From NCBI RefSeq assembly GCF_008298035.1, contig NZ_CP042910.1, positions 4,665,001 to 4,729,000 on the forward strand: a DNA stretch of 64,000 nucleotides, written 5' to 3'. The notes beneath the pieces were generated by a model, which was not told the DNA's origin, did no database searches, and saw only the letters and a program-made list of their open reading frames with translations. Position 1 is the stretch's first letter. Every line of letters starts with the position of its first letter. This DNA is from Gimesia maris (GTDB lineage Bacteria > Planctomycetota > Planctomycetia > Planctomycetales > Planctomycetaceae). Below are positions 1 to 64,000 of this stretch, in pieces. A program made the position numbers and the translations under genes.

Positions 1-162
1 ATACACACTCGTACCGTTCACACCAGAAACCTCTGCCCGGTACTTGCATCTCTGATCGCCGAAACCCACAATAGATTTCAAACCGTGAGCCTGTCTGGCT
101 CCGCACTCCACTCATGAAACAGATTCATCATCCGAGTCAATCAACGCCTATTGGAGAATACC

Positions 163-1170
163 ATGAAGCAGTTTTCGATTTGCGCCCTTTCAGGCTGCTG
201 TGCTCTATTCCTTTTCACACACCTCGGTCATGCAGACTCCAAGTCTCCAAAGTGGGCTGCCACAAACGTGAAACAGGCAGGACCTGACTTTCAGAAACAG
301 GGAGAATACTCGGGAATCATCGGTGCAGGTGACGAAGCCCTGAAATACGGAGTTCAGGTCATCGCACTGGGAAATGGAGAATTCGAGGCAGTCGGTTATC
401 CCGGCGGCCTGCCCGGTGATGGCTGGAAACAGGAAGAAAAAGTAAAAGCCAAAGGGGAATCCAGGGGCGGAGTCATCAGTTTCGTCTCTGAACACGGACG
501 AGGTGAACTGGGTGATAAAGAAATGACGCTGTTCGACTCAGAGGGCAATGAGGTCGGCGTGCTGGATAAAGTATATCGAAAAAGCCCCACACTCGGTAAA
601 AAAGCGCCGGAAGGAGCCACTGTCCTGTTTGACTCAGACAAGGCAGAACAAACGGTCAAGAATTTTGAAAACGGCCAGATCACCGAAGAGGGATTGCTGA
701 AAGAAGGGGTCACCAGCAAAAAGAAATTCAAAGATGGTCACCTGCACCTGGAATTTCAGTTACCGTTCATGCCACAGGCTCGCGGACAGGGCAGAAGTAA
801 CAGTGGCTGCTATGTGCTGGGCCGCTATGAAGTTCAGATCCTCGATTCGTTCGGCCTGGAAGGCAAAGACAACGAATGTGGAGGCATCTACAAACTGGGT
901 GCTCCGAGTGTCAACATGTGCTTCCCCCCGCTGGCCTGGCAGACTTATGATATCGATTTCCAGTCCGCGAAATATGACAAAGATGGCAACAAAACAGCCA
1001 AAGCACGCATCACAGTCAAACACAATGGGGTAACCGTACAGGACGATCAGGAAATTAATGAACCAACTCCGGGCGGCACCAACAAGGACGAATCCATTGC
1101 AGGCCCGCTGTTTCTGCAGAACCATTCCAATCCGGTCCGTTTCCGAAATATCTGGGTAGTGGAAAAGTAA
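163..1170 (+). CDS. Secreted DUF1080 (3-keto-disaccharide hydrolase-like) protein
   Basis: Predicted exported protein of about 335 residues. A signal peptide (MKQFSICALSGCCALF, cut near HADS) is followed by a small N-terminal domain. From about residue 150 comes the DUF1080 beta-sandwich, recognised by FDSD near its start, the central run SGCYVLGRYEVQILDSFG, and the ending GPLFLQNHSNPVRFRNIW. Family members bind or cleave sugars outside the cytoplasm, and some are 3-keto-disaccharide hydrolases; the substrate here is unknown. The frame also opens at a TTG at 151, but the ATG at 163 has GGAG eight bases upstream and starts the signal peptide directly, so I chose it. An MFS transporter follows 60 bases downstream and may be co-transcribed. 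Confidence 0.85.
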   Translation: MKQFSICALSGCCALFLFTHLGHADSKSPKWAATNVKQAGPDFQKQGEYSGIIGAGDEALKYGVQVIALGNGEFEAVGYPGGLPGDGWKQEEKVKAKGESRGGVISFVSEHGRGELGDKEMTLFDSEGNEVGVLDKVYRKSPTLGKKAPEGATVLFDSDKAEQTVKNFENGQITEEGLLKEGVTSKKKFKDGHLHLEFQLPFMPQARGQGRSNSGCYVLGRYEVQILDSFGLEGKDNECGGIYKLGAPSVNMCFPPLAWQTYDIDFQSAKYDKDGNKTAKARITVKHNGVTVQDDQEINEPTPGGTNKDESIAGPLFLQNHSNPVRFRNIWVVEK

Positions 1171-1230
1171 CAGACGCGTCTTTTTACCGCATTCACTCCC
1201 TGATCTTTCTTAACCAGAGGCCACACCCAG

Positions 1231-2640
1231 ATGACAGACACGGACAATCTGCCCGCGGAAAGTACAGAATCGGCACTTAAGACCAGACTCTGCCTGATGA
1301 TGTTTCTGCAGTATTTTGTGCAGGGATGCTACCTGCCCATCATCACTCTGTATCTGATTCAGGCCCTGGGCTTCTCCGCCTGGCAGATTGGTGTCTTTGG
1401 GGCAGCGCTGGCCGTGGGTCCCTTACTGGCCCCCTTTCTGTTCGGTCAGATCGTCGACCGGCACTACGCCACAGAACGCGTGCTTGCGTTCTGTCACTTG
1501 TCAGGTGGCATCATCATGCTGGCGCTGTTCGTACAACAGAGTTTCTGGCCGGTCGTCACCCTGGGTGTGCTGTACTCCGTTCTGTATGTTCCCACTATGA
1601 TGTTGACGAATTCATTGTCCTTTCAGCATCTTAAAGATAGCGATAAGGAATTTCCTCTGATCCGCCTGTGGGGCACAATCGGTTTTGTTGTTCCCGCCTG
1701 GATCGCTGAGGGCGTCTTTCTGGCAAATCTCGAAGGAGAAGCGCTCAACACAGGCCGGGGTGTTGTGCTCGCTATGGCAGGAGTGGTCGGCCTGTGTATG
1801 GCGGCCTACTGTCTAACACTGCCACATACACCTCCGGTGAAAAGCGACAAAAAAGACCTGGCACCAGGTAAAGTTCTGAGAATGCTCAAGTATCGGCACT
1901 TTCTGGTACTGGTATTGGTGGCGTTTATCATTTCAATCGTGCATAAGTTTTACTTTCAGTGGAACAGCCCCTTCCTGAGTACGGTCTTGAAACAGGCCAG
2001 CGTGACTGGTGCCTGGGAACAGCGTATCAGTTCCATTGGACAGGTCTTCGAAGTTCTGGTCATGGCAGTCCTCGGTTTCGGGATCAAGAAATATGGGTTT
2101 AAAACGGTCATGCTGGTCGGCCTGCTCTCCTACCTGGTTCGCAGTCTGATCTTTGCTTATGCATCCACAATTGGAACCGTCATGCTCTTCAAGGGATTCA
2201 ATGTCGCTATCGCCCTCACCTGCCTGGGACAGGCCATGCACGGCCTCTGCTTCGGCTGCTTCCTGGCCGCCGCTTATATCTATGTGGATAAAGTCGCGCC
2301 CCTGGATGTACGCGGCAGCATGCAGACGTTTTTCGGAACGTTCGTGTTCGGCCTGGGAATGTTTGCCGGAGGATTTATCAGCGGAACGATCGGCGACTAT
2401 TTCACTTCCACTGGAAAAGATACCCTGTTGCGCACGACGTTCAATATCCCCTCTCAGACGGGCATCATCGAATTTACGCAGAGAAACCTGGCTGGCGAAA
2501 CGTCACAGATGCTGAGGGACTGGCCGGGAATCTGGCTCAGTAGTGCTGCGATTGCCTTATTCGCCACGCTCATGTTCTGGATCCTGTTTCCCAAAACGGA
2601 CACATCTCAACGCATGGCGCATACAGAAGACCTGGGATAA
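1231..2640 (+). CDS. MFS transporter, nucleoside:H+ symporter type
   Basis: Integral membrane protein of 469 residues with about twelve hydrophobic segments, the usual size for the major facilitator superfamily. The sequence resembles the nucleoside:H+ symporter group (NupG/XapB-like): an early FLQYFVQGCYLP, then GFSAWQIGVFGAALAVGP and GQIVDRH after the second helix, and RLWGTIGF before the fifth helix. It probably moves a nucleoside or sugar-like solute with protons across the cytoplasmic membrane. Its position 60 bases after a secreted DUF1080 protein would suit import of a product released outside, but that is inference. Other MFS subfamilies with sugar substrates cannot be excluded. Confidence 0.82.
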   Translation: MTDTDNLPAESTESALKTRLCLMMFLQYFVQGCYLPIITLYLIQALGFSAWQIGVFGAALAVGPLLAPFLFGQIVDRHYATERVLAFCHLSGGIIMLALFVQQSFWPVVTLGVLYSVLYVPTMMLTNSLSFQHLKDSDKEFPLIRLWGTIGFVVPAWIAEGVFLANLEGEALNTGRGVVLAMAGVVGLCMAAYCLTLPHTPPVKSDKKDLAPGKVLRMLKYRHFLVLVLVAFIISIVHKFYFQWNSPFLSTVLKQASVTGAWEQRISSIGQVFEVLVMAVLGFGIKKYGFKTVMLVGLLSYLVRSLIFAYASTIGTVMLFKGFNVAIALTCLGQAMHGLCFGCFLAAAYIYVDKVAPLDVRGSMQTFFGTFVFGLGMFAGGFISGTIGDYFTSTGKDTLLRTTFNIPSQTGIIEFTQRNLAGETSQMLRDWPGIWLSSAAIALFATLMFWILFPKTDTSQRMAHTEDLG

Positions 2641-2723
2641 AATTAAATCAATGCCCCGGATCAGGACTTGGTTCGAACAGCAACAGCACTGCAGACACTA
2701 CCATAAACCAGGACGCTGACTTG

Positions 2724-2957
2724 ATGCCTTTCCATATTGCCGAACATCAACTGATTGGTGGAGCCGTTTTGGTTCTGTCTCTGATTGGATTGATCAAAGA
2801 ACAGTGGTTTCTGGCCAATACCCGCAAAGGACAAAGGCTCACGCATTCCTTTGGACCGGTACGCGCACTCTGGATCCTGCGCGTGATATTTCTCACCGGC
2901 ATCCTGTTTGGGGGAGCACTGGCGGCGGGATGGATCCAGCCCATTCAATGGGAATGA
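2724..2957 (+). CDS. Small two-helix membrane protein, unknown function
   Basis: A 77-residue protein with two hydrophobic segments, about residues 8-24 (LIGGAVLVLSLIGLI) and 50-66 (ILRVIFLTGILFGGALAAG), separated by a basic stretch. It starts at the ATG at 2724, with AGGA about eleven bases upstream; the TTG three bases earlier is less likely. I recognise no family. Two well-formed membrane helices and a plausible ribosome-binding site argue that it is real. It overlaps a 160-codon open frame on the other strand that looks like a shadow. Function unknown. Confidence 0.55.
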   Translation: MPFHIAEHQLIGGAVLVLSLIGLIKEQWFLANTRKGQRLTHSFGPVRALWILRVIFLTGILFGGALAAGWIQPIQWE

Positions 2958-3173
2958 TGTGAACAGAGTCTTTACACACACTGAATCTGACTGCCAGATT
3001 GGCACGCCCCCAGGTAGAAAACATGACGGCAACGATATGCCAGATTGACATTCACCAGCACTTCCCTGCTTTCTTCCACAAACTCCGATCGCGGCTAATA
3101 TCCTATGAATTATACACTTACAACCTCTGATTCTTAAAAACACTAACTCTCATCAAATGGTATGCCCTTTGCT

Positions 3174-3179
3174 TATAAT
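3174..3179 (+). promoter_or_regulatory. Candidate -10 box upstream of the Hsp20 pair
   Basis: A perfect TATAAT lies 41 bases upstream of the first hsp20 start. The region 16-18 bases further upstream has no good -35 match. I saw no CIRCE-type inverted repeat, so a heat-shock mechanism is not evident from the sequence. Confidence 0.4.
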
Positions 3180-3220
3180 CCAGACTGTTATATTACACTG
3201 AAGACTAAGGATTGAGGAAG

Positions 3221-3676
3221 ATGCCAATATTTCGCTGGGACCAGTCATGGAGTCCATTACGAGACCTGGAGCGTGAAGTTGATCGCCTGATCCAGGGCGT
3301 TGAATTCACTGTTCAGGGCATTCGTATGCCTCGCCAGTATCCTGCCGTCAATATATTTGAACTGGAGCATGAGTTCCTGATCACAGCTGAGTTGCCAGGA
3401 ATGCAGGTTCAGGATCTGGAGCTGACGATTGCCAACGGTGTGCTGACACTGAAAGGTCATCGGGATTCTCCGGTTGTAGACAATCGAGATATCCCCGAAG
3501 AGCGATTTCGACGCAGAGAGCGTACCTTTGGTGAGTGGCAAAGATCGATCAGTATCCCTGATCGAATTTCGGACGAGCAACTCTCCGCCGAATTCAATGA
3601 TGGTGTGCTGAAAATTCATCTTCCCAAACTGGAAGAGGAACTTCCCCGCCAGATTCCTGTGAGTTCAGGAGAATAG
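3221..3676 (+). CDS. Small heat-shock protein, Hsp20/alpha-crystallin family
   Basis: A 151-residue chaperone of the size typical for bacterial IbpA/Hsp20 proteins. The alpha-crystallin domain covers about residues 40-140: PAVNIFELEHEFLITAELPG opens it and FNDGVLKIHLPK is the conserved A-x-x-x-N-G-V-L type motif near its end. The N-terminal arm MPIFRWDQSWSPLRDLERE is typical. These proteins hold unfolding proteins in a refoldable state in the cytoplasm without ATP. The ATG at 3221 is preferred over the TTG at 3212 because AAGG sits ten bases upstream and the family usually begins at this point. A second hsp20 follows after nine bases, so the two form an operon. Confidence 0.93.
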   Translation: MPIFRWDQSWSPLRDLEREVDRLIQGVEFTVQGIRMPRQYPAVNIFELEHEFLITAELPGMQVQDLELTIANGVLTLKGHRDSPVVDNRDIPEERFRRRERTFGEWQRSISIPDRISDEQLSAEFNDGVLKIHLPKLEEELPRQIPVSSGE

Positions 3677-3685
3677 GACAGAGCA

Positions 3686-4069
3686 ATGAGCCGACAACAC
3701 AGCGATGATGAACCAAGGGAACTCTCCACTCCGGAGCAGTTTGTTTTTACACCTCCGATTGATATCTATGAAACCGACGAAGGTCTTGTACTCTACGCGG
3801 ATCTTCCCGGCGTTTCGGTCGGATCGCTGGAACTTCAGGTTCAGGACAATAAGTTGACGCTCCTGGGAAAAGTCGAACCGCAAATCCCCGAAGGGGCACG
3901 TCCCTTACATAAAGAATACGAAGTCGGCAATTATCTGCGGTCCTTTATTCTGAGTGGAGAAATTGTTCACAGTGAAATCGAAGCCAAGCTGTCAAACGGT
4001 GTCTTGCGGATATTTCTTCCGAAAGCCCCGAAAGCAGAGCCGCGCCGCATCCAGGTGAATACAGGCTGA
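3686..4069 (+). CDS. Second small heat-shock protein, Hsp20 family
   Basis: A 127-residue Hsp20 protein with a shorter N-terminal arm than its upstream partner. The alpha-crystallin domain runs from about residue 23 (PPIDIYETDEGLVLYADLPG) to residue 113 (LSNGVLRIFLPKA). The L-P-G and N-G-V-L landmarks of the family are intact. It is probably translated from the same message as the first hsp20, nine bases upstream. The two differ enough in sequence that they may form mixed oligomers or divide substrates, but nothing here decides this. The gene converges on a TPR gene whose stop is 27 bases away. Confidence 0.92.
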   Translation: MSRQHSDDEPRELSTPEQFVFTPPIDIYETDEGLVLYADLPGVSVGSLELQVQDNKLTLLGKVEPQIPEGARPLHKEYEVGNYLRSFILSGEIVHSEIEAKLSNGVLRIFLPKAPKAEPRRIQVNTG

Positions 4070-4096
4070 GCTGCGTCTCACAACTCTTCTCATACT

Positions 4097-5221
4097 TCAC
4101 TTTCGGCCAGCCTGCGTTTTCTGCACACTCTCGCTCTGCAGGGAAGAAGGCCGTAAATCTTCTTCTTTGATCAGCCGCTGATTGAGCTGCTGCAGTTCGT
4201 GGGCTTCTTCACGCTTTCCCGCTAAACCGGCCGCGCGCGCCAATGCTGTGACATAGCGTCTGTCTGTCTGTTGAGTCGCATAGAGAGGCTTTAACAGCGC
4301 GTAAGCCTGCTCACCTTTTCTCTGATAAATCAGGAGGTCGGCCTTCAGCAACAGGCCTTCCAGATCCTGAGGATCGATACCCAATGCCTGATCAATATAC
4401 GAAATCGACTGCTCAATGTTTCCCTGGTTTCGATTGATTAAAGCCAGATACCGTAGCGCAGTCGTCGACTCGGGCTTTTCGGCAAGACACCATTTTGCTT
4501 CTCGCGTCGCTGTTTCCAGGTCGCCCGAATACAAAGCCGCATATGCCAGATTTAAATGGGCTTCAAACAAACCAGGTTCCTGATAGAGTACCTGTTTCAA
4601 AGGCCCTGTCATTTCAATGGTGCGTCCCGCCTGCTTTAATATTTCAGCGACCAGCAGATAGTCTTCTGCCTGCTCTCCCCCCAGAGCGATATTACGCCTG
4701 GCGTATCTCAGCGCCCGGTTGGATTTGCCTTGTTGAAGCAATAATTCTGCCATACTTTTCTGAAAACGACGTTCTTCAGGAAACTCGCGCACCAGAATGA
4801 TTAACGCCGCTGTCGCCCGATCATCGAGCCCCTGCTCCAATGCAATCTCTGCGATTGCTTCGACCGCCTCGTAATAGCGAGGATGCCGTTCCGTCACATG
4901 CGAAAAGTTTTCCAGAGCCTGGTAAGGAGCACGATCCTGAATCAGTTCTCCCAGCTGAAAATGAGCAAATTCGTCATCGGGATACTCCTGCAGATAGGCA
5001 ATCAGTTCTTTACGCTTTGCCTTCTCTGATTGCCGGGATTCCTGTTCCGAAACTGCAGACTGATCAGGCCGGGAGTATCCTGATTCCCCCTGAAGCAGGA
5101 GAAAGAGTAAGAGCACGATGCAGCCCCCAGCCAGAATCAGGGAACCACTTGAGAAGAAGGGGTTTCTCTTCTGCTGAGCAAAAGCATTTGTCATATTTTC
5201 AGGATCGGTCAGGTGATTCAT
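4097..5221 (-). CDS. Membrane-anchored TPR protein, last gene of the creatininase/ASPIC operon
   Basis: A protein of about 374 residues with a short cytoplasmic N-terminus, one membrane segment (GSLILAGGCIVLLLFLLL, about residues 25-42), and then an array of tetratricopeptide repeats on the far side. Repeat signatures such as HLNLAYAALYSGDLETA and LRYLALINRNQGNIEQSISYIDQAL are clear. TPR arrays serve as protein-binding scaffolds. I chose the ATG at 5221, which follows the stop of the upstream FG-GAP/ASPIC gene by only two bases (TGAAAATG); a longer frame would run inside that gene. The tight spacing implies translational coupling. TPR proteins are frequent neighbours of FG-GAP/ASPIC proteins, so a joint complex is plausible but not shown. 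Confidence 0.85.
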   Translation of the reverse strand: MNHLTDPENMTNAFAQQKRNPFFSSGSLILAGGCIVLLLFLLLQGESGYSRPDQSAVSEQESRQSEKAKRKELIAYLQEYPDDEFAHFQLGELIQDRAPYQALENFSHVTERHPRYYEAVEAIAEIALEQGLDDRATAALIILVREFPEERRFQKSMAELLLQQGKSNRALRYARRNIALGGEQAEDYLLVAEILKQAGRTIEMTGPLKQVLYQEPGLFEAHLNLAYAALYSGDLETATREAKWCLAEKPESTTALRYLALINRNQGNIEQSISYIDQALGIDPQDLEGLLLKADLLIYQRKGEQAYALLKPLYATQQTDRRYVTALARAAGLAGKREEAHELQQLNQRLIKEEDLRPSSLQSESVQKTQAGRK

Positions 5222-5223
5222 TT

Positions 5224-6975
5224 TCAGGGCTGGGTTTGAGACTGGTCTGGTAAAACGCTGGTTCCCTCTATCAATGTATAACGGCCTCCCGGCTGTAATC
5301 CAGCCCAGTTTTCGGTTTTCCCCCCTGGCCATCTGACTTTGACGGAGACTTCTGACCGGCAGTCTCCCAGTCCACAGGTAATCCAGGCTTCATCAGCGGA
5401 AAGATAACTGCTGCTCCCTTTTCTTAGCCGGGTGATTCTTCGTGAATCACAGGCCACTTCCACGACGGCCCCGATCGCACTCCGATTGGCTCTGGTTCCC
5501 ACTAACTGCAGCGCCATGCTTTTGTGAATCTGTTCCGAGCGGTTTTCCAGCAGAACCAGTCGCTCATTCAAATGGGAGACGGCAAGATCCACCAGTCCAT
5601 CCTGGTTAAAATCAGCCACGGCACAACCTCGGCCCACCTGTTTCGTTCGGAAGAATTCCCCAGACTGAGCGGAAACATCATCAAATCGCGAACCAGCCAG
5701 ATTGAGAAATAATTGCGGCTCCTGTTCGTAGGGCTCCGTTTTCCCCAGTTGAGACAATCGATCGTGCACATGTCCGTTCGTGACAAACAGATCTTCCCAG
5801 CCATCATTATTCGCATCCAGAGACGATGTTCCAAAGCCAAGTCGCGCGAGGCTCGGCGCAGCCAACCCCGTTTCATCAGTCACATCCAGAAAAAACAACG
5901 CGCCTTCATTTCGATAAAGTGTATTGGTTTCGCCAAAATAATTAGTGACGAACAGATCCACTTCACCATCACCGTTATAGTCGGCTCCTGCCAGTCCCAT
6001 TCCCGCTTCCCGGTCGCCACTCCGATTGAAAGCCAGACCGGCGACCAGCGCCTGATCGGTAAATACACCCTGGCCGTTATTAATCCAGAGCTGATTCGCC
6101 ACCGAATCGTTGGCGACGTACAGATCGATGTCTCCATCCTGATCATAGTCGGCTGCGAAGACCCCCAGCCCCTGACGTGCCGGCTCGCTATGCAGGCCTG
6201 CTTTCCGGGACACATCCAGAAACGAGCCATTCCCCAGATTGAGATACACCACATCATACTGGCCCGGAACGTAGCGCGGGTGACAGATAAAATAAACGCG
6301 CGCCCCGTCAACCCGGCGACTGCAGATCGGATAGTGTTCCCGATCGATCTCCAGGTAATTCACCACATACAGATCCAGCAACCCGTCACCATTCAGGTCG
6401 GCCCAGGTACAACTCGCCCCATACCCCGGATCGTCGACATGCGCAGCCAAAGAAACTTCTGAAAAAGTTCCATCCCCCTGATTGCAGTACAACAGGTTTC
6501 GTCCGAAGGCGCTCACATATAAATCATCAAAGCCATCGTGATTATAATCGCCGACAGCAATTCCCATCGAGTAGTTCAAAACCGTCAATCCGGAGACGGC
6601 GGTCACATCCTGAAACTGACTGTTCCTGCGATTCCAGTACAGACGATTTGAGAGCGCGATATCGACAGGTTGACTCTGCTTAAGTTCGACGTTACTCCAC
6701 GCTTCCCCCTGTGCGCAGTACAGATCCGGATATCCATCACGATCAAAATCGATCCAGCCGACCCCAGACCCCATCATCAGATGCAGATGTCGTTTTACCG
6801 TCACGGGAGAACGATGCTGAAAAGCAATCTGCGCAGCATTGGTCACATCCTGAAAGGAGATTGCCGACGGTTTCTCCTCTGCAAAGAGGGAGCAATTCAT
6901 CAAAAAAAGCAGGAGACCGCAGAAAGCAGCCAGACAGACCGATCTGATAGTTCGATTAGAAAGGAAACTGGTCAT
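5224..6975 (-). CDS. Secreted FG-GAP/VCBS repeat protein with ASPIC/UnbV C-terminal domain
   Basis: Predicted exported protein of 583 residues. A signal peptide is followed by at least seven FG-GAP-type repeats, each with a calcium-loop D-x-D/N-x-D-G pattern: DFDRDGYPDLY, DYNHDGFDDLY, DLNGDGLLDLY, DYDQDGDIDLY, DYNGDGEVDLF, DANNDGWEDLF and DFNQDGLVDLA. They should build a beta-propeller. The last 75 residues or so match the ASPIC/UnbV domain (GAVVEVACDSRRITR, RKGSSSYLS, VRWPGGKTENW). The ATG at 6975 has GAGG nine bases upstream and leads straight into the signal peptide. It overlaps the end of the creatininase-family gene by 20 bases. Such proteins resemble vertebrate CRTAC1; their substrate or partner is unknown. 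Confidence 0.9.
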   Translation of the reverse strand: MTSFLSNRTIRSVCLAAFCGLLLFLMNCSLFAEEKPSAISFQDVTNAAQIAFQHRSPVTVKRHLHLMMGSGVGWIDFDRDGYPDLYCAQGEAWSNVELKQSQPVDIALSNRLYWNRRNSQFQDVTAVSGLTVLNYSMGIAVGDYNHDGFDDLYVSAFGRNLLYCNQGDGTFSEVSLAAHVDDPGYGASCTWADLNGDGLLDLYVVNYLEIDREHYPICSRRVDGARVYFICHPRYVPGQYDVVYLNLGNGSFLDVSRKAGLHSEPARQGLGVFAADYDQDGDIDLYVANDSVANQLWINNGQGVFTDQALVAGLAFNRSGDREAGMGLAGADYNGDGEVDLFVTNYFGETNTLYRNEGALFFLDVTDETGLAAPSLARLGFGTSSLDANNDGWEDLFVTNGHVHDRLSQLGKTEPYEQEPQLFLNLAGSRFDDVSAQSGEFFRTKQVGRGCAVADFNQDGLVDLAVSHLNERLVLLENRSEQIHKSMALQLVGTRANRSAIGAVVEVACDSRRITRLRKGSSSYLSADEAWITCGLGDCRSEVSVKVRWPGGKTENWAGLQPGGRYTLIEGTSVLPDQSQTQP

Positions 6976-7759
6976 CCAACTTCGCCTCAGAGAGTTCAAC
7001 GACAAATTGAGACAGGCGGTCAACTAAGATCTGCATCAACCGCTCCCCCTTCTCTGCTGTCGCCTGGTGTGGATTTCCTGACCCCGAGTTGGTCGTGAGT
7101 AAATGCCACGGACGGGTAATACTGACCCAACCCTCATTGACTGCGGAAAAGCGAGTCGCATTCGTTGCACCGTCGTCTGCATGTAACGCACCTGTTTCTG
7201 CATCGCGGTTGACCAGCTGAGGAAAATAAGCCAGCGCCAGCGACGTTTCCATTTCCCCCGCATGATCATCCGGATTCTCGAAAATCTCCGCTTTCACATC
7301 TGCTGACGTCCCCCGAAACCAGTCTGCCAGGAAAATCTGTACTGACGTGGAACCATGCAATTCACGCAGCAGTGGTTTAAAATCATTCCCGCCATGACTG
7401 TTGAGTATCAAAAGTTTATTGACTCCATGATTCGCCAGAGAATCAACCAGATCCATAATCATCTGCCCCAGCGTCGAAGGATTCACATTCATCGACAGCG
7501 GAAAAGCCGCCTGATTGGTTTCCGTGCCGTAAGGAATCGGAGGCAGCATCACAACTTTTGCCCCCCGCTGATGCGCCGCTTCACAGACCCGCGAGCTGAT
7601 GGCGTCGGCTTCGTAGGTATCGGTCCCGTAAGGCAGATGCAGATTATGGGGTTCAGTCGCCCCCATCGGCAACACGGCGACCTGGTAAGGATTCTCTTTC
7701 ACATAAGCATAATTGATCTCGGACAGAATCCAGGGGCGGATTGCAGATTCAGCAGACAC
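6956..7759 (-). CDS. Creatininase-family amidohydrolase
   Basis: A 267-residue cytoplasmic enzyme with the metal-ligand pattern of the creatininase family: Glu36 and His38 in MGATEPH, Asp47 in YGTDTYEAD, the LLILNSHGGND loop, and a downstream Glu in AGEMET. Family members hydrolyse cyclic or linear amides with two metal ions (creatininase, the FAPy deformylase ArfB, mycofactocin MftE). The substrate here cannot be assigned. Translation probably starts at the GTG at 7759, with AGGAG eight bases upstream. It is the first gene of a three-gene unit and overlaps the FG-GAP/ASPIC gene by 20 bases. Confidence 0.85.
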   Translation of the reverse strand: MSAESAIRPWILSEINYAYVKENPYQVAVLPMGATEPHNLHLPYGTDTYEADAISSRVCEAAHQRGAKVVMLPPIPYGTETNQAAFPLSMNVNPSTLGQMIMDLVDSLANHGVNKLLILNSHGGNDFKPLLRELHGSTSVQIFLADWFRGTSADVKAEIFENPDDHAGEMETSLALAYFPQLVNRDAETGALHADDGATNATRFSAVNEGWVSITRPWHLLTTNSGSGNPHQATAEKGERLMQILVDRLSQFVVELSEAKLDDQFPF

Positions 7760-7965
7760 GCGGTTTTCTCCTCACCTGTTTAGATTTGAATCGATCATTT
7801 TCAGAGCACAATCATCCTACCAGAATTTCTGGGCAAGCTCATATTCTCTCACCTTCAGATATTATAAATATATACATTCTTGCCCGATGTTTCCCTGTAT
7901 CCTAATGAACAGAAGCGGTATTCTGAATATGTGACTATCTGGCAGGATCGCATAAAGGAGGAATC

Positions 7966-8886
7966 ATGGAGAACTGGTACGTCAGACGAGAGAATGAAAC
8001 CGCTGGTCCCCTGACGCTGGCCCGAATGCGCGAACTGATCCAGGAGGATAAACTCCAGAAATCGGATCTGGTCCGCAGAGGCGAAGTCGGCAATTTGTTC
8101 ACAGCAGCTCACGTTCTGGAACTGTTTCCCGATTCTGGTTCCAGCCAACCTGCAACTCAAGCAACGGAAACGGCTCCCCGCAAAATTTATACAGCTTTCA
8201 TTTCAGGACTTCTGATTGCCGTTCTGGCAACAATCCTGGCGATCGGCACTTTTTTCTGGCTGAAGAAAGTCGAAGCAGAACACCGAGCTGTATCAAAAAA
8301 ACATTTAAAACAAATCGGTCTGGCGATGAAAAATTACCATGACACTTTCAGTACCTTCCCTCCTGGTGGAACAGAGACTCCCGATGGAAAACCTTATCTC
8401 AGCTGGCAAACAGCGATTTTACCTTATATTAAACAAGCTCCGCTTTACAACAAGGTTAATTTCTCTCGACCATGGAACCATCCCCAAAACCATCCCTTGT
8501 TCAAATCTGAAATTGATGTCTATTTAAATCCGGCAATCGAACAGACCGTTTCCGCTGAAGGATTGGCCCTGACTCATTATGCAGGCAATAAACTGGTACT
8601 CAAAACTAATGGATTCATGAACTACCGTCATATTAAAGATGGTACAGCGAATACCATCCTGGCAGTGGAAGTGGCGGAAAACTTTAAACCCTGGGGCGAT
8701 CCCACAAACACGGTAGAGCCTGCTAAGGTTTTCGGATCCGGTAAGAAATCATCCTTTACCGGCGGAAACCATCTCTTGATTTCCGATGGATCGGTTCGCT
8801 TTGTCACAGATCAGATTGACCCGGAATTACTCAAAGCATTGAGTACTCCCACGGGAAGAGAACGCATGGATCAATTCAAGGATTGA
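7966..8886 (+). CDS. GYF_2-DUF1559 membrane protein, array copy 1
   Basis: A 306-residue protein. Residues 4-53 match the GYF_2 domain (WYVRRENETAGPLTLARM, then SDLVRRGEVG). A membrane helix follows at about 72-92, then a pilin-like amphipathic helix with KKHLKQIGLAMKNYHDTFSTFPPGG, the hallmark of DUF1559. The C-terminus keeps SDGSVRFVTDQIDPELLKALSTP. Typical DUF1559 proteins start with a prepilin cleavage/methylation site. Here that site is replaced by a cytoplasmic GYF_2 domain, so the protein should stay anchored, with DUF1559 outside. The His of the family's H-X9-DG signature is Phe. A strong AAGGAGGA precedes the ATG. This is the first of six tandem paralogues. Confidence 0.88.
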   Translation: MENWYVRRENETAGPLTLARMRELIQEDKLQKSDLVRRGEVGNLFTAAHVLELFPDSGSSQPATQATETAPRKIYTAFISGLLIAVLATILAIGTFFWLKKVEAEHRAVSKKHLKQIGLAMKNYHDTFSTFPPGGTETPDGKPYLSWQTAILPYIKQAPLYNKVNFSRPWNHPQNHPLFKSEIDVYLNPAIEQTVSAEGLALTHYAGNKLVLKTNGFMNYRHIKDGTANTILAVEVAENFKPWGDPTNTVEPAKVFGSGKKSSFTGGNHLLISDGSVRFVTDQIDPELLKALSTPTGRERMDQFKD

Positions 8887-8950
8887 GAAATCACACTCTG
8901 TTTAAAACAGACTTTAATATAATGTCATTACCTACTGAAGGAATCCCGCT

Positions 8951-9910
8951 ATGGCTAACTGGTATGTGAAACGCGGAAGTCAAATCGCCGGCCCTCTGAC
9001 ACGAGAACGGCTGAACCAGCTGGCTGCGGAAGGGAAAGTTCAAAAAACGGACCTCGTCAGAGAGGGTGAAGAGGGAGAATTTCATCCTGCCTCTGATGTG
9101 AATGATCTCTTCACCGGTTCGGAATCACCCGCCTGGGATGAATTTGAAGCTGGTCCGGAAACACAACCACAGCCCAGTCACGCTGCGCCGAAAAAGAGTA
9201 ATACCACTCTGATCGTCATCCTGGCGGTCATCGGTGTCGGCGGCATTTTTATGGTGATGGTTTTAGTCGCGTTGCTGCTGCCTGCAGTAGAGCAGGCCCG
9301 GGAAGCGGCCCGCCGATCCACTTCCAAAAATAATCTCAAGCAGATCGGACTGGCATTACATAATTACTACGATACTTATGGTGTATTTCCCCCCGGAGGA
9401 ACCCAGACCACAGACGGTGTCCCCTACCAGGGCTGGTCAACATCCATTTTACCCTTCGTCGATCAGGCCCCCCTTTATAATCGGATCGATTTTGATCAAC
9501 CCTGGAATGCCCCGGATAATATCGATTACTTCAAACAGGAAATCCCGGTTTATCTGAATCCCAATATCGAGGAACGCGTCTCACCGGAGGGTCTGGGACT
9601 TTCACATTACGTGGGCAATGAACTGGTAATGAAATTAAATTACGGGCTCGGAATTCGTAATATCAGCGATGGTACTTCCAATACGATTCTGGCATTCGAA
9701 GTCGGTGAGAATTTTAAACCATGGGGAGATCCGACCAATATCGCATCTCCTGCAGATCGTATGAAATCAGGAAACATAAAGGCGTTCAGAGGAGGCAGTC
9801 ATGTTTTACTGGGAGACGGCAGTGTCCGCTTCGTTTCGGAGAACATCGATCCCGCGATTTTGAAAAAACTGGAAACTCCCGGTGGTGGAGAATTCATTGG
9901 TGAGTTTTGA
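8951..9910 (+). CDS. GYF_2-DUF1559 membrane protein, array copy 2
   Basis: A 319-residue paralogue with the same plan: GYF_2 at residues 4-53 ([19 protein letters not shown]), a charged linker, a membrane segment at about 84-107 that runs into [20 protein letters not shown], and then [24 protein letters not shown]. The [15 protein letters not shown] run is the DUF1559 pilin-like helix in nearly canonical form, yet no G-FTLIE prepilin site precedes it. The C-terminal motif [14 protein letters not shown] has Phe at the His position of H-X9-DG. The GYF_2 part differs from copy 3 by a single Ile/Val over 45 residues, pointing to recent duplication or gene conversion. Confidence 0.88.
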
Positions 9911-9982
9911 CTTCTCTCCCGCGGATCACTTTTGACTTCATGACCAACTTTGACAGCAATAAAATATAGAAAGCAATGATCT

Positions 9983-10942
9983 ATGGCGAACTGGTACGTA
10001 AAACGGGGAAGTCAGGTAGCAGGCCCCCTCACTCGGGAAAGACTGAATCAACTGGCGGCCGAAGGCAAAGTTCAAAAAACAGACCTCGTCAGAGAGGGTG
10101 AAGAGGGAGAGTTTCACGCCGCTGCGGAAGTGAGTGATCTCTTCACCAGTTCCGAAACCTCTGCCTGGGATGAATTCGAGTCCGGCCCGGAAACAGAATC
10201 TCTCTCCCGACAACCCGCTCCCAAAAGCAGCAAGATGTCACTGATAATCATCCTGGCAGTGGTCGGCGTGGGGGGACTTTTTGTCGTGGGAATACTGCTT
10301 GCTTTACTCCTGCCGGCAGTGCAGCAGGCACGTGAAGCGGCACGGCGATCACAATCAAAAAACAATCTGAAGCAAATTGGCCTGGCGATGCATAACTATC
10401 ATGAAACCCACAGAATTTTACCGCCGGGTGGAACCTTAACGATTGACGGCGCACCATCGCAAAGCTGGGAAACGTTTATTCTTCCTTTCATCGATGAGGC
10501 TCCTCTCTACAACCAGATCAACTTCCACTACGCCTGGAACCATCATACTAACCAGGACATTTTCACAAAGGAGATGCCTTTCTACCTGAACCCGAATATC
10601 GAAGAAAAGGTCTCCCCGGAAGGATTGCCGCTCTCCCATTATATGGGAAATGAGTTGTTGATGGGCCCCAATCGAGGCGCCAGATTTCGCGAGGTCAACG
10701 ATGGTCTGGCCAATACGATCATGGCCTTTGAAGTGGGAGAAAACTTCAAACCCTGGGGAGATCCCACTAATTTCGCTGTCCCGGCGGATCGCATCGGTCG
10801 CCCCAACCGGTCTTCCACTACAGGCGGAAACCAGGTACTGATGGGAGATGGCAGCGTCCGTTTTGTGTCAGAGAATATTGATCCTGCCGTGTTGAAAGCT
10901 TTGAGTACACCAAACGGAGGCGAACGAATCGATGAATACTAA
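9983..10942 (+). CDS. GYF_2-DUF1559 membrane protein, array copy 3
   Basis: A 319-residue paralogue almost identical to copy 2 over its GYF_2 domain and diverging through the linker and the outer domain. The membrane segment is near residues 84-108. The pilin-like helix reads [19 protein letters not shown] and is followed by [24 protein letters not shown]. The C-terminus reads [21 protein letters not shown]; the H-X9-DG His is Thr. The gene ends 11 bases inside the start of copy 4, so the two are probably translationally coupled. Its function, like that of the family, is unknown. Confidence 0.88.
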   Translation: MANWYVKRGSQVAGPLTRERLNQLAAEGKVQKTDLVREGEEGEFHAAAEVSDLFTSSETSAWDEFESGPETESLSRQPAPKSSKMSLIIILAVVGVGGLFVVGILLALLLPAVQQAREAARRSQSKNNLKQIGLAMHNYHETHRILPPGGTLTIDGAPSQSWETFILPFIDEAPLYNQINFHYAWNHHTNQDIFTKEMPFYLNPNIEEKVSPEGLPLSHYMGNELLMGPNRGARFREVNDGLANTIMAFEVGENFKPWGDPTNFAVPADRIGRPNRSSTTGGNQVLMGDGSVRFVSENIDPAVLKALSTPNGGERIDEY

Positions 10943-11705
10943 TTCACAACAGACCCTGGTCCAGCCAGCGAAGCCTGACAACTTCGCACCTTCTGCCAGT
11001 ACCTTTTTCATTATCCTGGCTGGATGCCTGTTTGCAGTTGGCTTAATGATTTTCCTGTTCACTCCCGTTTTCGAAAAGATGGAAATTCATAAACGCAATC
11101 TCGCCCGTCGGGCTGTTTCGAAAAGCAATTTGAAGCAAATGGGCTTAGCCCTGTGGCGCTTCCAGGAAGAGAACCAGACGTTCCCACCGGGGGCAACAGT
11201 AGCCCCCAATGGAACTCCACAGCACAGTTGGCAGACCCGGATCTTGCCTTTTGTCGATCAGGGTCAACTGTATCAGCAGATTGATTTAGAGAAACCCTGG
11301 AACGATCCGGCAAATCAACAGCACTTTCAACAAATAGTCCGGAGTTATGTCGTACCCTGGAGTGAAGAAAAAAGCTCGCCTGAGGGTTATGCGCTGTCTC
11401 ATTATGTAGGGAACGAACTTCTGCTCAAACAGAATCAGGGTATGAAGCTGAGCCAGATCACCGATGGAAAATCGAACACGATTATTGCGGTCGATCGAGG
11501 GGATGATTTCAAAGCCTGGGGAGATCCCACCAATCTTGCCAGGCCCGCTGATGTCATTGGCCCCGACAAGAAAACACTATTGCCCGGCGGAAATCTGATC
11601 CTCTTCAGTGACGGTCGCGTTCAATTTGTCTCAAATAAAATCAACCCGCAAATCCTGAAAGACCTCAGCACCCCCGACGGGGGAGAAGCCAAATGCGATT
11701 TATAA
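10932..11705 (+). CDS. DUF1559 membrane protein without GYF_2, array copy 4
   Basis: A 257-residue paralogue without the GYF_2 domain. A short N-terminal tail leads to a membrane segment at about residues 20-45 (FIILAGCLFAVGLMIFLFTP), then a helix ending ARRAVSKSNLKQMGLALWRFQEENQTFPPGA and the DUF1559 body. The C-terminus keeps FSDGRVQFVSNKINPQILKDLSTPDGGE; the His of H-X9-DG is Leu. The start overlaps copy 3 by 11 bases. The pilin-like LLLPAV run seen in copies 2 and 3 has decayed. This copy probably arose by duplication followed by loss of the cytoplasmic domain. Confidence 0.85.
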   Translation: MNTNSQQTLVQPAKPDNFAPSASTFFIILAGCLFAVGLMIFLFTPVFEKMEIHKRNLARRAVSKSNLKQMGLALWRFQEENQTFPPGATVAPNGTPQHSWQTRILPFVDQGQLYQQIDLEKPWNDPANQQHFQQIVRSYVVPWSEEKSSPEGYALSHYVGNELLLKQNQGMKLSQITDGKSNTIIAVDRGDDFKAWGDPTNLARPADVIGPDKKTLLPGGNLILFSDGRVQFVSNKINPQILKDLSTPDGGEAKCDL

Positions 11706-11746
11706 TTCTACGAATCTGATTTTCACACGAAAAAGAGACACATTCT

Positions 11747-12061
11747 ATGCCTGACGGCGGTCATATATCTGAAGAGGACTTCAATCGCTCTCAACCAGCA
11801 CGACAGAAAATGAGCGTCCCCCGTTTCGTGATCATCATATTGATTGCCGTGATTGCCTTGTATAGCCTCGTTGTTCTCACCATCTTCATCAGGACTGGAA
11901 TCGGTGAAGCGCGCAAAGCTACTCAACGTGAAAATATAAAACAAAATCTGAAACAAATTGGAATCGCGTTACAGAATTACCATGCACAAGAGGCAGAGCA
12001 GAAACGGCACATGCAAGACAATCAACCTTTGCAAGATCAGTCTGCGCCCGGGAGTGACTGA
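11747..12061 (+). CDS. Minimal DUF1559-like membrane protein, array copy 5
   Basis: A 104-residue protein that keeps only the middle of the family plan: a membrane segment at about residues 26-48 (FVIIILIAVIALYSLVVLTIFI), a pilin-like helix (GEARKATQRENIKQNLKQIGIALQNYHAQE), and a polar tail. The GYF_2 domain and the whole outer DUF1559 body are missing. The stop overlaps the start of copy 6 by one base (TGATG). It may be a truncated paralogue on its way to loss, or a short partner that pairs with the others through its helix; the undamaged frame and coupled spacing favour it still being translated. Confidence 0.7.
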   Translation: MPDGGHISEEDFNRSQPARQKMSVPRFVIIILIAVIALYSLVVLTIFIRTGIGEARKATQRENIKQNLKQIGIALQNYHAQEAEQKRHMQDNQPLQDQSAPGSD

Positions 12062-12810
12062 TGAACTTCGGACCAGATAAACCGGACAACCATAATGCCG
12101 AACAGAGTTCCTTCCTGTATTACACGGCACTCACAGGGGGTATCCTCCTGCTGGGACTCATCATCATACCTGCTGTCCTCCCTCCGGTTGAGCAGTCGAG
12201 AGAAGCGGCCCGGCGGAGTACTTCAAAAAACAATCTGAAACAGATCGGACTGGCGTTCCATCTCTATCATGACCAGCATGACCTGTTTCCTCCCGGCTCC
12301 ATCGAAACAGCGGATGGTCAGCCCGGCCACAGTTGGCTGACTGCATTGCTGCCCTATCTCGAGCAATGGAATCTGCATCAACAGATCGATTTTAACAAAG
12401 CCTGGGATGACCCCGCCAATCAGCGTCCGTTTCAACAGTCAATCAATGTCTATCATAATCCCAAAATTCAGGAAACGGTCTCCCCCGCTGGTTATGCGCT
12501 GAGCAGTTACCAGGGAAACGAACTGGTTTTACAACCGAACCAGGGAAAACATATCAGTGAAATCGGTGACGGGGTGTCAAATACCATCTTTGCAGTTGAA
12601 GCGGGCGAAGACTTCAAAGCCTGGGGCGATCCCACGAATCTCACCAACCCCGCTCAAATGTTTGCCCCCGGAAAAAACACCCCCTACGCGGGAGGTAAAC
12701 ACGTCCTGTTCGGAGATGGGCATGTGCAGTTTCTTTCAGAACTCACAGATCCCGCTGTGCTGAAAGCCTTGAGCACACCCGCTGGCGGCGAAGAAGTTCG
12801 CGATTTTTAG
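12061..12810 (+). CDS. DUF1559 membrane protein without GYF_2, array copy 6
   Basis: A 249-residue paralogue, last in the array. A short polar N-terminus precedes a membrane segment at about residues 20-42 (YYTALTGGILLLGLIIIPAVLPP), then [37 protein letters not shown] in the pilin-like helix region, and a full DUF1559 body ending in FGDGHVQFLSELTDP and LSTPAGGEEV. The H-X9-DG His is Tyr. The ATG overlaps the stop of copy 5 by one base. Downstream, 80 bases separate it from the insertion sequence, which therefore does not break the array. Confidence 0.86.
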   Translation: MNFGPDKPDNHNAEQSSFLYYTALTGGILLLGLIIIPAVLPPVEQSREAARRSTSKNNLKQIGLAFHLYHDQHDLFPPGSIETADGQPGHSWLTALLPYLEQWNLHQQIDFNKAWDDPANQRPFQQSINVYHNPKIQETVSPAGYALSSYQGNELVLQPNQGKHISEIGDGVSNTIFAVEAGEDFKAWGDPTNLTNPAQMFAPGKNTPYAGGKHVLFGDGHVQFLSELTDPAVLKALSTPAGGEEVRDF

Positions 12811-12880
12811 GCATCATTTTTTAATTGTTTCGAGGGTAATTCTCAGGAAAGTGACGCTCACCAGGACTGGTACAAACCGC

Positions 12881-12890
12881 GGCTAACGCC
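12881..12890. repeat. Left target-site duplication of the IS (GGCTAACGCC)
   Basis: The ten bases GGCTAACGCC directly precede the left inverted repeat and recur directly after the right one at 14378-14387. A ten-base duplication is in the range known for the IS4 family. Identity of both copies suggests a fairly recent insertion. Confidence 0.85.
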
Positions 12891-14377
12891 TAATGGCACT
12901 TACTTTAAATTAAGCTGGTTACCCCAGCCGTTTGGCATGGGATTTGCGCAGGATTCTATTCTTGAAAATAGACTGCCAATTTGCCAGGAGTAACCACGCT
13001 GTGAAACAATCACCGGAACAGAATCTTGAATTCGATCGTGCCTTCGAACAACTTAAAGATTTGGTGGACTTACGCCAAGCCGATCAGCTGCATCCCAGGC
13101 GACCCAATGCAATCTATACCGCCTGTGTTGTGCTGTGGATGCTGATTTTTCAACGCCTCAAACCAGATGCCTCACTCGAAGCAGCGGTGAAGCATCTGAT
13201 TGAAAATCAACCTGGCTACCTTCCTGAAAACAAACGCTTAAGCCAGGGAACCCTCTCGTCCAACAGTGCAGCATACAGCCGGGCTCGCAGCGAACTGCCG
13301 TTGGATGTTGTGAAATGGTTTTCCAATGAAATCACTCGTGCCATCGTCGGGCAATCTGAAACCCTGCTGGACGGTCGTCAAATATTTTTACTCGATGGAA
13401 CCACGATCACATTAGCACCGGAAAAAGAATTACAAACGAAATTTCCGCCCGCCTCAAATCAGCACGGTGAAAGTGTCTGGCCTGTTGTCAATCTGACCGT
13501 TTTTCACGAACTCAGTAGTGGATGTGCCTTGCTGCCACAGCTGGGGGCCATGTATGGACCTGAAGCGGTTTCCGAAACGGAACTTGCCCGAAATGGCATG
13601 CACTGCCTGCCAGACGAATCGATCATCATGGCTGATGCAGGATTTGGGATCTTTGGCGTTGCTTACCAGGCACAACTCCTGGGGCATGATTTTTTTCTAC
13701 GCATGAAGAAGTTAAACTTTGAGTCACTTCGAGCCAAAGCAAAACTCGTATCGCAAAGCCCAAAACATAAGACCTACCAACACCAGTGGACTCCGACCCC
13801 CAAAAACCGTAAAACACAACCCGGGCTCCCCAGGGACGCTTCGCTGGCTGTTGTTTTGCACGAAATCATCGTCAATGAAACCTTGACGCTGTATTGCGTT
13901 ACCAGCCTGCCGCAAGACGCTGCCACCCTGGGCAACCTCTACAATCAAAGGGTCAATGTCGAAGTTGATATCCGTAACTTGAAGGTCGTATTAGACACCG
14001 AGAACATTCGCGCCAAGAAGGTAGACACGTTTTTGAAAGAGCTGTATACGTCAGTGGTCGCCTACAATTTAGTTGGTCAATTCCGCAGACAGGCAGCTGA
14101 ACTGAATCAGGTTGCTCCGCGGCGGATGAGCTTTAAGCGAACCTGGACAACATTCCAAACGTTCCTGTTGAAGCACCTGCACACTGAGCCAGAATCATGG
14201 CGTGAATCCTTCGAGCGAGCACTGTTCTACGCGACCAAAGATAAACTACCCAATCGCGCTGCCAACCGAAGCGTAAAAAGAGAATGCTACGCCAAACGTT
14301 CAAAGAGAGACCATTTCGAAAAAAGAAAAAAGCCCCCAGAGAAATTGAAACACACTGATCTAAAGTAAGTGCCATTA
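12891..14377 (+). mobile_element. Complete IS4-family insertion sequence, 1487 bp
   Basis: Both ends are visible. A perfect 17-base terminal inverted repeat, TAATGGCACTTACTTTA, lies at 12891-12907 and in reverse complement at 14361-14377. It is flanked by ten-base direct repeats. One transposase gene fills the interior, and its stop codon lies inside the right inverted repeat. With an intact transposase, perfect ends and identical target duplications, the element looks active or recently active. It sits in intergenic sequence inside a palindromic repeat, so no gene is interrupted. Confidence 0.93.
13001..14368 (+). CDS. IS4-family DDE transposase
   Basis: A transposase of about 455 residues with an intact DDE site. 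The first Asp is in FLLDGTTI, the second in IIMADAGFG, and the Glu lies in the IS4 signature Y-x2-R-x3-E-x6-K, seen exactly as YNQRVNVEVDIRNLK. The basic C-terminus is typical. It cuts and rejoins the ends of its own element. The frame is open from a TTG at 12932, but the GTG at 13001 has AGGAG ten bases upstream and I prefer it; the first 23 residues of the longer version show no family resemblance. The TAA stop lies within the right inverted repeat. Confidence 0.9.
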   Translation: MKQSPEQNLEFDRAFEQLKDLVDLRQADQLHPRRPNAIYTACVVLWMLIFQRLKPDASLEAAVKHLIENQPGYLPENKRLSQGTLSSNSAAYSRARSELPLDVVKWFSNEITRAIVGQSETLLDGRQIFLLDGTTITLAPEKELQTKFPPASNQHGESVWPVVNLTVFHELSSGCALLPQLGAMYGPEAVSETELARNGMHCLPDESIIMADAGFGIFGVAYQAQLLGHDFFLRMKKLNFESLRAKAKLVSQSPKHKTYQHQWTPTPKNRKTQPGLPRDASLAVVLHEIIVNETLTLYCVTSLPQDAATLGNLYNQRVNVEVDIRNLKVVLDTENIRAKKVDTFLKELYTSVVAYNLVGQFRRQAAELNQVAPRRMSFKRTWTTFQTFLLKHLHTEPESWRESFERALFYATKDKLPNRAANRSVKRECYAKRSKRDHFEKRKKPPEKLKHTDLK

Positions 14378-14387
14378 GGCTAACGCC
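14378..14387. repeat. Right target-site duplication of the IS (GGCTAACGCC)
   Basis: This is the second copy of the ten-base target duplication, directly after the right inverted repeat. It is identical to the copy at 12881-12890. Confidence 0.85.
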
Positions 14388-14489
14388 GTGCGGCTAATTT
14401 TTTTAAGAACTTTGTCAGTTGGCGTTCCCTGCTCCCCGCTGGCGACAGCAAGTCATTCGCTATTAGCCGAAGGGCGTTAGCCCCGGTTC

Positions 14490-14508
14490 TTCATCTCGCA
14501 GAGATGAA
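14490..14508. repeat. Short perfect hairpin (TTCATCTC / GAGATGAA)
   Basis: An eight-base perfect stem with a three-base loop (GCA) lies between the palindromic repeat and the MITE-like element. No T-run follows on either strand, so I do not call it a terminator. It adds to the density of inverted repeats in this short gene-free island. Confidence 0.5.
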
Positions 14509-14514
14509 ACCTCT

Positions 14515-14608
14515 TAGAGCGCATCACATTTAACCGTAGCGTCTCCCGATCTGCAATACTCAGTCCAAATGGCCTTGGAAGCGCTACAGTAAAACTGGAG
14601 ACAGTCTA
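14515..14608. repeat. MITE-like element, copy 1, ending in the nucleosidase stop codon
   Basis: This 94-base element begins TAGAGCG and ends GTCTA, with imperfect terminal inverted repeats (about 18 of 27 positions, best at GTAGCG). A second copy lies at 61656-61750. The right-hand 52 bases align without gaps at 41 positions, and the left part aligns with one gap at about 26 of 42. The terminal CTA is the TAG stop of the minus-strand nucleosidase gene. TA at both edges would fit an element that targets TA, but this is inference. Confidence 0.6.
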
Positions 14609-15364
14609 ATGCCGGGCTTCGTAAAGCTGGACGACAACCCCGTCCAGAAAACTGGCCAGTCGGGTTGCGGCCCGCGAAGCATCGCCGCGCATCTTCCACA
14701 TTTCCTTGATGCTTTCCGGTCGCTTGAAGACGGCCCCCAGCGCGGCTCCCGCTCTGACAGCCCCGGTTTCCCCCAGGATTGACATGATTTCGGGAGGCAG
14801 GTCGACAGAACAATCATCACTGATCGCCCGGATCGCCATGAAGCCTTTCTGAGCTGCCTGGCAGACCTGCGCCACTGCCAGGCTTTCCAGGTCAACCGCG
14901 AGCGCATCAAACTGCGCTGCCAGTTTTAATTTTTCGTCGACGGTACGAACGATTTCGTCCGTATTGATGATTCGCCCGACATACAAACCGTGTTCCGGAT
15001 CTTCGGGGAAATGCACATCGTTCTGCAGTTCCTGTCCATGCAGGTCGCACACGGAAGTCGCTACGACGATGTCGCCATTCTTCATTTCGGGTTTCAAAGC
15101 GCCGGAAAATCCCACTGATAAAACCCAGGGGGGCGAATGCGCGTCGATTAATGCCTGCGTCGCAGCACGGGCGCGGGCAAAACCCACTCCCGTCTGCACG
15201 ACCGCGACTTTGATTCGATCCAGAAAACCACCCCGAAACACATACGAACCGCCGGTATATTTTTTGACGTGCTCACAGCGATCCAGAAAAGGCTGGATCT
15301 CCATCGGCAGAGCACAAACCAGCCCTATATCCGCATGCGCTTTATCGACTTTGGGTTGATTCAA
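14606..15364 (-). CDS. Nucleoside phosphorylase/nucleosidase family protein (MTA/SAH nucleosidase-like)
   Basis: A 252-residue protein of the PNP/UDP phosphorylase fold. Landmarks are [14 protein letters not shown] at the N-terminus, [36 protein letters not shown], and [12 protein letters not shown] in place of the usual M-E-S-A region, followed by IRAISDD with the catalytic-type Asp. It probably cleaves the glycosidic bond of a purine nucleoside such as methylthioadenosine or S-adenosylhomocysteine, though a hopanoid-type (HpnG-like) role is possible. Translation apparently starts at the TTG at 15364, overlapping the serC stop (TTGA); the first in-frame ATG would remove the first beta strand. 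Its TAG stop is the edge of a repeated element. Confidence 0.8.
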
Positions 15365-16446
15365 GAGGCGTGTTCCTGTTCGAACTGACTCATCATTTCA
15401 ATTAACTTGTCTACACCAGCTTCGGGAAATGCATTGTAGATACTGGCACGCATTCCGCCAACACTGCGATGGCCTTTCAGACCATCCAGCCCGGCTGCGG
15501 TTGCCTTGGAAATGAACTGGGCATCCAGATCCGCATCGCCGGTGACGAAGGTGACATTCATCAACGAACGATCCTGTTTCGCAGCGGTCGCTTTAAACAG
15601 CTTGCTCTGTTCCAGGTAATCATACAGTTTACCCGACTTGGCCTGATTTTTCTCCTGAATGGCAGCCAACCCGCCCTGATCTTTCAACCATTTCAGTACC
15701 TGACCTAATACATAAATCCCGAAGGTGGGAGGCGTATTATACATTGAGCCTGCTTCTGAATGGGTTCGGTACTGCAGCATGGTCGGAATGTCTGTCGGCC
15801 CCTGTTCAATCAGATCATCGCGAATGATGACCAGCGTCACGCCACTGGGACCCAGATTTTTCTGTGCGCCCGCGTAAACAATTCCGTACTTGGAAATATC
15901 GAGGGGACGCGAGAAAATATCGCTGCTCGCATCACAGATCAAAGGAACTCCTGCTGGCACAGTCGGTTCCGTCGCGAACTCGGTTCCATAGATCGTATTA
16001 TTGGAAGTGAAATGCACGTAAGCCGGATTCTCGCTGAGTGAGACCTCTTCAGGAATGTATGAAAAGTTCTTGTCTTCACTGCTGCAGGCGACATTCACAT
16101 TCCCGAAGCTCTTGGCTTCTTTCACTGCTTTTTTCGACCAGGAACCGGTGACCAGGTAATCGGCGGTCTGATCTTTCTTCAACAGGTTCATGGGAATCAT
16201 GAAAAACTGGCTTGATGCCCCGCCCTGCAGCAACAGAACCTTGTAGTTATCGGGAACGGAAGCCAGTTCCCGGACCAGGGCCTCGGCCTCTTCATAAACG
16301 GCGAGGAATGCTTTACTTCGATGCGAGTGTTCCAGTACCCCGATTCCGGTATCGCCCAGGGAAATCAGGTCTTTCTGAGCCTGTTCCAGTACTGGTAAGG
16401 GAAGAGCCGCCGGTCCCGCAGAAAAGTTATAAATTCTTTTTGTCAT
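15361..16446 (-). CDS. serC: Phosphoserine aminotransferase
   Basis: A 361-residue PLP enzyme of normal length for SerC. It starts [13 protein letters not shown], carries the GGASSQFF phosphate-binding stretch, and has the Schiff-base lysine at position 196 in [12 protein letters not shown]. The C-terminal [21 protein letters not shown] is diagnostic. It converts 3-phosphohydroxypyruvate and glutamate to phosphoserine in serine biosynthesis, and the related vitamin B6 precursor in some bacteria. The stop overlaps the TTG start of the nucleosidase gene, implying one message. A 22-base hairpin lies 25 bases upstream of the start. Confidence 0.96.
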
Positions 16447-16470
16447 TTTAGATATCTCAACATCAATTGC

Positions 16471-16492
16471 GGACTGACTGATGCGTCAGTCC
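16471..16492. repeat. Inverted repeat in the serC leader (GGACTGAC / GTCAGTCC)
   Basis: A perfect eight-base stem with a six-base loop lies 25 bases upstream of the serC ATG. It could be an operator or a leader hairpin affecting serC translation. I recognise no known binding motif, and there is no T-run. Confidence 0.45.
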
Positions 16493-16709
16493 TGAGTCAC
16501 CTGTTATGTGTCAATATTACGGACGATACCGTACCTCTTGGAACCATCCTTGAGGATATTGGCAAGCGTTCGCTTGTTTTGCTATACAGCATCGATATTA
16601 TGGAGTCTGCTTTTCTTCATAAATGGAGCCGAGCCAAATTATCCAGAATTCCCAAGAATAGTCACGTTTTCCGGCGAATCATTGCCCTGTTTGATTGATC
16701 TGTTATTTA

Positions 16710-17726
16710 ATGTCCAGCTCTCCCAATCCACTTTCCAGAGGACCCCGCGTCCAATCCTTTCAGCCTCCTCAAGGCGACCTGACCATCATGGCCGGTTCCG
16801 GTAATCCCATCCTGGCACAGGCCATTGCCGACGAGCTTGGCATCCGTCTGACACCCTGTGAAGCCCACCAGTTCAGTGAAGGGAATATCTTCGTCCGGAT
16901 TCTGGAGAATGTCCGAGGACGCGACGTCTATATCATTCAAGGCGTCCACTACCCGGTAAACGACAACTTTGTTGAACTTCTGTTCTGGATTGATGCACTG
17001 AAACGCGCCAGCGCCCAGCAGATCACCGCGGTCATCCCCTTTTTCAGCTACGCCAAGGGGGACAAAAAAGATGAACCCCGGGTATCCATCCGGGCGCGTG
17101 TCTGTGCCGACGCGATTGAAGTCGCGGGAGCCGACCGCGTGCTGACGATGGACCTGCACAGTCCACAGATTCAGGGCTTTTTCAGTGTTCCCGTGGACCA
17201 TCTTTACGGGCGGCACGTGATCAGCGATCATATTCGCAAGTTGAATATCAAGGACCTGGTGGTCTGTAGTCCGGACGTCGGCTTTGCCAAGGAAGCCTCC
17301 GATTTCGCGAAGCTGCTGGGAACTCCTGTCGTGATTGGTAACAAACTTCGCAAAGATCATTCCGAAACCGTGGAAGTTCTGGAAGTCATTGGTGAAGTCG
17401 AAGGCAAAAATGTGATCCTGGTGGACGACTTCACCATCACGGGACGCACACTGGTGAGCATGGCTGAGGTTCTGAAGAAGAAGGGTGCCAAAGACATCTA
17501 TGCCGCTGTGACCCACGGAGTACTTTCCAAGGGAGCAGCCGAGCGGATCGGGAAAAGTTCTTTGAAAAAGATGTTTATGACCAATACCCTGGAAACCCAG
17601 GTCGACCCGCTGCCGGACAACATTGAGATACTGTCAGTCGCGCATTCATTCGCCGCGGCCATCCGATCGATTCACGACCGGACCAGTGTCAGCACGCTGT
17701 TTCCGGAAAAACGATCGAAGAAATAA
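16710..17726 (+). CDS. prs: Ribose-phosphate pyrophosphokinase (PRPP synthetase)
   Basis: A 338-residue class I PRPP synthetase. The family core begins at LTIMAGSGNPILAQAIADEL, about 25 residues into the frame. FSYAKGDKKDEPR, MDLHSPQIQGFF and SPDVGFAK mark the ATP and ribose-5-phosphate sites. VILVDDFTITGRTL near residue 240 is the PRPP-binding loop. It makes PRPP for purines, pyrimidines, histidine and tryptophan. The ATG at 16710 lacks a clear Shine-Dalgarno sequence; the ATG at 16789 would begin exactly at MAGSGNP but would cut the first strand, so I prefer the longer form. The gene is divergent from serC and 42 bases upstream of mutS. Confidence 0.95.
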   Translation: MSSSPNPLSRGPRVQSFQPPQGDLTIMAGSGNPILAQAIADELGIRLTPCEAHQFSEGNIFVRILENVRGRDVYIIQGVHYPVNDNFVELLFWIDALKRASAQQITAVIPFFSYAKGDKKDEPRVSIRARVCADAIEVAGADRVLTMDLHSPQIQGFFSVPVDHLYGRHVISDHIRKLNIKDLVVCSPDVGFAKEASDFAKLLGTPVVIGNKLRKDHSETVEVLEVIGEVEGKNVILVDDFTITGRTLVSMAEVLKKKGAKDIYAAVTHGVLSKGAAERIGKSSLKKMFMTNTLETQVDPLPDNIEILSVAHSFAAAIRSIHDRTSVSTLFPEKRSKK

Positions 17727-17768
17727 TCACGTATTTTAAAAGCTTAAAGTCAGAGAAGATCAGGACGC

Positions 17769-20369
17769 ATGACGAAATCAGGCAAGAAGCTGACCCCGAT
17801 GATGGAGCGGTATCTGGAAGTCAAACGCCAGAATCCGGGAACACTCCTCTTATTTCGAATGGGCGATTTCTACGAACTCTTTCATGAAGACGCCGAGATC
17901 GCAGCCCGCATTCTGGGAATTACACTCACCAGTCGTGATAAAACTTCCAGTAACCCGATTCCCATGGCCGGGTTCCCGCATCATTCTCTGGACAACTATC
18001 TGTATAAACTGATTCATGCCGGCTACCGGGCCTCGATCTGTGACCAGGTGGAAGATCCCAAAAAAGCCAAGGGCATGGTCAAACGGGAAGTCACAAGGGT
18101 CGTCACTCCCGGAACTCTGACAGATGATGCCCTGCTGGATCCGCATGAGAACAACTTCCTGGCCAGTATCTATTTTGGCAAATCCAATATCGGTCTGGCC
18201 TGGCTGGAACTTTCAACCGGTCGCTTTCTGACTTCCAACACGACAGCCGAGCATCTGGTTGACGAACTGGCCCGCATTCATCCGGCAGAATGTATTTTTG
18301 CAGAAGGTAATACGGCTTTACAGAATGCGGTGGGCCATCTCGATACGATGCTGACCGAGCGACCTCCCTGGTCATTCGCGGAAGGGGAATCGGAAAAACG
18401 ACTGCTGGATCACTTTGGCACAAAAACGCTGGAAGGTTTCAACCTGGAAGCAGGTACTCCCTCAATCACAGCCGCCGGCGCGCTGCTTGAATATGTCCAG
18501 GACACGCAGAAAAGCGCGATCCCGCACATCAATCAGATCGAACCTTATGAACGCGGCGATCGACTGCTGATCGATGAAGCCACCCGTCGCAGTCTGGAAT
18601 TGACGCGAACCATCCGGGAAGGCAAGCGGGAAGGCAGCCTGATATCGGTCCTGGACGAAACGGTCACATCCATGGGGGCGCGTCTGCTGACCGACTGGAT
18701 CGCCAATCCATTAACCAGTCTTTCGCAAATTGAACGCCGACTCGATGCGGTCGAAGAACTCTCACAGAATCCGGTACTCTGCACTGAAGTACGCGAGCAA
18801 CTGGCCAAAACTTACGATCTGCAACGACTCACCGCACGCATCGCAACCGGTCGCGCCAGCGCCCGGGACCTGAGTTTCCTGGCACAGACTCTTGCTTTAC
18901 TGCCGAAACTGAAAGCAAAACTGTCTGGACGCAAAGCGGAACTGCTGCAGTCTCTGGAAGCAGACATTGACCTGTGTGCCGAGGTCCGCTCGGATATCGA
19001 AACAATGATCATCGAAGATCCGCCGTTAACCTTAAACGAGGGAGGCGTCATACGTCCGGGGTTCAGCGAGGAACTGGACGAACTCCGCTCACTTTCCAAA
19101 GGGGGCAAAGAATGGATCGCCGGCTATCGCAATGAAGAATCCGAACGGATTGGCATCCCCAATTTGAAAGTCGGTTACAACAAAGTCTTCGGCTATTACC
19201 TGGAAGTCTCAGCCGCTCATGCCGCAAAAGTTCCCGATCACTATATTCGCAAGCAGACGCTGAAAAACCAGGAACGCTACATTACTCCCGAACTGAAAGA
19301 GTATGAAGAAAAAGTGCTCAAAGCGGAAGATCGGGCGGTCGAACTCGAACAGTCGATGTTCGATGAACTGCGGGAAAGGGTCGCGAAAGAGGCACCGCGT
19401 ACTCAGAAAACAGCAGAAATCCTGGCCCAGATTGATGTCCTGTTTGGTCTGGCACATCTGGCAACACACGCTGGATACACGCGCCCCGAAATGACGGAAG
19501 AACCGGTCCTCGATATCAGAGAAAGTCGGCATCCCGTACTCGATCGACTGCAACCCTCCGGGGAATTTGTTCCCAATGATGTTCTACTGGGAGAGCCCTA
19601 TGGTCGCGTGCAGATTATCACCGGCCCCAACATGGCAGGAAAGAGTACCTATATCCGTCAGGCCGCACTGCTGACGCTGATGGCACAGATCGGCTCCTTC
19701 ATTCCTGCCAGTGAAGCGCGGATTGGCATCGCCGATCGAATCTTTGCACGTGTCGGTGCCAGCGATGAATTGAGCAAAGGTCAGAGTACCTTCATGGTCG
19801 AAATGACCGAAGCCGCCCGTATTTTGAATTCCGCCTCGGAACGAAGTCTGGTCATTCTGGATGAGATCGGACGTGGCACAAGCACCTATGATGGTATTTC
19901 TCTCGCCTGGTCCATGACAGAGTTTCTGCACGACAAGATCAAAGCGCGTACCCTGTTCGCGACACATTATCATGAACTGACCGAATTAACCCAGACACTC
20001 AAACAGGCCAGTAACTGGAATGTCGCAGTCCACGAACAGGATGGAGAAATCGTCTTTCTACACAAAATCGTTGAAGGCTCAGCGAATAAAAGTTATGGGA
20101 TTCATGTGGCCCGGTTGGCAGGAATTCCGGACCAGGTCATTCAGCGGGCCAATCAAATTCTCTCGACGCTGGAAAAAGATCACATCGACGAAACGGGGCA
20201 AACGACCATTCCGCCACGCATCGACAGGAAATCATCACATCAGCAACTCTCTCTGTTCGGTAATACAGCACATCCCGTTTTAGATGAAATCAGGGACTTA
20301 AACGTCGATGAAATGACGCCTCTCGCCGCGCTGGAAGAATTATACCGCATTCGCGAACAACTGAACTAA
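17769..20369 (+). CDS. mutS: DNA mismatch repair protein MutS
   Basis: An 866-residue MutS, close to the usual length. The mismatch-reading Phe34 and Glu36 are present in MGDFYELF, placing it in the MutS1 group rather than the non-repair MutS2 type. The lever and clamp regions follow. The ATPase carries Walker [14 protein letters not shown] at about residue 620, then STFMVEMTE and [16 protein letters not shown] (Walker B), and ends with [11 protein letters not shown]. It recognises mispairs and recruits MutL. It lies 42 bases after prs and may share its transcript. Confidence 0.98.
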
Positions 20370-20496
20370 ATGGCATATTTTCAATTTTATACTTCCAGAC
20401 AGTTGAACCCGGCAGTACCACTTGTTCACAATATACACAGTAGAGGTACAGGGGTACCTTATATCAGTGTCTTTATTGAACGAACAGGAGCATGTC

Positions 20497-20883
20497 ATGC
20501 TGGAAAAGAGTGTAATACGAATTTTTGTCGTTTTGTTTACTACTGTCTCCTTAGCTGTTTGCTCAGCAGATTCCCTGCTGGCCCAAAAGAAGGAATCAGA
20601 CAAACCTGAAGCCACAGCGAAAGACACCAAACCGGCTGCGAAAAAGTTCAAAGGTCGCCTGCCCAATCATTATGGTAAACTGAATCTCTCCGATACACAG
20701 CGCGATAAAATTTATAAGATTCAGGCCAGCTACAAATCCGAAATTGACAACCTGAAGAAGCAACTGGCAGAATTGAACAAAAAGCGGAACGCGGAAATCG
20801 TCACTGTTCTGGAACCCTCACAGAAATCAATCCTGGAAAAGATTCTTGCGGAAGCCTCCAGTAAAAAAACGGCGAAAAAATAA
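20497..20883 (+). CDS. Small periplasmic Spy-like (LTXXQ-type) protein
   Basis: A 128-residue exported protein. A signal peptide (MLEKSVIRIFVVLF, cut near SLLAQ) precedes a Lys-rich linker, then a helical region with LSDTQRDKIYKIQASY, repeated Leu/Lys heptads, and TVLEPSQKSILEKIL. This spacing resembles the LTxxQ motifs of Spy/CpxP periplasmic chaperones and metal-responsive proteins, but the match is weak. The ATG at 20497 has AGGAG six bases upstream; an earlier frame opening has none. A strong terminator follows the gene. Confidence 0.7.
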   Translation: MLEKSVIRIFVVLFTTVSLAVCSADSLLAQKKESDKPEATAKDTKPAAKKFKGRLPNHYGKLNLSDTQRDKIYKIQASYKSEIDNLKKQLAELNKKRNAEIVTVLEPSQKSILEKILAEASSKKTAKK

Positions 20884-20915
20884 ATCCGCTGAGTTGCAAT
20901 AAGAAAACAATCGCA

Positions 20916-20950
20916 GGGCGTGATCTGAACGGGATCACGCCCTTTCTTTT
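20916..20950 (+). terminator. Rho-independent terminator after the Spy-like gene
   Basis: A perfect ten-base stem, GGGCGTGATC at 20916-20925 with GATCACGCCC at 20933-20942, has a seven-base loop and is followed by TTTCTTTT. It ends the message of the Spy-like gene and is the clearest terminator in the window. Confidence 0.9.
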
Positions 20951-21039
20951 TAACGAACTCTCAAGCTATACTTTTCCAAAGACAATTGAACTTCATAACC
21001 AGACACATCCCATTTTATCTTTCTGAAAACCACTCACCA

Positions 21040-23016
21040 ATGGATTCCCATCAGCCGACATCAGCAGAACTGCCTCCCGACAGAGAGCAGAATCGTCCAG
21101 GACATTCGATCTGGATCCCGCTGATGCATTTTCTGATTGTGCTCGTGCTGTTCTGTTTTCTTGGATACTTTGAGTGGCAGCGGATTCAGACCGATCAGTC
21201 GGAACTGCCAGTCCTCACACGGTTTTTCCTCTATGTAAATGTGGATACCACTCCGTATTTCCTGCTTCTGTTACTCAGCCCCTTCTGCTGGTGGATCCGT
21301 CCTGCCTTTCAATTTCGATTGTTCACCCGTGTTTTGCGTCCCCGCTTATCACAGGAATGGGTCCGCAACCGACAGTCAGAAAAACAAATTGACGTTTTTG
21401 CCCTCCTGCTCAGTCTGCTGGTTGCTGTGACTTCCTTCGCAATGAGTTTCTGGACCGCCTCGCATACCGTCAACCCGGACCTCCACCTGACACTTGGCGA
21501 CCTGCCTCCTGCTTATCATGATGAGTACAGCTATCTGTTTCAGTCCCGAACCTTCCTGGAAGGGCGAACCTGGCATCCCGGTCACGCCGACGCTCCCGAG
21601 CTGTTTGATCAGGTCCATGTGCTCAACGAAGGCAAGATGGCCAGCCGTTACTTTCCGGGTACAGGACTCTGGCTGGCGCCGTTCGTCGCCTGGGGACATC
21701 CTTACCGGGCTTACTGGCTGGCTGGAGCGCTCACGACGTTTTTTATCTTCTGGTCGGGCAGAGAGCTGGCCGGAAACGGCGTCGGACTACTGGCGGGACT
21801 CATTGTGGCCCTCTCGCCCGGCATGGCTATCTTCAGTAACCTGCTGCTGGCACACCACCCCACACTGGTCGGGCTGTCAGCCTTTCTGTTCTTCTTTTTA
21901 CGAATGCAGAGAACACGATCCTTTCGAGATGCCCTGCTCGCAGGAGTCGGCCTGGCGTTCGGCATGCTCTGTCGCCCCATGACCGCAGCCGGCTTTGCGC
22001 TCCCCTTCGGGATCTGGCTGGGAGTGGAAATCATTCGCTGGTGCCGGACGAGAGTCAATCACAAAGCGACTGACTCTGCGACTGAAAAGTCAGTCGTCCC
22101 CCAGATCACCGGCCTGGCGATTCCCCTGGCCTGCGGCCTGATCGGACTGTTTTTTTACAATCAGTCGATCACAGACAGTGGCTGGAAAATGCCATACCAG
22201 CTTTATACCGATATCTACACCCCGCGACACGTTTATGGCTTCGACAATGTGGTGCGCGGAGAACAGAAGCTCGGCCCGAAGGTACTGGAGAACTACGACA
22301 AATGGGCCGAGAATCTGACGCCGGCACTAGCGGCACAGAACGTCCAAAACCGCCTGTTGGCCAGCCTGCAGTGGACTCTGGGGCTGGTCCCACTCTTACT
22401 GGCGGGCCTGCTTTTCCTGATCACCGAATGCCGGCGCTGGAGTCGCTGGTGGCTGATCTATGCTTCCATCATTTCGCTGCATGTGGTTCATATCCCCTAC
22501 TGGTACGATGGTATCATGCACTGGCATTATGTATTCGAAACCGGACCATTGTGGGCACTGATTTTCGCAAGAGTGACACAGACCCTGTTTGGCATCTGGC
22601 GTGATCTGGAACGACCTCTGATGAGCTGGCTCTGGTCCGCCATGATATTAATCGCTGTTGCCACAAATCTAACTGCGATCCCGCCGCTCTGGACTGTTTC
22701 CAAACTGGAAATTGTCATCAACAATGTGGCGTTTTCGAAGTTGAAACATTTCCAGTTTCAACAGATGATTCACCACCATCCTCAAATCAAACAACCTGCA
22801 TTGATTCTGGTTGCCCACGATCCCTCGGATCGCCACATTGATTATGTCATCAATGATCCTCAATTAAACACGTCGGTCCTGACAGGCCGTTACCGTCCCG
22901 AGCAACATACTCCAGCGCAACTGCAGTCCCTCTTTCCGGATCGAACGCTCTATCTGTTCGACGTCGCTCAAAACCGTCTCAGTCGCTGGAACGGCCGTTT
23001 CTGGGAACCTGTCTGA
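21040..23016 (+). CDS. Polytopic membrane glycosyltransferase-like protein (PMT/ArnT fold)
   Basis: A protein of about 658 residues with roughly ten hydrophobic segments. The first large outer loop carries HDEYSYLFQSRTFLEG, whose Asp-Glu pair matches the acidic motif of GT-C transferases such as ArnT and protein mannosyltransferases. RYFPGTGLWLAPF and a late NQSITDSGW follow. GT-C enzymes move sugars from polyprenyl-phosphate carriers to acceptors on the outer face of the membrane; donor and acceptor here are unknown. I chose the ATG at 21040 over an upstream TTG, though neither has a clear ribosome-binding site. The gene converges on the macroglobulin gene with a 15-base gap. Confidence 0.75.
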   Translation: MDSHQPTSAELPPDREQNRPGHSIWIPLMHFLIVLVLFCFLGYFEWQRIQTDQSELPVLTRFFLYVNVDTTPYFLLLLLSPFCWWIRPAFQFRLFTRVLRPRLSQEWVRNRQSEKQIDVFALLLSLLVAVTSFAMSFWTASHTVNPDLHLTLGDLPPAYHDEYSYLFQSRTFLEGRTWHPGHADAPELFDQVHVLNEGKMASRYFPGTGLWLAPFVAWGHPYRAYWLAGALTTFFIFWSGRELAGNGVGLLAGLIVALSPGMAIFSNLLLAHHPTLVGLSAFLFFFLRMQRTRSFRDALLAGVGLAFGMLCRPMTAAGFALPFGIWLGVEIIRWCRTRVNHKATDSATEKSVVPQITGLAIPLACGLIGLFFYNQSITDSGWKMPYQLYTDIYTPRHVYGFDNVVRGEQKLGPKVLENYDKWAENLTPALAAQNVQNRLLASLQWTLGLVPLLLAGLLFLITECRRWSRWWLIYASIISLHVVHIPYWYDGIMHWHYVFETGPLWALIFARVTQTLFGIWRDLERPLMSWLWSAMILIAVATNLTAIPPLWTVSKLEIVINNVAFSKLKHFQFQQMIHHHPQIKQPALILVAHDPSDRHIDYVINDPQLNTSVLTGRYRPEQHTPAQLQSLFPDRTLYLFDVAQNRLSRWNGRFWEPV

Positions 23017-23031
23017 TAATCGTGCCAGGGA

Positions 23032-26000
23032 CTAATCCTTGATTTTCAGTTTGATTTCGTCGGAATTGGCTTTCAGTTCTGGAGCGTACATTCCATATCC
23101 CTGCGTGGGCAGACCACTGAAACGACCCGGAATTTCTGCTCGCAGACGGTAACTCAGGCTATGCTTTCCACGAGGCAACTGACGCAGGTAATTTACCACT
23201 CGGTCATCGCGAAACTCCTGATAAGCCCCCAGTCCGTTACGTGAATAGCCACTGCGCAGGTCGACCGCTTCCAGACCCGCCGGCCGGAAGTCTTCGAACA
23301 CCAGGTACTCATAATCATTCTTACTTTCGAAAATCAGCTCGACCTCAATCAGATCTCCGCTGGTCAGTTCTGTTTCATGGTCAATGGCCTCACGACGGTA
23401 TTTTTCCACCCGTTGATCCACTGCCTGACCTTTCGAATCAGAGGTTTTAATGGCAGCCTCTTCCGGAATCAGCCGGTAATACCTCCGCTGCACTTTCACT
23501 TCCAGTCCGGTTGCGGTGATGAAATCTTCTTTCGTAAAATTCGTCACGTACGCGTTATAGTACAACGGTCCGCTCCCCTGCTTGCGAATCTCCAGTCGAT
23601 GGGCGCCTGATGTCAGTGCTTCTCCTTCAATCACCAGTTTATTATCAAAGGTAAACAGATTCTCCGCGTTGATCTGAACCGTTTTCTGTTTCTTTCCATC
23701 CAAAAAAATGTCTAACGTCAGGTCCGGTTGATTCTCACCGCTGGCTGACCAGTATTCTGCTAAAGCCTCAATGGCAATCGCAGTATCGGAAACAGAACTC
23801 CAGTAAGTCGCATGTTTGCGATTGTTCAACAGATATTTGACGAGTTGAGCCGCCTTGGGATTCTGTGGATCGACTTTCGAAAGCAGTTTTAAGTAGTATG
23901 CATTGGCTTCGACTTCGCTGCCGTACCAGTGCCACCAGTAGTTACTCTGAGGCAGATTGAGATAAGCGGTCTGATTTTCCGCATCTTGAATCAGAAACTG
24001 ATCCATATTATTCATGATCATCGTCATGCGTTCCTGATTTTTCAGCTCATGAGATGCCAGCCCCAACATTCCCAGAGCATACACCGAGAGTTTCGTTCGA
24101 TCCCGATACAGGAAATCATACATTTTCTCATCGACAACGCCCTGGTTGACCAGCACAAGAAAAACATACGCATCCAGATTGGAAGCCAACGTTTTATACG
24201 GTTTTGTCTTCGACGCAGCATTCAGCAGCTTCTGCAGTTCTTTCTGCTGATAGCCTTTTAACCATTCAATCCCCCGTTCCAGAGTGCCGGGGACGAGCGC
24301 CACATCATTCTGTTTCGCCAAAGCCAGTCCCTGAACCACGCGTGCGGTGAAGTAGGGGGAAGAACGTTCCTGCCAGCCGGAAAACCAGCCCCAGCCTCCA
24401 TCCGAGAGCTGCATACTGGTTAAATCAGCAACACCCTGCTTGACGAGTTGTTCCACCTTCGACTGACTGAATACCGGATTCTGATCATAGCGTTTCCACT
24501 GTTCGGCCCGTTTCTGATCGTCGCCAATTTCCTGTGCATTCAGGTTGGTTCGTTTCTCCTCAATCTCTTTTAGATTTAAACCCATTCGTTTAAGAATATT
24601 CTGTGTCATCACCGTTGGCAGAAAACGATACAGGGTACAGTCGGTTGTTTTATGCGGTGAATAGACCAGGTACGGCAGTGCGTCAACCATTGCTCCTGCC
24701 AGCGAAGGTGAGTAGCGGAGTTCGAGACGGCTCAGTTCTGCTTTGCGATGATCGGGAACCTGAAAACTGATCAGTGCCTGATCAGCATCACTGCGAATCA
24801 TGCCGGTAAAAGACTCGGTTTTCAGGATACCATGCACTTTGACGGGAAACGTCATCTGCATCGCATCCGACTCTTCATCAGTTAATGCTTTCATCCGAAT
24901 CACAGCAAATCCGGGACGAACCGCTTTCACACGCCAGTCGATTCGTTGTTCGCCGTTGGCCTCAATCGTGACTGTCTGAGTAACGTCATCTAAAGGTTTC
25001 AGAGTATCGCCGTCCAGTTCCAGAACGACTTTCACCTCTTTGGATGTCTTCAGGTAATTATGCACGTTCGCACTCAATACGACCTCATCGGTCTCTGTAA
25101 AGAAGCGCGGTGCCTGCAATCGCAGAATCAGATTTTTGCGTGTGACAACCAGTTGTTCTACATCACCGACGCGTGCGCCCTGCCCCATCGCCCAACTGCG
25201 AATTTTCCAGCTGGTCAGATTTTCCGGCATTTTAAACGAGACTTCTGCCAGACCTTCGGCATCCGCTGTGATCGCTGCGTTCCAATAGGCAGTGTCAGCG
25301 AAGTTCTGGCGCACGACAGGCTCGACCACTGCGGAGGAATCGGCAGGCGCAGCTGCGTCCGCCATCATGGATTTCGCAGCCATCGGCATGGCCGCACCTT
25401 CCATTGCCGCCATCCCGTCCGTCGCCCTGGACTTTCTCATCGCCCCCACTGCAGGTAATACGCCCACACCAGGGCCGCCGAAACCTCCGCCTACCGCATT
25501 TCCAGGGACCTGCGACTCTGATTCCAGCACCAGATGCCCAAAGGCTCCAATCACCTGCATCCCGATTTCCTGTGGTCGTAACAGATTGTGAAAATAACGA
25601 CTCAGACTGTCGGCTGTGGCAGGATGATGAGACCGTTTCCACTTCCAGAAAAACGATTTGATATCGCTCACATTGGAACCACCACTGATATACTCCACAC
25701 TCTTGTCATAAACGCTGACTACCAGTGAGCCGGGTACGGGTTTTCCATCCGCGTCGGTTACTTTCAGTTTGACGGTGGCTTCTTCGCCCGGCTTGTACTC
25801 GGTTTCGGAAGGTTCAACTTCCAGATTTACGACCCGTTTTTCTGGCGGTACCGCGATTTCTTTTGCAACCGTATGCACGGATCCCTGATGAATCGTGACC
25901 GCTTCGACAAAGAAGTTAGGCATATCGTGCTTTGCGACATCCAGTTCATAAACCGTACTCTTACCTGCCAGCTTAAGGACTTCCGGTTTGGAATATATTC

Positions 26001-29000
26001 CGTTGACCGGTCGAACAAACAAGAGGACCGTACTGCCCGGTTGATTGGTATTGATTAACAGCCGTACCTTTTCGCCTGGCTGGTAATGTTTTTTCTCGAC
26101 GACGAGTTCCAGATCGTTGAAACGGTATTCCCTGCCATCAAATCCTGCGCCACGGATCGAAAACAGGCTGCCCCCTTCGATCTGATTCCCTTTATTGTCA
26201 GTTACCGTATACGAAACGCGGTACTGCCCTGCCTGAGTCGCCGCGATCTTCTGACTGGCCGTACCATCTTCCTTTGGATCCACTTCCCACTCCTGAACGG
26301 CAGTCTCTTTCGGTTCTCCCTGATCATTATAGGAAATGCGATACAGTACCACTTTGCCCTTACCAGTCACTGGCTTGGAATCCAGCGTCTGGGCTTTAAA
26401 AGAAGCGGTCATCGCATCGCCCACCTGATAATAACCGCGATTCATCCAGGAAAATACTTTGAAAGGCTGACGCGAAACCAGCACCGATCCCTGACCGACG
26501 ATGGTCCTCCGTGATTCATCGACCACTTCCGCTGTAATTTCGTATTTATGATCCTGATCCCCGTGGATTGCTTTCGCCAGGGCGGTATCAATTTTGATTT
26601 CGACTTCCCCGTCGGAACCGATTTCCACCGTGTTGGAAAGCACGACTTCCGGCGGTGGTGAAGGACGATGTATCCACCACGGTCCCGGCGCTACACACCC
26701 CCATTTGCCCCAGCCCGGATACCAGGTGTAATCCCCGGTGAACCACCAGTAACCGGAACCATACAACCAGTCCCAGTGATCCACGGGATACCAGCGTTGA
26801 TCGTAGGCGGTACGCGTCACTTTATATTTGACCTGTCCATTAATGACCGGGCTGCCGAAGTAATACTTCGCTTTGATTTTTGCCGTGACGACATCCCCTA
26901 AAGATACAGGATCCTCAGGAGCCTCAACGAGCACTTCGAATTCCGGTTTTTTGTACTCTTCCACGCGGAATGAAATCTGAGAAGAAACTTGAGATCGTCG
27001 TTTCCTGCCTGCGTGCGCACGCGTGTCAACAGTGAGCTGTAAATAATAAACGCCCAGGTCTGCATCTGCCGGTATGCTCCAGTCGCCCTGACAGCCACCA
27101 AATTTGTCTGTCTTCAATGTTTTCTGAAAAACTGTTTTATTATTTTTTCCGATCAGTTTCAGGTTCACACTATGGTTAGCAAATTCAGAGTCCTCTGCTT
27201 TGGACAGGTCATAACCCACATTATGCACCCAGAATTTAAAGTCGACTTTCTGATCGGGGCGATACACGGGACGATCCGTGATTCCGTAAATTTTGATAGC
27301 ATCCAATCTCTGGTCAGAAGGGTGTGCATACCAGAAACGGTCAAAGCCGGTATAGGCAAACCGTCCCTCGCCTGTCCGGGCGATCGTGATCCACTGATAG
27401 TTTTTCTCTAACTGGGATTCCGTGGGGAACGCCTGTCCGTTTTCGTCTGTTTTTTCTGCAAAATTAATGGTCTGAGTCTGCTGTTGATTTCGACCGACAC
27501 TCGTATGTCGATAGCCAAAAAATTCCAGATTCGCACCGGCCACCGGTTTACCGCTCCGTGCGTCGGATACGTAATAATACGTCTTGTCCGACATTCTTTT
27601 ATGAATGATGGCGGTATCATCCAGCCAGACTATAATGCGGCTGGTATTGCCATTCTGCATTTTGGCAACCAGCAGATACGCGCCCGCATTTTGCAGCGGC
27701 GTCGTCACCGTGACGTGCTGATCTCGATGGCCTGATAAAGACTGGAGATCCAGCCCCCAGCGTGAAACCAGGGGCCCCTGATATTTTTTCTGGTGTTCGT
27801 GAACCAGTCGATAACCAAGATTCGAAATGTTGGTCTGATTCCAGTCCAGTTTTTGAGGATGTGATTTGAGATAGTTTTTGACATCCGTCAGCAGTTTTTC
27901 AACGTGGACCTGATAGGCTTCAAACTCCACATGGTTTCCATTGCGAAATCGATAATCGACCTGAGCCCCCTGCCCGGCGACCTGTGATGGATTCGGTTCG
28001 AATTGTCCCCAGTTCCCCACAATCTGATTCAAATGCTGCCGTTTATTCTGATGGGGGTCACCGTATTCCTGAATACTCTGCTGGATGTACTTTGCCGCCT
28101 GGGGATATTGTCGACGATTCTCGAAAATGCCGGTTAACTGCCCCAATGCATTTTCGCCCGAACTGCTTTTCCCCAGATCTACTACCTGCTGATACAGGCG
28201 AATATAATTCAGATCCTCAGGCAGGTTGATCCGCTGAATCCCCGTCGCCAGACGGGTTAACGTTTCGGTTTCCTTGAGGCTCTCCAGCGAGTAAGGATTT
28301 ACCTGCTCTTCGTCCTGAGGGTCCTGGTCATTTCTCTGGCGGAAGAAATATGGCATAAAGTCCTGCAGTGTCTGTACGCCAAACTGGCTGCGATTAAAAT
28401 CAGCAACCTGCAGAATCACCTCGGCCTTTCGCTCTGGCTTCTGTTTCATGGATTGATCGAGCATCCAGCGCCAGCGTTCCCCATCATTTTTCGCAGTCTC
28501 AAATGAAGCGGGAACCCGGTAATAAACAGGATTACCGGCATCATCCACGGGCGCTCCCTCTGGTCCCCCACTCGGGCCTCCGCGAAAGAAACTGCCGGGT
28601 TCCGATCCCACACTCTCATAATCCGGGGTCTCGGTCAGGTCTGTCAAAATCTGCAGCTTCCAGGCGTTCCGCCCCTGCCGACCGGACAGATAATATTCTG
28701 CAGTATTAAAAAAGATATCTGATGCCAGGTCATTGTCATTCTGCTTTAAGTTTTCAATAGCCTGCTGCGTCAGTTTCAAGGCAATCAATCGGTCCTGCTC
28801 AATAGTATTGATATATCGCCCTCCCCCTCTCTGATGACCTCGAGTGAACTCGCCATTAATAATATATCCGTAATGAGGCCCCTGGATATAAGTTTCAGCC
28901 AGTTTCCATAGGACAAGCGACCGATTCTTATGCACTTTTAAAACCGCGTCGCGAAATTCATCCATTTCACTGATTCTGTTTAGTCGTTGCAGGCACTCAA

Positions 29001-29232
29001 TTCCGTTCTGTAAATCATGAACGACTCCCGTATTAGAATTACCGGATTGGACAGCCAGTTTCTCGTAGATTTGCCAGGCATCACGATAATTCCCCTGTTT
29101 TTGATACGTCTGCGCCAGGGATCGGGATTCCGTTACGCTTTTCTCATCTGCGAAGAGATAAACCCCCAAAGTTGTCAACAACATTAAAAAGAATGCGGCG
29201 GCGCTACTGCGAAGCATTTTGAGCGAAAACAT
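23032..29232 (-). CDS. Secreted alpha-2-macroglobulin family protein with altered thioester motif
   Basis: A 2066-residue exported protein, long for the family. A signal peptide (1-28) is followed by a helical TPR-like region to about residue 420. Macroglobulin domains follow; the MG2 type is near 645-760 (ITDRPVYRPDQKVDFKFWVHN). An aromatic-rich insert lies at about 810-870. A Gly/Ala/Met-rich stretch at about 1250-1310 takes the place of a bait region, and the A2M domain begins near 1312 (LTSWKIRSWAMGQGARVGD). In the thioester domain the expected G-C-x-E-Q is replaced: residues 1528-1532 read KTTDC before TLYRFLPTV. The covalent-trapping thioester should therefore not form. Such proteins are thought to inhibit proteases. 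The ATG has AGG nine bases upstream. Confidence 0.88.
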   Translation of the reverse strand: MFSLKMLRSSAAAFFLMLLTTLGVYLFADEKSVTESRSLAQTYQKQGNYRDAWQIYEKLAVQSGNSNTGVVHDLQNGIECLQRLNRISEMDEFRDAVLKVHKNRSLVLWKLAETYIQGPHYGYIINGEFTRGHQRGGGRYINTIEQDRLIALKLTQQAIENLKQNDNDLASDIFFNTAEYYLSGRQGRNAWKLQILTDLTETPDYESVGSEPGSFFRGGPSGGPEGAPVDDAGNPVYYRVPASFETAKNDGERWRWMLDQSMKQKPERKAEVILQVADFNRSQFGVQTLQDFMPYFFRQRNDQDPQDEEQVNPYSLESLKETETLTRLATGIQRINLPEDLNYIRLYQQVVDLGKSSSGENALGQLTGIFENRRQYPQAAKYIQQSIQEYGDPHQNKRQHLNQIVGNWGQFEPNPSQVAGQGAQVDYRFRNGNHVEFEAYQVHVEKLLTDVKNYLKSHPQKLDWNQTNISNLGYRLVHEHQKKYQGPLVSRWGLDLQSLSGHRDQHVTVTTPLQNAGAYLLVAKMQNGNTSRIIVWLDDTAIIHKRMSDKTYYYVSDARSGKPVAGANLEFFGYRHTSVGRNQQQTQTINFAEKTDENGQAFPTESQLEKNYQWITIARTGEGRFAYTGFDRFWYAHPSDQRLDAIKIYGITDRPVYRPDQKVDFKFWVHNVGYDLSKAEDSEFANHSVNLKLIGKNNKTVFQKTLKTDKFGGCQGDWSIPADADLGVYYLQLTVDTRAHAGRKRRSQVSSQISFRVEEYKKPEFEVLVEAPEDPVSLGDVVTAKIKAKYYFGSPVINGQVKYKVTRTAYDQRWYPVDHWDWLYGSGYWWFTGDYTWYPGWGKWGCVAPGPWWIHRPSPPPEVVLSNTVEIGSDGEVEIKIDTALAKAIHGDQDHKYEITAEVVDESRRTIVGQGSVLVSRQPFKVFSWMNRGYYQVGDAMTASFKAQTLDSKPVTGKGKVVLYRISYNDQGEPKETAVQEWEVDPKEDGTASQKIAATQAGQYRVSYTVTDNKGNQIEGGSLFSIRGAGFDGREYRFNDLELVVEKKHYQPGEKVRLLINTNQPGSTVLLFVRPVNGIYSKPEVLKLAGKSTVYELDVAKHDMPNFFVEAVTIHQGSVHTVAKEIAVPPEKRVVNLEVEPSETEYKPGEEATVKLKVTDADGKPVPGSLVVSVYDKSVEYISGGSNVSDIKSFFWKWKRSHHPATADSLSRYFHNLLRPQEIGMQVIGAFGHLVLESESQVPGNAVGGGFGGPGVGVLPAVGAMRKSRATDGMAAMEGAAMPMAAKSMMADAAAPADSSAVVEPVVRQNFADTAYWNAAITADAEGLAEVSFKMPENLTSWKIRSWAMGQGARVGDVEQLVVTRKNLILRLQAPRFFTETDEVVLSANVHNYLKTSKEVKVVLELDGDTLKPLDDVTQTVTIEANGEQRIDWRVKAVRPGFAVIRMKALTDEESDAMQMTFPVKVHGILKTESFTGMIRSDADQALISFQVPDHRKAELSRLELRYSPSLAGAMVDALPYLVYSPHKTTDCTLYRFLPTVMTQNILKRMGLNLKEIEEKRTNLNAQEIGDDQKRAEQWKRYDQNPVFSQSKVEQLVKQGVADLTSMQLSDGGWGWFSGWQERSSPYFTARVVQGLALAKQNDVALVPGTLERGIEWLKGYQQKELQKLLNAASKTKPYKTLASNLDAYVFLVLVNQGVVDEKMYDFLYRDRTKLSVYALGMLGLASHELKNQERMTMIMNNMDQFLIQDAENQTAYLNLPQSNYWWHWYGSEVEANAYYLKLLSKVDPQNPKAAQLVKYLLNNRKHATYWSSVSDTAIAIEALAEYWSASGENQPDLTLDIFLDGKKQKTVQINAENLFTFDNKLVIEGEALTSGAHRLEIRKQGSGPLYYNAYVTNFTKEDFITATGLEVKVQRRYYRLIPEEAAIKTSDSKGQAVDQRVEKYRREAIDHETELTSGDLIEVELIFESKNDYEYLVFEDFRPAGLEAVDLRSGYSRNGLGAYQEFRDDRVVNYLRQLPRGKHSLSYRLRAEIPGRFSGLPTQGYGMYAPELKANSDEIKLKIKD

Positions 29233-29462
29233 AGTGAAACCTGTATATATAGATGGGATTCAGTTTTGAATGTCAGACGGGATCATAATACGTTACGTCT
29301 GTTTGACGAGACAGATTTGCGTTCGGTTCCCGGAATTCTCATAATTTTAAATGAACTGCATGGGAACGAGGTATGAGAAACAGGCAGATTACTCCATAAT
29401 CCGACTTCAACCGCAGCCGACTTATTCTGAATTCCGTTGTATAGCGCCAAAGAGACAGATTC

Positions 29463-30893
29463 ATGGATTGGATTACAGCAGCCCTATCGCTCTGTGGCTA
29501 CCTGATTACCCTGGCTTTAATTCCGAGCATCCTTTTAAAAAAGAACCGTCATCCGATTTCTACCGTCTCGTGGATTTTGACTATTATTCTTCTGCCGGGA
29601 CTCGGAGGAATCACATACCTGTTCTTCGGTATCAATCGAGTGCAAAGACGCTCTCTCTCCAAAGAAAAGGCAAATCAGTCTCTTGCTCCCAAACTTCCGC
29701 AGATTGTCCAGAACCAACTGCTCTCCAGTGAAGACTATCTCCCTCTGAACCAGAATCTGATGCGTCTGGCTCAAAATATCGGTCATACCGTTCCCACATT
29801 CGGTAATCATGTGGAATTGTTAACCGATACAAATCGTACTCTGGGTTTGATCAAACAGGCGATTTTGAATGCCGAGCACTCGTTACACCTGGAATATTAT
29901 ATCTGGCAGCCCGATCAGTCCGGGACACTGCTCCGCGATCTGCTGATTGAAAAAGCCCGCGCGGGAGTGGAAGTCCGTTTTCTGTATGACGGCCTGGGAT
30001 CATTCGGATTAGGTAAACATTTTTTTAAACCAATGCGGGAAGCGGGCATCCAGATCGCCCCGTTCCTGCCTGGTGCCTCCATTCGCGAGCGCTGGTCCAT
30101 CAACCTCAGAAACCACCGTAAAATTGTCATTGTCGATGGCAAAATGGCTTTCACCGGCGGTATGAATATCGGTGATGAATACCTGGGATTAAATCAGGAC
30201 CTGGGATTCTGGCGAGATACACATCTGAAAATTGAGGGACCGGAAACGCTACAACTTCAACAGGTGTTTGCTGAAGACTGGTTTTTTGCAACGGGCGAAG
30301 CTTTGACTCAGCAGAAATATTATCCACACCCGGACCCGACGGGAACGATTACTGCCCAGACCCTGCTTTCAGGGCCGGAAAAGAATGCCGATGTCTTTTT
30401 AACACTGATGTTTGCAGCCATCAACGAAGCACGACACAGTATTGTCCTGACGACATCCTATTTTGTTCCCCCCGAATCTCTGACCACCGCACTGGAGTCG
30501 GCAGCACGTCGTGGCGTGCATGTTAGACTCCTGCTGTCCAGTAAGTCAGCCAATCCGGCAACGGTTCACGCAGGTCGCTCGTACTATGACTCACTGCTGG
30601 ATGCCGATGTCGAAATTTTCGAATACACCAAAGGGATCCTGCATTCGAAAACTTTAACGATAGACGACAGCTGGTCGCTGGTCGGCACCCCCAACTTTGA
30701 CTTCAGAAGCTTAATCCTGAACTTTGAAGTCGGCCTGGCGCTGTATGATCGTAAATTCGCTCAGCGTCTCAGAGAATCCATTGAACAGGATTTTCTGACC
30801 GCGATCAAGATCACACACACAGACTGGGACAAACGGAGCAAACCCACAATCTTGCTGCAAAATCTGTGTCGATTATTCGCGCCTGTCATGTGA
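29463..30893 (+). CDS. cls: Cardiolipin synthase (phospholipase D superfamily)
   Basis: A 476-residue membrane enzyme. Two N-terminal helices (ITAALSLCGYLITLALIPSILL and STVSWILTIILLPGLGGI) are followed by two phospholipase D catalytic motifs, HRKIVIVD with FTGGMNIGDEY and HSKTLTIDD with VGTPNFDFRS. Both HxKx4D motifs are intact. It joins two phosphatidylglycerol molecules, or phosphatidylglycerol with another donor, to make cardiolipin at the cytoplasmic membrane. The gene is divergent from the macroglobulin gene, with 230 bases between them that I cannot resolve into promoters. It converges on the heme-binding protein gene with a 13-base gap. Confidence 0.93.
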   Translation: MDWITAALSLCGYLITLALIPSILLKKNRHPISTVSWILTIILLPGLGGITYLFFGINRVQRRSLSKEKANQSLAPKLPQIVQNQLLSSEDYLPLNQNLMRLAQNIGHTVPTFGNHVELLTDTNRTLGLIKQAILNAEHSLHLEYYIWQPDQSGTLLRDLLIEKARAGVEVRFLYDGLGSFGLGKHFFKPMREAGIQIAPFLPGASIRERWSINLRNHRKIVIVDGKMAFTGGMNIGDEYLGLNQDLGFWRDTHLKIEGPETLQLQQVFAEDWFFATGEALTQQKYYPHPDPTGTITAQTLLSGPEKNADVFLTLMFAAINEARHSIVLTTSYFVPPESLTTALESAARRGVHVRLLLSSKSANPATVHAGRSYYDSLLDADVEIFEYTKGILHSKTLTIDDSWSLVGTPNFDFRSLILNFEVGLALYDRKFAQRLRESIEQDFLTAIKITHTDWDKRSKPTILLQNLCRLFAPVM

Positions 30894-30906
30894 TGAGCTC
30901 GATAGC

Positions 30907-32148
30907 CTAAGGGAGTTTATGACGATATTTGTCTGAAGCCCCTTCAGGCAACGTCCCCAGATACCTGATAAGTTGAATCGCTTCTGCTTTCGACAGCAGA
31001 TTCAGCAAGCCATCCGGCATCGCAGATTTTTTGACCGGTATGATTTCATCGACCTCCTGTTTTTTGATCATCTGCCGCTTGCCGGCCTCCGTCAACAGCA
31101 TGATTTCATCTGGTCCCGCTGCTCCCATCATTCCGGTGAACGTCTTACCGGCATCAGTCACAATTGTAAAAGTCGGATACTCTTCCGATACGAAATGGGA
31201 AGGAAACAGGGTGGCCTGCAGTACTTCTTTCTGCTGAAACCGTCGACTGACATAAGTCAAATCAGGACCGACCTTTTCTCCCTGCTCTCCAAAGCGATGG
31301 CATTTGACACAAGTCGCCTTGACGTATGCCTGTGCTCCGAGTTTTAAATCAAGCGTGTCTTTAGTCTGCTGTTGCAGTTCTGCCAGAAGCCCTTTGTACT
31401 TCCAGCGACTATCGGCAACTTCGACCGGCAGTTCCGCGGGAAGCTCGTCAGGATATTTCGATGCAAACCAGTCCTGCCACTGCTGCATGATCGAGTTTGC
31501 TGAATCGCTTTCCGGTTTGAATTCCTGCCCCGTCCAATGTGTCAGCAGTCTATCAGCGATCTGTTGTCCCGCGAGATCCTGTTCCAGCCCGACCAGTATC
31601 GCCTGTCGGATCCATTGCGCTTTATTCGAACGACGACGAAAACGTGTCAGAGCACGCATGACGGTTTTCGCCTGATCTCCCTCAATGATATTCAACGATC
31701 GAACCAGAATCCGCCAGTCGGCATCACGTCGCTGGTTTTCTTTAGCATACCAGCTGATCGCTTCTGCGACATCATTTCTCCGCTCCGGATAAGATTCAAA
31801 CAGCTCATGCAGATAGATCAGCGTGGGCTCATCAGCGATTCGCGCCATCGCAATCAATAAGGCATTCAGTTTGCGTTTCGATTCCGCATCCCTGTTTTTT
31901 TTATTTTGCAGTTTTAATTCCTGTTCGCGCAGCGCGGTAAACTCGGCTCCTGTTAACCGATCCAGTGGCGCACCTGCCACCATGATCCGAAAGTCACCCT
32001 CTGCGACTTCCTGCAGCATGGTGTCTTCCAGGCGATCAATTTTAAAATTGATCGCGGGAGTTTTAGCGCGGCTGATATTATCGATCCCGGTGCATACCAG
32101 TCCAAAGACAAGTATTCTGATCAATATTTTTTTCTTGAGGCTGCCCAT
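30907..32148 (-). CDS. Exported c-type heme-binding protein of planctomycete type
   Basis: About 413 residues. An N-terminal hydrophobic export signal (KKKILIRILVFGLVCTG) precedes a helical HEAT-like region. The heme-binding domain starts near residue 290: CVKCHRFGEQGEKVGPDLTYVSRRF gives the CxxCH heme site and the GPDL motif, followed by a long C-terminal part with KKSAMPDGLLNLLSKAEA and IRYLGTLP, which may hold the axial Met. This matches the family known mainly from planctomycetes and relatives, usually fused to dehydrogenase domains; here it stands alone. I chose the ATG at 32148, with AGG eight bases upstream, over the GTG at 32223. Possibly an electron carrier in the periplasm. Confidence 0.8.
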   Translation of the reverse strand: MGSLKKKILIRILVFGLVCTGIDNISRAKTPAINFKIDRLEDTMLQEVAEGDFRIMVAGAPLDRLTGAEFTALREQELKLQNKKNRDAESKRKLNALLIAMARIADEPTLIYLHELFESYPERRNDVAEAISWYAKENQRRDADWRILVRSLNIIEGDQAKTVMRALTRFRRRSNKAQWIRQAILVGLEQDLAGQQIADRLLTHWTGQEFKPESDSANSIMQQWQDWFASKYPDELPAELPVEVADSRWKYKGLLAELQQQTKDTLDLKLGAQAYVKATCVKCHRFGEQGEKVGPDLTYVSRRFQQKEVLQATLFPSHFVSEEYPTFTIVTDAGKTFTGMMGAAGPDEIMLLTEAGKRQMIKKQEVDEIIPVKKSAMPDGLLNLLSKAEAIQLIRYLGTLPEGASDKYRHKLP

Positions 32149-32299
32149 CAGAAATGCCTGCTTTCGTCTGAAGAATGGAAATCGTAGCGGAATAATAATC
32201 TTACAGAAGTTCACCGCCTTCACACTATGTTCATATCTGGTTTTTGTTTAAAATTAACTCAGGTAAATCAACAATCCTTTATTATTTCAGGGACGAATC

Positions 32300-32944
32300 A
32301 TGGTAGACAGCAAGTCCATTTATCAACATATCACCAGAATCGGTTCTCACACACTCAGCGTGCTGATCCTCGGAATCATCTGCTGGGGTTGTTCTTCAAA
32401 TACATCAACAGAGACGTCCCAACCTGAAGCAGAGCCAGCGGCACAATCTGAGAATAATTCAGCAGATATTAAGCCCGAAAAAACGGTTGAAATCACCCTG
32501 ACCTTAAGCGATGCGGAAGGTTTCAAGGAAATTCTCGCAAAGCAGAATGGAAAAGTCGTCCTGGTTGATTTCTGGGCGACCTGGTGTGTCCCCTGCATCA
32601 AGAACTTTCATCACACCGTTGAATGGAATCAGAAGTATGCCGATCAGGGGCTCAGTGTGATTTCCGTTTCCATGGATGAGTCGGACGAAGAAACTCAGCA
32701 GGCAGTTCTCAAGTTTCTGGAAAAAGAAGATGCCCAATTCACGAATGTGCTTGCGACCGCTGCCGATGACCAGGATCCCATGGACACATTTGGTATAGAT
32801 GGTGGTGCCCTGCCTCATTACCGGATTTATGACCGCACCGGCAAGCTGATCAAGAAGTTTTCCTTCGCGGACCCGGACAAACTATTTACCCAGGAAGATA
32901 TAGAGACCGCCATTCAGGAAGCTCTGAAACAGAAACCAGAATAG
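32300..32944 (+). CDS. Thioredoxin-like lipoprotein (TlpA/ResA type)
   Basis: A 214-residue protein. The N-terminal hydrophobic segment ends in CWGCSSN, a plausible lipobox, so the mature protein is probably lipid-anchored outside the cytoplasmic membrane. After an acidic linker the thioredoxin fold starts near residue 70, with VVLVDFWATWCVPC holding the CxxC active site and a later cis-Pro-like GALPHYRIYD. It may reduce or shuffle disulfides in exported proteins, or reduce apo-cytochrome c for heme attachment. The divergent neighbour being a CxxCH protein fits the latter, but this is inference. An alpha/beta hydrolase follows after 22 bases. Confidence 0.85.
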   Translation: MVDSKSIYQHITRIGSHTLSVLILGIICWGCSSNTSTETSQPEAEPAAQSENNSADIKPEKTVEITLTLSDAEGFKEILAKQNGKVVLVDFWATWCVPCIKNFHHTVEWNQKYADQGLSVISVSMDESDEETQQAVLKFLEKEDAQFTNVLATAADDQDPMDTFGIDGGALPHYRIYDRTGKLIKKFSFADPDKLFTQEDIETAIQEALKQKPE

Positions 32945-32966
32945 TACAGGTTCAACAGGTTAAGTG

Positions 32967-34043
32967 ATGCCCATGATACGCAAACTCTGGTCGACCTGTC
33001 TGGATGAAATCACAGGCTTTTATCTGCTGCACTGGTTTTTCTATCATAAAAAACAGCCCCTGATCATTTCGGATGCAGGGCAAGAGACTCCAGGCCTGTT
33101 CAGCGGCGATCTGCATTCCTTCTTTTCACCGGTTCCTGACCCGGCAAATCTGGATTATCAGTCAGATCTTTACCCTGCTTCGGAGACACGATTTGCAGCG
33201 GCAGAGGTAAAGGACTTTCAGTTTCAGAGCCCGATCCAGACTGGTTTTCCGGAAAACGATCTGGTGAAAGGGCGACACTGGAAATCTACGATCCCGTCAA
33301 CTGTCACGAATTCAGAAACCCGTTGCACAGTCGTGGCGATTGACGGTATTGTTCAACTGGGCGTACGCAGCTTTAACAGTCTCGCGCAACGGTTGACGCC
33401 ATACGGAATTGACGTTGTCATGCTGGACAGCCCCTTTAACTATCGAAGGACCCCACCTGGATACCGTCCCGGTCAGCTGATTGCAGGCGGTAATCTGGAT
33501 CATCAACTGTTTGTAGCGCGACAGGGCCTCCTGGACCTCTGGAGCCTGATTCTGCATCTGCAATCACAGGGACATCAGATCGGCCTGATGGGAATCAGCC
33601 ATGGTGCCTGGTTGACATTGACAGCGTCACTCTTAATCGAGCAGCTCCAGTTCGTGATGGCGATCACGCCTCCCGTAGACCTCTTTCACATTCTTGATGA
33701 AGGAGGAACAGTAGTCAATGCCATTCGCCGCGGTATTCGAGAGTCCGACTTCAGCGAACAGCAGCTCGAACAGATTTGTCAGCCGTTGCGAGTCCCCCTC
33801 TGGAAACCGCGACTGCCTGGCTCTGCCATTCATCTGCATGTAGCCAATTATGACCGGTTTGTTCCTTCATTCCGAATAGAGGCACTGGCAGAGCAATGGA
33901 ACACAAAACTGACCCACCATGCGCTGGGACATATTGAAGCCACGACGGGGCCGAAGGTGGTCGCTCAAGTCGCAGAAGAAATTCTTCATTTCAGGAAGAT
34001 TCCCGTAGATTCTATTGCTGCCTCGACCGTGAACAATACGTAG
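32967..34043 (+). CDS. Alpha/beta hydrolase, possibly ABHD18-like
   Basis: A hydrolase of about 358 residues. The nucleophile elbow is GISHGAW (G-x-S-x-G) near residue 210. A likely acid is in NYDRFVPSF and a likely His in LGHIEATTG. Before the elbow come TVVAIDGIVQLG and DVVMLDSPFNYRRTPPGYRPGQ, a layout recalling the poorly characterised ABHD18/DUF2048 group. No signal peptide is visible. Substrate unknown. Of three close start codons (32964 GTG, 32967 ATG, 32973 ATG) I chose the middle one without strong evidence. It lies 22 bases after the thioredoxin gene and probably shares its transcript. Confidence 0.7.
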   Translation: MPMIRKLWSTCLDEITGFYLLHWFFYHKKQPLIISDAGQETPGLFSGDLHSFFSPVPDPANLDYQSDLYPASETRFAAAEVKDFQFQSPIQTGFPENDLVKGRHWKSTIPSTVTNSETRCTVVAIDGIVQLGVRSFNSLAQRLTPYGIDVVMLDSPFNYRRTPPGYRPGQLIAGGNLDHQLFVARQGLLDLWSLILHLQSQGHQIGLMGISHGAWLTLTASLLIEQLQFVMAITPPVDLFHILDEGGTVVNAIRRGIRESDFSEQQLEQICQPLRVPLWKPRLPGSAIHLHVANYDRFVPSFRIEALAEQWNTKLTHHALGHIEATTGPKVVAQVAEEILHFRKIPVDSIAASTVNNT

Positions 34044-34236
34044 TAGCATGTAGAGAAAATGCAACCGTTACAATCTGCATGACCAGCAATCCTGCAATTT
34101 GAATACTCACATTTTCATAAGTTTCTGTTGAAAAAAGGCATCATGTTGTCTGCGGGCAACTTATTCTTTCAGTAGAGACTCATGAGTGGATTACCTTATT
34201 ACTTTATCCGAAACTGAGTTCTCCAGCGGGCCAGTT

Positions 34237-34261
34237 CTTTTATCTTCCTGTTAGATAAAAG
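34237..34261. repeat. Hairpin upstream of the CBS gene (CTTTTATCT / AGATAAAAG)
   Basis: A nine-base perfect stem with a seven-base loop lies in the 291-base gap between the hydrolase and the CBS gene. It is AT-rich and has no following T-run on the plus strand. It could be a weak terminator for the hydrolase message or an operator. Confidence 0.4.
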
Positions 34262-34290
34262 TGGTTCATCCGTCTCTTTGGTGATTCGTT

Positions 34291-34309
34291 ATTGTTCAGT
34301 TCGAACAAT
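34291..34309. repeat. Inverted repeat just upstream of the CBS gene (ATTGTTC / GAACAAT)
   Basis: A seven-base perfect inverted repeat with a five-base centre ends 25 bases before the CBS start. Its size and position suit a dimeric repressor site, but I recognise no known regulator motif. A seven-base stem can also occur by chance. Confidence 0.35.
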
Positions 34310-34334
34310 ACAAAAAAAGATCAGGGGAGTCATG

Positions 34335-34862
34335 ATGCGGGTACGAGTTCGCGATTTGATGACCGTTAATCCGGTCAGTGTTTGCCTGGGAACTACGCTT
34401 CAGGCAGCCGCAGAACAAATGGTCCAGGCAGAAGCTTCAGAAATTTATGTGGTAGACGAGCTACGAAGACTGGTCGGAGTGGTTCCCGAATACGATCTTC
34501 TCAAATACCGGCTGACACATTATCACCTCGAAGCCCCCATTGATTCCCTGATGTATGTTCAGATTGAATCGCTTTCGCCGGAAGATGACGCCTTGCAACT
34601 TGCCTCTCTGTTTCGAGATCGGCGTAACAGCTGTATGGCCGTCACCGACAACGGTCAGCTGGTGGGAAAATTAACCTGCCGCGATCTGTTTCGCGCGATG
34701 CTGACACTCGATGCGATTGATGATCAGGAGCAGACATCAAAGCCAGCCAGTTCAGACAAAGAGATCACCCACTCTGCCTCCTCCACTATCAACCCGCCGC
34801 ATTTACCTCGTTATAGTACACCAGTCAACCGACTGCAGCTGAATAACAGCCCCGTTAAATAA
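34335..34862 (+). CDS. Two-CBS-domain protein
   Basis: A 175-residue cytoplasmic protein with a pair of CBS domains: VRDLMTVNPVSVCLGTTLQAAAEQM with VGVVPEYDLLKY, then YVQIESLSPEDDALQLASLF with MAVTDNGQLVGKLTCRDLF. The tail after residue 135 is polar and likely disordered. CBS pairs bind adenine nucleotides and usually regulate an attached or interacting enzyme or channel. Here no effector domain is attached, so it would act in trans. The ATG at 34335 has AGGGGAG five bases upstream and begins directly at the CBS motif; the ATG three bases earlier is too close to that site. Confidence 0.85.
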   Translation: MRVRVRDLMTVNPVSVCLGTTLQAAAEQMVQAEASEIYVVDELRRLVGVVPEYDLLKYRLTHYHLEAPIDSLMYVQIESLSPEDDALQLASLFRDRRNSCMAVTDNGQLVGKLTCRDLFRAMLTLDAIDDQEQTSKPASSDKEITHSASSTINPPHLPRYSTPVNRLQLNNSPVK

Positions 34863-34872
34863 TTCCGATTGA

Positions 34873-35760
34873 TCAGACCTGGGCTTTTAAATTAATACCC
34901 ATATCGGCAAACAGGTAAATCATATCCTCCCAGACATTCTTCTTCGCGGAAGGATTTCGCAACAGATAGGAGGGGTGATAAGTACACACCACTTTGGCCC
35001 GCCCGTATTCGTAGAAATCACCCCGCATTTTTCCAATGGGAAGATCCGAGTGTAATAAGTTTTTCGCCGCCACAGAGCCCCAGCAGACGATGTAATCCGG
35101 GTCTACAATCTCAATTTGCGCGTCCAGATATCCGCGACAGTTAGAAGCTTCCAGATCGGTAGGATTCCGATTTCCCGGCGGACGACACCGCAGAATATTC
35201 GCGATGTAGATATCGCTGCGTTTCATCTGACACGCTTCGATGATTTTGTCCAGCAGCTTCCCTGCCCGCCCTACGAACGGTTCCCCCTGTTTATCCTCAT
35301 CCGCACCCGGTGCTTCCCCGATGAACATGATTTTTGCCCGGGGATTTCCTACCCCAAACACGGTCTGTGTTCGCGTCTCGGCCAGTTCCGGACACCTGGT
35401 GCACTTGGATACTTGAGTAGCAAGGATATCCAGTTCAGCCTGGCGATCACCTTTGTTCATTTTCGATTTGGTCGTTCGAGGCACACTCATTTCCTTTCGA
35501 GCCTGTTCCGACTCCAGGGTCGGCTCCTCTGAAGTTTCAGTTGGTTGAGGCGGCGGTACGATTGATTGCCGGGGTAATGGAGTAGTGGGAGCGACAGTTT
35601 GAACAGGTTTTTCTTGGGGAGCTTCCACAGGGGACGTTGTTTCAGCAGGTAACTCAGGAAGAGGTTCCATCTGCCTTAAATACGTCACTCCAGATCGCTG
35701 CCAGCTTTCCAGCAACTGCCGGACTGCGCGCTGCGAGCGTGTTTTTGCATCCTGATTCAT
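34873..35760 (-). CDS. Uracil-DNA glycosylase, family 4 (Fe-S type)
   Basis: A 295-residue protein with a disordered, Pro/Glu/Thr-rich N-terminal extension of about 110 residues, then a family 4 UDG domain. Four cysteines sit as expected for the 4Fe-4S cluster: CTRC near residue 118, and two Cys spaced by fifteen residues in [12 protein letters not shown]...SNC. The active-site motif is [21 protein letters not shown] near residue 145; the second motif is [10 protein letters not shown]. It removes uracil from deaminated DNA. The extension makes it clearly longer than the roughly 200-residue typical members. The gene lies 16 bases after the LRR lipoprotein gene on the same strand. Confidence 0.9.
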
Positions 35761-35776
35761 CAGTCTTTACCAGCCT

Positions 35777-37102
35777 TTAACGCTTTACCTTACAGCCGGG
35801 TACCGCAGCTTCGAATTGTTTGACACCGTCATCGGTAACCTGAGTAAAGCTCAACTGCAGTTCTTTCAGGTTTTTCAAAGCTGCGAGTGTCTTCAAACCT
35901 TCATCTGAAATCTCTGTTTTACTCAAATTCAGATACTCCAGCTTCTTGAGCGGCAGCAGCTGCTTCAAACCTGCATCGGTGATCGGAGTTCCTTCCAGGT
36001 TCAGACGATTCAGTTCCGTAAACCCGGAAATGACCTTTAAACCTTGATCTGTCGTTTCTGTCCCCCACAAGCCAAGCCGGGTCAGTTTCTTCAGGTCCTT
36101 GATCTGTTCCAGTCCTTGATCACCAATCATCGACTCATCCAGGTCCAGGTACGTCAGATCGGTCAACCCGGAAAGATACTTCATCCCTTCATCGGTAACC
36201 ACGGTATCCCGCAGATGAAGTGTCTGGAGTTTTTTCATATTCTGAATATTTTCAATCCCCGGATTGCCGACAAAATCCCGCCGCAGATGCAACGACTCCA
36301 TATTTGTCATGTCTTTCAGATACTTCATCCCTTCGTCTGAGATTTCCGTATCATCCAGTTCCAGTGATACCAGATTTTTATCCTTCAGCAACTCCAGAGT
36401 TTCATCAGAAATATTTCTTCCCCAGGTATTCAAACGCTGCAGATTCGGAAGTGCGGCAATATCCTTCATTCCCTCATCCGTTACCTGAGTCGCCTGCACT
36501 TTGAGTACTTTCAGGTTCTTCATCCCTTTAATATGAGGCATTCCCTCATCGTTAATCTCTTTATTAAAGCGCAGATCCAGATCTTTGAGTTCTGGAAACG
36601 CGGCAACCACTTTCAAAGCGTCATTGGTAATGTTGGTAGCACGAAGCGAGAGCACCTGCAGGCCTTGCAGGTCCGACAGATTTTTTACTCCTTCATCTCC
36701 GATCGCAGTACTCTCGAGGCTCAGAAACCACAGTTTATTTTTTTTGCCAATTTCTTCTGTCGAGACATCTGTGAAATTTGGTCCCCAGAGTATCAACCGT
36801 TCCAGGGAAGGCAGACCTGCCAGATGCTTCAGATCTGCATCCTGCGCATTCGTCCCCTTCAGATCCAGAATCAGAACGCGACCATCATCAGACATTCCCA
36901 GTTTGGCATCCAGGTCCTTGAATGCTTTGACTGCTTCTGGTGAGTCTGGCTCAACGGCAGGCTTTTGTGTCGCAGCTTCTGGAGCGGGATCACTTTTCGC
37001 AGAAGTAGCGGCTTTCTCTGGATCAGCAGGGGGAGTACTAGCACTGGGACATCCTGTTAACAGACATAATCCTGCCAGAGAAAGAAATACTCTTGTCTTC
37101 AT
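35777..37102 (-). CDS. Leucine-rich-repeat lipoprotein
   Basis: A lipoprotein of about 441 residues. The signal peptide ends in LCLLTGCPS (lipobox L-T-G-C), followed by an Ala/Pro-rich linker, then about fourteen 24-residue repeats of the type L-x-x-L-x-L-x-x-T-x-I-T-D-E-G-L/M-x-x-L. These resemble the GALA/F-box-like LRRs common in planctomycetes and should form a curved solenoid exposed outside the membrane for protein binding. The ATG at 37102 has AAGGA seven bases upstream and starts the signal peptide; the longer frame to 37159 has neither. Ligand unknown. The gene is divergent from the PQQ-propeller protein gene. Confidence 0.9.
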   Translation of the reverse strand: MKTRVFLSLAGLCLLTGCPSASTPPADPEKAATSAKSDPAPEAATQKPAVEPDSPEAVKAFKDLDAKLGMSDDGRVLILDLKGTNAQDADLKHLAGLPSLERLILWGPNFTDVSTEEIGKKNKLWFLSLESTAIGDEGVKNLSDLQGLQVLSLRATNITNDALKVVAAFPELKDLDLRFNKEINDEGMPHIKGMKNLKVLKVQATQVTDEGMKDIAALPNLQRLNTWGRNISDETLELLKDKNLVSLELDDTEISDEGMKYLKDMTNMESLHLRRDFVGNPGIENIQNMKKLQTLHLRDTVVTDEGMKYLSGLTDLTYLDLDESMIGDQGLEQIKDLKKLTRLGLWGTETTDQGLKVISGFTELNRLNLEGTPITDAGLKQLLPLKKLEYLNLSKTEISDEGLKTLAALKNLKELQLSFTQVTDDGVKQFEAAVPGCKVKR

Positions 37103-37316
37103 CCTGATATCCTTTGTACTGCTCGAACTGTCTCTGTTCCGTGAGTTTTCCAGACGCATTCTATATTCACGGGCTCTAAATGCCGACCAGCTTTCTAAAC
37201 GAAATTCTGCCTGACATCAAAGATTCACCGAACCCTCTTAAGATGCTAACAATGATCCCCAAAATAGAGCCCAGACCGAAACATTGCAATTCAATGACTC
37301 AGTTTTCTGTAACTAC

Positions 37317-37346
37317 TTGCGATTCCGAGACCAAACAGGCTATACT
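37317..37346 (+). promoter_or_regulatory. Candidate promoter for the PQQ-propeller/methyltransferase gene
   Basis: TTGCGA at 37317 and TATACT at 37341 are 18 bases apart, 98 bases before the chosen GTG. The -10 region is part of a small palindrome (TATACT, CAAT, AGTATA). The whole 341-base gap 37103-37443 between the divergent genes holds no convincing small gene. A frame that is open back to 37180 lacks a signal peptide at that end. Confidence 0.4.
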
Positions 37347-37443
37347 CAATAGTATAAACAGACTTCGATATGTTGACTTGGAATTTTGTTCCGTTTACCT
37401 CCCCGGTAAGTTCGATCGCCGCCAGCCATTCAAGGATCTTGAA

Positions 37444-40400
37444 GTGAAACATCGCCTCGCCTCTTCCGCCCTTCTGCTTTTCTGTCTGACCTCCCTATTC
37501 GCGTTTCTTCCTCAGGGAATTCAAGCGAAAGACTGGAATACCTATCTCGCGGGGCGCGAACGTGCGGGAGCCACAACAGACTCGATTTCTCTTCCATTGG
37601 CTCCCGTCTGGAAATATGTCGCTCCCAGCCCACCAAAGATGGGCCAGACCAATCCGGGCGAGCGTGTGATGGAAGGACACGATCTGGAAGCACGCGTTGA
37701 TTTTGATGATGCCTTTCAGGTCGCCATTGCAGACGGACGTGCTTACTTCGGCTCCTCCGTCGATCATCTGATGCGCTGTGTCGATCTGAAGTCAGGCAAG
37801 GAACTCTGGTCTTATTTTACTGGCGGCCCCATTCGACTCTCTCCGACTGTCAGTCAATCTCGGGTCTATTTCGGTTCCGATGATGGATTTGTGTACTGCC
37901 TGGACGCCAGCACGGGAAAAGAAGTCTGGAAGCTGCGGGCCGGGCTGAACGAGGAAATGATTATTGCCCGCGGGGAAATGGTCTCGCGCTGGCCTGTCAG
38001 GACGAATGTCCTGGTCGATGAGGGGATCGCCTATTTTGGTGCCGGCATCTTTCCACACGAAAATATCTATCTGTACGCCGTTGATGCAAAAACCGGAAAT
38101 GTTATCTGGAAAATCGATAACCTCAGTCAGACCTCAGCGGGTCGAAATGAACTTTCTCCCCAGGGATACATTCTGGCCAATGACGAGTTCCTGTTTTTCC
38201 CTTCAGGGCGCTCACTGCCGGCTGCCTTCAATAAAAAAACCGGCGAGGAAGAACACAAACGGTCTTACAGCTGGAGAAGTACTGCCGGCGGAGTCGTGGG
38301 AGGAACTCAGGCTTTGCTCGCGGATGGCCAGATCTATTCCATGGGGGCCCACCATATTCTGGCATTAACACAGGATGAAGGCGACATCGGTTTTGCCTGG
38401 ATCACTGGACAGCAGATGGCGGTTCAGGGAGAGTTCGCTTACCTTGCCACGGGATCTTCGATTCTGAAAGTCAACCGGGGTGAGCACGCTGTGGGATCGC
38501 AGAAAGCTCACAATAATGACATGACCATGAACGGGCTACTTAGAAAACTCCGTAGCCTCAAAGGGAAAAAAGCAGAAGAGGCACGTGCTGAAATCAAAAC
38601 CTTAAAGGAAGAAAATAAAGCGTATGCGAAAGCAGGTGTCATCTGGGAGATCGCAGCCCCTGCCCGCGATTCACTGATTGTAGCCGGTGATAAAGTCATT
38701 GCGGGTGGCGTAGGTCAGGTTCTGATTCTCGACGAAGCCACGGGAAAACTTCGCGAGACTTTAAAAGTCAAAGGACATGCACGTGGGCTGGCAGTTTCTG
38801 AGGGGCAACTGGTGGTCAGCACTTCAGCTGGCGAAGTCATCGGCTATGGCAGTTCGAAGCCTCATCAACCCGCTTCACAAATCACCCCCCTGACAGCGAC
38901 CTCACCCTACCCTGCAGATGAGCTGACCCCTGTCTATCAACAGGCAGCTAAAGATATTTTAGCACACACAAATATTAAAGATGGGTTTTGTCTGGTACTG
39001 GGTGGTGAAGAAGGCCGACTCGCCTATGAACTGGCCCGCAACAGTAATCTGAAAATCTACTGTATCGAACCAGATCCAGCAAAAGTGGAACAGGCTCGGC
39101 AGAAGCTCACCCAGGCAGGTTATTATGGTCATCGCGTGACCGTGCATCAGACCGAACTTTCTCCACTCCCCTATTCACGATACTTCGCGAACCTGATCGT
39201 TTCAGATTCTCTGCTTAAAACGGGACAGATCCCGGGAATCCCCAAAGATATCGCCACACATGTCAAACCACTGGGGGGAATCATCTGCCTGGGCGTTCCT
39301 GCAAATTCACAGACAGAGAATTCCAACAATCATATGGACTGGTTGAAACAGACCGGACTTGCCGAAACATCAAAAATCAAGGATCTTCAGGGTTACGCCA
39401 CACTGATTCGAGGTGCCTTACCGGGTGCAGGCAGCTGGTCCCACCAGTACGGCGATCCGGGTAATACCGCCAGTAGTAAAGACCAGTTGGTGAGAGGTGG
39501 TCTGGGAGTACTCTGGTTTGGAGACCCCGGTGAAAAGAAAATGGTCAACCGTCATGATGGCGCAGTCGGGCCTCTCGCAATTAACGGCCGTCTGTTTATT
39601 CAGGGTGAGAGTACCATTATGGCGTTTGATGCCTACAATGGCCTGTTTCTCTGGGAGCGAGAAAACCCTCAGGCCATTCGTACCGGTGTGTTCCAGAACC
39701 AGAACCCGGGTAATTTGGTCGCCAGCGATGACAGTCTGTTCTTTATGATGAAAGAAAGCTGCTATCAACTGGATGCTGCGACGGGCAAAACGGTCGCCAA
39801 AATCCCCCTGCCTGAGAAACTCAACGATGGCAAACATGAATGGGGTTATCTCGCCTACCAGAATGGACTGATCTTCGGGACCGCCACTACACGCAAGGAA
39901 CTTGAAGCCCGACAGGTGCGCCGCGGTCGCAAAACTGAAGACTCCACAGATGCATTATTCGCCATCGATGTCAAAACCGGAAAACCAGCATGGAGCTATC
40001 AGGGCAAAAACATCGCCCATCACACGATCGCCATCGGACCGGAAGCGGCTTACTTCATTGACAGTTCGATCACCAGCGAGCAACGTGCTGAGATTTTGCG
40101 TCAGGACAAATCTCATCTGGAAAAACTGACTGGCAAAGAACGTGAAATCGCCGAAGACCGACTCAAAAAACAGGATCTGCGGCTGGCAGTTGCACTCGAC
40201 ATCAAAACCGGTAAGAAACTCTGGTCCAAACCTGTCGACGTGACAGATTGCAGCGAAATCGGGATCGGCGGTGGAAAGCTGACATTACTGTACCAGAACA
40301 ATGTACTGCTGCTCTGTGGAGCCAATGCCAACGGTCATTACTGGAAACAGTTTATCGCCGGTGACTTTTCCCGCCGACGCCTGGTGGCCCTCAATGCCGG

Positions 40401-41397
40401 CGATGGTGCCCTGCTTTGGAAAAAAGACGCCAACTATCGTCATCGCCCGATCGTTGTCGGTGATAAAATTATCGCAGAACCCTGGTCCTACGATCTTTAC
40501 ACTGGCATTCAACATACACGCAAACACCCCCTGACCGGACAGGAAGTTCCCTGGAGCATCATGCGGGAAGGTCATCATTGCGGCATGCTGTCTGCCTCGG
40601 AAAATCTGCTGATGTTCCGTTCCGGCTACACAGGCTTCTACGACCTCGAAAAAGACGCCGGCACCCGGCACTTCGCCGGCCATCGTACCGGCTGCTGGAT
40701 CAATGCCATCCCTGCCAACGGACTGGTAATGATTCCCGAATCCTCTGCAGGCTGTGTCTGTCTGTTCTCGATCTCTTCGACCATTGTGCTGGAACCGCGC
40801 GAAGAACGGACTCACTGGACGATCTTCAGTTCTGTCGGCCCCAAAACTCCGGTCCAGCATATGGCATTGAACATGGGTGCCCCCGGTGACCGCCGCGACG
40901 CGCATGGGACAGTCTGGATGGCTTATCCCCGACCCAGGCCAAGTCGGGAAACCGGTCTCGACTTCAAATTTGATATCAAACCCCAGTTCAGTGAAGGGGG
41001 AGGTTATGAGAGCCTCAATGAAATCACTCATCCTGTCAAAAACGCCGAACCGGGCTGGGTCTATACATCCTGGGCCAAAGGGCTGAAGAAATGTACGATT
41101 CCTCTACTGGGGAAAAGCGATTCTCCCACGAACTATACGGTGGAGCTCTCCTTCTCAGGCCTGGAACCGGTCTCTTTAAACAATCAGCAGGAACCACCAC
41201 TGTATGAGATCAAACTGCAGGGAAAAGTTGTTCAGAAAGACTTTAACCCACAGACTACTAAGCCAACCCAGACACTCAAATTCGATGGAGTTTCCGTTAA
41301 AGATAATCTACAGCTCGAACTGGTTCCGCAAAATGAATCAGCGCGGCAGACACCTGCAGCTTTAAGTGGAATTGAAATTATTCGCTCAGATTCATAG
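37444..41397 (+). CDS. Secreted PQQ-type beta-propeller protein with internal methyltransferase-like domain
   Basis: About 1317 residues. A signal peptide (LASSALLLFCLTSLFAFLPQG) leads to a first PQQ-like propeller with repeats such as GKELWSYFTGGP and GKEVWKLRAG, to about residue 480. Residues 480-640 look like a Rossmann methyltransferase: FCLVLGGEEGRLAYELA (SAM-loop type), IYCIEPDPAKVEQARQKL, then FANLIVSDSLL. A second propeller runs from about 650 to 1210, and a C-terminal beta-sandwich ends the protein. An exported SAM-dependent enzyme would lack cofactor, so the middle domain may be inactive. The GTG at 37444 has AAGGA seven bases upstream; the frame opens at 37180 but its first 88 residues show no signal. 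Confidence 0.8.
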   Translation: MKHRLASSALLLFCLTSLFAFLPQGIQAKDWNTYLAGRERAGATTDSISLPLAPVWKYVAPSPPKMGQTNPGERVMEGHDLEARVDFDDAFQVAIADGRAYFGSSVDHLMRCVDLKSGKELWSYFTGGPIRLSPTVSQSRVYFGSDDGFVYCLDASTGKEVWKLRAGLNEEMIIARGEMVSRWPVRTNVLVDEGIAYFGAGIFPHENIYLYAVDAKTGNVIWKIDNLSQTSAGRNELSPQGYILANDEFLFFPSGRSLPAAFNKKTGEEEHKRSYSWRSTAGGVVGGTQALLADGQIYSMGAHHILALTQDEGDIGFAWITGQQMAVQGEFAYLATGSSILKVNRGEHAVGSQKAHNNDMTMNGLLRKLRSLKGKKAEEARAEIKTLKEENKAYAKAGVIWEIAAPARDSLIVAGDKVIAGGVGQVLILDEATGKLRETLKVKGHARGLAVSEGQLVVSTSAGEVIGYGSSKPHQPASQITPLTATSPYPADELTPVYQQAAKDILAHTNIKDGFCLVLGGEEGRLAYELARNSNLKIYCIEPDPAKVEQARQKLTQAGYYGHRVTVHQTELSPLPYSRYFANLIVSDSLLKTGQIPGIPKDIATHVKPLGGIICLGVPANSQTENSNNHMDWLKQTGLAETSKIKDLQGYATLIRGALPGAGSWSHQYGDPGNTASSKDQLVRGGLGVLWFGDPGEKKMVNRHDGAVGPLAINGRLFIQGESTIMAFDAYNGLFLWERENPQAIRTGVFQNQNPGNLVASDDSLFFMMKESCYQLDAATGKTVAKIPLPEKLNDGKHEWGYLAYQNGLIFGTATTRKELEARQVRRGRKTEDSTDALFAIDVKTGKPAWSYQGKNIAHHTIAIGPEAAYFIDSSITSEQRAEILRQDKSHLEKLTGKEREIAEDRLKKQDLRLAVALDIKTGKKLWSKPVDVTDCSEIGIGGGKLTLLYQNNVLLLCGANANGHYWKQFIAGDFSRRRLVALNAGDGALLWKKDANYRHRPIVVGDKIIAEPWSYDLYTGIQHTRKHPLTGQEVPWSIMREGHHCGMLSASENLLMFRSGYTGFYDLEKDAGTRHFAGHRTGCWINAIPANGLVMIPESSAGCVCLFSISSTIVLEPREERTHWTIFSSVGPKTPVQHMALNMGAPGDRRDAHGTVWMAYPRPRPSRETGLDFKFDIKPQFSEGGGYESLNEITHPVKNAEPGWVYTSWAKGLKKCTIPLLGKSDSPTNYTVELSFSGLEPVSLNNQQEPPLYEIKLQGKVVQKDFNPQTTKPTQTLKFDGVSVKDNLQLELVPQNESARQTPAALSGIEIIRSDS

Positions 41398-41449
41398 ACT
41401 GGCCTTAGATACATCTCTTCTGCCCGCTCTATACTTCAAGCGAGATCAT

Positions 41450-42250
41450 GTGAAATATCACCTTAACAGCAAATCAGCCGTTTTCTGTCTGGTCCTCATT
41501 CTGACTGGCTTCAGCAGGTTGTCTTCCGTCCAGGCGCTGGAACTGACTCTGGAACCGCCGGGAGATCGGGAATTTGTACGCGATCTCGCCGGCATGCTCG
41601 ATGAGCCGACCACAAAAAAGATCAAAGAGCTTTGCGATAAGCTGCTCACAGACAAAGCGACCCCGATCATTGTGGTTACGATCGATTCGATGGCCGAGTA
41701 CGGCGGTGCGGACATGCGGATTGAGACCTTCGCCACGATCCTCTTTAATCAATGGCAGATCGGACATGCCAAGCTCGGAGATCAGGACTGGAATACCGGT
41801 ATCCTGCTGCTCGTGTCCAAAAATGATCGCAAGGCCCGCATCGAACTGGGAGCTGGCTGGGGACGTCGTGAAGACGAACAATGCCGACAGATCATGGATG
41901 AATACATCATTCCCCATTTCAAACAGGGGCAGTTTGACCAGGGAATCCTCGTAGGGGTCGAAGCACTCGATAAAATGGCACGAAAACTGGAACTGCCCAC
42001 TAAACCGGTTTCTCCCTGGACCTACGTCATTATGGCAGTAGCCGCTGGTCTGGTCATTTTTACGGTCGTCTCCCTTATCCGTCGTGGCTCCAGTGGCTGG
42101 GCCTGGCTGTTCTGGGGAGTCGTCTTTGCGGTCATTGGCACCATTCTATACCAGATGCTCAATAACAGAGGAGGTGGTGGCGGAGGCTTTGGTGGTGGTT
42201 CCTTCGGCGGTGGTTTCTCCGGTGGCGGGGGCGCGACGGGCTCATGGTAA
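41450..42250 (+). CDS. Exported TPM-domain protein with Gly-rich tail (YgcG-like)
   Basis: About 266 residues. A signal sequence (SAVFCLVLILTGFS) precedes a TPM domain: FVRDLAGMLDEPTTKKIKELCDKL, VVTIDSMAEYGGADMRIETFA, ILLLVSKNDRKARIELGAGW. Two membrane segments follow at about 180-230, and the C-terminus is GGGGGGFGGGSFGGGFSGGGGATGSW, the usual ending of YgcG-type proteins. TPM domains are linked to phosphatase activity in plant thylakoids and photosystem II repair, but the bacterial role is unclear. I start at the GTG at 41450 since the longer frame begins inside the preceding gene; its ribosome-binding site is weak. A second TPM gene follows 53 bases later. Confidence 0.82.
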   Translation: MKYHLNSKSAVFCLVLILTGFSRLSSVQALELTLEPPGDREFVRDLAGMLDEPTTKKIKELCDKLLTDKATPIIVVTIDSMAEYGGADMRIETFATILFNQWQIGHAKLGDQDWNTGILLLVSKNDRKARIELGAGWGRREDEQCRQIMDEYIIPHFKQGQFDQGILVGVEALDKMARKLELPTKPVSPWTYVIMAVAAGLVIFTVVSLIRRGSSGWAWLFWGVVFAVIGTILYQMLNNRGGGGGGFGGGSFGGGFSGGGGATGSW

Positions 42251-42303
42251 TTCCCGACCACTCATTCCCATACATGCTCCAGCCTTAAGAAAAGATTCAA
42301 TTC

Positions 42304-42981
42304 ATGCAAAGCGCATTTAACTATTTAAATGAAGAACAACAGCAACAGGTGGAGCAGGCCGTCGTCGATGCGGAACAGCAGACATCCTGTGAAATCGTAC
42401 CCGTCATCGCAACATCCTCAGGAAGGTACGACCGACCGGAAGATGTCGTCGGGCTCTGGTTGACCATCATCACTGCACTTTGTCTCTGGTTTTTCTTCCC
42501 CCGCAACGGCGGTCAGGCAGGAGACTGGGGCGGCATGCCCGTGATCGTTGAACTGTTTCTGGCTGCGATTCTGCTTGCCCTCGCATTCATTCTGGGAGCA
42601 ATCGCCGGAAGTCGGATTGGCTGGCTCAGACGACTTTTCACTCCCCGTCTTCAGATGCAGGATGAAGTCGCCGCGCGTGCCCGGGAAATCTTTTTCGATA
42701 AACGGATTCACCATACCGAAGGGGGCACGGGCATCCTGATCTACATCTCCCTGTTCGAGCATATGGCAGTCGCACTGGCTGACCAGTCCGTCATTGATAA
42801 ACTCGGACAACCTTTCCTCGATCAAATCTGCCGGAAACTCACCACGGGACTGCATGCTGGAAACCCAACGACCACACTCTGTGAAATAATCCTGGAAATC
42901 GGCAGCCAGGCTTCTACACCTCTTCCCCGTGCCTCAGACGATCAGAATGAGCTACATGACGCCCTGGTTCTGATTGATTGA
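42304..42981 (+). CDS. Membrane TPM-domain protein
   Basis: A 225-residue protein whose TPM domain is interrupted by a membrane hairpin. The N-terminus NEEQQQQVEQAVVDAEQQTSCEIVPVIATSSGRY is the first half of the domain. Two hydrophobic segments lie at about 48-65 and 80-102. The second half is ARAREIFFDKRIHHTEGGTGILIYISLFEHMAVALAD. This layout matches the small TPM proteins often encoded beside YgcG-like proteins, as here. The two products probably act together at the cytoplasmic membrane. Function unknown. Confidence 0.8.
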   Translation: MQSAFNYLNEEQQQQVEQAVVDAEQQTSCEIVPVIATSSGRYDRPEDVVGLWLTIITALCLWFFFPRNGGQAGDWGGMPVIVELFLAAILLALAFILGAIAGSRIGWLRRLFTPRLQMQDEVAARAREIFFDKRIHHTEGGTGILIYISLFEHMAVALADQSVIDKLGQPFLDQICRKLTTGLHAGNPTTTLCEIILEIGSQASTPLPRASDDQNELHDALVLID

Positions 42982-43067
42982 GTCAAGCAGTCAGTTAATC
43001 ACCATCAAGGTTTCCTGAGTTGAATTCTTTTAACAGCCATAACGGGAGATTCTTTCAAATTGCCAAC

Positions 43068-43096
43068 TGTTGGCGCCCATTGAGAAATGCTATAAT
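43068..43096 (+). promoter_or_regulatory. Candidate promoter of the small coiled-coil gene
   Basis: A perfect TATAAT at 43091-43096 has TGTTGG 17 bases upstream, or TTGGCG at 15. The leader would be about 108 bases. It contains an eight-base inverted repeat (GAATCATT at 43136, AATGATTC at 43158) with a 14-base loop. Confidence 0.45.
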
Positions 43097-43210
43097 AAAT
43101 GGTGAGGACGGACAGCCTGCACCAGGAATGCTGTAGAATCATTCTTAATTGTCTGTCAATGATTCCTGAATCGTGAACCGGGAAAATCGAATCAATAAAA
43201 GGACCGCATC

Positions 43211-43471
43211 ATGACCAATCGCAATCGAATGGATGAACTGATCGAAGCTCTGGAGCAACAGAAAGACGAACTTGCCTTGAAAATTCATCTGGGTAAACAG
43301 GAAGCGAAAGATGAATGGAGGCAAGTCACAGATCGGCTGGATAAATTAAAAGACGATTATCGGCCCGTCAAAGACGCCATGAAGGAATCTGCCGGTAGCG
43401 TGACTGATGCCCTGTTCAACGTGGGAAAAGAGATCCAGGCTAGTTTTCAGCGGATTCGCAAATCGCTCTGA
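43211..43471 (+). CDS. Small coiled-coil protein, unknown function
   Basis: An 86-residue, highly charged protein with no signal peptide or membrane segment. Residues 5-60 have heptad spacing (MDELIEALEQQKDELALKIH, then VTDRLDKLKDDYRPVKDAM) and should form an alpha-helical coiled coil. The C-terminus (LFNVGKEIQASFQRIRKSL) is an amphipathic basic helix. I recognise no family. It has its own likely promoter, so it is probably expressed alone. A stress or structural role is only a guess. Confidence 0.65.
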   Translation: MTNRNRMDELIEALEQQKDELALKIHLGKQEAKDEWRQVTDRLDKLKDDYRPVKDAMKESAGSVTDALFNVGKEIQASFQRIRKSL

Positions 43472-43492
43472 ATCGATTCCTGAAATATCTAC

Positions 43493-45295
43493 TTATGGAT
43501 GACCCAGTGATTTCAACCAGAGGGAATTCAGACGCAGCCCCTTGACCCCCTCAGGCTGAGTTGCCCGTACTGACAGAAACTGTTTCCCCTGTTTGAGGTC
43601 GAGAGTCCCGACGTCCGTTTTCAGAAATACATTCTGGCTCGTACTCATCGGCAGTTCATAATCAAGCTTCTGGTCCCCCACGGCTATCTGCAACTGTCCC
43701 GGTGCCGGAGGCTCTGCCCGATAGCCATAACTCAACTCCACTTCGTAGCGGCCTGGTTTCTGTACATCCAACTGCCAGGTGGCAGTGTCGGAATTCGTTT
43801 TCCAGTTGTCGATTGTATCCCAGTCATAGCCGTCAAATGAGTACTCCAGATCGTCCCCCTTCAAAAGGGCCCAACTCGGTTGTAGTTCCACTTCCGGCTC
43901 CTGCTCGTCTCCTACGGGAATGGCCGCCGGCTCATAAACCTGGCCCGCCGTCACATCCTGAAACCAGCGCAGGAACTCACCGCGTAATTCACTGACCTTC
44001 TCCGGGTATTGATCAGCCACATTTTTTTTCTCACCCGGATCCTCTTGCAGATCATAGAGCTGCCCCTGAGGCTCACCCTCTTTTTTCTTCTTTCCCTGCG
44101 GATCATGTCCCACCAGCTTGAAGCGTGGACCATGAATTGCCCAGCGATGATACGGGTTAGGCGTGTAACGGTCCCAGGTATGATATAAATATTGATGAGG
44201 TGATTTTCCGCCCCCCTGCTCCATCAATGACAGGATCGATTCTCCATCCAGCTTCACATTACTGGGGACCGGCACCCCCGCCAGCTGACAGAACGTGGGA
44301 AACAGATCGGTCTGTGCCACCATGGCATCGGTTGTTTTTCCCGCCGGGAAATGGTCGGTCCAGCGGACAACAAACGGGACGCGGGTTCCCCCTTCATAGG
44401 CACTCGCTTTACTCCCTTTGAGTCCGGCTTTGAAGCCCCGACTCACACCACCATTATCGCTGGTGAAGATGACCACCGTTTCCTGATCCAGCTTCAGATC
44501 GTGTACGGTCTGCAGCAATCGACTGAGATTCTGATCGATGCGTTCTATCATGGCATAGATCCGGGCTTCCCGCAGTGGCAGCCCTTTCGCCAGGTATTTT
44601 TCAATCAGTTTGTCCCCTTCGGGTTGACCGAAATGGGATGTATCGAGCAGAAACGGAGAATGCGGTGCATTGTAAGCCAGATAACAGAAAAAAGGCTGCT
44701 GCTGATTTCGCTGGATGAAATCAATGGCGGCATCCGTAAACAGATCGGTCACATAACCCCGCGTCTCCACGGGAGTCCCGTTGACGACCACCTGATCCGG
44801 GTTGGTATAGCGTTCAATGTGTCCATGATAATGTCCAAAGAAATGGTCGAACCCGCGACGCTGCGGCTGATACTGCGCGTAACGCCCCAGATGCCATTTG
44901 CCGAACAGTCCCGTTTTATAACCCGCTTTCTGCAGGACCTGCGCGATCGTCGTTTCATTCGGACCGAGTGTGTCTCCGCCAAAGCGGGTATTGTACAGAC
45001 CGGTTCGCAGATAATGCCTGCCCGTCATCAACCCGGCCCGGGTCGGCGCACAAACCATGTTGGCATAGAACCGCGTAAAGGTGACTCCTTCGGCTGCCAG
45101 CTTTTTAATCGTCGGAGTTTTGATCTTGGGGTTACCGGATATCTCCGTATCCCAATACCCCTGATCGTCGGTCATGACCAGAATAATATTCGGCTGCCGG
45201 GATTTTTCTTTCGCATGAAGCGACTGGCTGTCCAGACTAAGCAGACTGGAAACAAGTAGGAGAATCATACTCAGAAGAATACGTCGCGGGTTCAT
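43493..45295 (-). CDS. Secreted type I sulfatase (arylsulfatase A-like)
   Basis: A 600-residue exported sulfatase. After the signal peptide, NIILVMTDDQGYWDT supplies the metal-binding Asp pair, and the signature CAPTR at Cys82 is the C-x-P-x-R site whose Cys becomes formylglycine. GYKTGLFGKWHLG and VVIFTSDNGG are further active-site blocks. About 110 C-terminal residues form a carbohydrate-binding-like beta-sandwich (GRYEVELSYGYRAEPPAPG). It should hydrolyse sulfate esters, probably on algal polysaccharides. No true formylglycine-generating enzyme is in the window. It lies at the distal end of the minus-strand cluster with the isomerase and oxidoreductase. Confidence 0.92.
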   Translation of the reverse strand: MNPRRILLSMILLLVSSLLSLDSQSLHAKEKSRQPNIILVMTDDQGYWDTEISGNPKIKTPTIKKLAAEGVTFTRFYANMVCAPTRAGLMTGRHYLRTGLYNTRFGGDTLGPNETTIAQVLQKAGYKTGLFGKWHLGRYAQYQPQRRGFDHFFGHYHGHIERYTNPDQVVVNGTPVETRGYVTDLFTDAAIDFIQRNQQQPFFCYLAYNAPHSPFLLDTSHFGQPEGDKLIEKYLAKGLPLREARIYAMIERIDQNLSRLLQTVHDLKLDQETVVIFTSDNGGVSRGFKAGLKGSKASAYEGGTRVPFVVRWTDHFPAGKTTDAMVAQTDLFPTFCQLAGVPVPSNVKLDGESILSLMEQGGGKSPHQYLYHTWDRYTPNPYHRWAIHGPRFKLVGHDPQGKKKKEGEPQGQLYDLQEDPGEKKNVADQYPEKVSELRGEFLRWFQDVTAGQVYEPAAIPVGDEQEPEVELQPSWALLKGDDLEYSFDGYDWDTIDNWKTNSDTATWQLDVQKPGRYEVELSYGYRAEPPAPGQLQIAVGDQKLDYELPMSTSQNVFLKTDVGTLDLKQGKQFLSVRATQPEGVKGLRLNSLWLKSLGHP

Positions 45296-45373
45296 AAGTC
45301 AGATTACCTTCGCAGAGTCATTCTTAAGGTTTCACTATTCAGACAGAGGATTCACAACAAAAGATCGCATCCT

Positions 45374-45745
45374 CTAACGAGTTCGCAGATAGATTAAGTA
45401 GCCGCCAACAGCACCATGAAGCAACAGGACGAGTCCGGCACACCAGGTTTTTCCCTTAAGGGACTCAGGCCAGACGAATACGATTCCGGCTAACAAAGTG
45501 ACCGTAAAGATTAAGGCTTCCCACTGAATCAAGACTGCGTCTGGCGATGCCATAAATGTAATCATGATGAACAATGCATAAATCAGGTCATTGCTGGAGA
45601 CGCCGCGAACGAGAAAAGAATAGAGAACAAAACAAATCTCTGGGACCCAGACAGCGAGCACGTATAATGAAGGTAATACGATGGCCTGTAAGCCCCGATT
45701 ATGATATTCGAGCTTGTTGGTTTCGATGGTCAGATTTTCGGACAT
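45374..45745 (-). CDS. Small polytopic membrane protein, unknown function
   Basis: A 123-residue protein with four hydrophobic segments: AIVLPSLYVLAVWVPEICFVLY, LIYALFIMITFMA, LIFTVTLLAGIVFVW and WCAGLVLLLHGAVGGYLIYL. I recognise no family. The ATG at 45745 is well supported by GAGGAGG eight bases upstream; the longer GTG start is not. It sits between the sulfatase and isomerase genes on the same strand, 75 bases after the isomerase stop. Whether it belongs to the same transcript is unclear. Confidence 0.65.
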   Translation of the reverse strand: MSENLTIETNKLEYHNRGLQAIVLPSLYVLAVWVPEICFVLYSFLVRGVSSNDLIYALFIMITFMASPDAVLIQWEALIFTVTLLAGIVFVWPESLKGKTWCAGLVLLLHGAVGGYLIYLRTR

Positions 45746-45820
45746 GAGCAGTCCCTCCTCATCGAAATCATATTCGCTAATCGAACTGTTCACCAGTTCT
45801 CTCTTATTTATTTATCTGAA

Positions 45821-46762
45821 TTAAGCCTGCTTCAGGCAATTTTCCAGATATTCACGGGAGCGATTAATCTCCGCGGTTACCTGTTCTGCTGTCGGCTGAA
45901 TGGGAATGCCGCGCGGTACCGGGTGCATGAAGATTTCCGTCCGTCCCTGGTAATTGATCTTCTTCAGCGCCGCCAGCAGAGGCACGAAGTCTAAATCCCC
46001 CCGTCCGGGTAACTGCAGCAGCTCCTGTTCTTTCGGAAGTTTTCTGGTACAGCCCATGCCATGCTGCCAGGCCTGGAAGTGCAGCAGTCGATCATCCAGG
46101 TCGGTAATCAGCTTACCGATCATTTCGGGGTCCTGTTCCAGGTGATAAGGAGCGAGTGCCATACCGAAATTCTTCGCCGGCAGCATTTCCATCAGCCAGC
46201 GTTGTGTGTCTGGATCGTTGATCAGTCCGCCGCCATGATTTTCCAGACCGATCATCACCCCTTTTTCTTCGGCAGCAGCGATGTGCGGTTTGAGTTTTTC
46301 GGCGAACGCTTTGATCCCCGCTTTCAGCTCGGCCCCTTTTAATCCTCTGGGGCCACCGCTGTTGCAGATCACCATGTCTCCACCCAGCTGACTGACCAGA
46401 TCCATTTCGCCCCGCATGTTAAACAGGCCGTATTTAAAACAGGTGAAGCTCCCCAGCTTGACATTATACTTATCGAGCAGTTGCTTTGTTTTTTCGACAC
46501 CCAGTTCGTCAATCTGTTCGCGCTGATTACCGTGACGCTTTGCCCAGATCTCAATATATTCGGCTCCCGTTTTGGGAGTTTCCTGCAGAATCGTTTCTAA
46601 TGGCAGTGTGCCATACATGCAGGACGCGACAATATAGTTCAGTTGGAAAGGCTTCTGTGAAGCTTCCGTTCCGGCTCCCAGTGCCGTTCCCAGTAAACCC
46701 GCCGAGCAGGCGGTTCCCAGAAGCTGTTTATTAAAATCGCGTCGACTGAGCTGAGCGTTCAT
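45821..46762 (-). CDS. Tat-exported sugar phosphate isomerase/epimerase-like TIM-barrel protein
   Basis: A 313-residue protein. The N-terminus SRRDFNKQLLGTACSAGLLG is a Tat signal with the twin Arg. The rest is an AP-endonuclease-2/xylose-isomerase-like TIM barrel: GAEYIEIWAKRH, IGLENHGGG with the metal-type Glu, DDRLLHFQAWQHG, and YQGRTEIFMHPVP. These enzymes isomerise or epimerise sugars or cleave keto-sugars, usually with a divalent metal. Its exported location, together with Tat-exported Gfo/Idh/MocA upstream, suggests extracytoplasmic sugar modification. It lies 39 bases after the PhyH gene in the same operon. Confidence 0.85.
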   Translation of the reverse strand: MNAQLSRRDFNKQLLGTACSAGLLGTALGAGTEASQKPFQLNYIVASCMYGTLPLETILQETPKTGAEYIEIWAKRHGNQREQIDELGVEKTKQLLDKYNVKLGSFTCFKYGLFNMRGEMDLVSQLGGDMVICNSGGPRGLKGAELKAGIKAFAEKLKPHIAAAEEKGVMIGLENHGGGLINDPDTQRWLMEMLPAKNFGMALAPYHLEQDPEMIGKLITDLDDRLLHFQAWQHGMGCTRKLPKEQELLQLPGRGDLDFVPLLAALKKINYQGRTEIFMHPVPRGIPIQPTAEQVTAEINRSREYLENCLKQA

Positions 46763-46801
46763 GATTCGGAATCTTTCTGTTGCTGATAAATCAGTTGCTG
46801 C

Positions 46802-47560
46802 TTAAGAAACGACCTTTTCCCCATCCTGCAGAAAGGGAACCACCAGATGTTTGGGTTGTTGAGTTTCGGGATCGATAATCGGCTCGGGAGAATACTGAGT
46901 CACGTAGGCCCGCCGCATTTTGTCGGTCGTATTTGCACCACTGCGGTGAAACGTCAACGAGCTGAACACGGCCAGGCTGCCTGCGGGAACGACTGCGGTC
47001 ACCCCCGGTTCTTTGCCGAAGTATCCGGTTTTGTCGCCGGTTTCGGGATCGCGAATGTGTTCCACCAGCGAACGAATGCCGACCGTGGAATAAGGCAGTA
47101 CGTCGACCGTCCCGTTTTCCAGTGTCATGTCATCGACGGCGGCCCAGACGGTCACGTAAGGCCGATGCAGGAACCCAAGGTAGCCGGAGTCCTGATGCCA
47201 GGAAAACTTGATTCCTTTTTCCGCCGCTTTCACGACATATTGATCGTAGAACAGGTACGATGTATCCCCGATCGTGGCTTGACAGATCTCTGCCATCAGA
47301 TCGCTGAATACGTACTCTTCCAGTCGGGGCGCCTGGTCATATTTCTTCGCGATATGATAGCGTTTACCCCGATGGCTGATGTGAATATGATCGGTACCCA
47401 GTCGATCCATTTCCTGATGCATCAGATCAATCAGATGATCACAGGCGTCGCGAACAATCTGCAGATGTTCTTCACAGATAGCCCGTTCCAGAATGAAGTA
47501 ACCCTCTTCCTGAAACTGTCTTTTATGTTCTTCGGTAATGATCCCGGTCGAGACAGTCAT
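46802..47560 (-). CDS. Phytanoyl-CoA dioxygenase (PhyH) family oxygenase
   Basis: A 252-residue Fe(II)/2-oxoglutarate-type oxygenase. The facial triad is visible as [11 protein letters not shown] (His and Asp) and a distal His in [11 protein letters not shown], with a later Arg in MRRAYVTQY that should hold 2-oxoglutarate. It would hydroxylate a small molecule in the cytoplasm; the real substrate in such sugar operons is unknown. The ATG at 47560 has AGGAG five bases upstream and is preferred over the start 18 bases earlier. It lies between the Gfo/Idh and isomerase genes. Confidence 0.87.
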
Positions 47561-47621
47561 CGTTTCTCCTGAATTCAAAAGAAATGGTTAAGCAATCACG
47601 ATCAATAGAAGTCAAAGAACG

Positions 47622-48950
47622 TTATGTGTCCTTAATCTCATAACCGGCGCGCTGTTCGCGTTTGAGCCATGTATTGGCTTCGGCATCACCGACGAACTGC
47701 TCCTGTTGAGGATCCCAGGTCAGTTTGCGTCCCAGACGCTGTGAGATATTCCCAATGTGGCAGACCGTCACCGAGCGATGCTGATTCTGCACACTGGAAA
47801 TCGGTGTGGCACGCGTCTCGATGCAGTCGAAGAAGTTCCCCATGTGATTCACAATCGCATCCAGTTTGCCCATGCGAGGCGGTCGCGAAAGATTATCATG
47901 GGCATAAACATTGAACGATTCGCGAGGCAAGGGATTCTTTGCCAGATCTTCAACGGGTTTACCGGCAATCGTACCCCGGTTGACAAAGATGCGTCCCTCG
48001 TCTCCTTCAAACATGACTCCGGTGCGTCCGGTATCATTGACTTCCAGAATCACGCCATTGGCATAACGGGCTTTCAGATGATAATCGAGGGCCACATTAT
48101 AGCCGTTCTCGACATTCGGGAATGTCGCCGTTCCTTCGATATCGACGGGACCGGTTTCCTGCATGCCGGCCCCCCACTGGGCGATATCAATATGATGGGC
48201 GCCCCAGTCGGTCATCTGTCCCCCCGAATACTCATACCACCAGCGGAACGTGTAATGACAGCGTTCCTTGATATAGGGGACTTCGGGTGTCTGCCCCTGC
48301 CACAGATCCCAGTTCAAGACGGAAGGAACCGGCTCAGTTTTGAACGGGCCTCCAGTTTTGTTTTTACTGAGCGTGACAGTTACTTTCTTCAAATCACCAA
48401 TCCGGCCATCCTTGATCATTTCGACGGCCTGACGAAAACGGTGATCGCTTCTCTGCCAGGTACCGACTTGAACGACGGCCTTGGTCTCAGCAACGACCTT
48501 GTTGATGATTTTTCCTTCATCGACTGTCAACGTTAATGGTTTTTCACAGTAGACATCCTTGCCGGCACGACAGGCATCAATCAGCATTTTGGTATGCCAG
48601 TGGTCGGGGGCACCAATCGTGACGACATCGATGTCCGCCTTTTCCAGCATCTCCCGATAATCTTCGAACAAGGTCGCTTTGCCGCCGAACTGCTTGCGGG
48701 CCTTCTCTGCAATTTCCCGGTCCACGTCGGCGATCGCCACGATGTCGCCATACTGCTGGGCTTTGTCCGCAATGACCGAACCCTGGTACCGCATGCCGAT
48801 CGAACCGATTTTCAACCGTTCATTCGGATTGCGGGCCTTTTCTGCAGCACGAGCCGTATTCACAAAAACTCCCGGCGCCAGACAGGCCAGGGGCAGCCCG
48901 GCAGCCGCTGTTTTAACAAACGTTCGACGAGATAGTTTTTGTGAAGTCAT
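47622..48950 (-). CDS. Tat-exported Gfo/Idh/MocA family oxidoreductase
   Basis: A 442-residue protein. A Tat signal (SRRTFVKTAAAGLPLACLAPG) precedes an NAD(P)-binding Rossmann domain (LKIGSIGMRYQGSVIA, IVAIADVD) and the conserved DVYCEKPLTLTVDEGK. The C-terminal part contains WWYEYSGGQMTDWGAHHIDIAQW, typical of glycosyl-modifying members and of the bacterial oxidoreductase C-terminal region. Exported relatives carry tightly bound NAD(P). It probably oxidises or inverts a sugar. GAGGAG stands six bases before the ATG. Position two in the DJ-1-to-isomerase operon. Confidence 0.92.
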   Translation of the reverse strand: MTSQKLSRRTFVKTAAAGLPLACLAPGVFVNTARAAEKARNPNERLKIGSIGMRYQGSVIADKAQQYGDIVAIADVDREIAEKARKQFGGKATLFEDYREMLEKADIDVVTIGAPDHWHTKMLIDACRAGKDVYCEKPLTLTVDEGKIINKVVAETKAVVQVGTWQRSDHRFRQAVEMIKDGRIGDLKKVTVTLSKNKTGGPFKTEPVPSVLNWDLWQGQTPEVPYIKERCHYTFRWWYEYSGGQMTDWGAHHIDIAQWGAGMQETGPVDIEGTATFPNVENGYNVALDYHLKARYANGVILEVNDTGRTGVMFEGDEGRIFVNRGTIAGKPVEDLAKNPLPRESFNVYAHDNLSRPPRMGKLDAIVNHMGNFFDCIETRATPISSVQNQHRSVTVCHIGNISQRLGRKLTWDPQQEQFVGDAEANTWLKREQRAGYEIKDT

Positions 48951-48991
48951 CGCAGTCTCCTCTGATGATCGAGTGATTTCAAATTTAATGA

Positions 48992-49555
48992 TCAGTACTG
49001 ATTTCGTGCCTCATCCAGCATCTTCATCCAGGGGCCGATGTATTGACCATGATCATGATACGTACGCCCACTAACCATGTTCCCGTCAATCACACAGGCT
49101 TCATTCACGAAAATGCCGCCACAGACTTCCAGATCAAACTGGCATTTGGGAACGGTCGCCATACGACGCCCTTTCACGCAACCGGCGCGTGCTGGAATTT
49201 CTACGCCATGACATACTGAAGCAATGGGTTTATTCATCTCAAAGAAGTGTTGAGTGATGCGGATCAGGTCTTCATCATCGCGAATGTACTCAGGAGCACG
49301 GCCGCCACTGAAAAAGATGCCCAGGTACTCTTCTTCTTTGATATCTTTGAAAGCAATATCTGCCTGAATCGTATAGCCTTCCCACTCCTTGGTAATCGTC
49401 CATCCCGGTTTCACTTCGTGGAGGACCATCTGATACAATCGTTTTTCCGGTGCAGCAACGACGGGCTCGTATCCCCCTTCAATCAGTCGATAGTAGGGAT
49501 AAAGTGTGTCGACAGTCTCAGTTGCATCACCAACGATGATTAACACTTTATTCAT
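48992..49555 (-). CDS. DJ-1/PfpI family protein
   Basis: A 187-residue protein with the class I glutaminase-like fold. The nucleophile elbow is SVCHGVEI with Cys115 and His116, and GGRAPEY supplies the conserved acidic partner, as in PfpI-type proteins. Family members include proteases, glyoxalases and deglycases; the reaction here is not predictable. AAGGA lies nine bases upstream of the ATG. It is the first gene of the run DJ-1, Gfo/Idh, PhyH, isomerase, with gaps of about 40-60 bases, directly downstream of the XylR-like regulator gene. Confidence 0.88.
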   Translation of the reverse strand: MNKVLIIVGDATETVDTLYPYYRLIEGGYEPVVAAPEKRLYQMVLHEVKPGWTITKEWEGYTIQADIAFKDIKEEEYLGIFFSGGRAPEYIRDDEDLIRITQHFFEMNKPIASVCHGVEIPARAGCVKGRRMATVPKCQFDLEVCGGIFVNEACVIDGNMVSGRTYHDHGQYIGPWMKMLDEARNQY

Positions 49556-49650
49556 TCAAAACATTCCTTCTACGTTAAATTCAAGCATTGAATTGAATTC
49601 CATTCTACTGAGGAATCCAGACCGGTCATTACGGAATCTCATAAACATTA

Positions 49651-49679
49651 TCAGGTTTTGCGTAGATTATAACACCTGA
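49651..49679 (-). promoter_or_regulatory. Candidate operator/promoter of the DJ-1/Gfo operon
   Basis: In the 181 bases between the regulator gene and the DJ-1 gene, TCAGGT at 49651 and ACCTGA at 49674 form a six-base inverted repeat with a 17-base spacer. On the minus strand a perfect TATAAT lies at 49671-49666 inside that spacer. A protein bound to the repeat would cover the -10 box. I saw no strong -35 match. Confidence 0.45.
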
Positions 49680-49736
49680 AAATGCAGAAAGTCTCTGATT
49701 TCAGGCTTTTCCCGGGCAACAGGAGTATGCATGTGA

Positions 49737-50894
49737 TCAATGCATCTGCGAACGGAACTCGCCGGGAGTTTCACCCACTTTTTCTTTGAACAGCGTGCTG
49801 AAGTGCTGCGTGTGGCGAAAACCTATACGTTGCGTGATCTGGGAGAGTGATAAATCGGTCGAAGCCAGCAGTTCCTTGGCCCGTTCTATCTGCGTCCGGA
49901 TGATCTCCGCCTTGGGAGACCTGCCAATCGCCGATTTCATCTGGCGTTCCAATGCAGTCCGGGACATGGGAACCGCTTTCAGAATATCGGTAACTTGAAT
50001 TCCCTTGCAGGCATTTTCGCGAATAAACCGTAGCGCCAGCGCCAGTTCAGGATCATCCACGGCCACCACATCGGAGGACTGACGCGTGACAATTCCCAGC
50101 GGTTTAAGCAGATAGGGCTCTTCGGGAACTGAGCCTCCTTTCATGATGCGGCTCAGCAGCGCCGCTGCTTCATAACCAATACGCGTCGAGTTGTAAGCCA
50201 CACTCGACAAAGGCGGCCGCGCCATCATGCATAGAATATCATCATTTTCAGCTCCGACGACGGCAACTTCATCAGGAACAGATATTCCGGCGCGATCACA
50301 GGCATCCAGCAGCCAGAACCCCAGCAGGTCGGTGCATGCCATGACGCCTGCCGGCTTGGGAAGTCCACTTACCCATTTCACCATTTTTTCCTGATGTTTT
50401 TCCCATTCACGCGGCACTTCAGAATCATCGGGAGAAGAAAAGACACTCACTTCATAACCGGCGTTATTGATGGTCTGGATGTAGTTCTCGCAGCGTTGTT
50501 CGAAATAAACTTCGCAACCGATTTCATAGACGCCGAAGTGACGGATTCCCCGTTCCAGAAAATGTTCCGCCACCATGCGACCCATCGCACGATTATCAAT
50601 CCCCAGGAAGGGAAAGGAATGTTTAAGTTTGGTCGAACGCAGTTCTAATGCTGGAATCCCCGACTTCGTGATCGCGTCCGCCATTTCCTGGCTGGTCGTC
50701 CGGCAGAGTATGCCATCCCCTTTCCAGCGGGAGATCCATTCGGGAACCTGTGAATCGAGTGACCGAGGCATCAGGAAAACCGACCATTCTTCCTTTTCGG
50801 CAATAAACTGACGAATGCCATTAAGCAAACCCCGTCCGTGAGAGCGGGACGTTTCGATCAATAAGGCCACATGTGGTATGCTGGATTTCGCCAT
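49737..50894 (-). CDS. XylR-like transcriptional regulator (sugar-binding domain plus AraC HTH)
   Basis: A regulator of about 385 residues. The N-terminal two-thirds is a LacI-type periplasmic-binding-like sensor (HVALLIETSRSHGRGLLNGI, FLGIDNRAMGRMVAEHFLERG, VAVVGAENDDILC). The C-terminal 100 residues form an AraC-type helix-turn-helix pair (MSRTALERQMKSAIGRSP, then LSQITQRIGFRHTQHFSTLFKEKVGETPGEFR). This arrangement is that of XylR, which senses a sugar and switches catabolic genes. The most likely targets are the DJ-1/Gfo/PhyH/isomerase genes directly downstream. The ATG at 50894 begins at the sensor domain but has no clear Shine-Dalgarno sequence. Confidence 0.9.
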   Translation of the reverse strand: MAKSSIPHVALLIETSRSHGRGLLNGIRQFIAEKEEWSVFLMPRSLDSQVPEWISRWKGDGILCRTTSQEMADAITKSGIPALELRSTKLKHSFPFLGIDNRAMGRMVAEHFLERGIRHFGVYEIGCEVYFEQRCENYIQTINNAGYEVSVFSSPDDSEVPREWEKHQEKMVKWVSGLPKPAGVMACTDLLGFWLLDACDRAGISVPDEVAVVGAENDDILCMMARPPLSSVAYNSTRIGYEAAALLSRIMKGGSVPEEPYLLKPLGIVTRQSSDVVAVDDPELALALRFIRENACKGIQVTDILKAVPMSRTALERQMKSAIGRSPKAEIIRTQIERAKELLASTDLSLSQITQRIGFRHTQHFSTLFKEKVGETPGEFRSQMH

Positions 50895-51090
50895 GATGGT
50901 TGAATCAATCGTGTTGTTATCACTATGTGGAATGCGGCGCGAGGCGTTTTTCAATTTTTAATTGTAATCTTTTACAGCAAGTCTGATTTCTGTTCAATCA
51001 AGATCGAAACAGATAGACGGACTTCGTACAATACTCTTCATGAACTTTATTTACACCATGACAGACAAGACTTGACCGTGAAAGGCTTTC

Positions 51091-51552
51091 GTGGACTATC
51101 AGATCAAACAGGCACACGCCCAGGATTTTCTGGAAATTGCAGCACTGGATCGAATCGCATGGCCGATCGAACCGGACACATTTATCCCCGATGGCGAACA
51201 TGCCTGGAGGCTCTGGTGCGAATACGCGACCGTCTTAATCGCGATTTCTTACCGGAAAGAGAGTCCACAGACACTCGCCGGTGCCCTGTTGATGTTTCCG
51301 ACGAATACTGACGAAATTTTTCTGCATAAAATCATGGTGCATGCCGATTTTCGCGGACAGGGAATCGGCTCTGCTTTGATGAAACAGGCGCTGCAGCGAG
51401 CTGATCAAGTTGTATTACTGACTGTGAACCCCGAGAATACACCGGCGGTGAAGCTGTATGAAAGCTTTGGCTTTCAAATCAGAAAAATAATCGAAGGCTA
51501 TTATCGCCCCCATGAACATCGGCTGTTAATGGAATTCAAACCTTCTACGTAA
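51091..51552 (+). CDS. GNAT-family N-acetyltransferase
   Basis: A 153-residue acetyltransferase of typical length. Motif A is IMVHADFRGQGIGSALMKQAL, with the R-G-Q-G-I-G pyrophosphate loop for acetyl-CoA. VNPENTPAVKLYESFGFQIRKIIEGYYR is the canonical C-terminal region. The substrate is unknown; RimI-like protein or small-amine acetylation are both possible. It starts at a GTG with AAAGG five bases upstream. It lies 16 bases before the glycerol-3-phosphate dehydrogenase gene, so the two are probably co-transcribed. Confidence 0.9.
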   Translation: MDYQIKQAHAQDFLEIAALDRIAWPIEPDTFIPDGEHAWRLWCEYATVLIAISYRKESPQTLAGALLMFPTNTDEIFLHKIMVHADFRGQGIGSALMKQALQRADQVVLLTVNPENTPAVKLYESFGFQIRKIIEGYYRPHEHRLLMEFKPST

Positions 51553-51568
51553 AATAAATGGACTGTTT

Positions 51569-53266
51569 ATGAATCAGACAGAGCGGGTACTCATACTGGG
51601 AGCAGGTATCAACGGCGTCGCCATTGCCCGTGAACTGCTGTTGAACGGGATTCCGGTCTGCATGATCGACCAGGGAGATCTCTCTCAGGGAGCAACTTCC
51701 AAATCCTCCCGTCTGGTTCATGGCGGCCTGCGCTACCTGGAATATGGTGATTTTTCGCTGGTGAAAGAATCGGTACATGAACGCGGTATCCTGCTGGATC
51801 TGGCACCGCATTTTGTGAAACCGCTGAGGTTCGCGATTCCGCTGGCCCATCGCGCCACGGGTGTCATGTCCTCCGGCCTGCGTTTTCTCAGTGGGTTTCG
51901 GGTACCGGGAGCGCACTGGCTCAACAACCAGTTCTCCTTCTCTTCTGAGCGGGGTATGTATCTCGTCGACATGGGACTGTCCATGTACGACTGGTTCGCC
52001 TCGAAAGGAAACCTCCCCCGCCATTCAGTTCACAATGTGGGAGAACCGGGATTACCCGATATCAATCAAGAGAAATTCCGCTGGCTCGCCTGCTATTCCG
52101 ACGCGCAAATGCGATTTCCCGAGCGTTTCGTCGTCGCGTTATTACATGACTGTCAGAAAATTGCCCGGCAGAAAGGCCTCGAATTTGAACTCTTCACCTA
52201 TCATCAGCTTTCATTGAAAAACAGAAACGCCCAACTGACTTCTCTGCAGAACCCCAATTTAAATCACGAACTGTTTGCTCCTAAAGTCATCATCAACGCT
52301 TCCGGAGCCTGTGGAGACCTCACGCTCCAGCAGGTTGACGTTGCCTCTCCCCGTCTGATGGGAGGCACCAAAGGCAGTCACATCATCACCTTCAATCAGA
52401 GTCTAAGGGATGCTTTGGGCGAACAGGCGATTTACTCCGAAGCCAGTGATGGCCGACTCGTTTTCATTCTCCCGTTTGGAGATTGTACCCTGATTGGCAC
52501 AACCGATGTCCGCGTCGAAGGAAATCCGCTTGATGTCACTGCCAGTCCTGAAGAACTGGAGTACCTCGTCGGCATGGTCAACATGGTCTTCCCGCAGGTA
52601 AAGCTGACAAATGACGATATCAACCTGCACTACAGCGGCGTGCGGCCTCTGCCTTATCAACCGGAAGGCAAAGCCGCTTCCATTTCGCGCGATCACTCAA
52701 TTAAAGAACGCGAAGGCCCTTCTGGCTGGATCGTCACTCTCGTAGGGGGAAAACTGACTTCGTGGCGTGCCTTTGCAGAAAACGTCACCGGTCGCATCCT
52801 GAAAAAACTGGGGAAGAGCTATCACTCCGAATCAAAAACCCGTCTGATCCCCGGTGCAGAGCATTACCCGCAAACCGCAGATATTCTCAAAGCGGAACAG
52901 GATCGACTCGCTGAAAAGTATCAACTTTCGCAGGCAAGCATCCAGGCCCTCTGGACACTCCAGGGAACCATGATTGAAGAAATCCTGGATTCCCTCCCCG
53001 ACTTTTCCACAGACCTGCTCCCCGGAACGAATATTCCCCGCCAGTACGTACTCTGGACGATCAATCACGAATGGGTCGAGACCATCGGCGATCTCGTCGA
53101 ACGTCGCCTGATGCTGATCTTCGAAGAAACGTTACAAGCCGCGACTCTTCAGGCACTCGCAGAATGTCTGGTTGAAACAGGCAAACTGGAGGCAGCACAG
53201 ATTCCTGCGACACTCGAAATCTATCAGGCACACCTCACAAAGTTTTACGGCAAAAGGGTCCACTAA
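51569..53266 (+). CDS. glpD: FAD-dependent glycerol-3-phosphate dehydrogenase
   Basis: A 565-residue flavoprotein of the usual GlpD length. VLILGAGINGVAIARELLLNG is the FAD-binding dinucleotide fold, followed by SSRLVHGGLRYLEYGDFSLVKES. GGTKGSHIITF and FVLPFGDC-like FILPFGDCTLIGTTD mark the substrate domain; GGKLTSWRAFAE and a helical C-terminal DAO_C region close the protein. It oxidises glycerol-3-phosphate to dihydroxyacetone phosphate and passes electrons to quinone at the inner membrane face. No glpK or glpF is in the window. Confidence 0.92.
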   Translation: MNQTERVLILGAGINGVAIARELLLNGIPVCMIDQGDLSQGATSKSSRLVHGGLRYLEYGDFSLVKESVHERGILLDLAPHFVKPLRFAIPLAHRATGVMSSGLRFLSGFRVPGAHWLNNQFSFSSERGMYLVDMGLSMYDWFASKGNLPRHSVHNVGEPGLPDINQEKFRWLACYSDAQMRFPERFVVALLHDCQKIARQKGLEFELFTYHQLSLKNRNAQLTSLQNPNLNHELFAPKVIINASGACGDLTLQQVDVASPRLMGGTKGSHIITFNQSLRDALGEQAIYSEASDGRLVFILPFGDCTLIGTTDVRVEGNPLDVTASPEELEYLVGMVNMVFPQVKLTNDDINLHYSGVRPLPYQPEGKAASISRDHSIKEREGPSGWIVTLVGGKLTSWRAFAENVTGRILKKLGKSYHSESKTRLIPGAEHYPQTADILKAEQDRLAEKYQLSQASIQALWTLQGTMIEEILDSLPDFSTDLLPGTNIPRQYVLWTINHEWVETIGDLVERRLMLIFEETLQAATLQALAECLVETGKLEAAQIPATLEIYQAHLTKFYGKRVH

Positions 53267-53416
53267 CGCTCCCCCAGCCGGCCCTATGTACCTCTCTCTG
53301 CCTCGGCAGGAAGTAACTTTTCACGTTTGGGGTCATCAGGCAACTCCAGAACTGTTTCAGATCATGCGTAGATAAACATCCCGCATCTTTCCCGGCAGTT
53401 TTTCACAACGCGGGTA

Positions 53417-55975
53417 TCAGTCAAGCTGTGTGTCACGAACAATGCGGAACGCTCCGCGGGACGGTGTCTCCGGCACGCCATGCCCGCGGACATAAGAAGT
53501 CAGCTGAGCCACCGGTTGCTGGAACCCCCCTCCCCGCCGGACACGTTCTCGCCCTTGCGCGGGTCCCGTCGGATTCTCAACAGGGGAATCAGAATAGTAA
53601 CCGGGACTGTAATAATCCTGGCACCATTCCCATTCATTCCCGTAGATGTCATACAGGCCAAAGGCATTGGGGCGTTTCTGTTTGACAGGATAAACCCGCC
53701 CGCCGGAATTATTCAGGAACCAGGCATACTGATCCATCTGGTCAGATTGCTCACCAAAAAACCAGGGTGTCTCGGTTCCGGCCCGGCACGCATATTCCCA
53801 CTCTGCTTCTGTAGGCAGACGATAGCGATCTCCCGTTTTATCGGAAAGCCAGTCACAGAATGCGGTCGCATCATTCCAGCTGATACTGACCGCCGGTGCC
53901 TGATCCTGAACCGGTAAGTCACCCAGATTTTTCCAGGAGTAGTCCATCGTCTTTACCCAGTTGCCACCAGTCATCCCATAACCGCCACTCCGCTCTGCAT
54001 CGGTCTGATAATTCGTCGCGTTGACAAATTCACGAAACTGCTCGTTCGTGACTTCTGTTGAACTCATGTAATATGGTCGGGTGAGACTCACCGGATGCAG
54101 TGGGGCGTCCGATTCTGCTGATGTCCCCATCCGATCACCCATCTGAAACGTTCCGGGGGGAATCAACATCAGTTCCAGTTTGACTTTTGTTCCTCCCGCA
54201 CCGATGGGAACTTCCACCTTAACCGGCAGTTTCATCCTGGCAGCATACGTCTGCTGCAGGGGAGCGACTGTCGCACCATTCAGATTTATTGTCGACGAGT
54301 CTGCTGCCACATCACTGTCGGCAACCGAACGTTCCGTCATCTTCGGTTTCCAGGAAAAAGCAACGATCAGTATCACAGTGGTGACAGCCAGCCCTCCCCA
54401 CAACAGTCCGCGTTTAGGGAGAGCAGCAGAGTTTGCCATTTGCTGCTCGCTGGTACTTGCCAGCATGGTCAACTCGGGGACAACGGGAGCGGGTTGGACT
54501 TCGGTCGGCGCACTTGCCCAGTTGGCATCGGTCACCTGCGATTGAGAACTCTCATCCAGTGAAATTACCGTAGTCTGCCCTTCATAGTCCGTAGAGAATT
54601 TTTCCAGATCAGAAATCAGTGCGGTTACAGACTGGTAGCGATCATCGGGAGACTTTGCCAGCATCTTTTCGAAAATCGCATTGAATCCGGATGGAACCTG
54701 AGGGAGCCGCTCTGACAGTCGGGGAATCGGTTCTTCCCGGTGCGCCAGAATTCGTTCGACGGTGGTTTCTCCCGGATAGACGGGCTGGGCGGTCAACAGA
54801 AAGTAGAACGTACACCCCAGACTGTAAATATCAGACCGATGATCTGCCAGCTTCGTATTCCGCGCCTGCTCGGGAGCCATGTAGTCAATGGTTCCCATAA
54901 AAAACTGACTGGAAGTTAATTCAGGCTGCGTCTCCCCGCCCAGGATGACATCATCGGGCTGCTGCAGCCGTGCCAGTCCCATATCCAGGATTTTCAGATC
55001 CCCCTGATCATCGACCAGGATATTAGCCGGTTTAACATCGCGGTGAATCACTCCCTGACGGTGGGCATACTCCAGCCCCCGTGCGACCTGCATGATACAG
55101 TTCAAGGCATCAGAAAAGTCGAGCGGTCCGGAATCACGGACCATCTGCGTCAGACTTTCTCCATCGATATATTCGCAGATCAGGTAATTAATTCCCCGAT
55201 CTTCTCCCGCATCGTATGCCGTCACGATGTGAGGATGTGAAAGCCGCGCAGCCGTCTGTACTTCGCGTTCAAAACGTTTCAGCCGATCAGGAACATGCTG
55301 CAGATCAGTCCGAATGACTTTCAAGGCAACAATGCGTTTCATCCGGCGGTGCAGCGCCTTGTAAACGGTTCCCATTCCTCCGGAGCCAATCGGTTCCAGA
55401 ATCAGGTAATCAGCTATCAACAACCGTCGCTCGTCTTGGGACAACAACACATCTGACTGGTAATTCGTAATTTTTCCGGACTGCACCAGTAATTCTGTCA
55501 GCCCCTCAGACGTCTGACAGTCTTGACCGGCTGCAGACGCTTCCTGAAGTTTCGTCAATTCTTCCTGCGAGAGAATGCCCTCTTTCACAATCCGCTGTTG
55601 ACACTGCTCCAGCAGGACGGGCTCTGGCAGGCTTTGTTGTTTGTGGTCAGCAGAAATGCCTGTAGCGGTCAGCAGTTCAGTCTGTGTCGTTTTCAGAGAG
55701 GAAGCCAGCCAGGTCGGATCGAGTCCGGGATACAGCTCCAGGTATTCATTAGCATCGGGAGATTCACCCAACTGGCAACGATGCTCCATTTCCAGAGGAA
55801 TTAATTCTCTGAGAATCACATCCCGGTATTCAACCGCGATATGTTCCAGGTAGTCATCAATTGAAGGGAGTTCCCCCAGCCTCAATTGTGACTCGTACCG
55901 ATCACACAGCTGGTTAATTCGCAGCATCAGGTCTGAAGGCAGCTGTTCGAAACCAGTTTCATTTCGCGATTTCAC
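53417..55975 (-). CDS. Transmembrane Ser/Thr kinase fused to an FGE-like (SUMF1) domain
   Basis: About 852 residues. An N-terminal region (1-185) precedes a Hanks-type kinase at about 187-455: IGSGGMGTVYKA, VALKVIRTDL with the Lys, HRDVKPANILV, DMGLAR in place of DFG-LAR, and GTIDYMAPEQ. One membrane helix (GLLWGGLAVTTVILIVAF, about 520-540) leads outside to a domain of the formylglycine-generating-enzyme fold (about 598-852: GTFQMGDRMG, LPTEAEWEYACRAG, GLYDIYGNEWEWC). Both catalytic Cys of true FGE are replaced in RRGGGFQQPVAQLTSYVRG, so it is probably a sensor. The GTG at 55975 overlaps the ECF stop (GTGA), with AGAGGA nine bases upstream. Confidence 0.9.
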   Translation of the reverse strand: MKSRNETGFEQLPSDLMLRINQLCDRYESQLRLGELPSIDDYLEHIAVEYRDVILRELIPLEMEHRCQLGESPDANEYLELYPGLDPTWLASSLKTTQTELLTATGISADHKQQSLPEPVLLEQCQQRIVKEGILSQEELTKLQEASAAGQDCQTSEGLTELLVQSGKITNYQSDVLLSQDERRLLIADYLILEPIGSGGMGTVYKALHRRMKRIVALKVIRTDLQHVPDRLKRFEREVQTAARLSHPHIVTAYDAGEDRGINYLICEYIDGESLTQMVRDSGPLDFSDALNCIMQVARGLEYAHRQGVIHRDVKPANILVDDQGDLKILDMGLARLQQPDDVILGGETQPELTSSQFFMGTIDYMAPEQARNTKLADHRSDIYSLGCTFYFLLTAQPVYPGETTVERILAHREEPIPRLSERLPQVPSGFNAIFEKMLAKSPDDRYQSVTALISDLEKFSTDYEGQTTVISLDESSQSQVTDANWASAPTEVQPAPVVPELTMLASTSEQQMANSAALPKRGLLWGGLAVTTVILIVAFSWKPKMTERSVADSDVAADSSTINLNGATVAPLQQTYAARMKLPVKVEVPIGAGGTKVKLELMLIPPGTFQMGDRMGTSAESDAPLHPVSLTRPYYMSSTEVTNEQFREFVNATNYQTDAERSGGYGMTGGNWVKTMDYSWKNLGDLPVQDQAPAVSISWNDATAFCDWLSDKTGDRYRLPTEAEWEYACRAGTETPWFFGEQSDQMDQYAWFLNNSGGRVYPVKQKRPNAFGLYDIYGNEWEWCQDYYSPGYYSDSPVENPTGPAQGRERVRRGGGFQQPVAQLTSYVRGHGVPETPSRGAFRIVRDTQLD

Positions 55976-56592
55976 AAATTGCAATCCTCTTGCCACAGAC
56001 GGGTAATCAACTGGAGTTTTCGTTCAACGGTTCGGCGGGCGCAACCTTGATTCTGCGCAATTTCAGTTGTAGTTTCCCCTTCCATTTTGGCCAATGCAAC
56101 CTGTCTTAAGGCTGAATCACCTGTTTTGTCTAATAAATTCAATAGCCGTTCCAGTTCTTCTGCCATCTGAACGGCAAATTCGGGAGAGGGTTGCTGCTGG
56201 ATAATCTCTTCAAAATCAACTCGCATGGACGTTTGCTTCTTACTCGTCCCAGCTGCGTCATTTTGTCCACTTCCGCCCCGCTTCTGTCTGTTTTCCAGCC
56301 GAATCAGGTCGATTGATTTATGTGATGTGATTGCCACCAGCAGCGGCCATAAATTTTGCCGATCGGTGACCTGTGAGAAGCGGCCATTCTGAGCCCCAAT
56401 ACAGAAACTTTTAAAAGCGCTCAGCGCCACATCCTCTTCATCCGCCATCGTCCGTGGTGCACCTCGTAATTTCTGCCGCGCGACTTCCACCATCTCCAGA
56501 AAATACGATTCCCACAACCTCTGCGCAGCCTGAGCGTCTCCTGATTTCAACTGATCGATCCACTGTGTGACGGTTTCTTCAATCACAGACAT
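55972..56592 (-). CDS. ECF-family RNA polymerase sigma factor, planctomycete type
   Basis: A 206-residue sigma factor. Region 2 covers about residues 20-95 (AQRLWESYFLEMVEVARQKL, DEEDVALSAFKSF, NLWPLLVAITSHKSIDLIRLENRQKR). Region 4 is at about 145-200, with TTTEIAQNQGCARRTVERKLQLIRRLW-like helix-turn-helix residues (EIAQNQGCARRTVERKL). This matches the ECF group of planctomycetes usually encoded next to Ser/Thr kinases. The four-base overlap with the kinase gene implies coupled translation and that the kinase controls the sigma factor. Its target promoters cannot be read from this window. Confidence 0.92.
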   Translation of the reverse strand: MSVIEETVTQWIDQLKSGDAQAAQRLWESYFLEMVEVARQKLRGAPRTMADEEDVALSAFKSFCIGAQNGRFSQVTDRQNLWPLLVAITSHKSIDLIRLENRQKRGGSGQNDAAGTSKKQTSMRVDFEEIIQQQPSPEFAVQMAEELERLLNLLDKTGDSALRQVALAKMEGETTTEIAQNQGCARRTVERKLQLITRLWQEDCNL

Positions 56593-56816
56593 TGAGACAT
56601 GCTTTCATGAATGGCTTTTCTGAATTTCAGCATACCAGTATATCGTAGAGTACGGGCATTCAACAGCTTCCACCTCATTTCAGACAAAGTATCTTTTTTC
56701 GCGTAATTTTTGTCGCATCTTCACAATCTTTGACGAATTCACTCCAATAACAGTCCGAACAGACTGAAAAGCATTGAACTGCGTACATCATCCGTCGACT
56801 TCCAGGAAAAGAGATC

Positions 56817-57740
56817 ATGTTCCATTTTCACGTACTTCAATTCCGAGCCTGTCTTTTCTTTTACGTATCACTCGCAGTCAGCTTGCTGATGATCGCTGAT
56901 GTTACTGCACAGCAAACCGGTAACCCGCGAGACGACCTCAAAGGATTGAGTGATGACTTTGATGACGCCTCTACTTTGAAACAGTGGTCTCGGATTTATC
57001 AGACAGAACAGAGCCATGCCGACCAGCTCGAGAAATTTGATATCGCCAAAACCAAACCGGGCTGGATGGTCATGGTCCCCTACAGCAGTACCTGGTACAT
57101 GGACTATCGGGGAGTTCTGGTCTACAAAGAAGTCAAAGGAGATTTTGTAGTCACATCCAGTATCCGCGTCGCGCGACGGGATGGCGATGGCGCACCGCGC
57201 AGTAATTATTCACTGGCAGGCCTCATGATCCGTACTCCCCGCGATGTCACTCCGCAAACGTGGAAACCAGGTGGCGAGAATTATATCTTCCTCTCTCTTG
57301 GCGCTGCGAATCGACCAGGCTCTTTTCAGTTTGAAGTCAAGACCACGGTCAACAGTCGATCGACGCTCGCAGTCACCGACGCAGGAACGCCAGCCGCGAT
57401 GATACAGATTGCTCGGATTGGCAATGACTTCATCCTGCTGAAAAAAACACCGGAAGGAAACTGGAATATCCATCAGCGATATCGTCGCACTGATATGCCT
57501 GAGCAGTTGCAGGTGGGGCTCACGGTTTATACAGACTACTCAACAGCCTCGCGTCTGAAACCTCCGCAGCAGAATAACCAGGTCATCCGCAACGGTCGCC
57601 CCGATCTGGTGGCTGGATTTGACTATGTTCATTTTCAGCGCCCTGTTGTGCCTGCTTCTTTTAAGGGAAAATCGTTCTCGAACCAGGCCGAAGTCTCTGA
57701 TACGCAGCTTTTGGAATTTCTGGGTAAGCATGCCCAATAA
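56817..57740 (+). CDS. Exported beta-sandwich protein (DUF1349/concanavalin-like)
   Basis: A 307-residue exported protein. The signal peptide (FFYVSLAVSLLMIADVTAQQ) is followed by a domain resembling the DUF1349/laminin-G-like beta-sandwich: DDFDDASTLKQWSRIYQTE, VYKEVKGDFVVTSSIRVARRDGDG, YSLAGLMIRTPRDV, and VGLTVYTDYSTASR. Such domains bind glycans or form part of glycosidases. I see no catalytic pair typical of a known glycoside hydrolase. AGGA lies ten bases before the ATG. Divergent from the ECF gene; 224 bases between them hold no recognisable feature. Confidence 0.72.
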   Translation: MFHFHVLQFRACLFFYVSLAVSLLMIADVTAQQTGNPRDDLKGLSDDFDDASTLKQWSRIYQTEQSHADQLEKFDIAKTKPGWMVMVPYSSTWYMDYRGVLVYKEVKGDFVVTSSIRVARRDGDGAPRSNYSLAGLMIRTPRDVTPQTWKPGGENYIFLSLGAANRPGSFQFEVKTTVNSRSTLAVTDAGTPAAMIQIARIGNDFILLKKTPEGNWNIHQRYRRTDMPEQLQVGLTVYTDYSTASRLKPPQQNNQVIRNGRPDLVAGFDYVHFQRPVVPASFKGKSFSNQAEVSDTQLLEFLGKHAQ

Positions 57741-57790
57741 TTAAGAACATTATTTAACAGTTCGCTCCAGCATTTCGCACGACCGCCTGT

Positions 57791-57820
57791 TTGCAATTGA
57801 TTCGATAGAGGGTTTATAAT
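57791..57820 (+). promoter_or_regulatory. Candidate promoter of the secreted FAD oxidoreductase gene
   Basis: TTGCAA at 57791 and a perfect TATAAT at 57815 are 18 bases apart. The predicted leader is about 95 bases. This is the best -35/-10 pair I found in the window. Confidence 0.5.
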
Positions 57821-57920
57821 CTCATCAGACGTTAATTTCGGATCAAATCCGTTTTAAGACGAGTGAGATGTACACTCAATAAATCACACTCAACGAAATC
57901 AATGGCAGGAGTCTGTGAGA

Positions 57921-60218
57921 ATGCGCTACCCGGCTAAAACCCTTTCTGTATTCGCAGTGCTTGCGATCACACTGTTCCCGGTCCCGCACGCGGCCGCTTC
58001 ACAGCCAGTCGAAGGTGTTCTGGTGGAAGCAGAGAGTTTCGATCAGCATGGTGGCTGGAAACTGGACACGCAGTTTATCAATATCATGGGATCTCCCTAT
58101 CTGTTGGCGCATGGACTGGGCCAGCCGGTGGCAGACGCAGAAACAACCGTCTCGTTTCCTTCAACAGGAACATACCGCGTTCTGGTTCGCACAAAAGACT
58201 GGGTTGCTCCCTGGCAGGCCAAGGGAGCACCAGGTCGCTTCCAACTGGCCATTGATGGCAAACCATTAGATGAGACATTCGGAACGAAGAGTGCCAAATG
58301 GTTCTGGCACGATGGCGGCACCGTGGAGATCACCAAACCGGAAGTCAAACTGACGCTCCACGACCTGACAGGCTTTGAAGGCCGCTGTGACGCAATACTG
58401 TTTACCAAAGATCTTAACTATCAGCCCCCCAACGATCTGTCCCCCATGGATCAGTGGCGCAAAGACATGCTCGGCCTGCCCGCTCAGCCGGAAAAAACAA
58501 AGAAATATGATCTGGTGGTGGTCGGTGGTGGATATTCCGGCATGGGAGCCGCGATCTCTGCGGCCCGCATGGGATGTTCGGTCGCGTTGATTCAGGATCG
58601 CCCTGTACTGGGTGGAAACGGGAGTTCGGAAGTCCGTGTCTGGGCACAGGGGCTGGTACGACGCGGAAAATATCCTCATATCGGCGAGATTATCGCAGAA
58701 TTTGCCGATTCGGCTGCTGCCTCTCCCGGCACTTATGAAGAGTACGGCGACAAATTGAAAGAGGATGTAGTCCGCGCCGAAAAAAACATTGATCTGTTCC
58801 TCAATACGCGTGCTTATGAGGTGAATAAAGAGGGAGAATCCATCCAGAGCGTCACCGCCTTCAATACCAGAACCAGCAAACGGACGGAATTTCTTGGTTC
58901 CCTCTTCGCGGACTGCACCGGGCATGGTGAAATCGGATATTTAGCCGGCGCCGATTATTACACACATGAAAAAGGGCACATGGGCATGAGCAACATGTGG
59001 ACCTGGAAAGAAGCCGATACAGAAAAATCATTCCCGGATGTCAGCTGGGCGCTCAACCTGAATATGGAAGACTTCCCCTACCCCAAGCGCTTTCACGGTG
59101 AATGGTTCTGGGAGAGCGGCTTTGATAAAGATCCGATCAAAGACCTCGAATCGATGCGGGACTGGAATTTCCGTGCCGTCTATGGTGCCTGGAATGCCAT
59201 AAAAAACAAAGGTGGTAAAGACAAACATGCCAACGCGGAATTAACCTGGATGGCCTTCATAGGTGGACCACGCGAATCTCGTATGCTCCGCGGCGACGTA
59301 ATTCTGCGTAAAAAAGACATTGTGAATAAAATCGCCTTTCCGGATGGCTGCGTCCCCAGCACCTGGTCCATCGATTTACACTACCCCAAAAAGCAATACA
59401 TGCAGAAGTACCCGGAAGACCCTTTCATCTCGCAGGCTGTGTTTGACAGTCGCGTCGACCGCAGGTTCGGTTATCCGGTTCCCTATCGATGTTTTTACTC
59501 TCGGAATATCCCAAACCTGTTCATGGCCGGGCGCTGCATCAGTGTGACACATGAGGCACTCGGAACGGTACGCGTCATGAAAACAGGGGGCATGATGGGC
59601 GAAGTCGTCGGTAAAGCGGCAGCAGTCTGTACCGAAAAAGACTGCAGTCCCCGCGAAGTTTATACAGACTACTATCAGGACCTCGAAAAACTGATGGCCC
59701 GCAAAGGTGTTGAACGCCGCGATACCATCGATGGAGAGTTTTATATCTCGAAAGACTCTAAAGAACTGCCTCCCGTCATCGATGCCTATATCGATCCGAC
59801 TACACTTCCCGGGCTTGTCATCGATGACGAAAGCAACAATGTGCAGTTCGTCGGGACATGGACAAAAGGCGAAGGTCTGAAAGGTTTTGTCGGCAATCAC
59901 TATGTCTATCATGGCAAAGGTAAAAAAGCCGAGATCCACTTCAAATTCCAGGTGGAAAAAACCGGAAAATACGAAGTGCGTCTTTCTTACGGACATCATG
60001 AAAACCGCGCGACGAATACCCCGGTCACAATTCACTCACCCCAGGATTCAAAAACGGTAAAGATCAATCAGAGAATCAAACCCCCTTTGAAGAATGGCTT
60101 TATTTCTCTAGGCACCTTTAAATTCGAGAAAGGTCAGCAGATTGAAGTTGTCATGTCCAATGAGGGTGTGGACGGGAATGTACACGCCGATGCGATCCAG
60201 GTCCTGCCTGCTGACTGA
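57921..60218 (+). CDS. Secreted FAD-dependent oxidoreductase flanked by two binding modules
   Basis: A 765-residue exported flavoprotein. A signal peptide leads to an N-terminal beta-sandwich (about 30-165; GVLVEAESFDQHGGW, YRVLVRTKDWVAPW). The FAD_oxidored-type domain starts near residue 195 with YDLVVVGGGYSGMGAAISAARMG and NGSSEVRVWAQG; FMAGRCISVTHEALGTVRVM is the C-terminal FAD motif. The last 140 residues or so (FVGTWTKGEGLKGFVGNHYVYH) match the golvesin C-terminal-like domain. It probably oxidises a carbohydrate-like substrate at the cell surface. The ATG at 57921 has AGGAG nine bases upstream; the GTG at 57915 is too close to it. The next gene is a NosR-like redox membrane protein. Confidence 0.88.
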   Translation: MRYPAKTLSVFAVLAITLFPVPHAAASQPVEGVLVEAESFDQHGGWKLDTQFINIMGSPYLLAHGLGQPVADAETTVSFPSTGTYRVLVRTKDWVAPWQAKGAPGRFQLAIDGKPLDETFGTKSAKWFWHDGGTVEITKPEVKLTLHDLTGFEGRCDAILFTKDLNYQPPNDLSPMDQWRKDMLGLPAQPEKTKKYDLVVVGGGYSGMGAAISAARMGCSVALIQDRPVLGGNGSSEVRVWAQGLVRRGKYPHIGEIIAEFADSAAASPGTYEEYGDKLKEDVVRAEKNIDLFLNTRAYEVNKEGESIQSVTAFNTRTSKRTEFLGSLFADCTGHGEIGYLAGADYYTHEKGHMGMSNMWTWKEADTEKSFPDVSWALNLNMEDFPYPKRFHGEWFWESGFDKDPIKDLESMRDWNFRAVYGAWNAIKNKGGKDKHANAELTWMAFIGGPRESRMLRGDVILRKKDIVNKIAFPDGCVPSTWSIDLHYPKKQYMQKYPEDPFISQAVFDSRVDRRFGYPVPYRCFYSRNIPNLFMAGRCISVTHEALGTVRVMKTGGMMGEVVGKAAAVCTEKDCSPREVYTDYYQDLEKLMARKGVERRDTIDGEFYISKDSKELPPVIDAYIDPTTLPGLVIDDESNNVQFVGTWTKGEGLKGFVGNHYVYHGKGKKAEIHFKFQVEKTGKYEVRLSYGHHENRATNTPVTIHSPQDSKTVKINQRIKPPLKNGFISLGTFKFEKGQQIEVVMSNEGVDGNVHADAIQVLPAD

Positions 60219-60280
60219 CCTCGCCCCCCTGTATTCAGAGTTCCGTTCAACCATCGCTTGAAACCAACACCAGAGATAAA

Positions 60281-60310
60281 CGTCCCAGGCAAAGCAGCTT
60301 GCCTGGGACG
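60281..60310. repeat. Perfect 12-bp hairpin before the NosR-like gene
   Basis: CGTCCCAGGCAA and TTGCCTGGGACG form a perfect twelve-base stem with a six-base loop. It ends eleven bases before the start of the redox protein gene. There is no T-run after it on the plus strand, so it is not a standard terminator. It may block ribosome access or define an mRNA end. An ATG at 60311 opens a four-codon frame whose stop overlaps the real start (ATGA). Confidence 0.65.
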
Positions 60311-60321
60311 ATGAGAACAGG

Positions 60322-61641
60322 ATGACAGACTTACCGCAAGCTGTGAAGCCACCATCACCGAAACGGCGCGCCAGTCAATTCAAGTCACTCTCTCTCAAAC
60401 TCTACCGCATTACCATCCTGGTTCTCATTGTCTGTCTCATCAGGGACTACTTTGTGCGACTGCGCGTGCAGGGTAAGGCCCCCATCGAACTGCGGGAAGT
60501 TCAGAAATTCATTCCCGCCGCTCATTCACTGCAAGTCGATCATTCGGAACGGATGGGGCTGTTTGTACTGGATGAAAAACAGAGAACTGTTGGGTACGCC
60601 ATCCGCACTTCGCCTGTCTCCGACGACATTATCGGCTATTGCGGCCCCTCAGACACCTTGATCGTATTTAACTCGCAGACAGACCACATCGTCGGCATCT
60701 CAATCCGCAGCAGTGGAGACACTACATCTCACGTGAATGATGTCCGTCAGAATGAGTACTGGATGAACCTCTGGAAAGATTATGGCTGGAATCAAATCGC
60801 CGCGCTCGACCTCCAGTCCGGGGAGATCGAAGGTGTTTCCGGCGCCACCATGACCAGTATGGGCATCGCGCATGCCATCGCACATCGAATTCGCTCCTCC
60901 GAACAGCAGATTCAGGCAGATCCCCCCTTTCTCTTCCGTGCAAAAGATGCAACCATTATTGCGTTTTGTATCGGTGCTTGCCTGATTACCTTCACGAGGC
61001 TCAAGCGGATTCACTGGTTGCGAAAGTTGTATAAGCTCGTCGCCATGATTTATCTGGGTTTCTGGACCGGAGATCTGCTGGCGGAATCACTGTTTGCCGG
61101 CTGGGCCCGGTATACGGTTCCCTGGAGAACAGTCTTCGGCCTGGTTGTATTGGCCGCAGTGGCCGTGCTCATTCCCTGGACAACCCGACGCAATGTGTAC
61201 TGCCAGAGCATCTGCCCGCATGGGACCGCACAGGAATTTCTGGGAAGAGTACTCCCCGCGCGGTCCAAATGGAAAATCAGACCGGATATCAAACGGGCAC
61301 TGCGGTGGATCCCCGCTTTATTGATCGGACTGATTCTCACGATTCTGTTTTTAAGAATCCCCGTGGATCTGGCAGAACTGGAAGCCTTTGATGCCTATCT
61401 GCTGGCATCCGCGGGAATCGCTTCGATCGTGCTTGCAGTCGCAGGACTCATTGCATCCCTGTTTGTCCCACAGGCTTACTGTCACTATGGCTGCCCCACA
61501 GGTGCCATTTTTGAATTTGTCCGCTCCCATGGCAGGGCAGATCGTTTCGGCCGAAGTGATCTGGTGGCCGGCCTGCTTCTGATTCTGGCGATTGTTTTAA
61601 ACCAATACGCTGATCAATTACAGCTGTTACTGCTGCAATGA
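60322..61641 (+). CDS. NosR/RnfG-like membrane redox protein (FMN-binding plus CX3CP cysteines)
   Basis: A 439-residue membrane protein. One N-terminal helix is followed by an exported FMN-binding domain (about 50-190) with EGVSGATMTSMG, where the Thr of S-G-A-T should carry covalent FMN. About five further helices follow. Two cytoplasmic-side cysteine motifs, YCQSICPHG and YCHYGCPTG, match the C-x3-C-P motifs of NosR/NirI; the extra 2[4Fe-4S] ferredoxin domain of NosR is absent. It probably passes electrons between the cytoplasm and outer flavins. The preceding gene encodes a secreted FAD enzyme, a possible partner. AGG sits directly before the ATG, so initiation may depend on the upstream hairpin. 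Confidence 0.82.
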   Translation: MTDLPQAVKPPSPKRRASQFKSLSLKLYRITILVLIVCLIRDYFVRLRVQGKAPIELREVQKFIPAAHSLQVDHSERMGLFVLDEKQRTVGYAIRTSPVSDDIIGYCGPSDTLIVFNSQTDHIVGISIRSSGDTTSHVNDVRQNEYWMNLWKDYGWNQIAALDLQSGEIEGVSGATMTSMGIAHAIAHRIRSSEQQIQADPPFLFRAKDATIIAFCIGACLITFTRLKRIHWLRKLYKLVAMIYLGFWTGDLLAESLFAGWARYTVPWRTVFGLVVLAAVAVLIPWTTRRNVYCQSICPHGTAQEFLGRVLPARSKWKIRPDIKRALRWIPALLIGLILTILFLRIPVDLAELEAFDAYLLASAGIASIVLAVAGLIASLFVPQAYCHYGCPTGAIFEFVRSHGRADRFGRSDLVAGLLLILAIVLNQYADQLQLLLLQ

Positions 61642-61655
61642 TGCTGATTTGTTTT

Positions 61656-61750
61656 CAGAGCGATGCACATTTTAACCATCGCATCTTTCAGTGTAGTTTA
61701 CTCGGTCCAACTGGCCCGGGAGACGCTGCAGTAAAACTAGACACTGCCTA
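61656..61750. repeat. MITE-like element, copy 2, ending in the histidine kinase stop codon
   Basis: This 95-base segment aligns with 14515-14608 over its whole length: AGAGCG, CACATTTTAACC and GTCC-type landmarks on the left, then a gap-free 52-base right part with 41 matches (CAGTAAAACT shared). The terminal CTA is the TAG stop of the minus-strand histidine kinase. The element lies between two convergent genes and fills nearly the whole 106-base gap. Confidence 0.6.
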
Positions 61751-64000
61751 GCTGGTGGCATCATCCTGAATCTGCTGCCTGATCAGTGATTTACTGATCA
61801 CATTCACCAGTTTTTGAGGCTTGTAAGGCTTCTTCAGGAAATGAACGATCTCGGATCCCTGCATCTGTTCTGAAATATCTGTCTCACTCAGGCCGCTGGT
61901 CAGAATCACTGGAATATCAATCCCCTTCTTGCGGAGCAGTTCAAACGTTTCGACGCCACTTAATCCTGGCATGGTCATATCCAGGAGTACTGCGCTGATT
62001 TCATCACGATGCTTCTGGTAGAGTTCTACGCCTTCACTTCCCGAAAAAGCAGTCAGCACGGAAAAACCATACCGTTTCAATACTCGATTAACGACATTAC
62101 ATACAGCACTGTCATCATCAATGACCAGAATGGAACCAGCTTCTACAGGTAAAATATTTTCGCCACTGCCCTCATCGTCAGCATCGGTAGAAGCTTCGGC
62201 TGTCAGAGGTAAGATCACTCGGAAGCAGGAGCCTTGATCAATAATGGAGTTTACACGTAAACCTCCCTGATGTCCTCTGATAATTCCTGATACGCCCGCC
62301 AGTCCGAGCCCACGACCGGTAAATTTGGTGGTAAAAAACGGGTCAAACATTTTGGACTGGCAGTCAATATCCATACCGTTCCCGTTATCTTCCACTTCGA
62401 AATAGACAAACTTTCCGGGTGCCCCATTTTCACAGAAATAATATTCTGAAAATTCATTCTTCGCCAGTTGAGTGACGCCCGTGCGAATAGCGATTCTGCC
62501 TGATTCTGCCTGGTTTTGAATCGCTTCAGATGCATTCGTCAGCAGATTCAGAACCACCTGTTCGATCTGCCCGACATCGCCATGAATCATTAATTCTTCA
62601 TCAGACAGATCCAGCTCAATATACGCATTCGGAGAAACAATCGATTTCATGATCTCCACAGTTTCCTGGATCACTCGATTTAAATTAAACGTCATTGAGG
62701 CGAAAGTACGTTGCCCGGAATAAGCCAGCAGCCGTTCGCAGATTTTTGCAGCATGACGCGCGGCCATTTCAATACTTTTCACATATGGATTCACTGGAGA
62801 TTCTTCATCCAGTTCCATCAACACCAGATTCGTATTCCCCAGGATCGCCAGAAGCAGATTATTAAAGTCATGCGCGACTCCCCCTGCAAGGACTCCCAGG
62901 CTCTCCAGTTTCTGGGAATGCAGCATCTGTGCGTGAAGATGGTCTTTTTCTTCTTCAATCTGAATACGATCGGTGATATCCCGGATCACTTTGATATACC
63001 CGGTAATCTGGTTATCAGATCGCCTTAACGGGGTGACAATCGTTTCCCCCTGAAAACAGGAACCGTCGGCACGCACATACTCAACGATAAACGGTTTTAA
63101 TACCCGGGTATTAGGAAACGACACCCGGTTGAATTGCTCTTCGTACTTACTGGAAGAAAAAATGAGTTCGCGCACCGGCCTGCCCAGTAGATCCGCCTCT
63201 TGACAACGAAAGTGGATCTGAATCGACTCATTACACATCACGATATGATGGCTGCGGTCCGTTACGATCATGGCATCGGTCACGGAATGGAAAATGGTCT
63301 GTAATAAAATCCGCTGCCGGTTCAACTGCTCAATTGTTTTCTTGCGAATCGTGACATCAATCGCCAGCCCGATACAACCAATAATTTCATCTTTTAAATT
63401 CCGTAAAGGCTCGATATGGATATCCAGGTAGGTATTTTCCAGCTGTTGTTCGAATCGAACTGATTCACCTTTCATGGTTCGCTGATGCATCGCGGCCATA
63501 TTCGCAGACACTTCCTGCGATTTATGGAAATTTGAGATGCCTTTCCCCACGGTCTCGGCCGGTTGAATCCCCAACTGGTTCAGGCCTGCTCCTACGATCG
63601 ATGTATATATATTATCCAGATCAGTCGTCCAGAGAATTGCGGGGATCTGGTCCATAATAATGCGGAGGCGGGCTTCACTCTCCAGGCGTATCTGCTGGGA
63701 ACGCTTCAGATCATCAATATCAATATGGGTACCAATCATCTGTAGAGGATCTTTTTGTGGGCTGTAAGCTGAGATTCTGCCCCGTGTAAATACCCATTTC
63801 CATGCACCGTCTTTTTTCCTGATGCGAACCTCGACGTCATAAGAGTTCGCTTTACCTGATATGTAATCGTTAAGGGCTTTCACTGAAGTCATATAGTCAT
63901 CAGGGTGAATCATTTGAGTCCACGCCTTATTGATTTCAGCCTCGATTTCTGCTGGATCCTTCAGATCCTGCAGTCTGGCAAACGAATCCGGAAATTCGCC
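61748..64000 (-). CDS. Hybrid PAS histidine kinase with receiver domain (5' end outside window)
   Basis: At least 750 residues; the frame is open to the window edge, so the N-terminus is missing. It contains three PAS/PAC units: one cut at the edge (PDDYMTSVKALND, MIGTHIDIDDLKR), one at IIMDQIPAILWTTD, and one at LLQTIFHSVTDAMIVTD. The kinase core follows: GGVAHDFNNLLLAI with the phospho-His, NASEAIQNQ, DNGNGMD and GRGLGLAGV. A C-terminal receiver has VIDDDSAVC, LLDMTMPGLSG with the phospho-Asp, and KKPYKP. It should sense a signal via PAS and relay phosphate from His to Asp, and perhaps on to another protein. No signal peptide or membrane helix is seen in this part. Its TAG stop is part of a repeated element. 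Confidence 0.92.
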   Translation of the reverse strand, partial: GEFPDSFARLQDLKDPAEIEAEINKAWTQMIHPDDYMTSVKALNDYISGKANSYDVEVRIRKKDGAWKWVFTRGRISAYSPQKDPLQMIGTHIDIDDLKRSQQIRLESEARLRIIMDQIPAILWTTDLDNIYTSIVGAGLNQLGIQPAETVGKGISNFHKSQEVSANMAAMHQRTMKGESVRFEQQLENTYLDIHIEPLRNLKDEIIGCIGLAIDVTIRKKTIEQLNRQRILLQTIFHSVTDAMIVTDRSHHIVMCNESIQIHFRCQEADLLGRPVRELIFSSSKYEEQFNRVSFPNTRVLKPFIVEYVRADGSCFQGETIVTPLRRSDNQITGYIKVIRDITDRIQIEEEKDHLHAQMLHSQKLESLGVLAGGVAHDFNNLLLAILGNTNLVLMELDEESPVNPYVKSIEMAARHAAKICERLLAYSGQRTFASMTFNLNRVIQETVEIMKSIVSPNAYIELDLSDEELMIHGDVGQIEQVVLNLLTNASEAIQNQAESGRIAIRTGVTQLAKNEFSEYYFCENGAPGKFVYFEVEDNGNGMDIDCQSKMFDPFFTTKFTGRGLGLAGVSGIIRGHQGGLRVNSIIDQGSCFRVILPLTAEASTDADDEGSGENILPVEAGSILVIDDDSAVCNVVNRVLKRYGFSVLTAFSGSEGVELYQKHRDEISAVLLDMTMPGLSGVETFELLRKKGIDIPVILTSGLSETDISEQMQGSEIVHFLKKPYKPQKLVNVISKSLIRQQIQDDATS

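Follow-up and report, generated by a model that had tools for sequence, protein, structure and literature searches.

A putative exported, probably non-SAM pseudo-methyltransferase between two propellers in Gimesia maris, possibly one half of an envelope metal- or sulfur-handling pair

The window, the whole stretch of 64,000 nucleotides of Gimesia maris DNA that was analysed (contig NZ_CP042910.1, positions 4,665,001 to 4,729,000), carries at 37180-41397 of the forward strand a single open frame that spans the gene considered here. The start codon is the GTG at 37444, which opens a typical signal peptide, MKHRLASSALLLFCLTSLFAFLPQGIQA. The features, in window positions and with their evidence in brackets, are:

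37432..37436, + strand: Shine-Dalgarno-like AAGGA, 7 bases 5' of GTG 37444 (direct reading)
37444..41397, + strand: coding sequence, 1317 aa, propeller / methyltransferase-fold / propeller protein (frame analysis, alignment)
37444..37527, + strand: signal peptide, residues 1-28 (sequence; also present in homologues)
37528..38853, + strand: propeller 1, residues 29-470, PQQ_2-like (Pfam, AF2 model, whole-model Foldseek to BamB and tetrathionate hydrolase)
38476..38628, + strand: two-helix insertion within propeller 1, residues 345-395 (AF2 secondary structure; top mean entropy)
38875..39414, + strand: predicted class I methyltransferase-fold domain, residues 478-657, with a beta6-beta7 hairpin (profile search, AF2, VIA)
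38995..39024, + strand: SAM motif I in altered form, with Glu in place of the middle Gly, residues 518-527, VLGGEEGRLA (alignment, homologue count)
39067..39069, + strand: motif II acid E542, end of beta-2 (D or E in 102 of the 105 nearest homologues)
39415..40923, + strand: propeller 2, residues 658-1160, better conserved than any other part (Pfam, AF2, entropy, pN/pS)
40579..40761, + strand: four-cysteine motif C1046 / C1084 / C1104-x-C1106 (aligned rows, family frames)
40924..41394, + strand: C-terminal domain, residues 1161-1317, probably malectin-like (alignment to paralogue tail)

The protein belongs to a large, uncharacterised family whose members have so far been named only by their PQQ/BamB-like repeats, and which was not described among the matches listed in our literature search. 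A scan for relatives retained 80 loci, most of them in records of Planctomycetota and Verrucomicrobiota, and the target's own genome holds at least eight members, all with an apparent signal peptide. The target and the loci form a 67-row alignment, from which 14 of the 80 are absent as cut or weak; alignments A1 and A2 are subsets of 50 and 59 rows from which near-copies were removed by eye. The domain arrangement that the preliminary description singled out as an oddity is real, but with a whole family sharing it, and with both canonical and degenerate SAM motifs among its exported members, it is not a one-off.

Signal peptides were scored by a simple hydropathy rule (Kyte-Doolittle ≥1.8 over 10 residues, before the mature start). 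A hydrophobic N-terminal segment is found in 59 of the 64 aligned rows (out of 67, target included) that have upstream sequence, compared with 84 of 1340 internal control 40-mers, and the rule is passed by 28 of 30 other family members, where both misses and one pass are frames cut at the locus end. The protein is predicted to be exported, by Sec or Tat, to the periplasm or cell envelope.

For the whole protein Pfam returns PQQ_2 at 3.6e-31 and also PQQ, and the AlphaFold2 model of residues 29-1162 has a mean pLDDT of 84.4 and a pTM of 0.86. The order first described from the letters (signal peptide, PQQ-like propeller, methyltransferase-like domain, second propeller and C-terminal tail) holds in full, including the signal peptide and the methyltransferase-like domain. 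The two-helix insertion in propeller 1 has the highest mean column entropy among the mature segments compared. The tail itself gives no match in a Pfam search; one own-genome paralogue, however, has a tail that aligns with residues 1228-1315 and in which Pfam finds Malectin, so that by alignment the target's tail is probably malectin-like.

The protein could be a quinoprotein dehydrogenase with an extra domain, or an assembly factor of the outer membrane like BamB with such an addition, a reading that we consider improbable. The Pfam matches favour it, as does Foldseek with the whole model, where among the matches listed BamB and tetrathionate hydrolase are best and PQQ alcohol dehydrogenases lower. 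It would also agree with one study, which reports 28 'BamB' paralogues of 43-193 kDa in a planctomycete (PMC8567305). The specific models argue against it, all scoring far under their cut-offs: TIGR03300 (BamB, assembly_YfgL) gives 61.7 of 285.2 bits, TIGR03075 (PQQ alcohol dehydrogenase) 55.9 of 480.05 and TIGR04528 (empty quinoprotein) 52.4 of 650. PQQ alcohol dehydrogenases carry a vicinal Cys-Cys disulfide near PQQ, but there is no CC anywhere in this protein. Because of this absence and the low TIGR03075 score, the earlier suggestion of an unusual dehydrogenase is unsupported. The PQQ synthesis model TIGR02111 matched none of 21 genomes, though the control genomes gave no match either.

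Known proteins of the PQQ-like propeller superfamily (BamB, PQQ alcohol dehydrogenases, tetrathionate hydrolase) are exported and share the blade repeats and propeller fold with the target, which differs in having two propellers per chain, a methyltransferase fold between them and the four-cysteine motif. Tetrathionate hydrolase is a PQQ-like propeller enzyme that acts outside the cytoplasm without PQQ; its structure 6l8a resembles the target in its propeller (Foldseek E 6.2e-19), but has one propeller, no methyltransferase domain and about 13% identity.

Methyltransf_25 matches the middle domain below its cut-off of 27 bits when the whole protein is searched (24.3 bits, 5.1e-5), but above it for residues 478-664 alone (28.1 bits, 3.3e-6), and 55 of 59 orthologous domains match at E ≤ 0.01. 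A profile search with the domain finds the putative SAM methyltransferase 3dlc at 1.9e-14. Modelled alone by AF2, the domain has a mean pLDDT of 93.3 and seven strands, and among the matches listed VIA superimposes it on 3dlc with Z 17.6 and an rmsd of 2.8 over 170 residues. By sequence and model the class I methyltransferase fold of the middle domain is complete, as in SAM-dependent enzymes such as 3dlc, RebM (3bus) and SpnF (4pne). A weak PADLOC match to mads_2 (E 7.5e-6, 23 bits) is confined to residues 499-630, which lie in this domain, and a defence-system identity was rejected.

Methyltransferase folds normally go with cytoplasmic SAM. In contrast to those enzymes, the target is exported and its motif I reads GGEEG, failing the GxGxG test. 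Glu occupies the middle Gly position in 54 of 67 aligned rows. Among the 105 nearest homologous domains (target included), defined as those that match the target's orthologue best when compared by BLAST with eight family references, which lets in some distant ones, GxGxG is kept in 10 and lost in 95, although the looser [GD]xxxG holds in 102. The motif II acid E542, at the position that contacts ribose in SAM enzymes, is retained. At the position mapped to the adenine contact by the 3dlc alignment the target has E571, but D or E stands there in only 34 of 67 rows, so this acid is unconserved in the family; the end of beta-3 is variable (mean column entropy 2.62).

The state of motif I varies among the seven exported own-genome paralogues P161-P167 (loci L161-L167), which resemble the target in their apparent signal peptide, methyltransferase-fold domain and four-cysteine propeller 2: three keep GxGxG and four are degenerate. 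P165 differs in its permuted order (methyltransferase domain, propeller 2, propeller 1), and in P164 propeller 1 sits in a neighbouring gene while laminin-G and purple-acid-phosphatase-N/fn3-like domains are added. P162 combines export with a perfect DVGCGDG and a Methyltransf_25 score of 37.3 bits (cut-off 27); P161 has GTGSG, P164 GIGEG and a permuted homologue GSGDG. Because GxGxG is kept by these three paralogues and by 10 of the 105 nearest homologues, binding of SAM or SAH is possible within the family. These members and the target's own Glu at the adenine-contact position would suit an enzyme that really uses SAM, or a SAM analogue, outside the cytoplasm, supplied by exported or salvaged SAM. 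We regard such an enzyme as very doubtful, given the GGEEG of the target, the prevalence of Glu at the middle Gly and the inconstant adenine-contact acid. Moreover, to our knowledge SAM is not expected beyond the cytoplasm, and a search for phrases on periplasmic SAM or periplasmic methyltransferases found none of them in the papers covered.

It is also conceivable, if rather unlikely, that the domain serves merely as a structural spacer: an old methyltransferase that became lodged between the propellers, lost ligand binding and was kept for folding or packing. The degenerate motif in four of seven paralogues is in line with such loss, as is the GxGxG state, which changes at least eight times on a tree of 53 rows, and the conserved YFAN and KPxGG might serve in packing. 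Propeller 2 and the greater part of propeller 1 also evolve more slowly than the domain: in 16 comparisons, of which at most 13 are distinct because three reuse a genome, and with synonymous sites near saturation, pN/pS is 0.05 for propeller 2, 0.14 for residues 29-344 of propeller 1 and 0.25 for the methyltransferase domain, with two propeller 1 segments as fast (0.25 and 0.27). By these sequence comparisons the domain is under purifying selection, weaker than that on propeller 2 or on the bulk of propeller 1. Against a mere spacer, the loops of the former pocket are conserved above the rest of the domain. Mean column entropy is 1.03 for motif I, 1.13 for motif II and 1.16 for the end of beta-4, and pocket positions, chosen by us, average 1.37 versus 1.95 for the remaining domain (p 0.004). 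The motif II acid is present in 102 of 105 nearest homologues, Gly524 is invariant in 67 of 67 rows, and paralogues with a canonical motif persist. Where the preliminary description offered another ligand or a structural relic, the altered motif I fits the proposal, but a pure relic is weakened by the conservation of the loops at motif I, at motif II and at the end of beta-4 and by the purifying selection.

The strictest feature, and the hallmark of the family, is the four-cysteine motif of propeller 2. C1046, C1084, C1104 and C1106, together with H1044, H1045 and H1076, are each present in 67 of 67 aligned rows. In a profile-based count that dropped matches covering fewer than 55 profile positions, the pattern occurs in 127 of 130 family frames (incompletely deduplicated, so that own-genome paralogues may appear twice), and the three misses end inside the motif. 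In the periplasm these cysteines might just pair as disulfides.

The family is accompanied by A3, which is encoded separately, is exported and carries an N-terminal Cys as well as a CxC motif (C...CxC). It gave no match to Pfam (two members scanned) or NCBIfam (one member scanned), and its profile none to PDB sequences. A genome counts here as 'family-positive' on a profile match at E ≤ 1e-20; propellers by themselves could reach this, so that the weakest matches may lack the methyltransferase domain. Among planctomycete genomes A3 is present in 36 of the 44 that are family-positive (leaving 8 of 44 without it) and in 0 of the 200 that are family-negative, and in a second phylum in 9 of 9 versus 2 of 136, so that 2 of its 11 A3-positive genomes have no family match. 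Among 59 relatives the exceptions are G010 and G033, with the methyltransferase match only, and G015, with A3 only. The association belongs to the whole family and not to the target orthologue alone.

A3 lies within 500 bp of the family gene at 19 of 47 loci having 1.5 kb flanks. In the target's own genome the target (4.70 Mb) and the A3 operon (3.28 Mb) are far apart, and in three genomes of the genus Gimesia (G000, G004, G012) A3 comes first in an operon A3-FtsX-LolD-ModA-ModB-ModC-MoaD-MoeB, whose ModA scores 104 bits against a cut-off of 62.5. The TPM genes downstream and the LRR gene upstream of the target did not emerge as family-wide neighbours, whereas A3 and the Mod genes did.

Two further candidates were rejected. 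An aldehyde ferredoxin oxidoreductase, as the tungsten enzyme behind ModABC-MoaD-MoeB, gives no match within the genus of the window (17 genomes, G000-G016, among the 59 searched); outside the genus it is weakly associated with the methyltransferase match (p 0.013) and with A3 (p 0.034), against p 2.8e-9 for the methyltransferase match with A3. Molybdenum-cofactor synthesis does not track the gene, because MoaA is present in 57 of 59 relatives.

We tentatively favour, at a little under an even chance, a putative exported, probably non-SAM pseudo-methyltransferase acting within an envelope metal- or sulfur-handling pair. Exported by its signal peptide, the protein would work in the periplasm or cell envelope, with propeller 2 as its working part. 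There C1046, C1084, C1104 and C1106, perhaps with the conserved histidines, may form a metal ion or redox-active thiol site, with which A3 would give or exchange metal or sulfur. The methyltransferase-fold domain would no longer methylate, and may act as a ligand-sensing or docking module for a ligand other than SAM. The ModABC-, MoaD- and MoeB-like genes suggest molybdenum/tungsten or sulfur-carrier chemistry, the least certain step.

This exported family, with a SAM motif kept or broken by member, offers a test of the domain's role where SAM is unexpected. The strong co-occurrence with A3 in two phyla would make proteins named PQQ or BamB a testable two-component system, and would link that system to molybdate-type transport and a sulfur carrier. 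More speculatively, and rather unlikely, planctomycetes and a second phylum would share a hitherto undescribed envelope system made of two proteins, the propeller/pseudo-methyltransferase protein and A3. Its captured methyltransferase fold would act outside the cytoplasm, where it would sense or hold either a nucleotide other than SAM or a cofactor linked to molybdenum/tungsten or to sulfur; an FtsX/LolD-type transporter and ModABC-MoaD-MoeB genes dedicated to the system would serve it.

The gene sits in an open frame spanning 37180-41397 (+) of a genome assembled as one 7.8-Mb contig. Translation from the GTG at 37444, with AAGGA seven bases 5' of it, gives 1317 residues, and the closest record in a named genome, a Gimesia metagenome assembly, is 91% identical. 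Pfam places PQQ-type propeller repeats on either side of a methyltransferase match, and AlphaFold2 models residues 29-1162 (50-row alignment) with a mean pLDDT of 84.4 and pTM of 0.86. The protein's N-terminus and the adjacent genes are:

Residues 1-28: signal peptide.
Window 35777-37159 (-): divergent upstream gene whose leucine-rich-repeat product carries LTGC, apparently a signal of the lipoprotein type.
Window 41366-42981 (+): two TPM-domain genes immediately 3', the earliest GTG of the first frame giving a 32-base overlap with the end of the target gene.

A leucine-rich-repeat gene also lies directly 5' of the propeller gene in three other fetched loci (L021, L022, L023).

The preliminary description had called the middle domain methyltransferase-like, and this is borne out. 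AlphaFold2 of the domain alone gives a mean pLDDT of 93.3 and seven strands including a β6-β7 hairpin. A profile from 59 orthologous middle domains matches 3dlc, a putative SAM methyltransferase (E 1.9e-14); the same structure ranks top in Foldseek (E 3.2e-12, TM 0.72 on query) and aligns in VIA-align over 170 residues (Z 17.6, rmsd 2.8). The domain thus has a methyltransferase fold.

The SAM site of this domain is altered. Motif I reads VLGGEEGRLA; among 67 aligned rows the middle-glycine position is Glu in 54 and Gly in 8, and the third glycine is conserved in all. Among the 105 distinct domains nearest the target's orthologue (target counted), 10 have GxGxG, 102 have [GD]xxxG and 102 the motif II acid; across the whole family GxGxG occurs in 20 of 135. 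On a tree of 53 domains, built without the motif I columns, the GxGxG state changes at least 8 times, an approximate count because the tree search was fast, 22 of the 50 inner branches stay open and several branches are long. In SAM enzymes the acid after β3 contacts adenine. This position, assigned from the 3dlc alignment, holds an acid (D or E) in 34 of the 67 rows; the target has Glu, so the variability bears on the family and not on the target. The former-pocket loops, at positions we picked from the canonical topology, are better conserved than the remaining domain (mean entropy 1.37 versus 1.95, p 0.004), but this does not hold for the β3 end (2.62).

The methyltransferase-fold domain is under purifying selection. 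From at most 13 distinct genomes, with synonymous sites near saturation, pN/pS is 0.25 for this domain; propeller 2 has 0.05 and residues 29-344 of propeller 1 have 0.14. The helical insertion (0.25) and residues 397-470 (0.27) of propeller 1 are no tighter than the methyltransferase-fold domain.

Seven residues of propeller 2, the cysteines C1046, C1084, C1104 and C1106 and the histidines H1044, H1045 and H1076, do not vary in any of the 67 rows. Of 130 family frames spanning the region, 127 carry C-x(25-50)-C-x(14-26)-CxC, the fetched DNA stopping inside the motif in the other three, and these four cysteines are the family hallmark. The motif is retained in paralogues that have lost the SAM motif, so propeller 2 is under stricter selection than the methyltransferase site.

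The domain order recurs across a family that includes split and permuted versions. The window's own genome holds at least eight members, weaker matches left aside: the target and seven fetched paralogues with the methyltransferase-fold domain. GxGxG is retained in three of the seven (DVGCGDG in P162, GTGSG in P161, GIGEG in P164) and degenerate in the other four. In P164 a separate adjacent gene encodes propeller 1 and the methyltransferase-propeller half has its own signal. Rearranged members of the family as a whole include:

L164:4775-9260 (-): split member P164, with one exported gene for propeller 1 and, adjacent to it, another for laminin-G / fn3-like / methyltransferase / propeller 2.
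L165:3855-6905 (-): permuted member P165, methyltransferase - propeller 2 - propeller 1.
L026:810-4769 (+): permuted member of the same order, canonical GSGDG kept.

Apparent signal peptides on all seven paralogues, the split and permuted ones included, uphold the earlier proposal of export and make a false signal unlikely. A scan of named genomes gave 82 relatives, of which 80 loci were retained. Most come from metagenome assemblies whose records name Planctomycetota or Verrucomicrobiota, and some contigs may be mis-binned.

Clustering the neighbours in these 80 loci and the window yielded A3, an exported protein with CxVPVFRYALE near its mature N-terminus, then CxCxVKxxNPGxD, and in some members a His-rich tail. 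The members scanned match nothing in Pfam or NCBIfam, and the A3 profile nothing in the PDB. The gene has 1.5 kb or more of flank on each side in 47 loci; A3 occurs in 22 of these, within 500 bp in 19. Over all 25 loci that hold A3 it is upstream divergent (13), downstream co-directional (11) or upstream co-directional (1). Two members have features that suggest metal binding and membrane anchoring:

L028:4498-5820 (-): A3 with His-rich tail and C-terminal transmembrane-like segment.
L041:4504-5715 (-): A3 with the same two features.

Because A3 was discovered by adjacency, adjacency is not an independent test of partnership, and presence or absence is a fairer one. Single calls are soft, since few candidates were scored per genome and a family match (E ≤ 1e-20) may not include the methyltransferase domain. 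The planctomycete sample comprises 244 genomes: a family match is present in 44 and A3 in 36, all within the 44 (by genus, 32 and 25 of 172). In a second-phylum sample of 145 genomes, centred on one whose record is named Verrucomicrobiales, all nine family-positives fall within the 11 that have A3; A3 is in 10 of 12 Verrucomicrobiota-recorded genomes with a close homologue versus 10 of 144 in that sample minus its centre. Outside the genus, 42 of the 59 relatives divide into 11 with both, one with the methyltransferase match alone and 30 with neither; inside it, G010 has the match without A3 and G015 the reverse. Fisher values are 1e-35 (planctomycetes), 9e-13 (second phylum) and 3e-9 (relatives outside the genus); they treat the genomes as independent, although these are related.

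A3 also heads an operon elsewhere in the window's genome (G000), and two further genomes of the genus, G004 and G012, have the same gene order (loci L200 and L201):

L179:9081-16816 (G000:C1, about 3.28 Mb): A3-FtsX-LolD-ModA-ModB-ModC-MoaD(GG end)-MoeB.

The products after A3 are an FtsX-type permease, a LolD-type ATPase, a ModA-like binding protein, a ModB-like permease, a ModC-like ATPase, a MoaD-like sulfur carrier (all eight such sequences inspected end in GG) and a MoeB/ThiF-type adenylyltransferase. ModA exceeds its NCBIfam cut-off (104 versus 62.5 bits); ModB, ModC, LolD, MoaD and MoeB match under theirs, so these names indicate kind, not exact function. The ModA-like protein of the G000 operon has 544 aa, more than twice the 217-position model. 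In other genomes the propeller gene adjoins Mod, MoaD or MoeB genes (L029, L077, L090 and L181); in the window's own genome the target lies outside this cluster.

From the cysteines and these neighbours we infer metal or sulfur chemistry for the propeller protein. A molybdenum or tungsten link is suggestive only, because the distribution of aldehyde ferredoxin oxidoreductase, considered as the enzyme behind it, does not track the family, and MoaA is near-universal. Among the matches listed in the open-licence literature no paper describes the fusion or A3, though unseen ones may exist. For the planctomycete Tuwongella immobilis, a published proteome is reported to contain 28 'BamB' paralogues of 43-193 kDa (PMC8567305), which may include this family. 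The best-supported reading is that propeller 2 would be the working part of an exported protein that acts together with A3, the methyltransferase fold being retained as a module for a non-SAM ligand or for docking.
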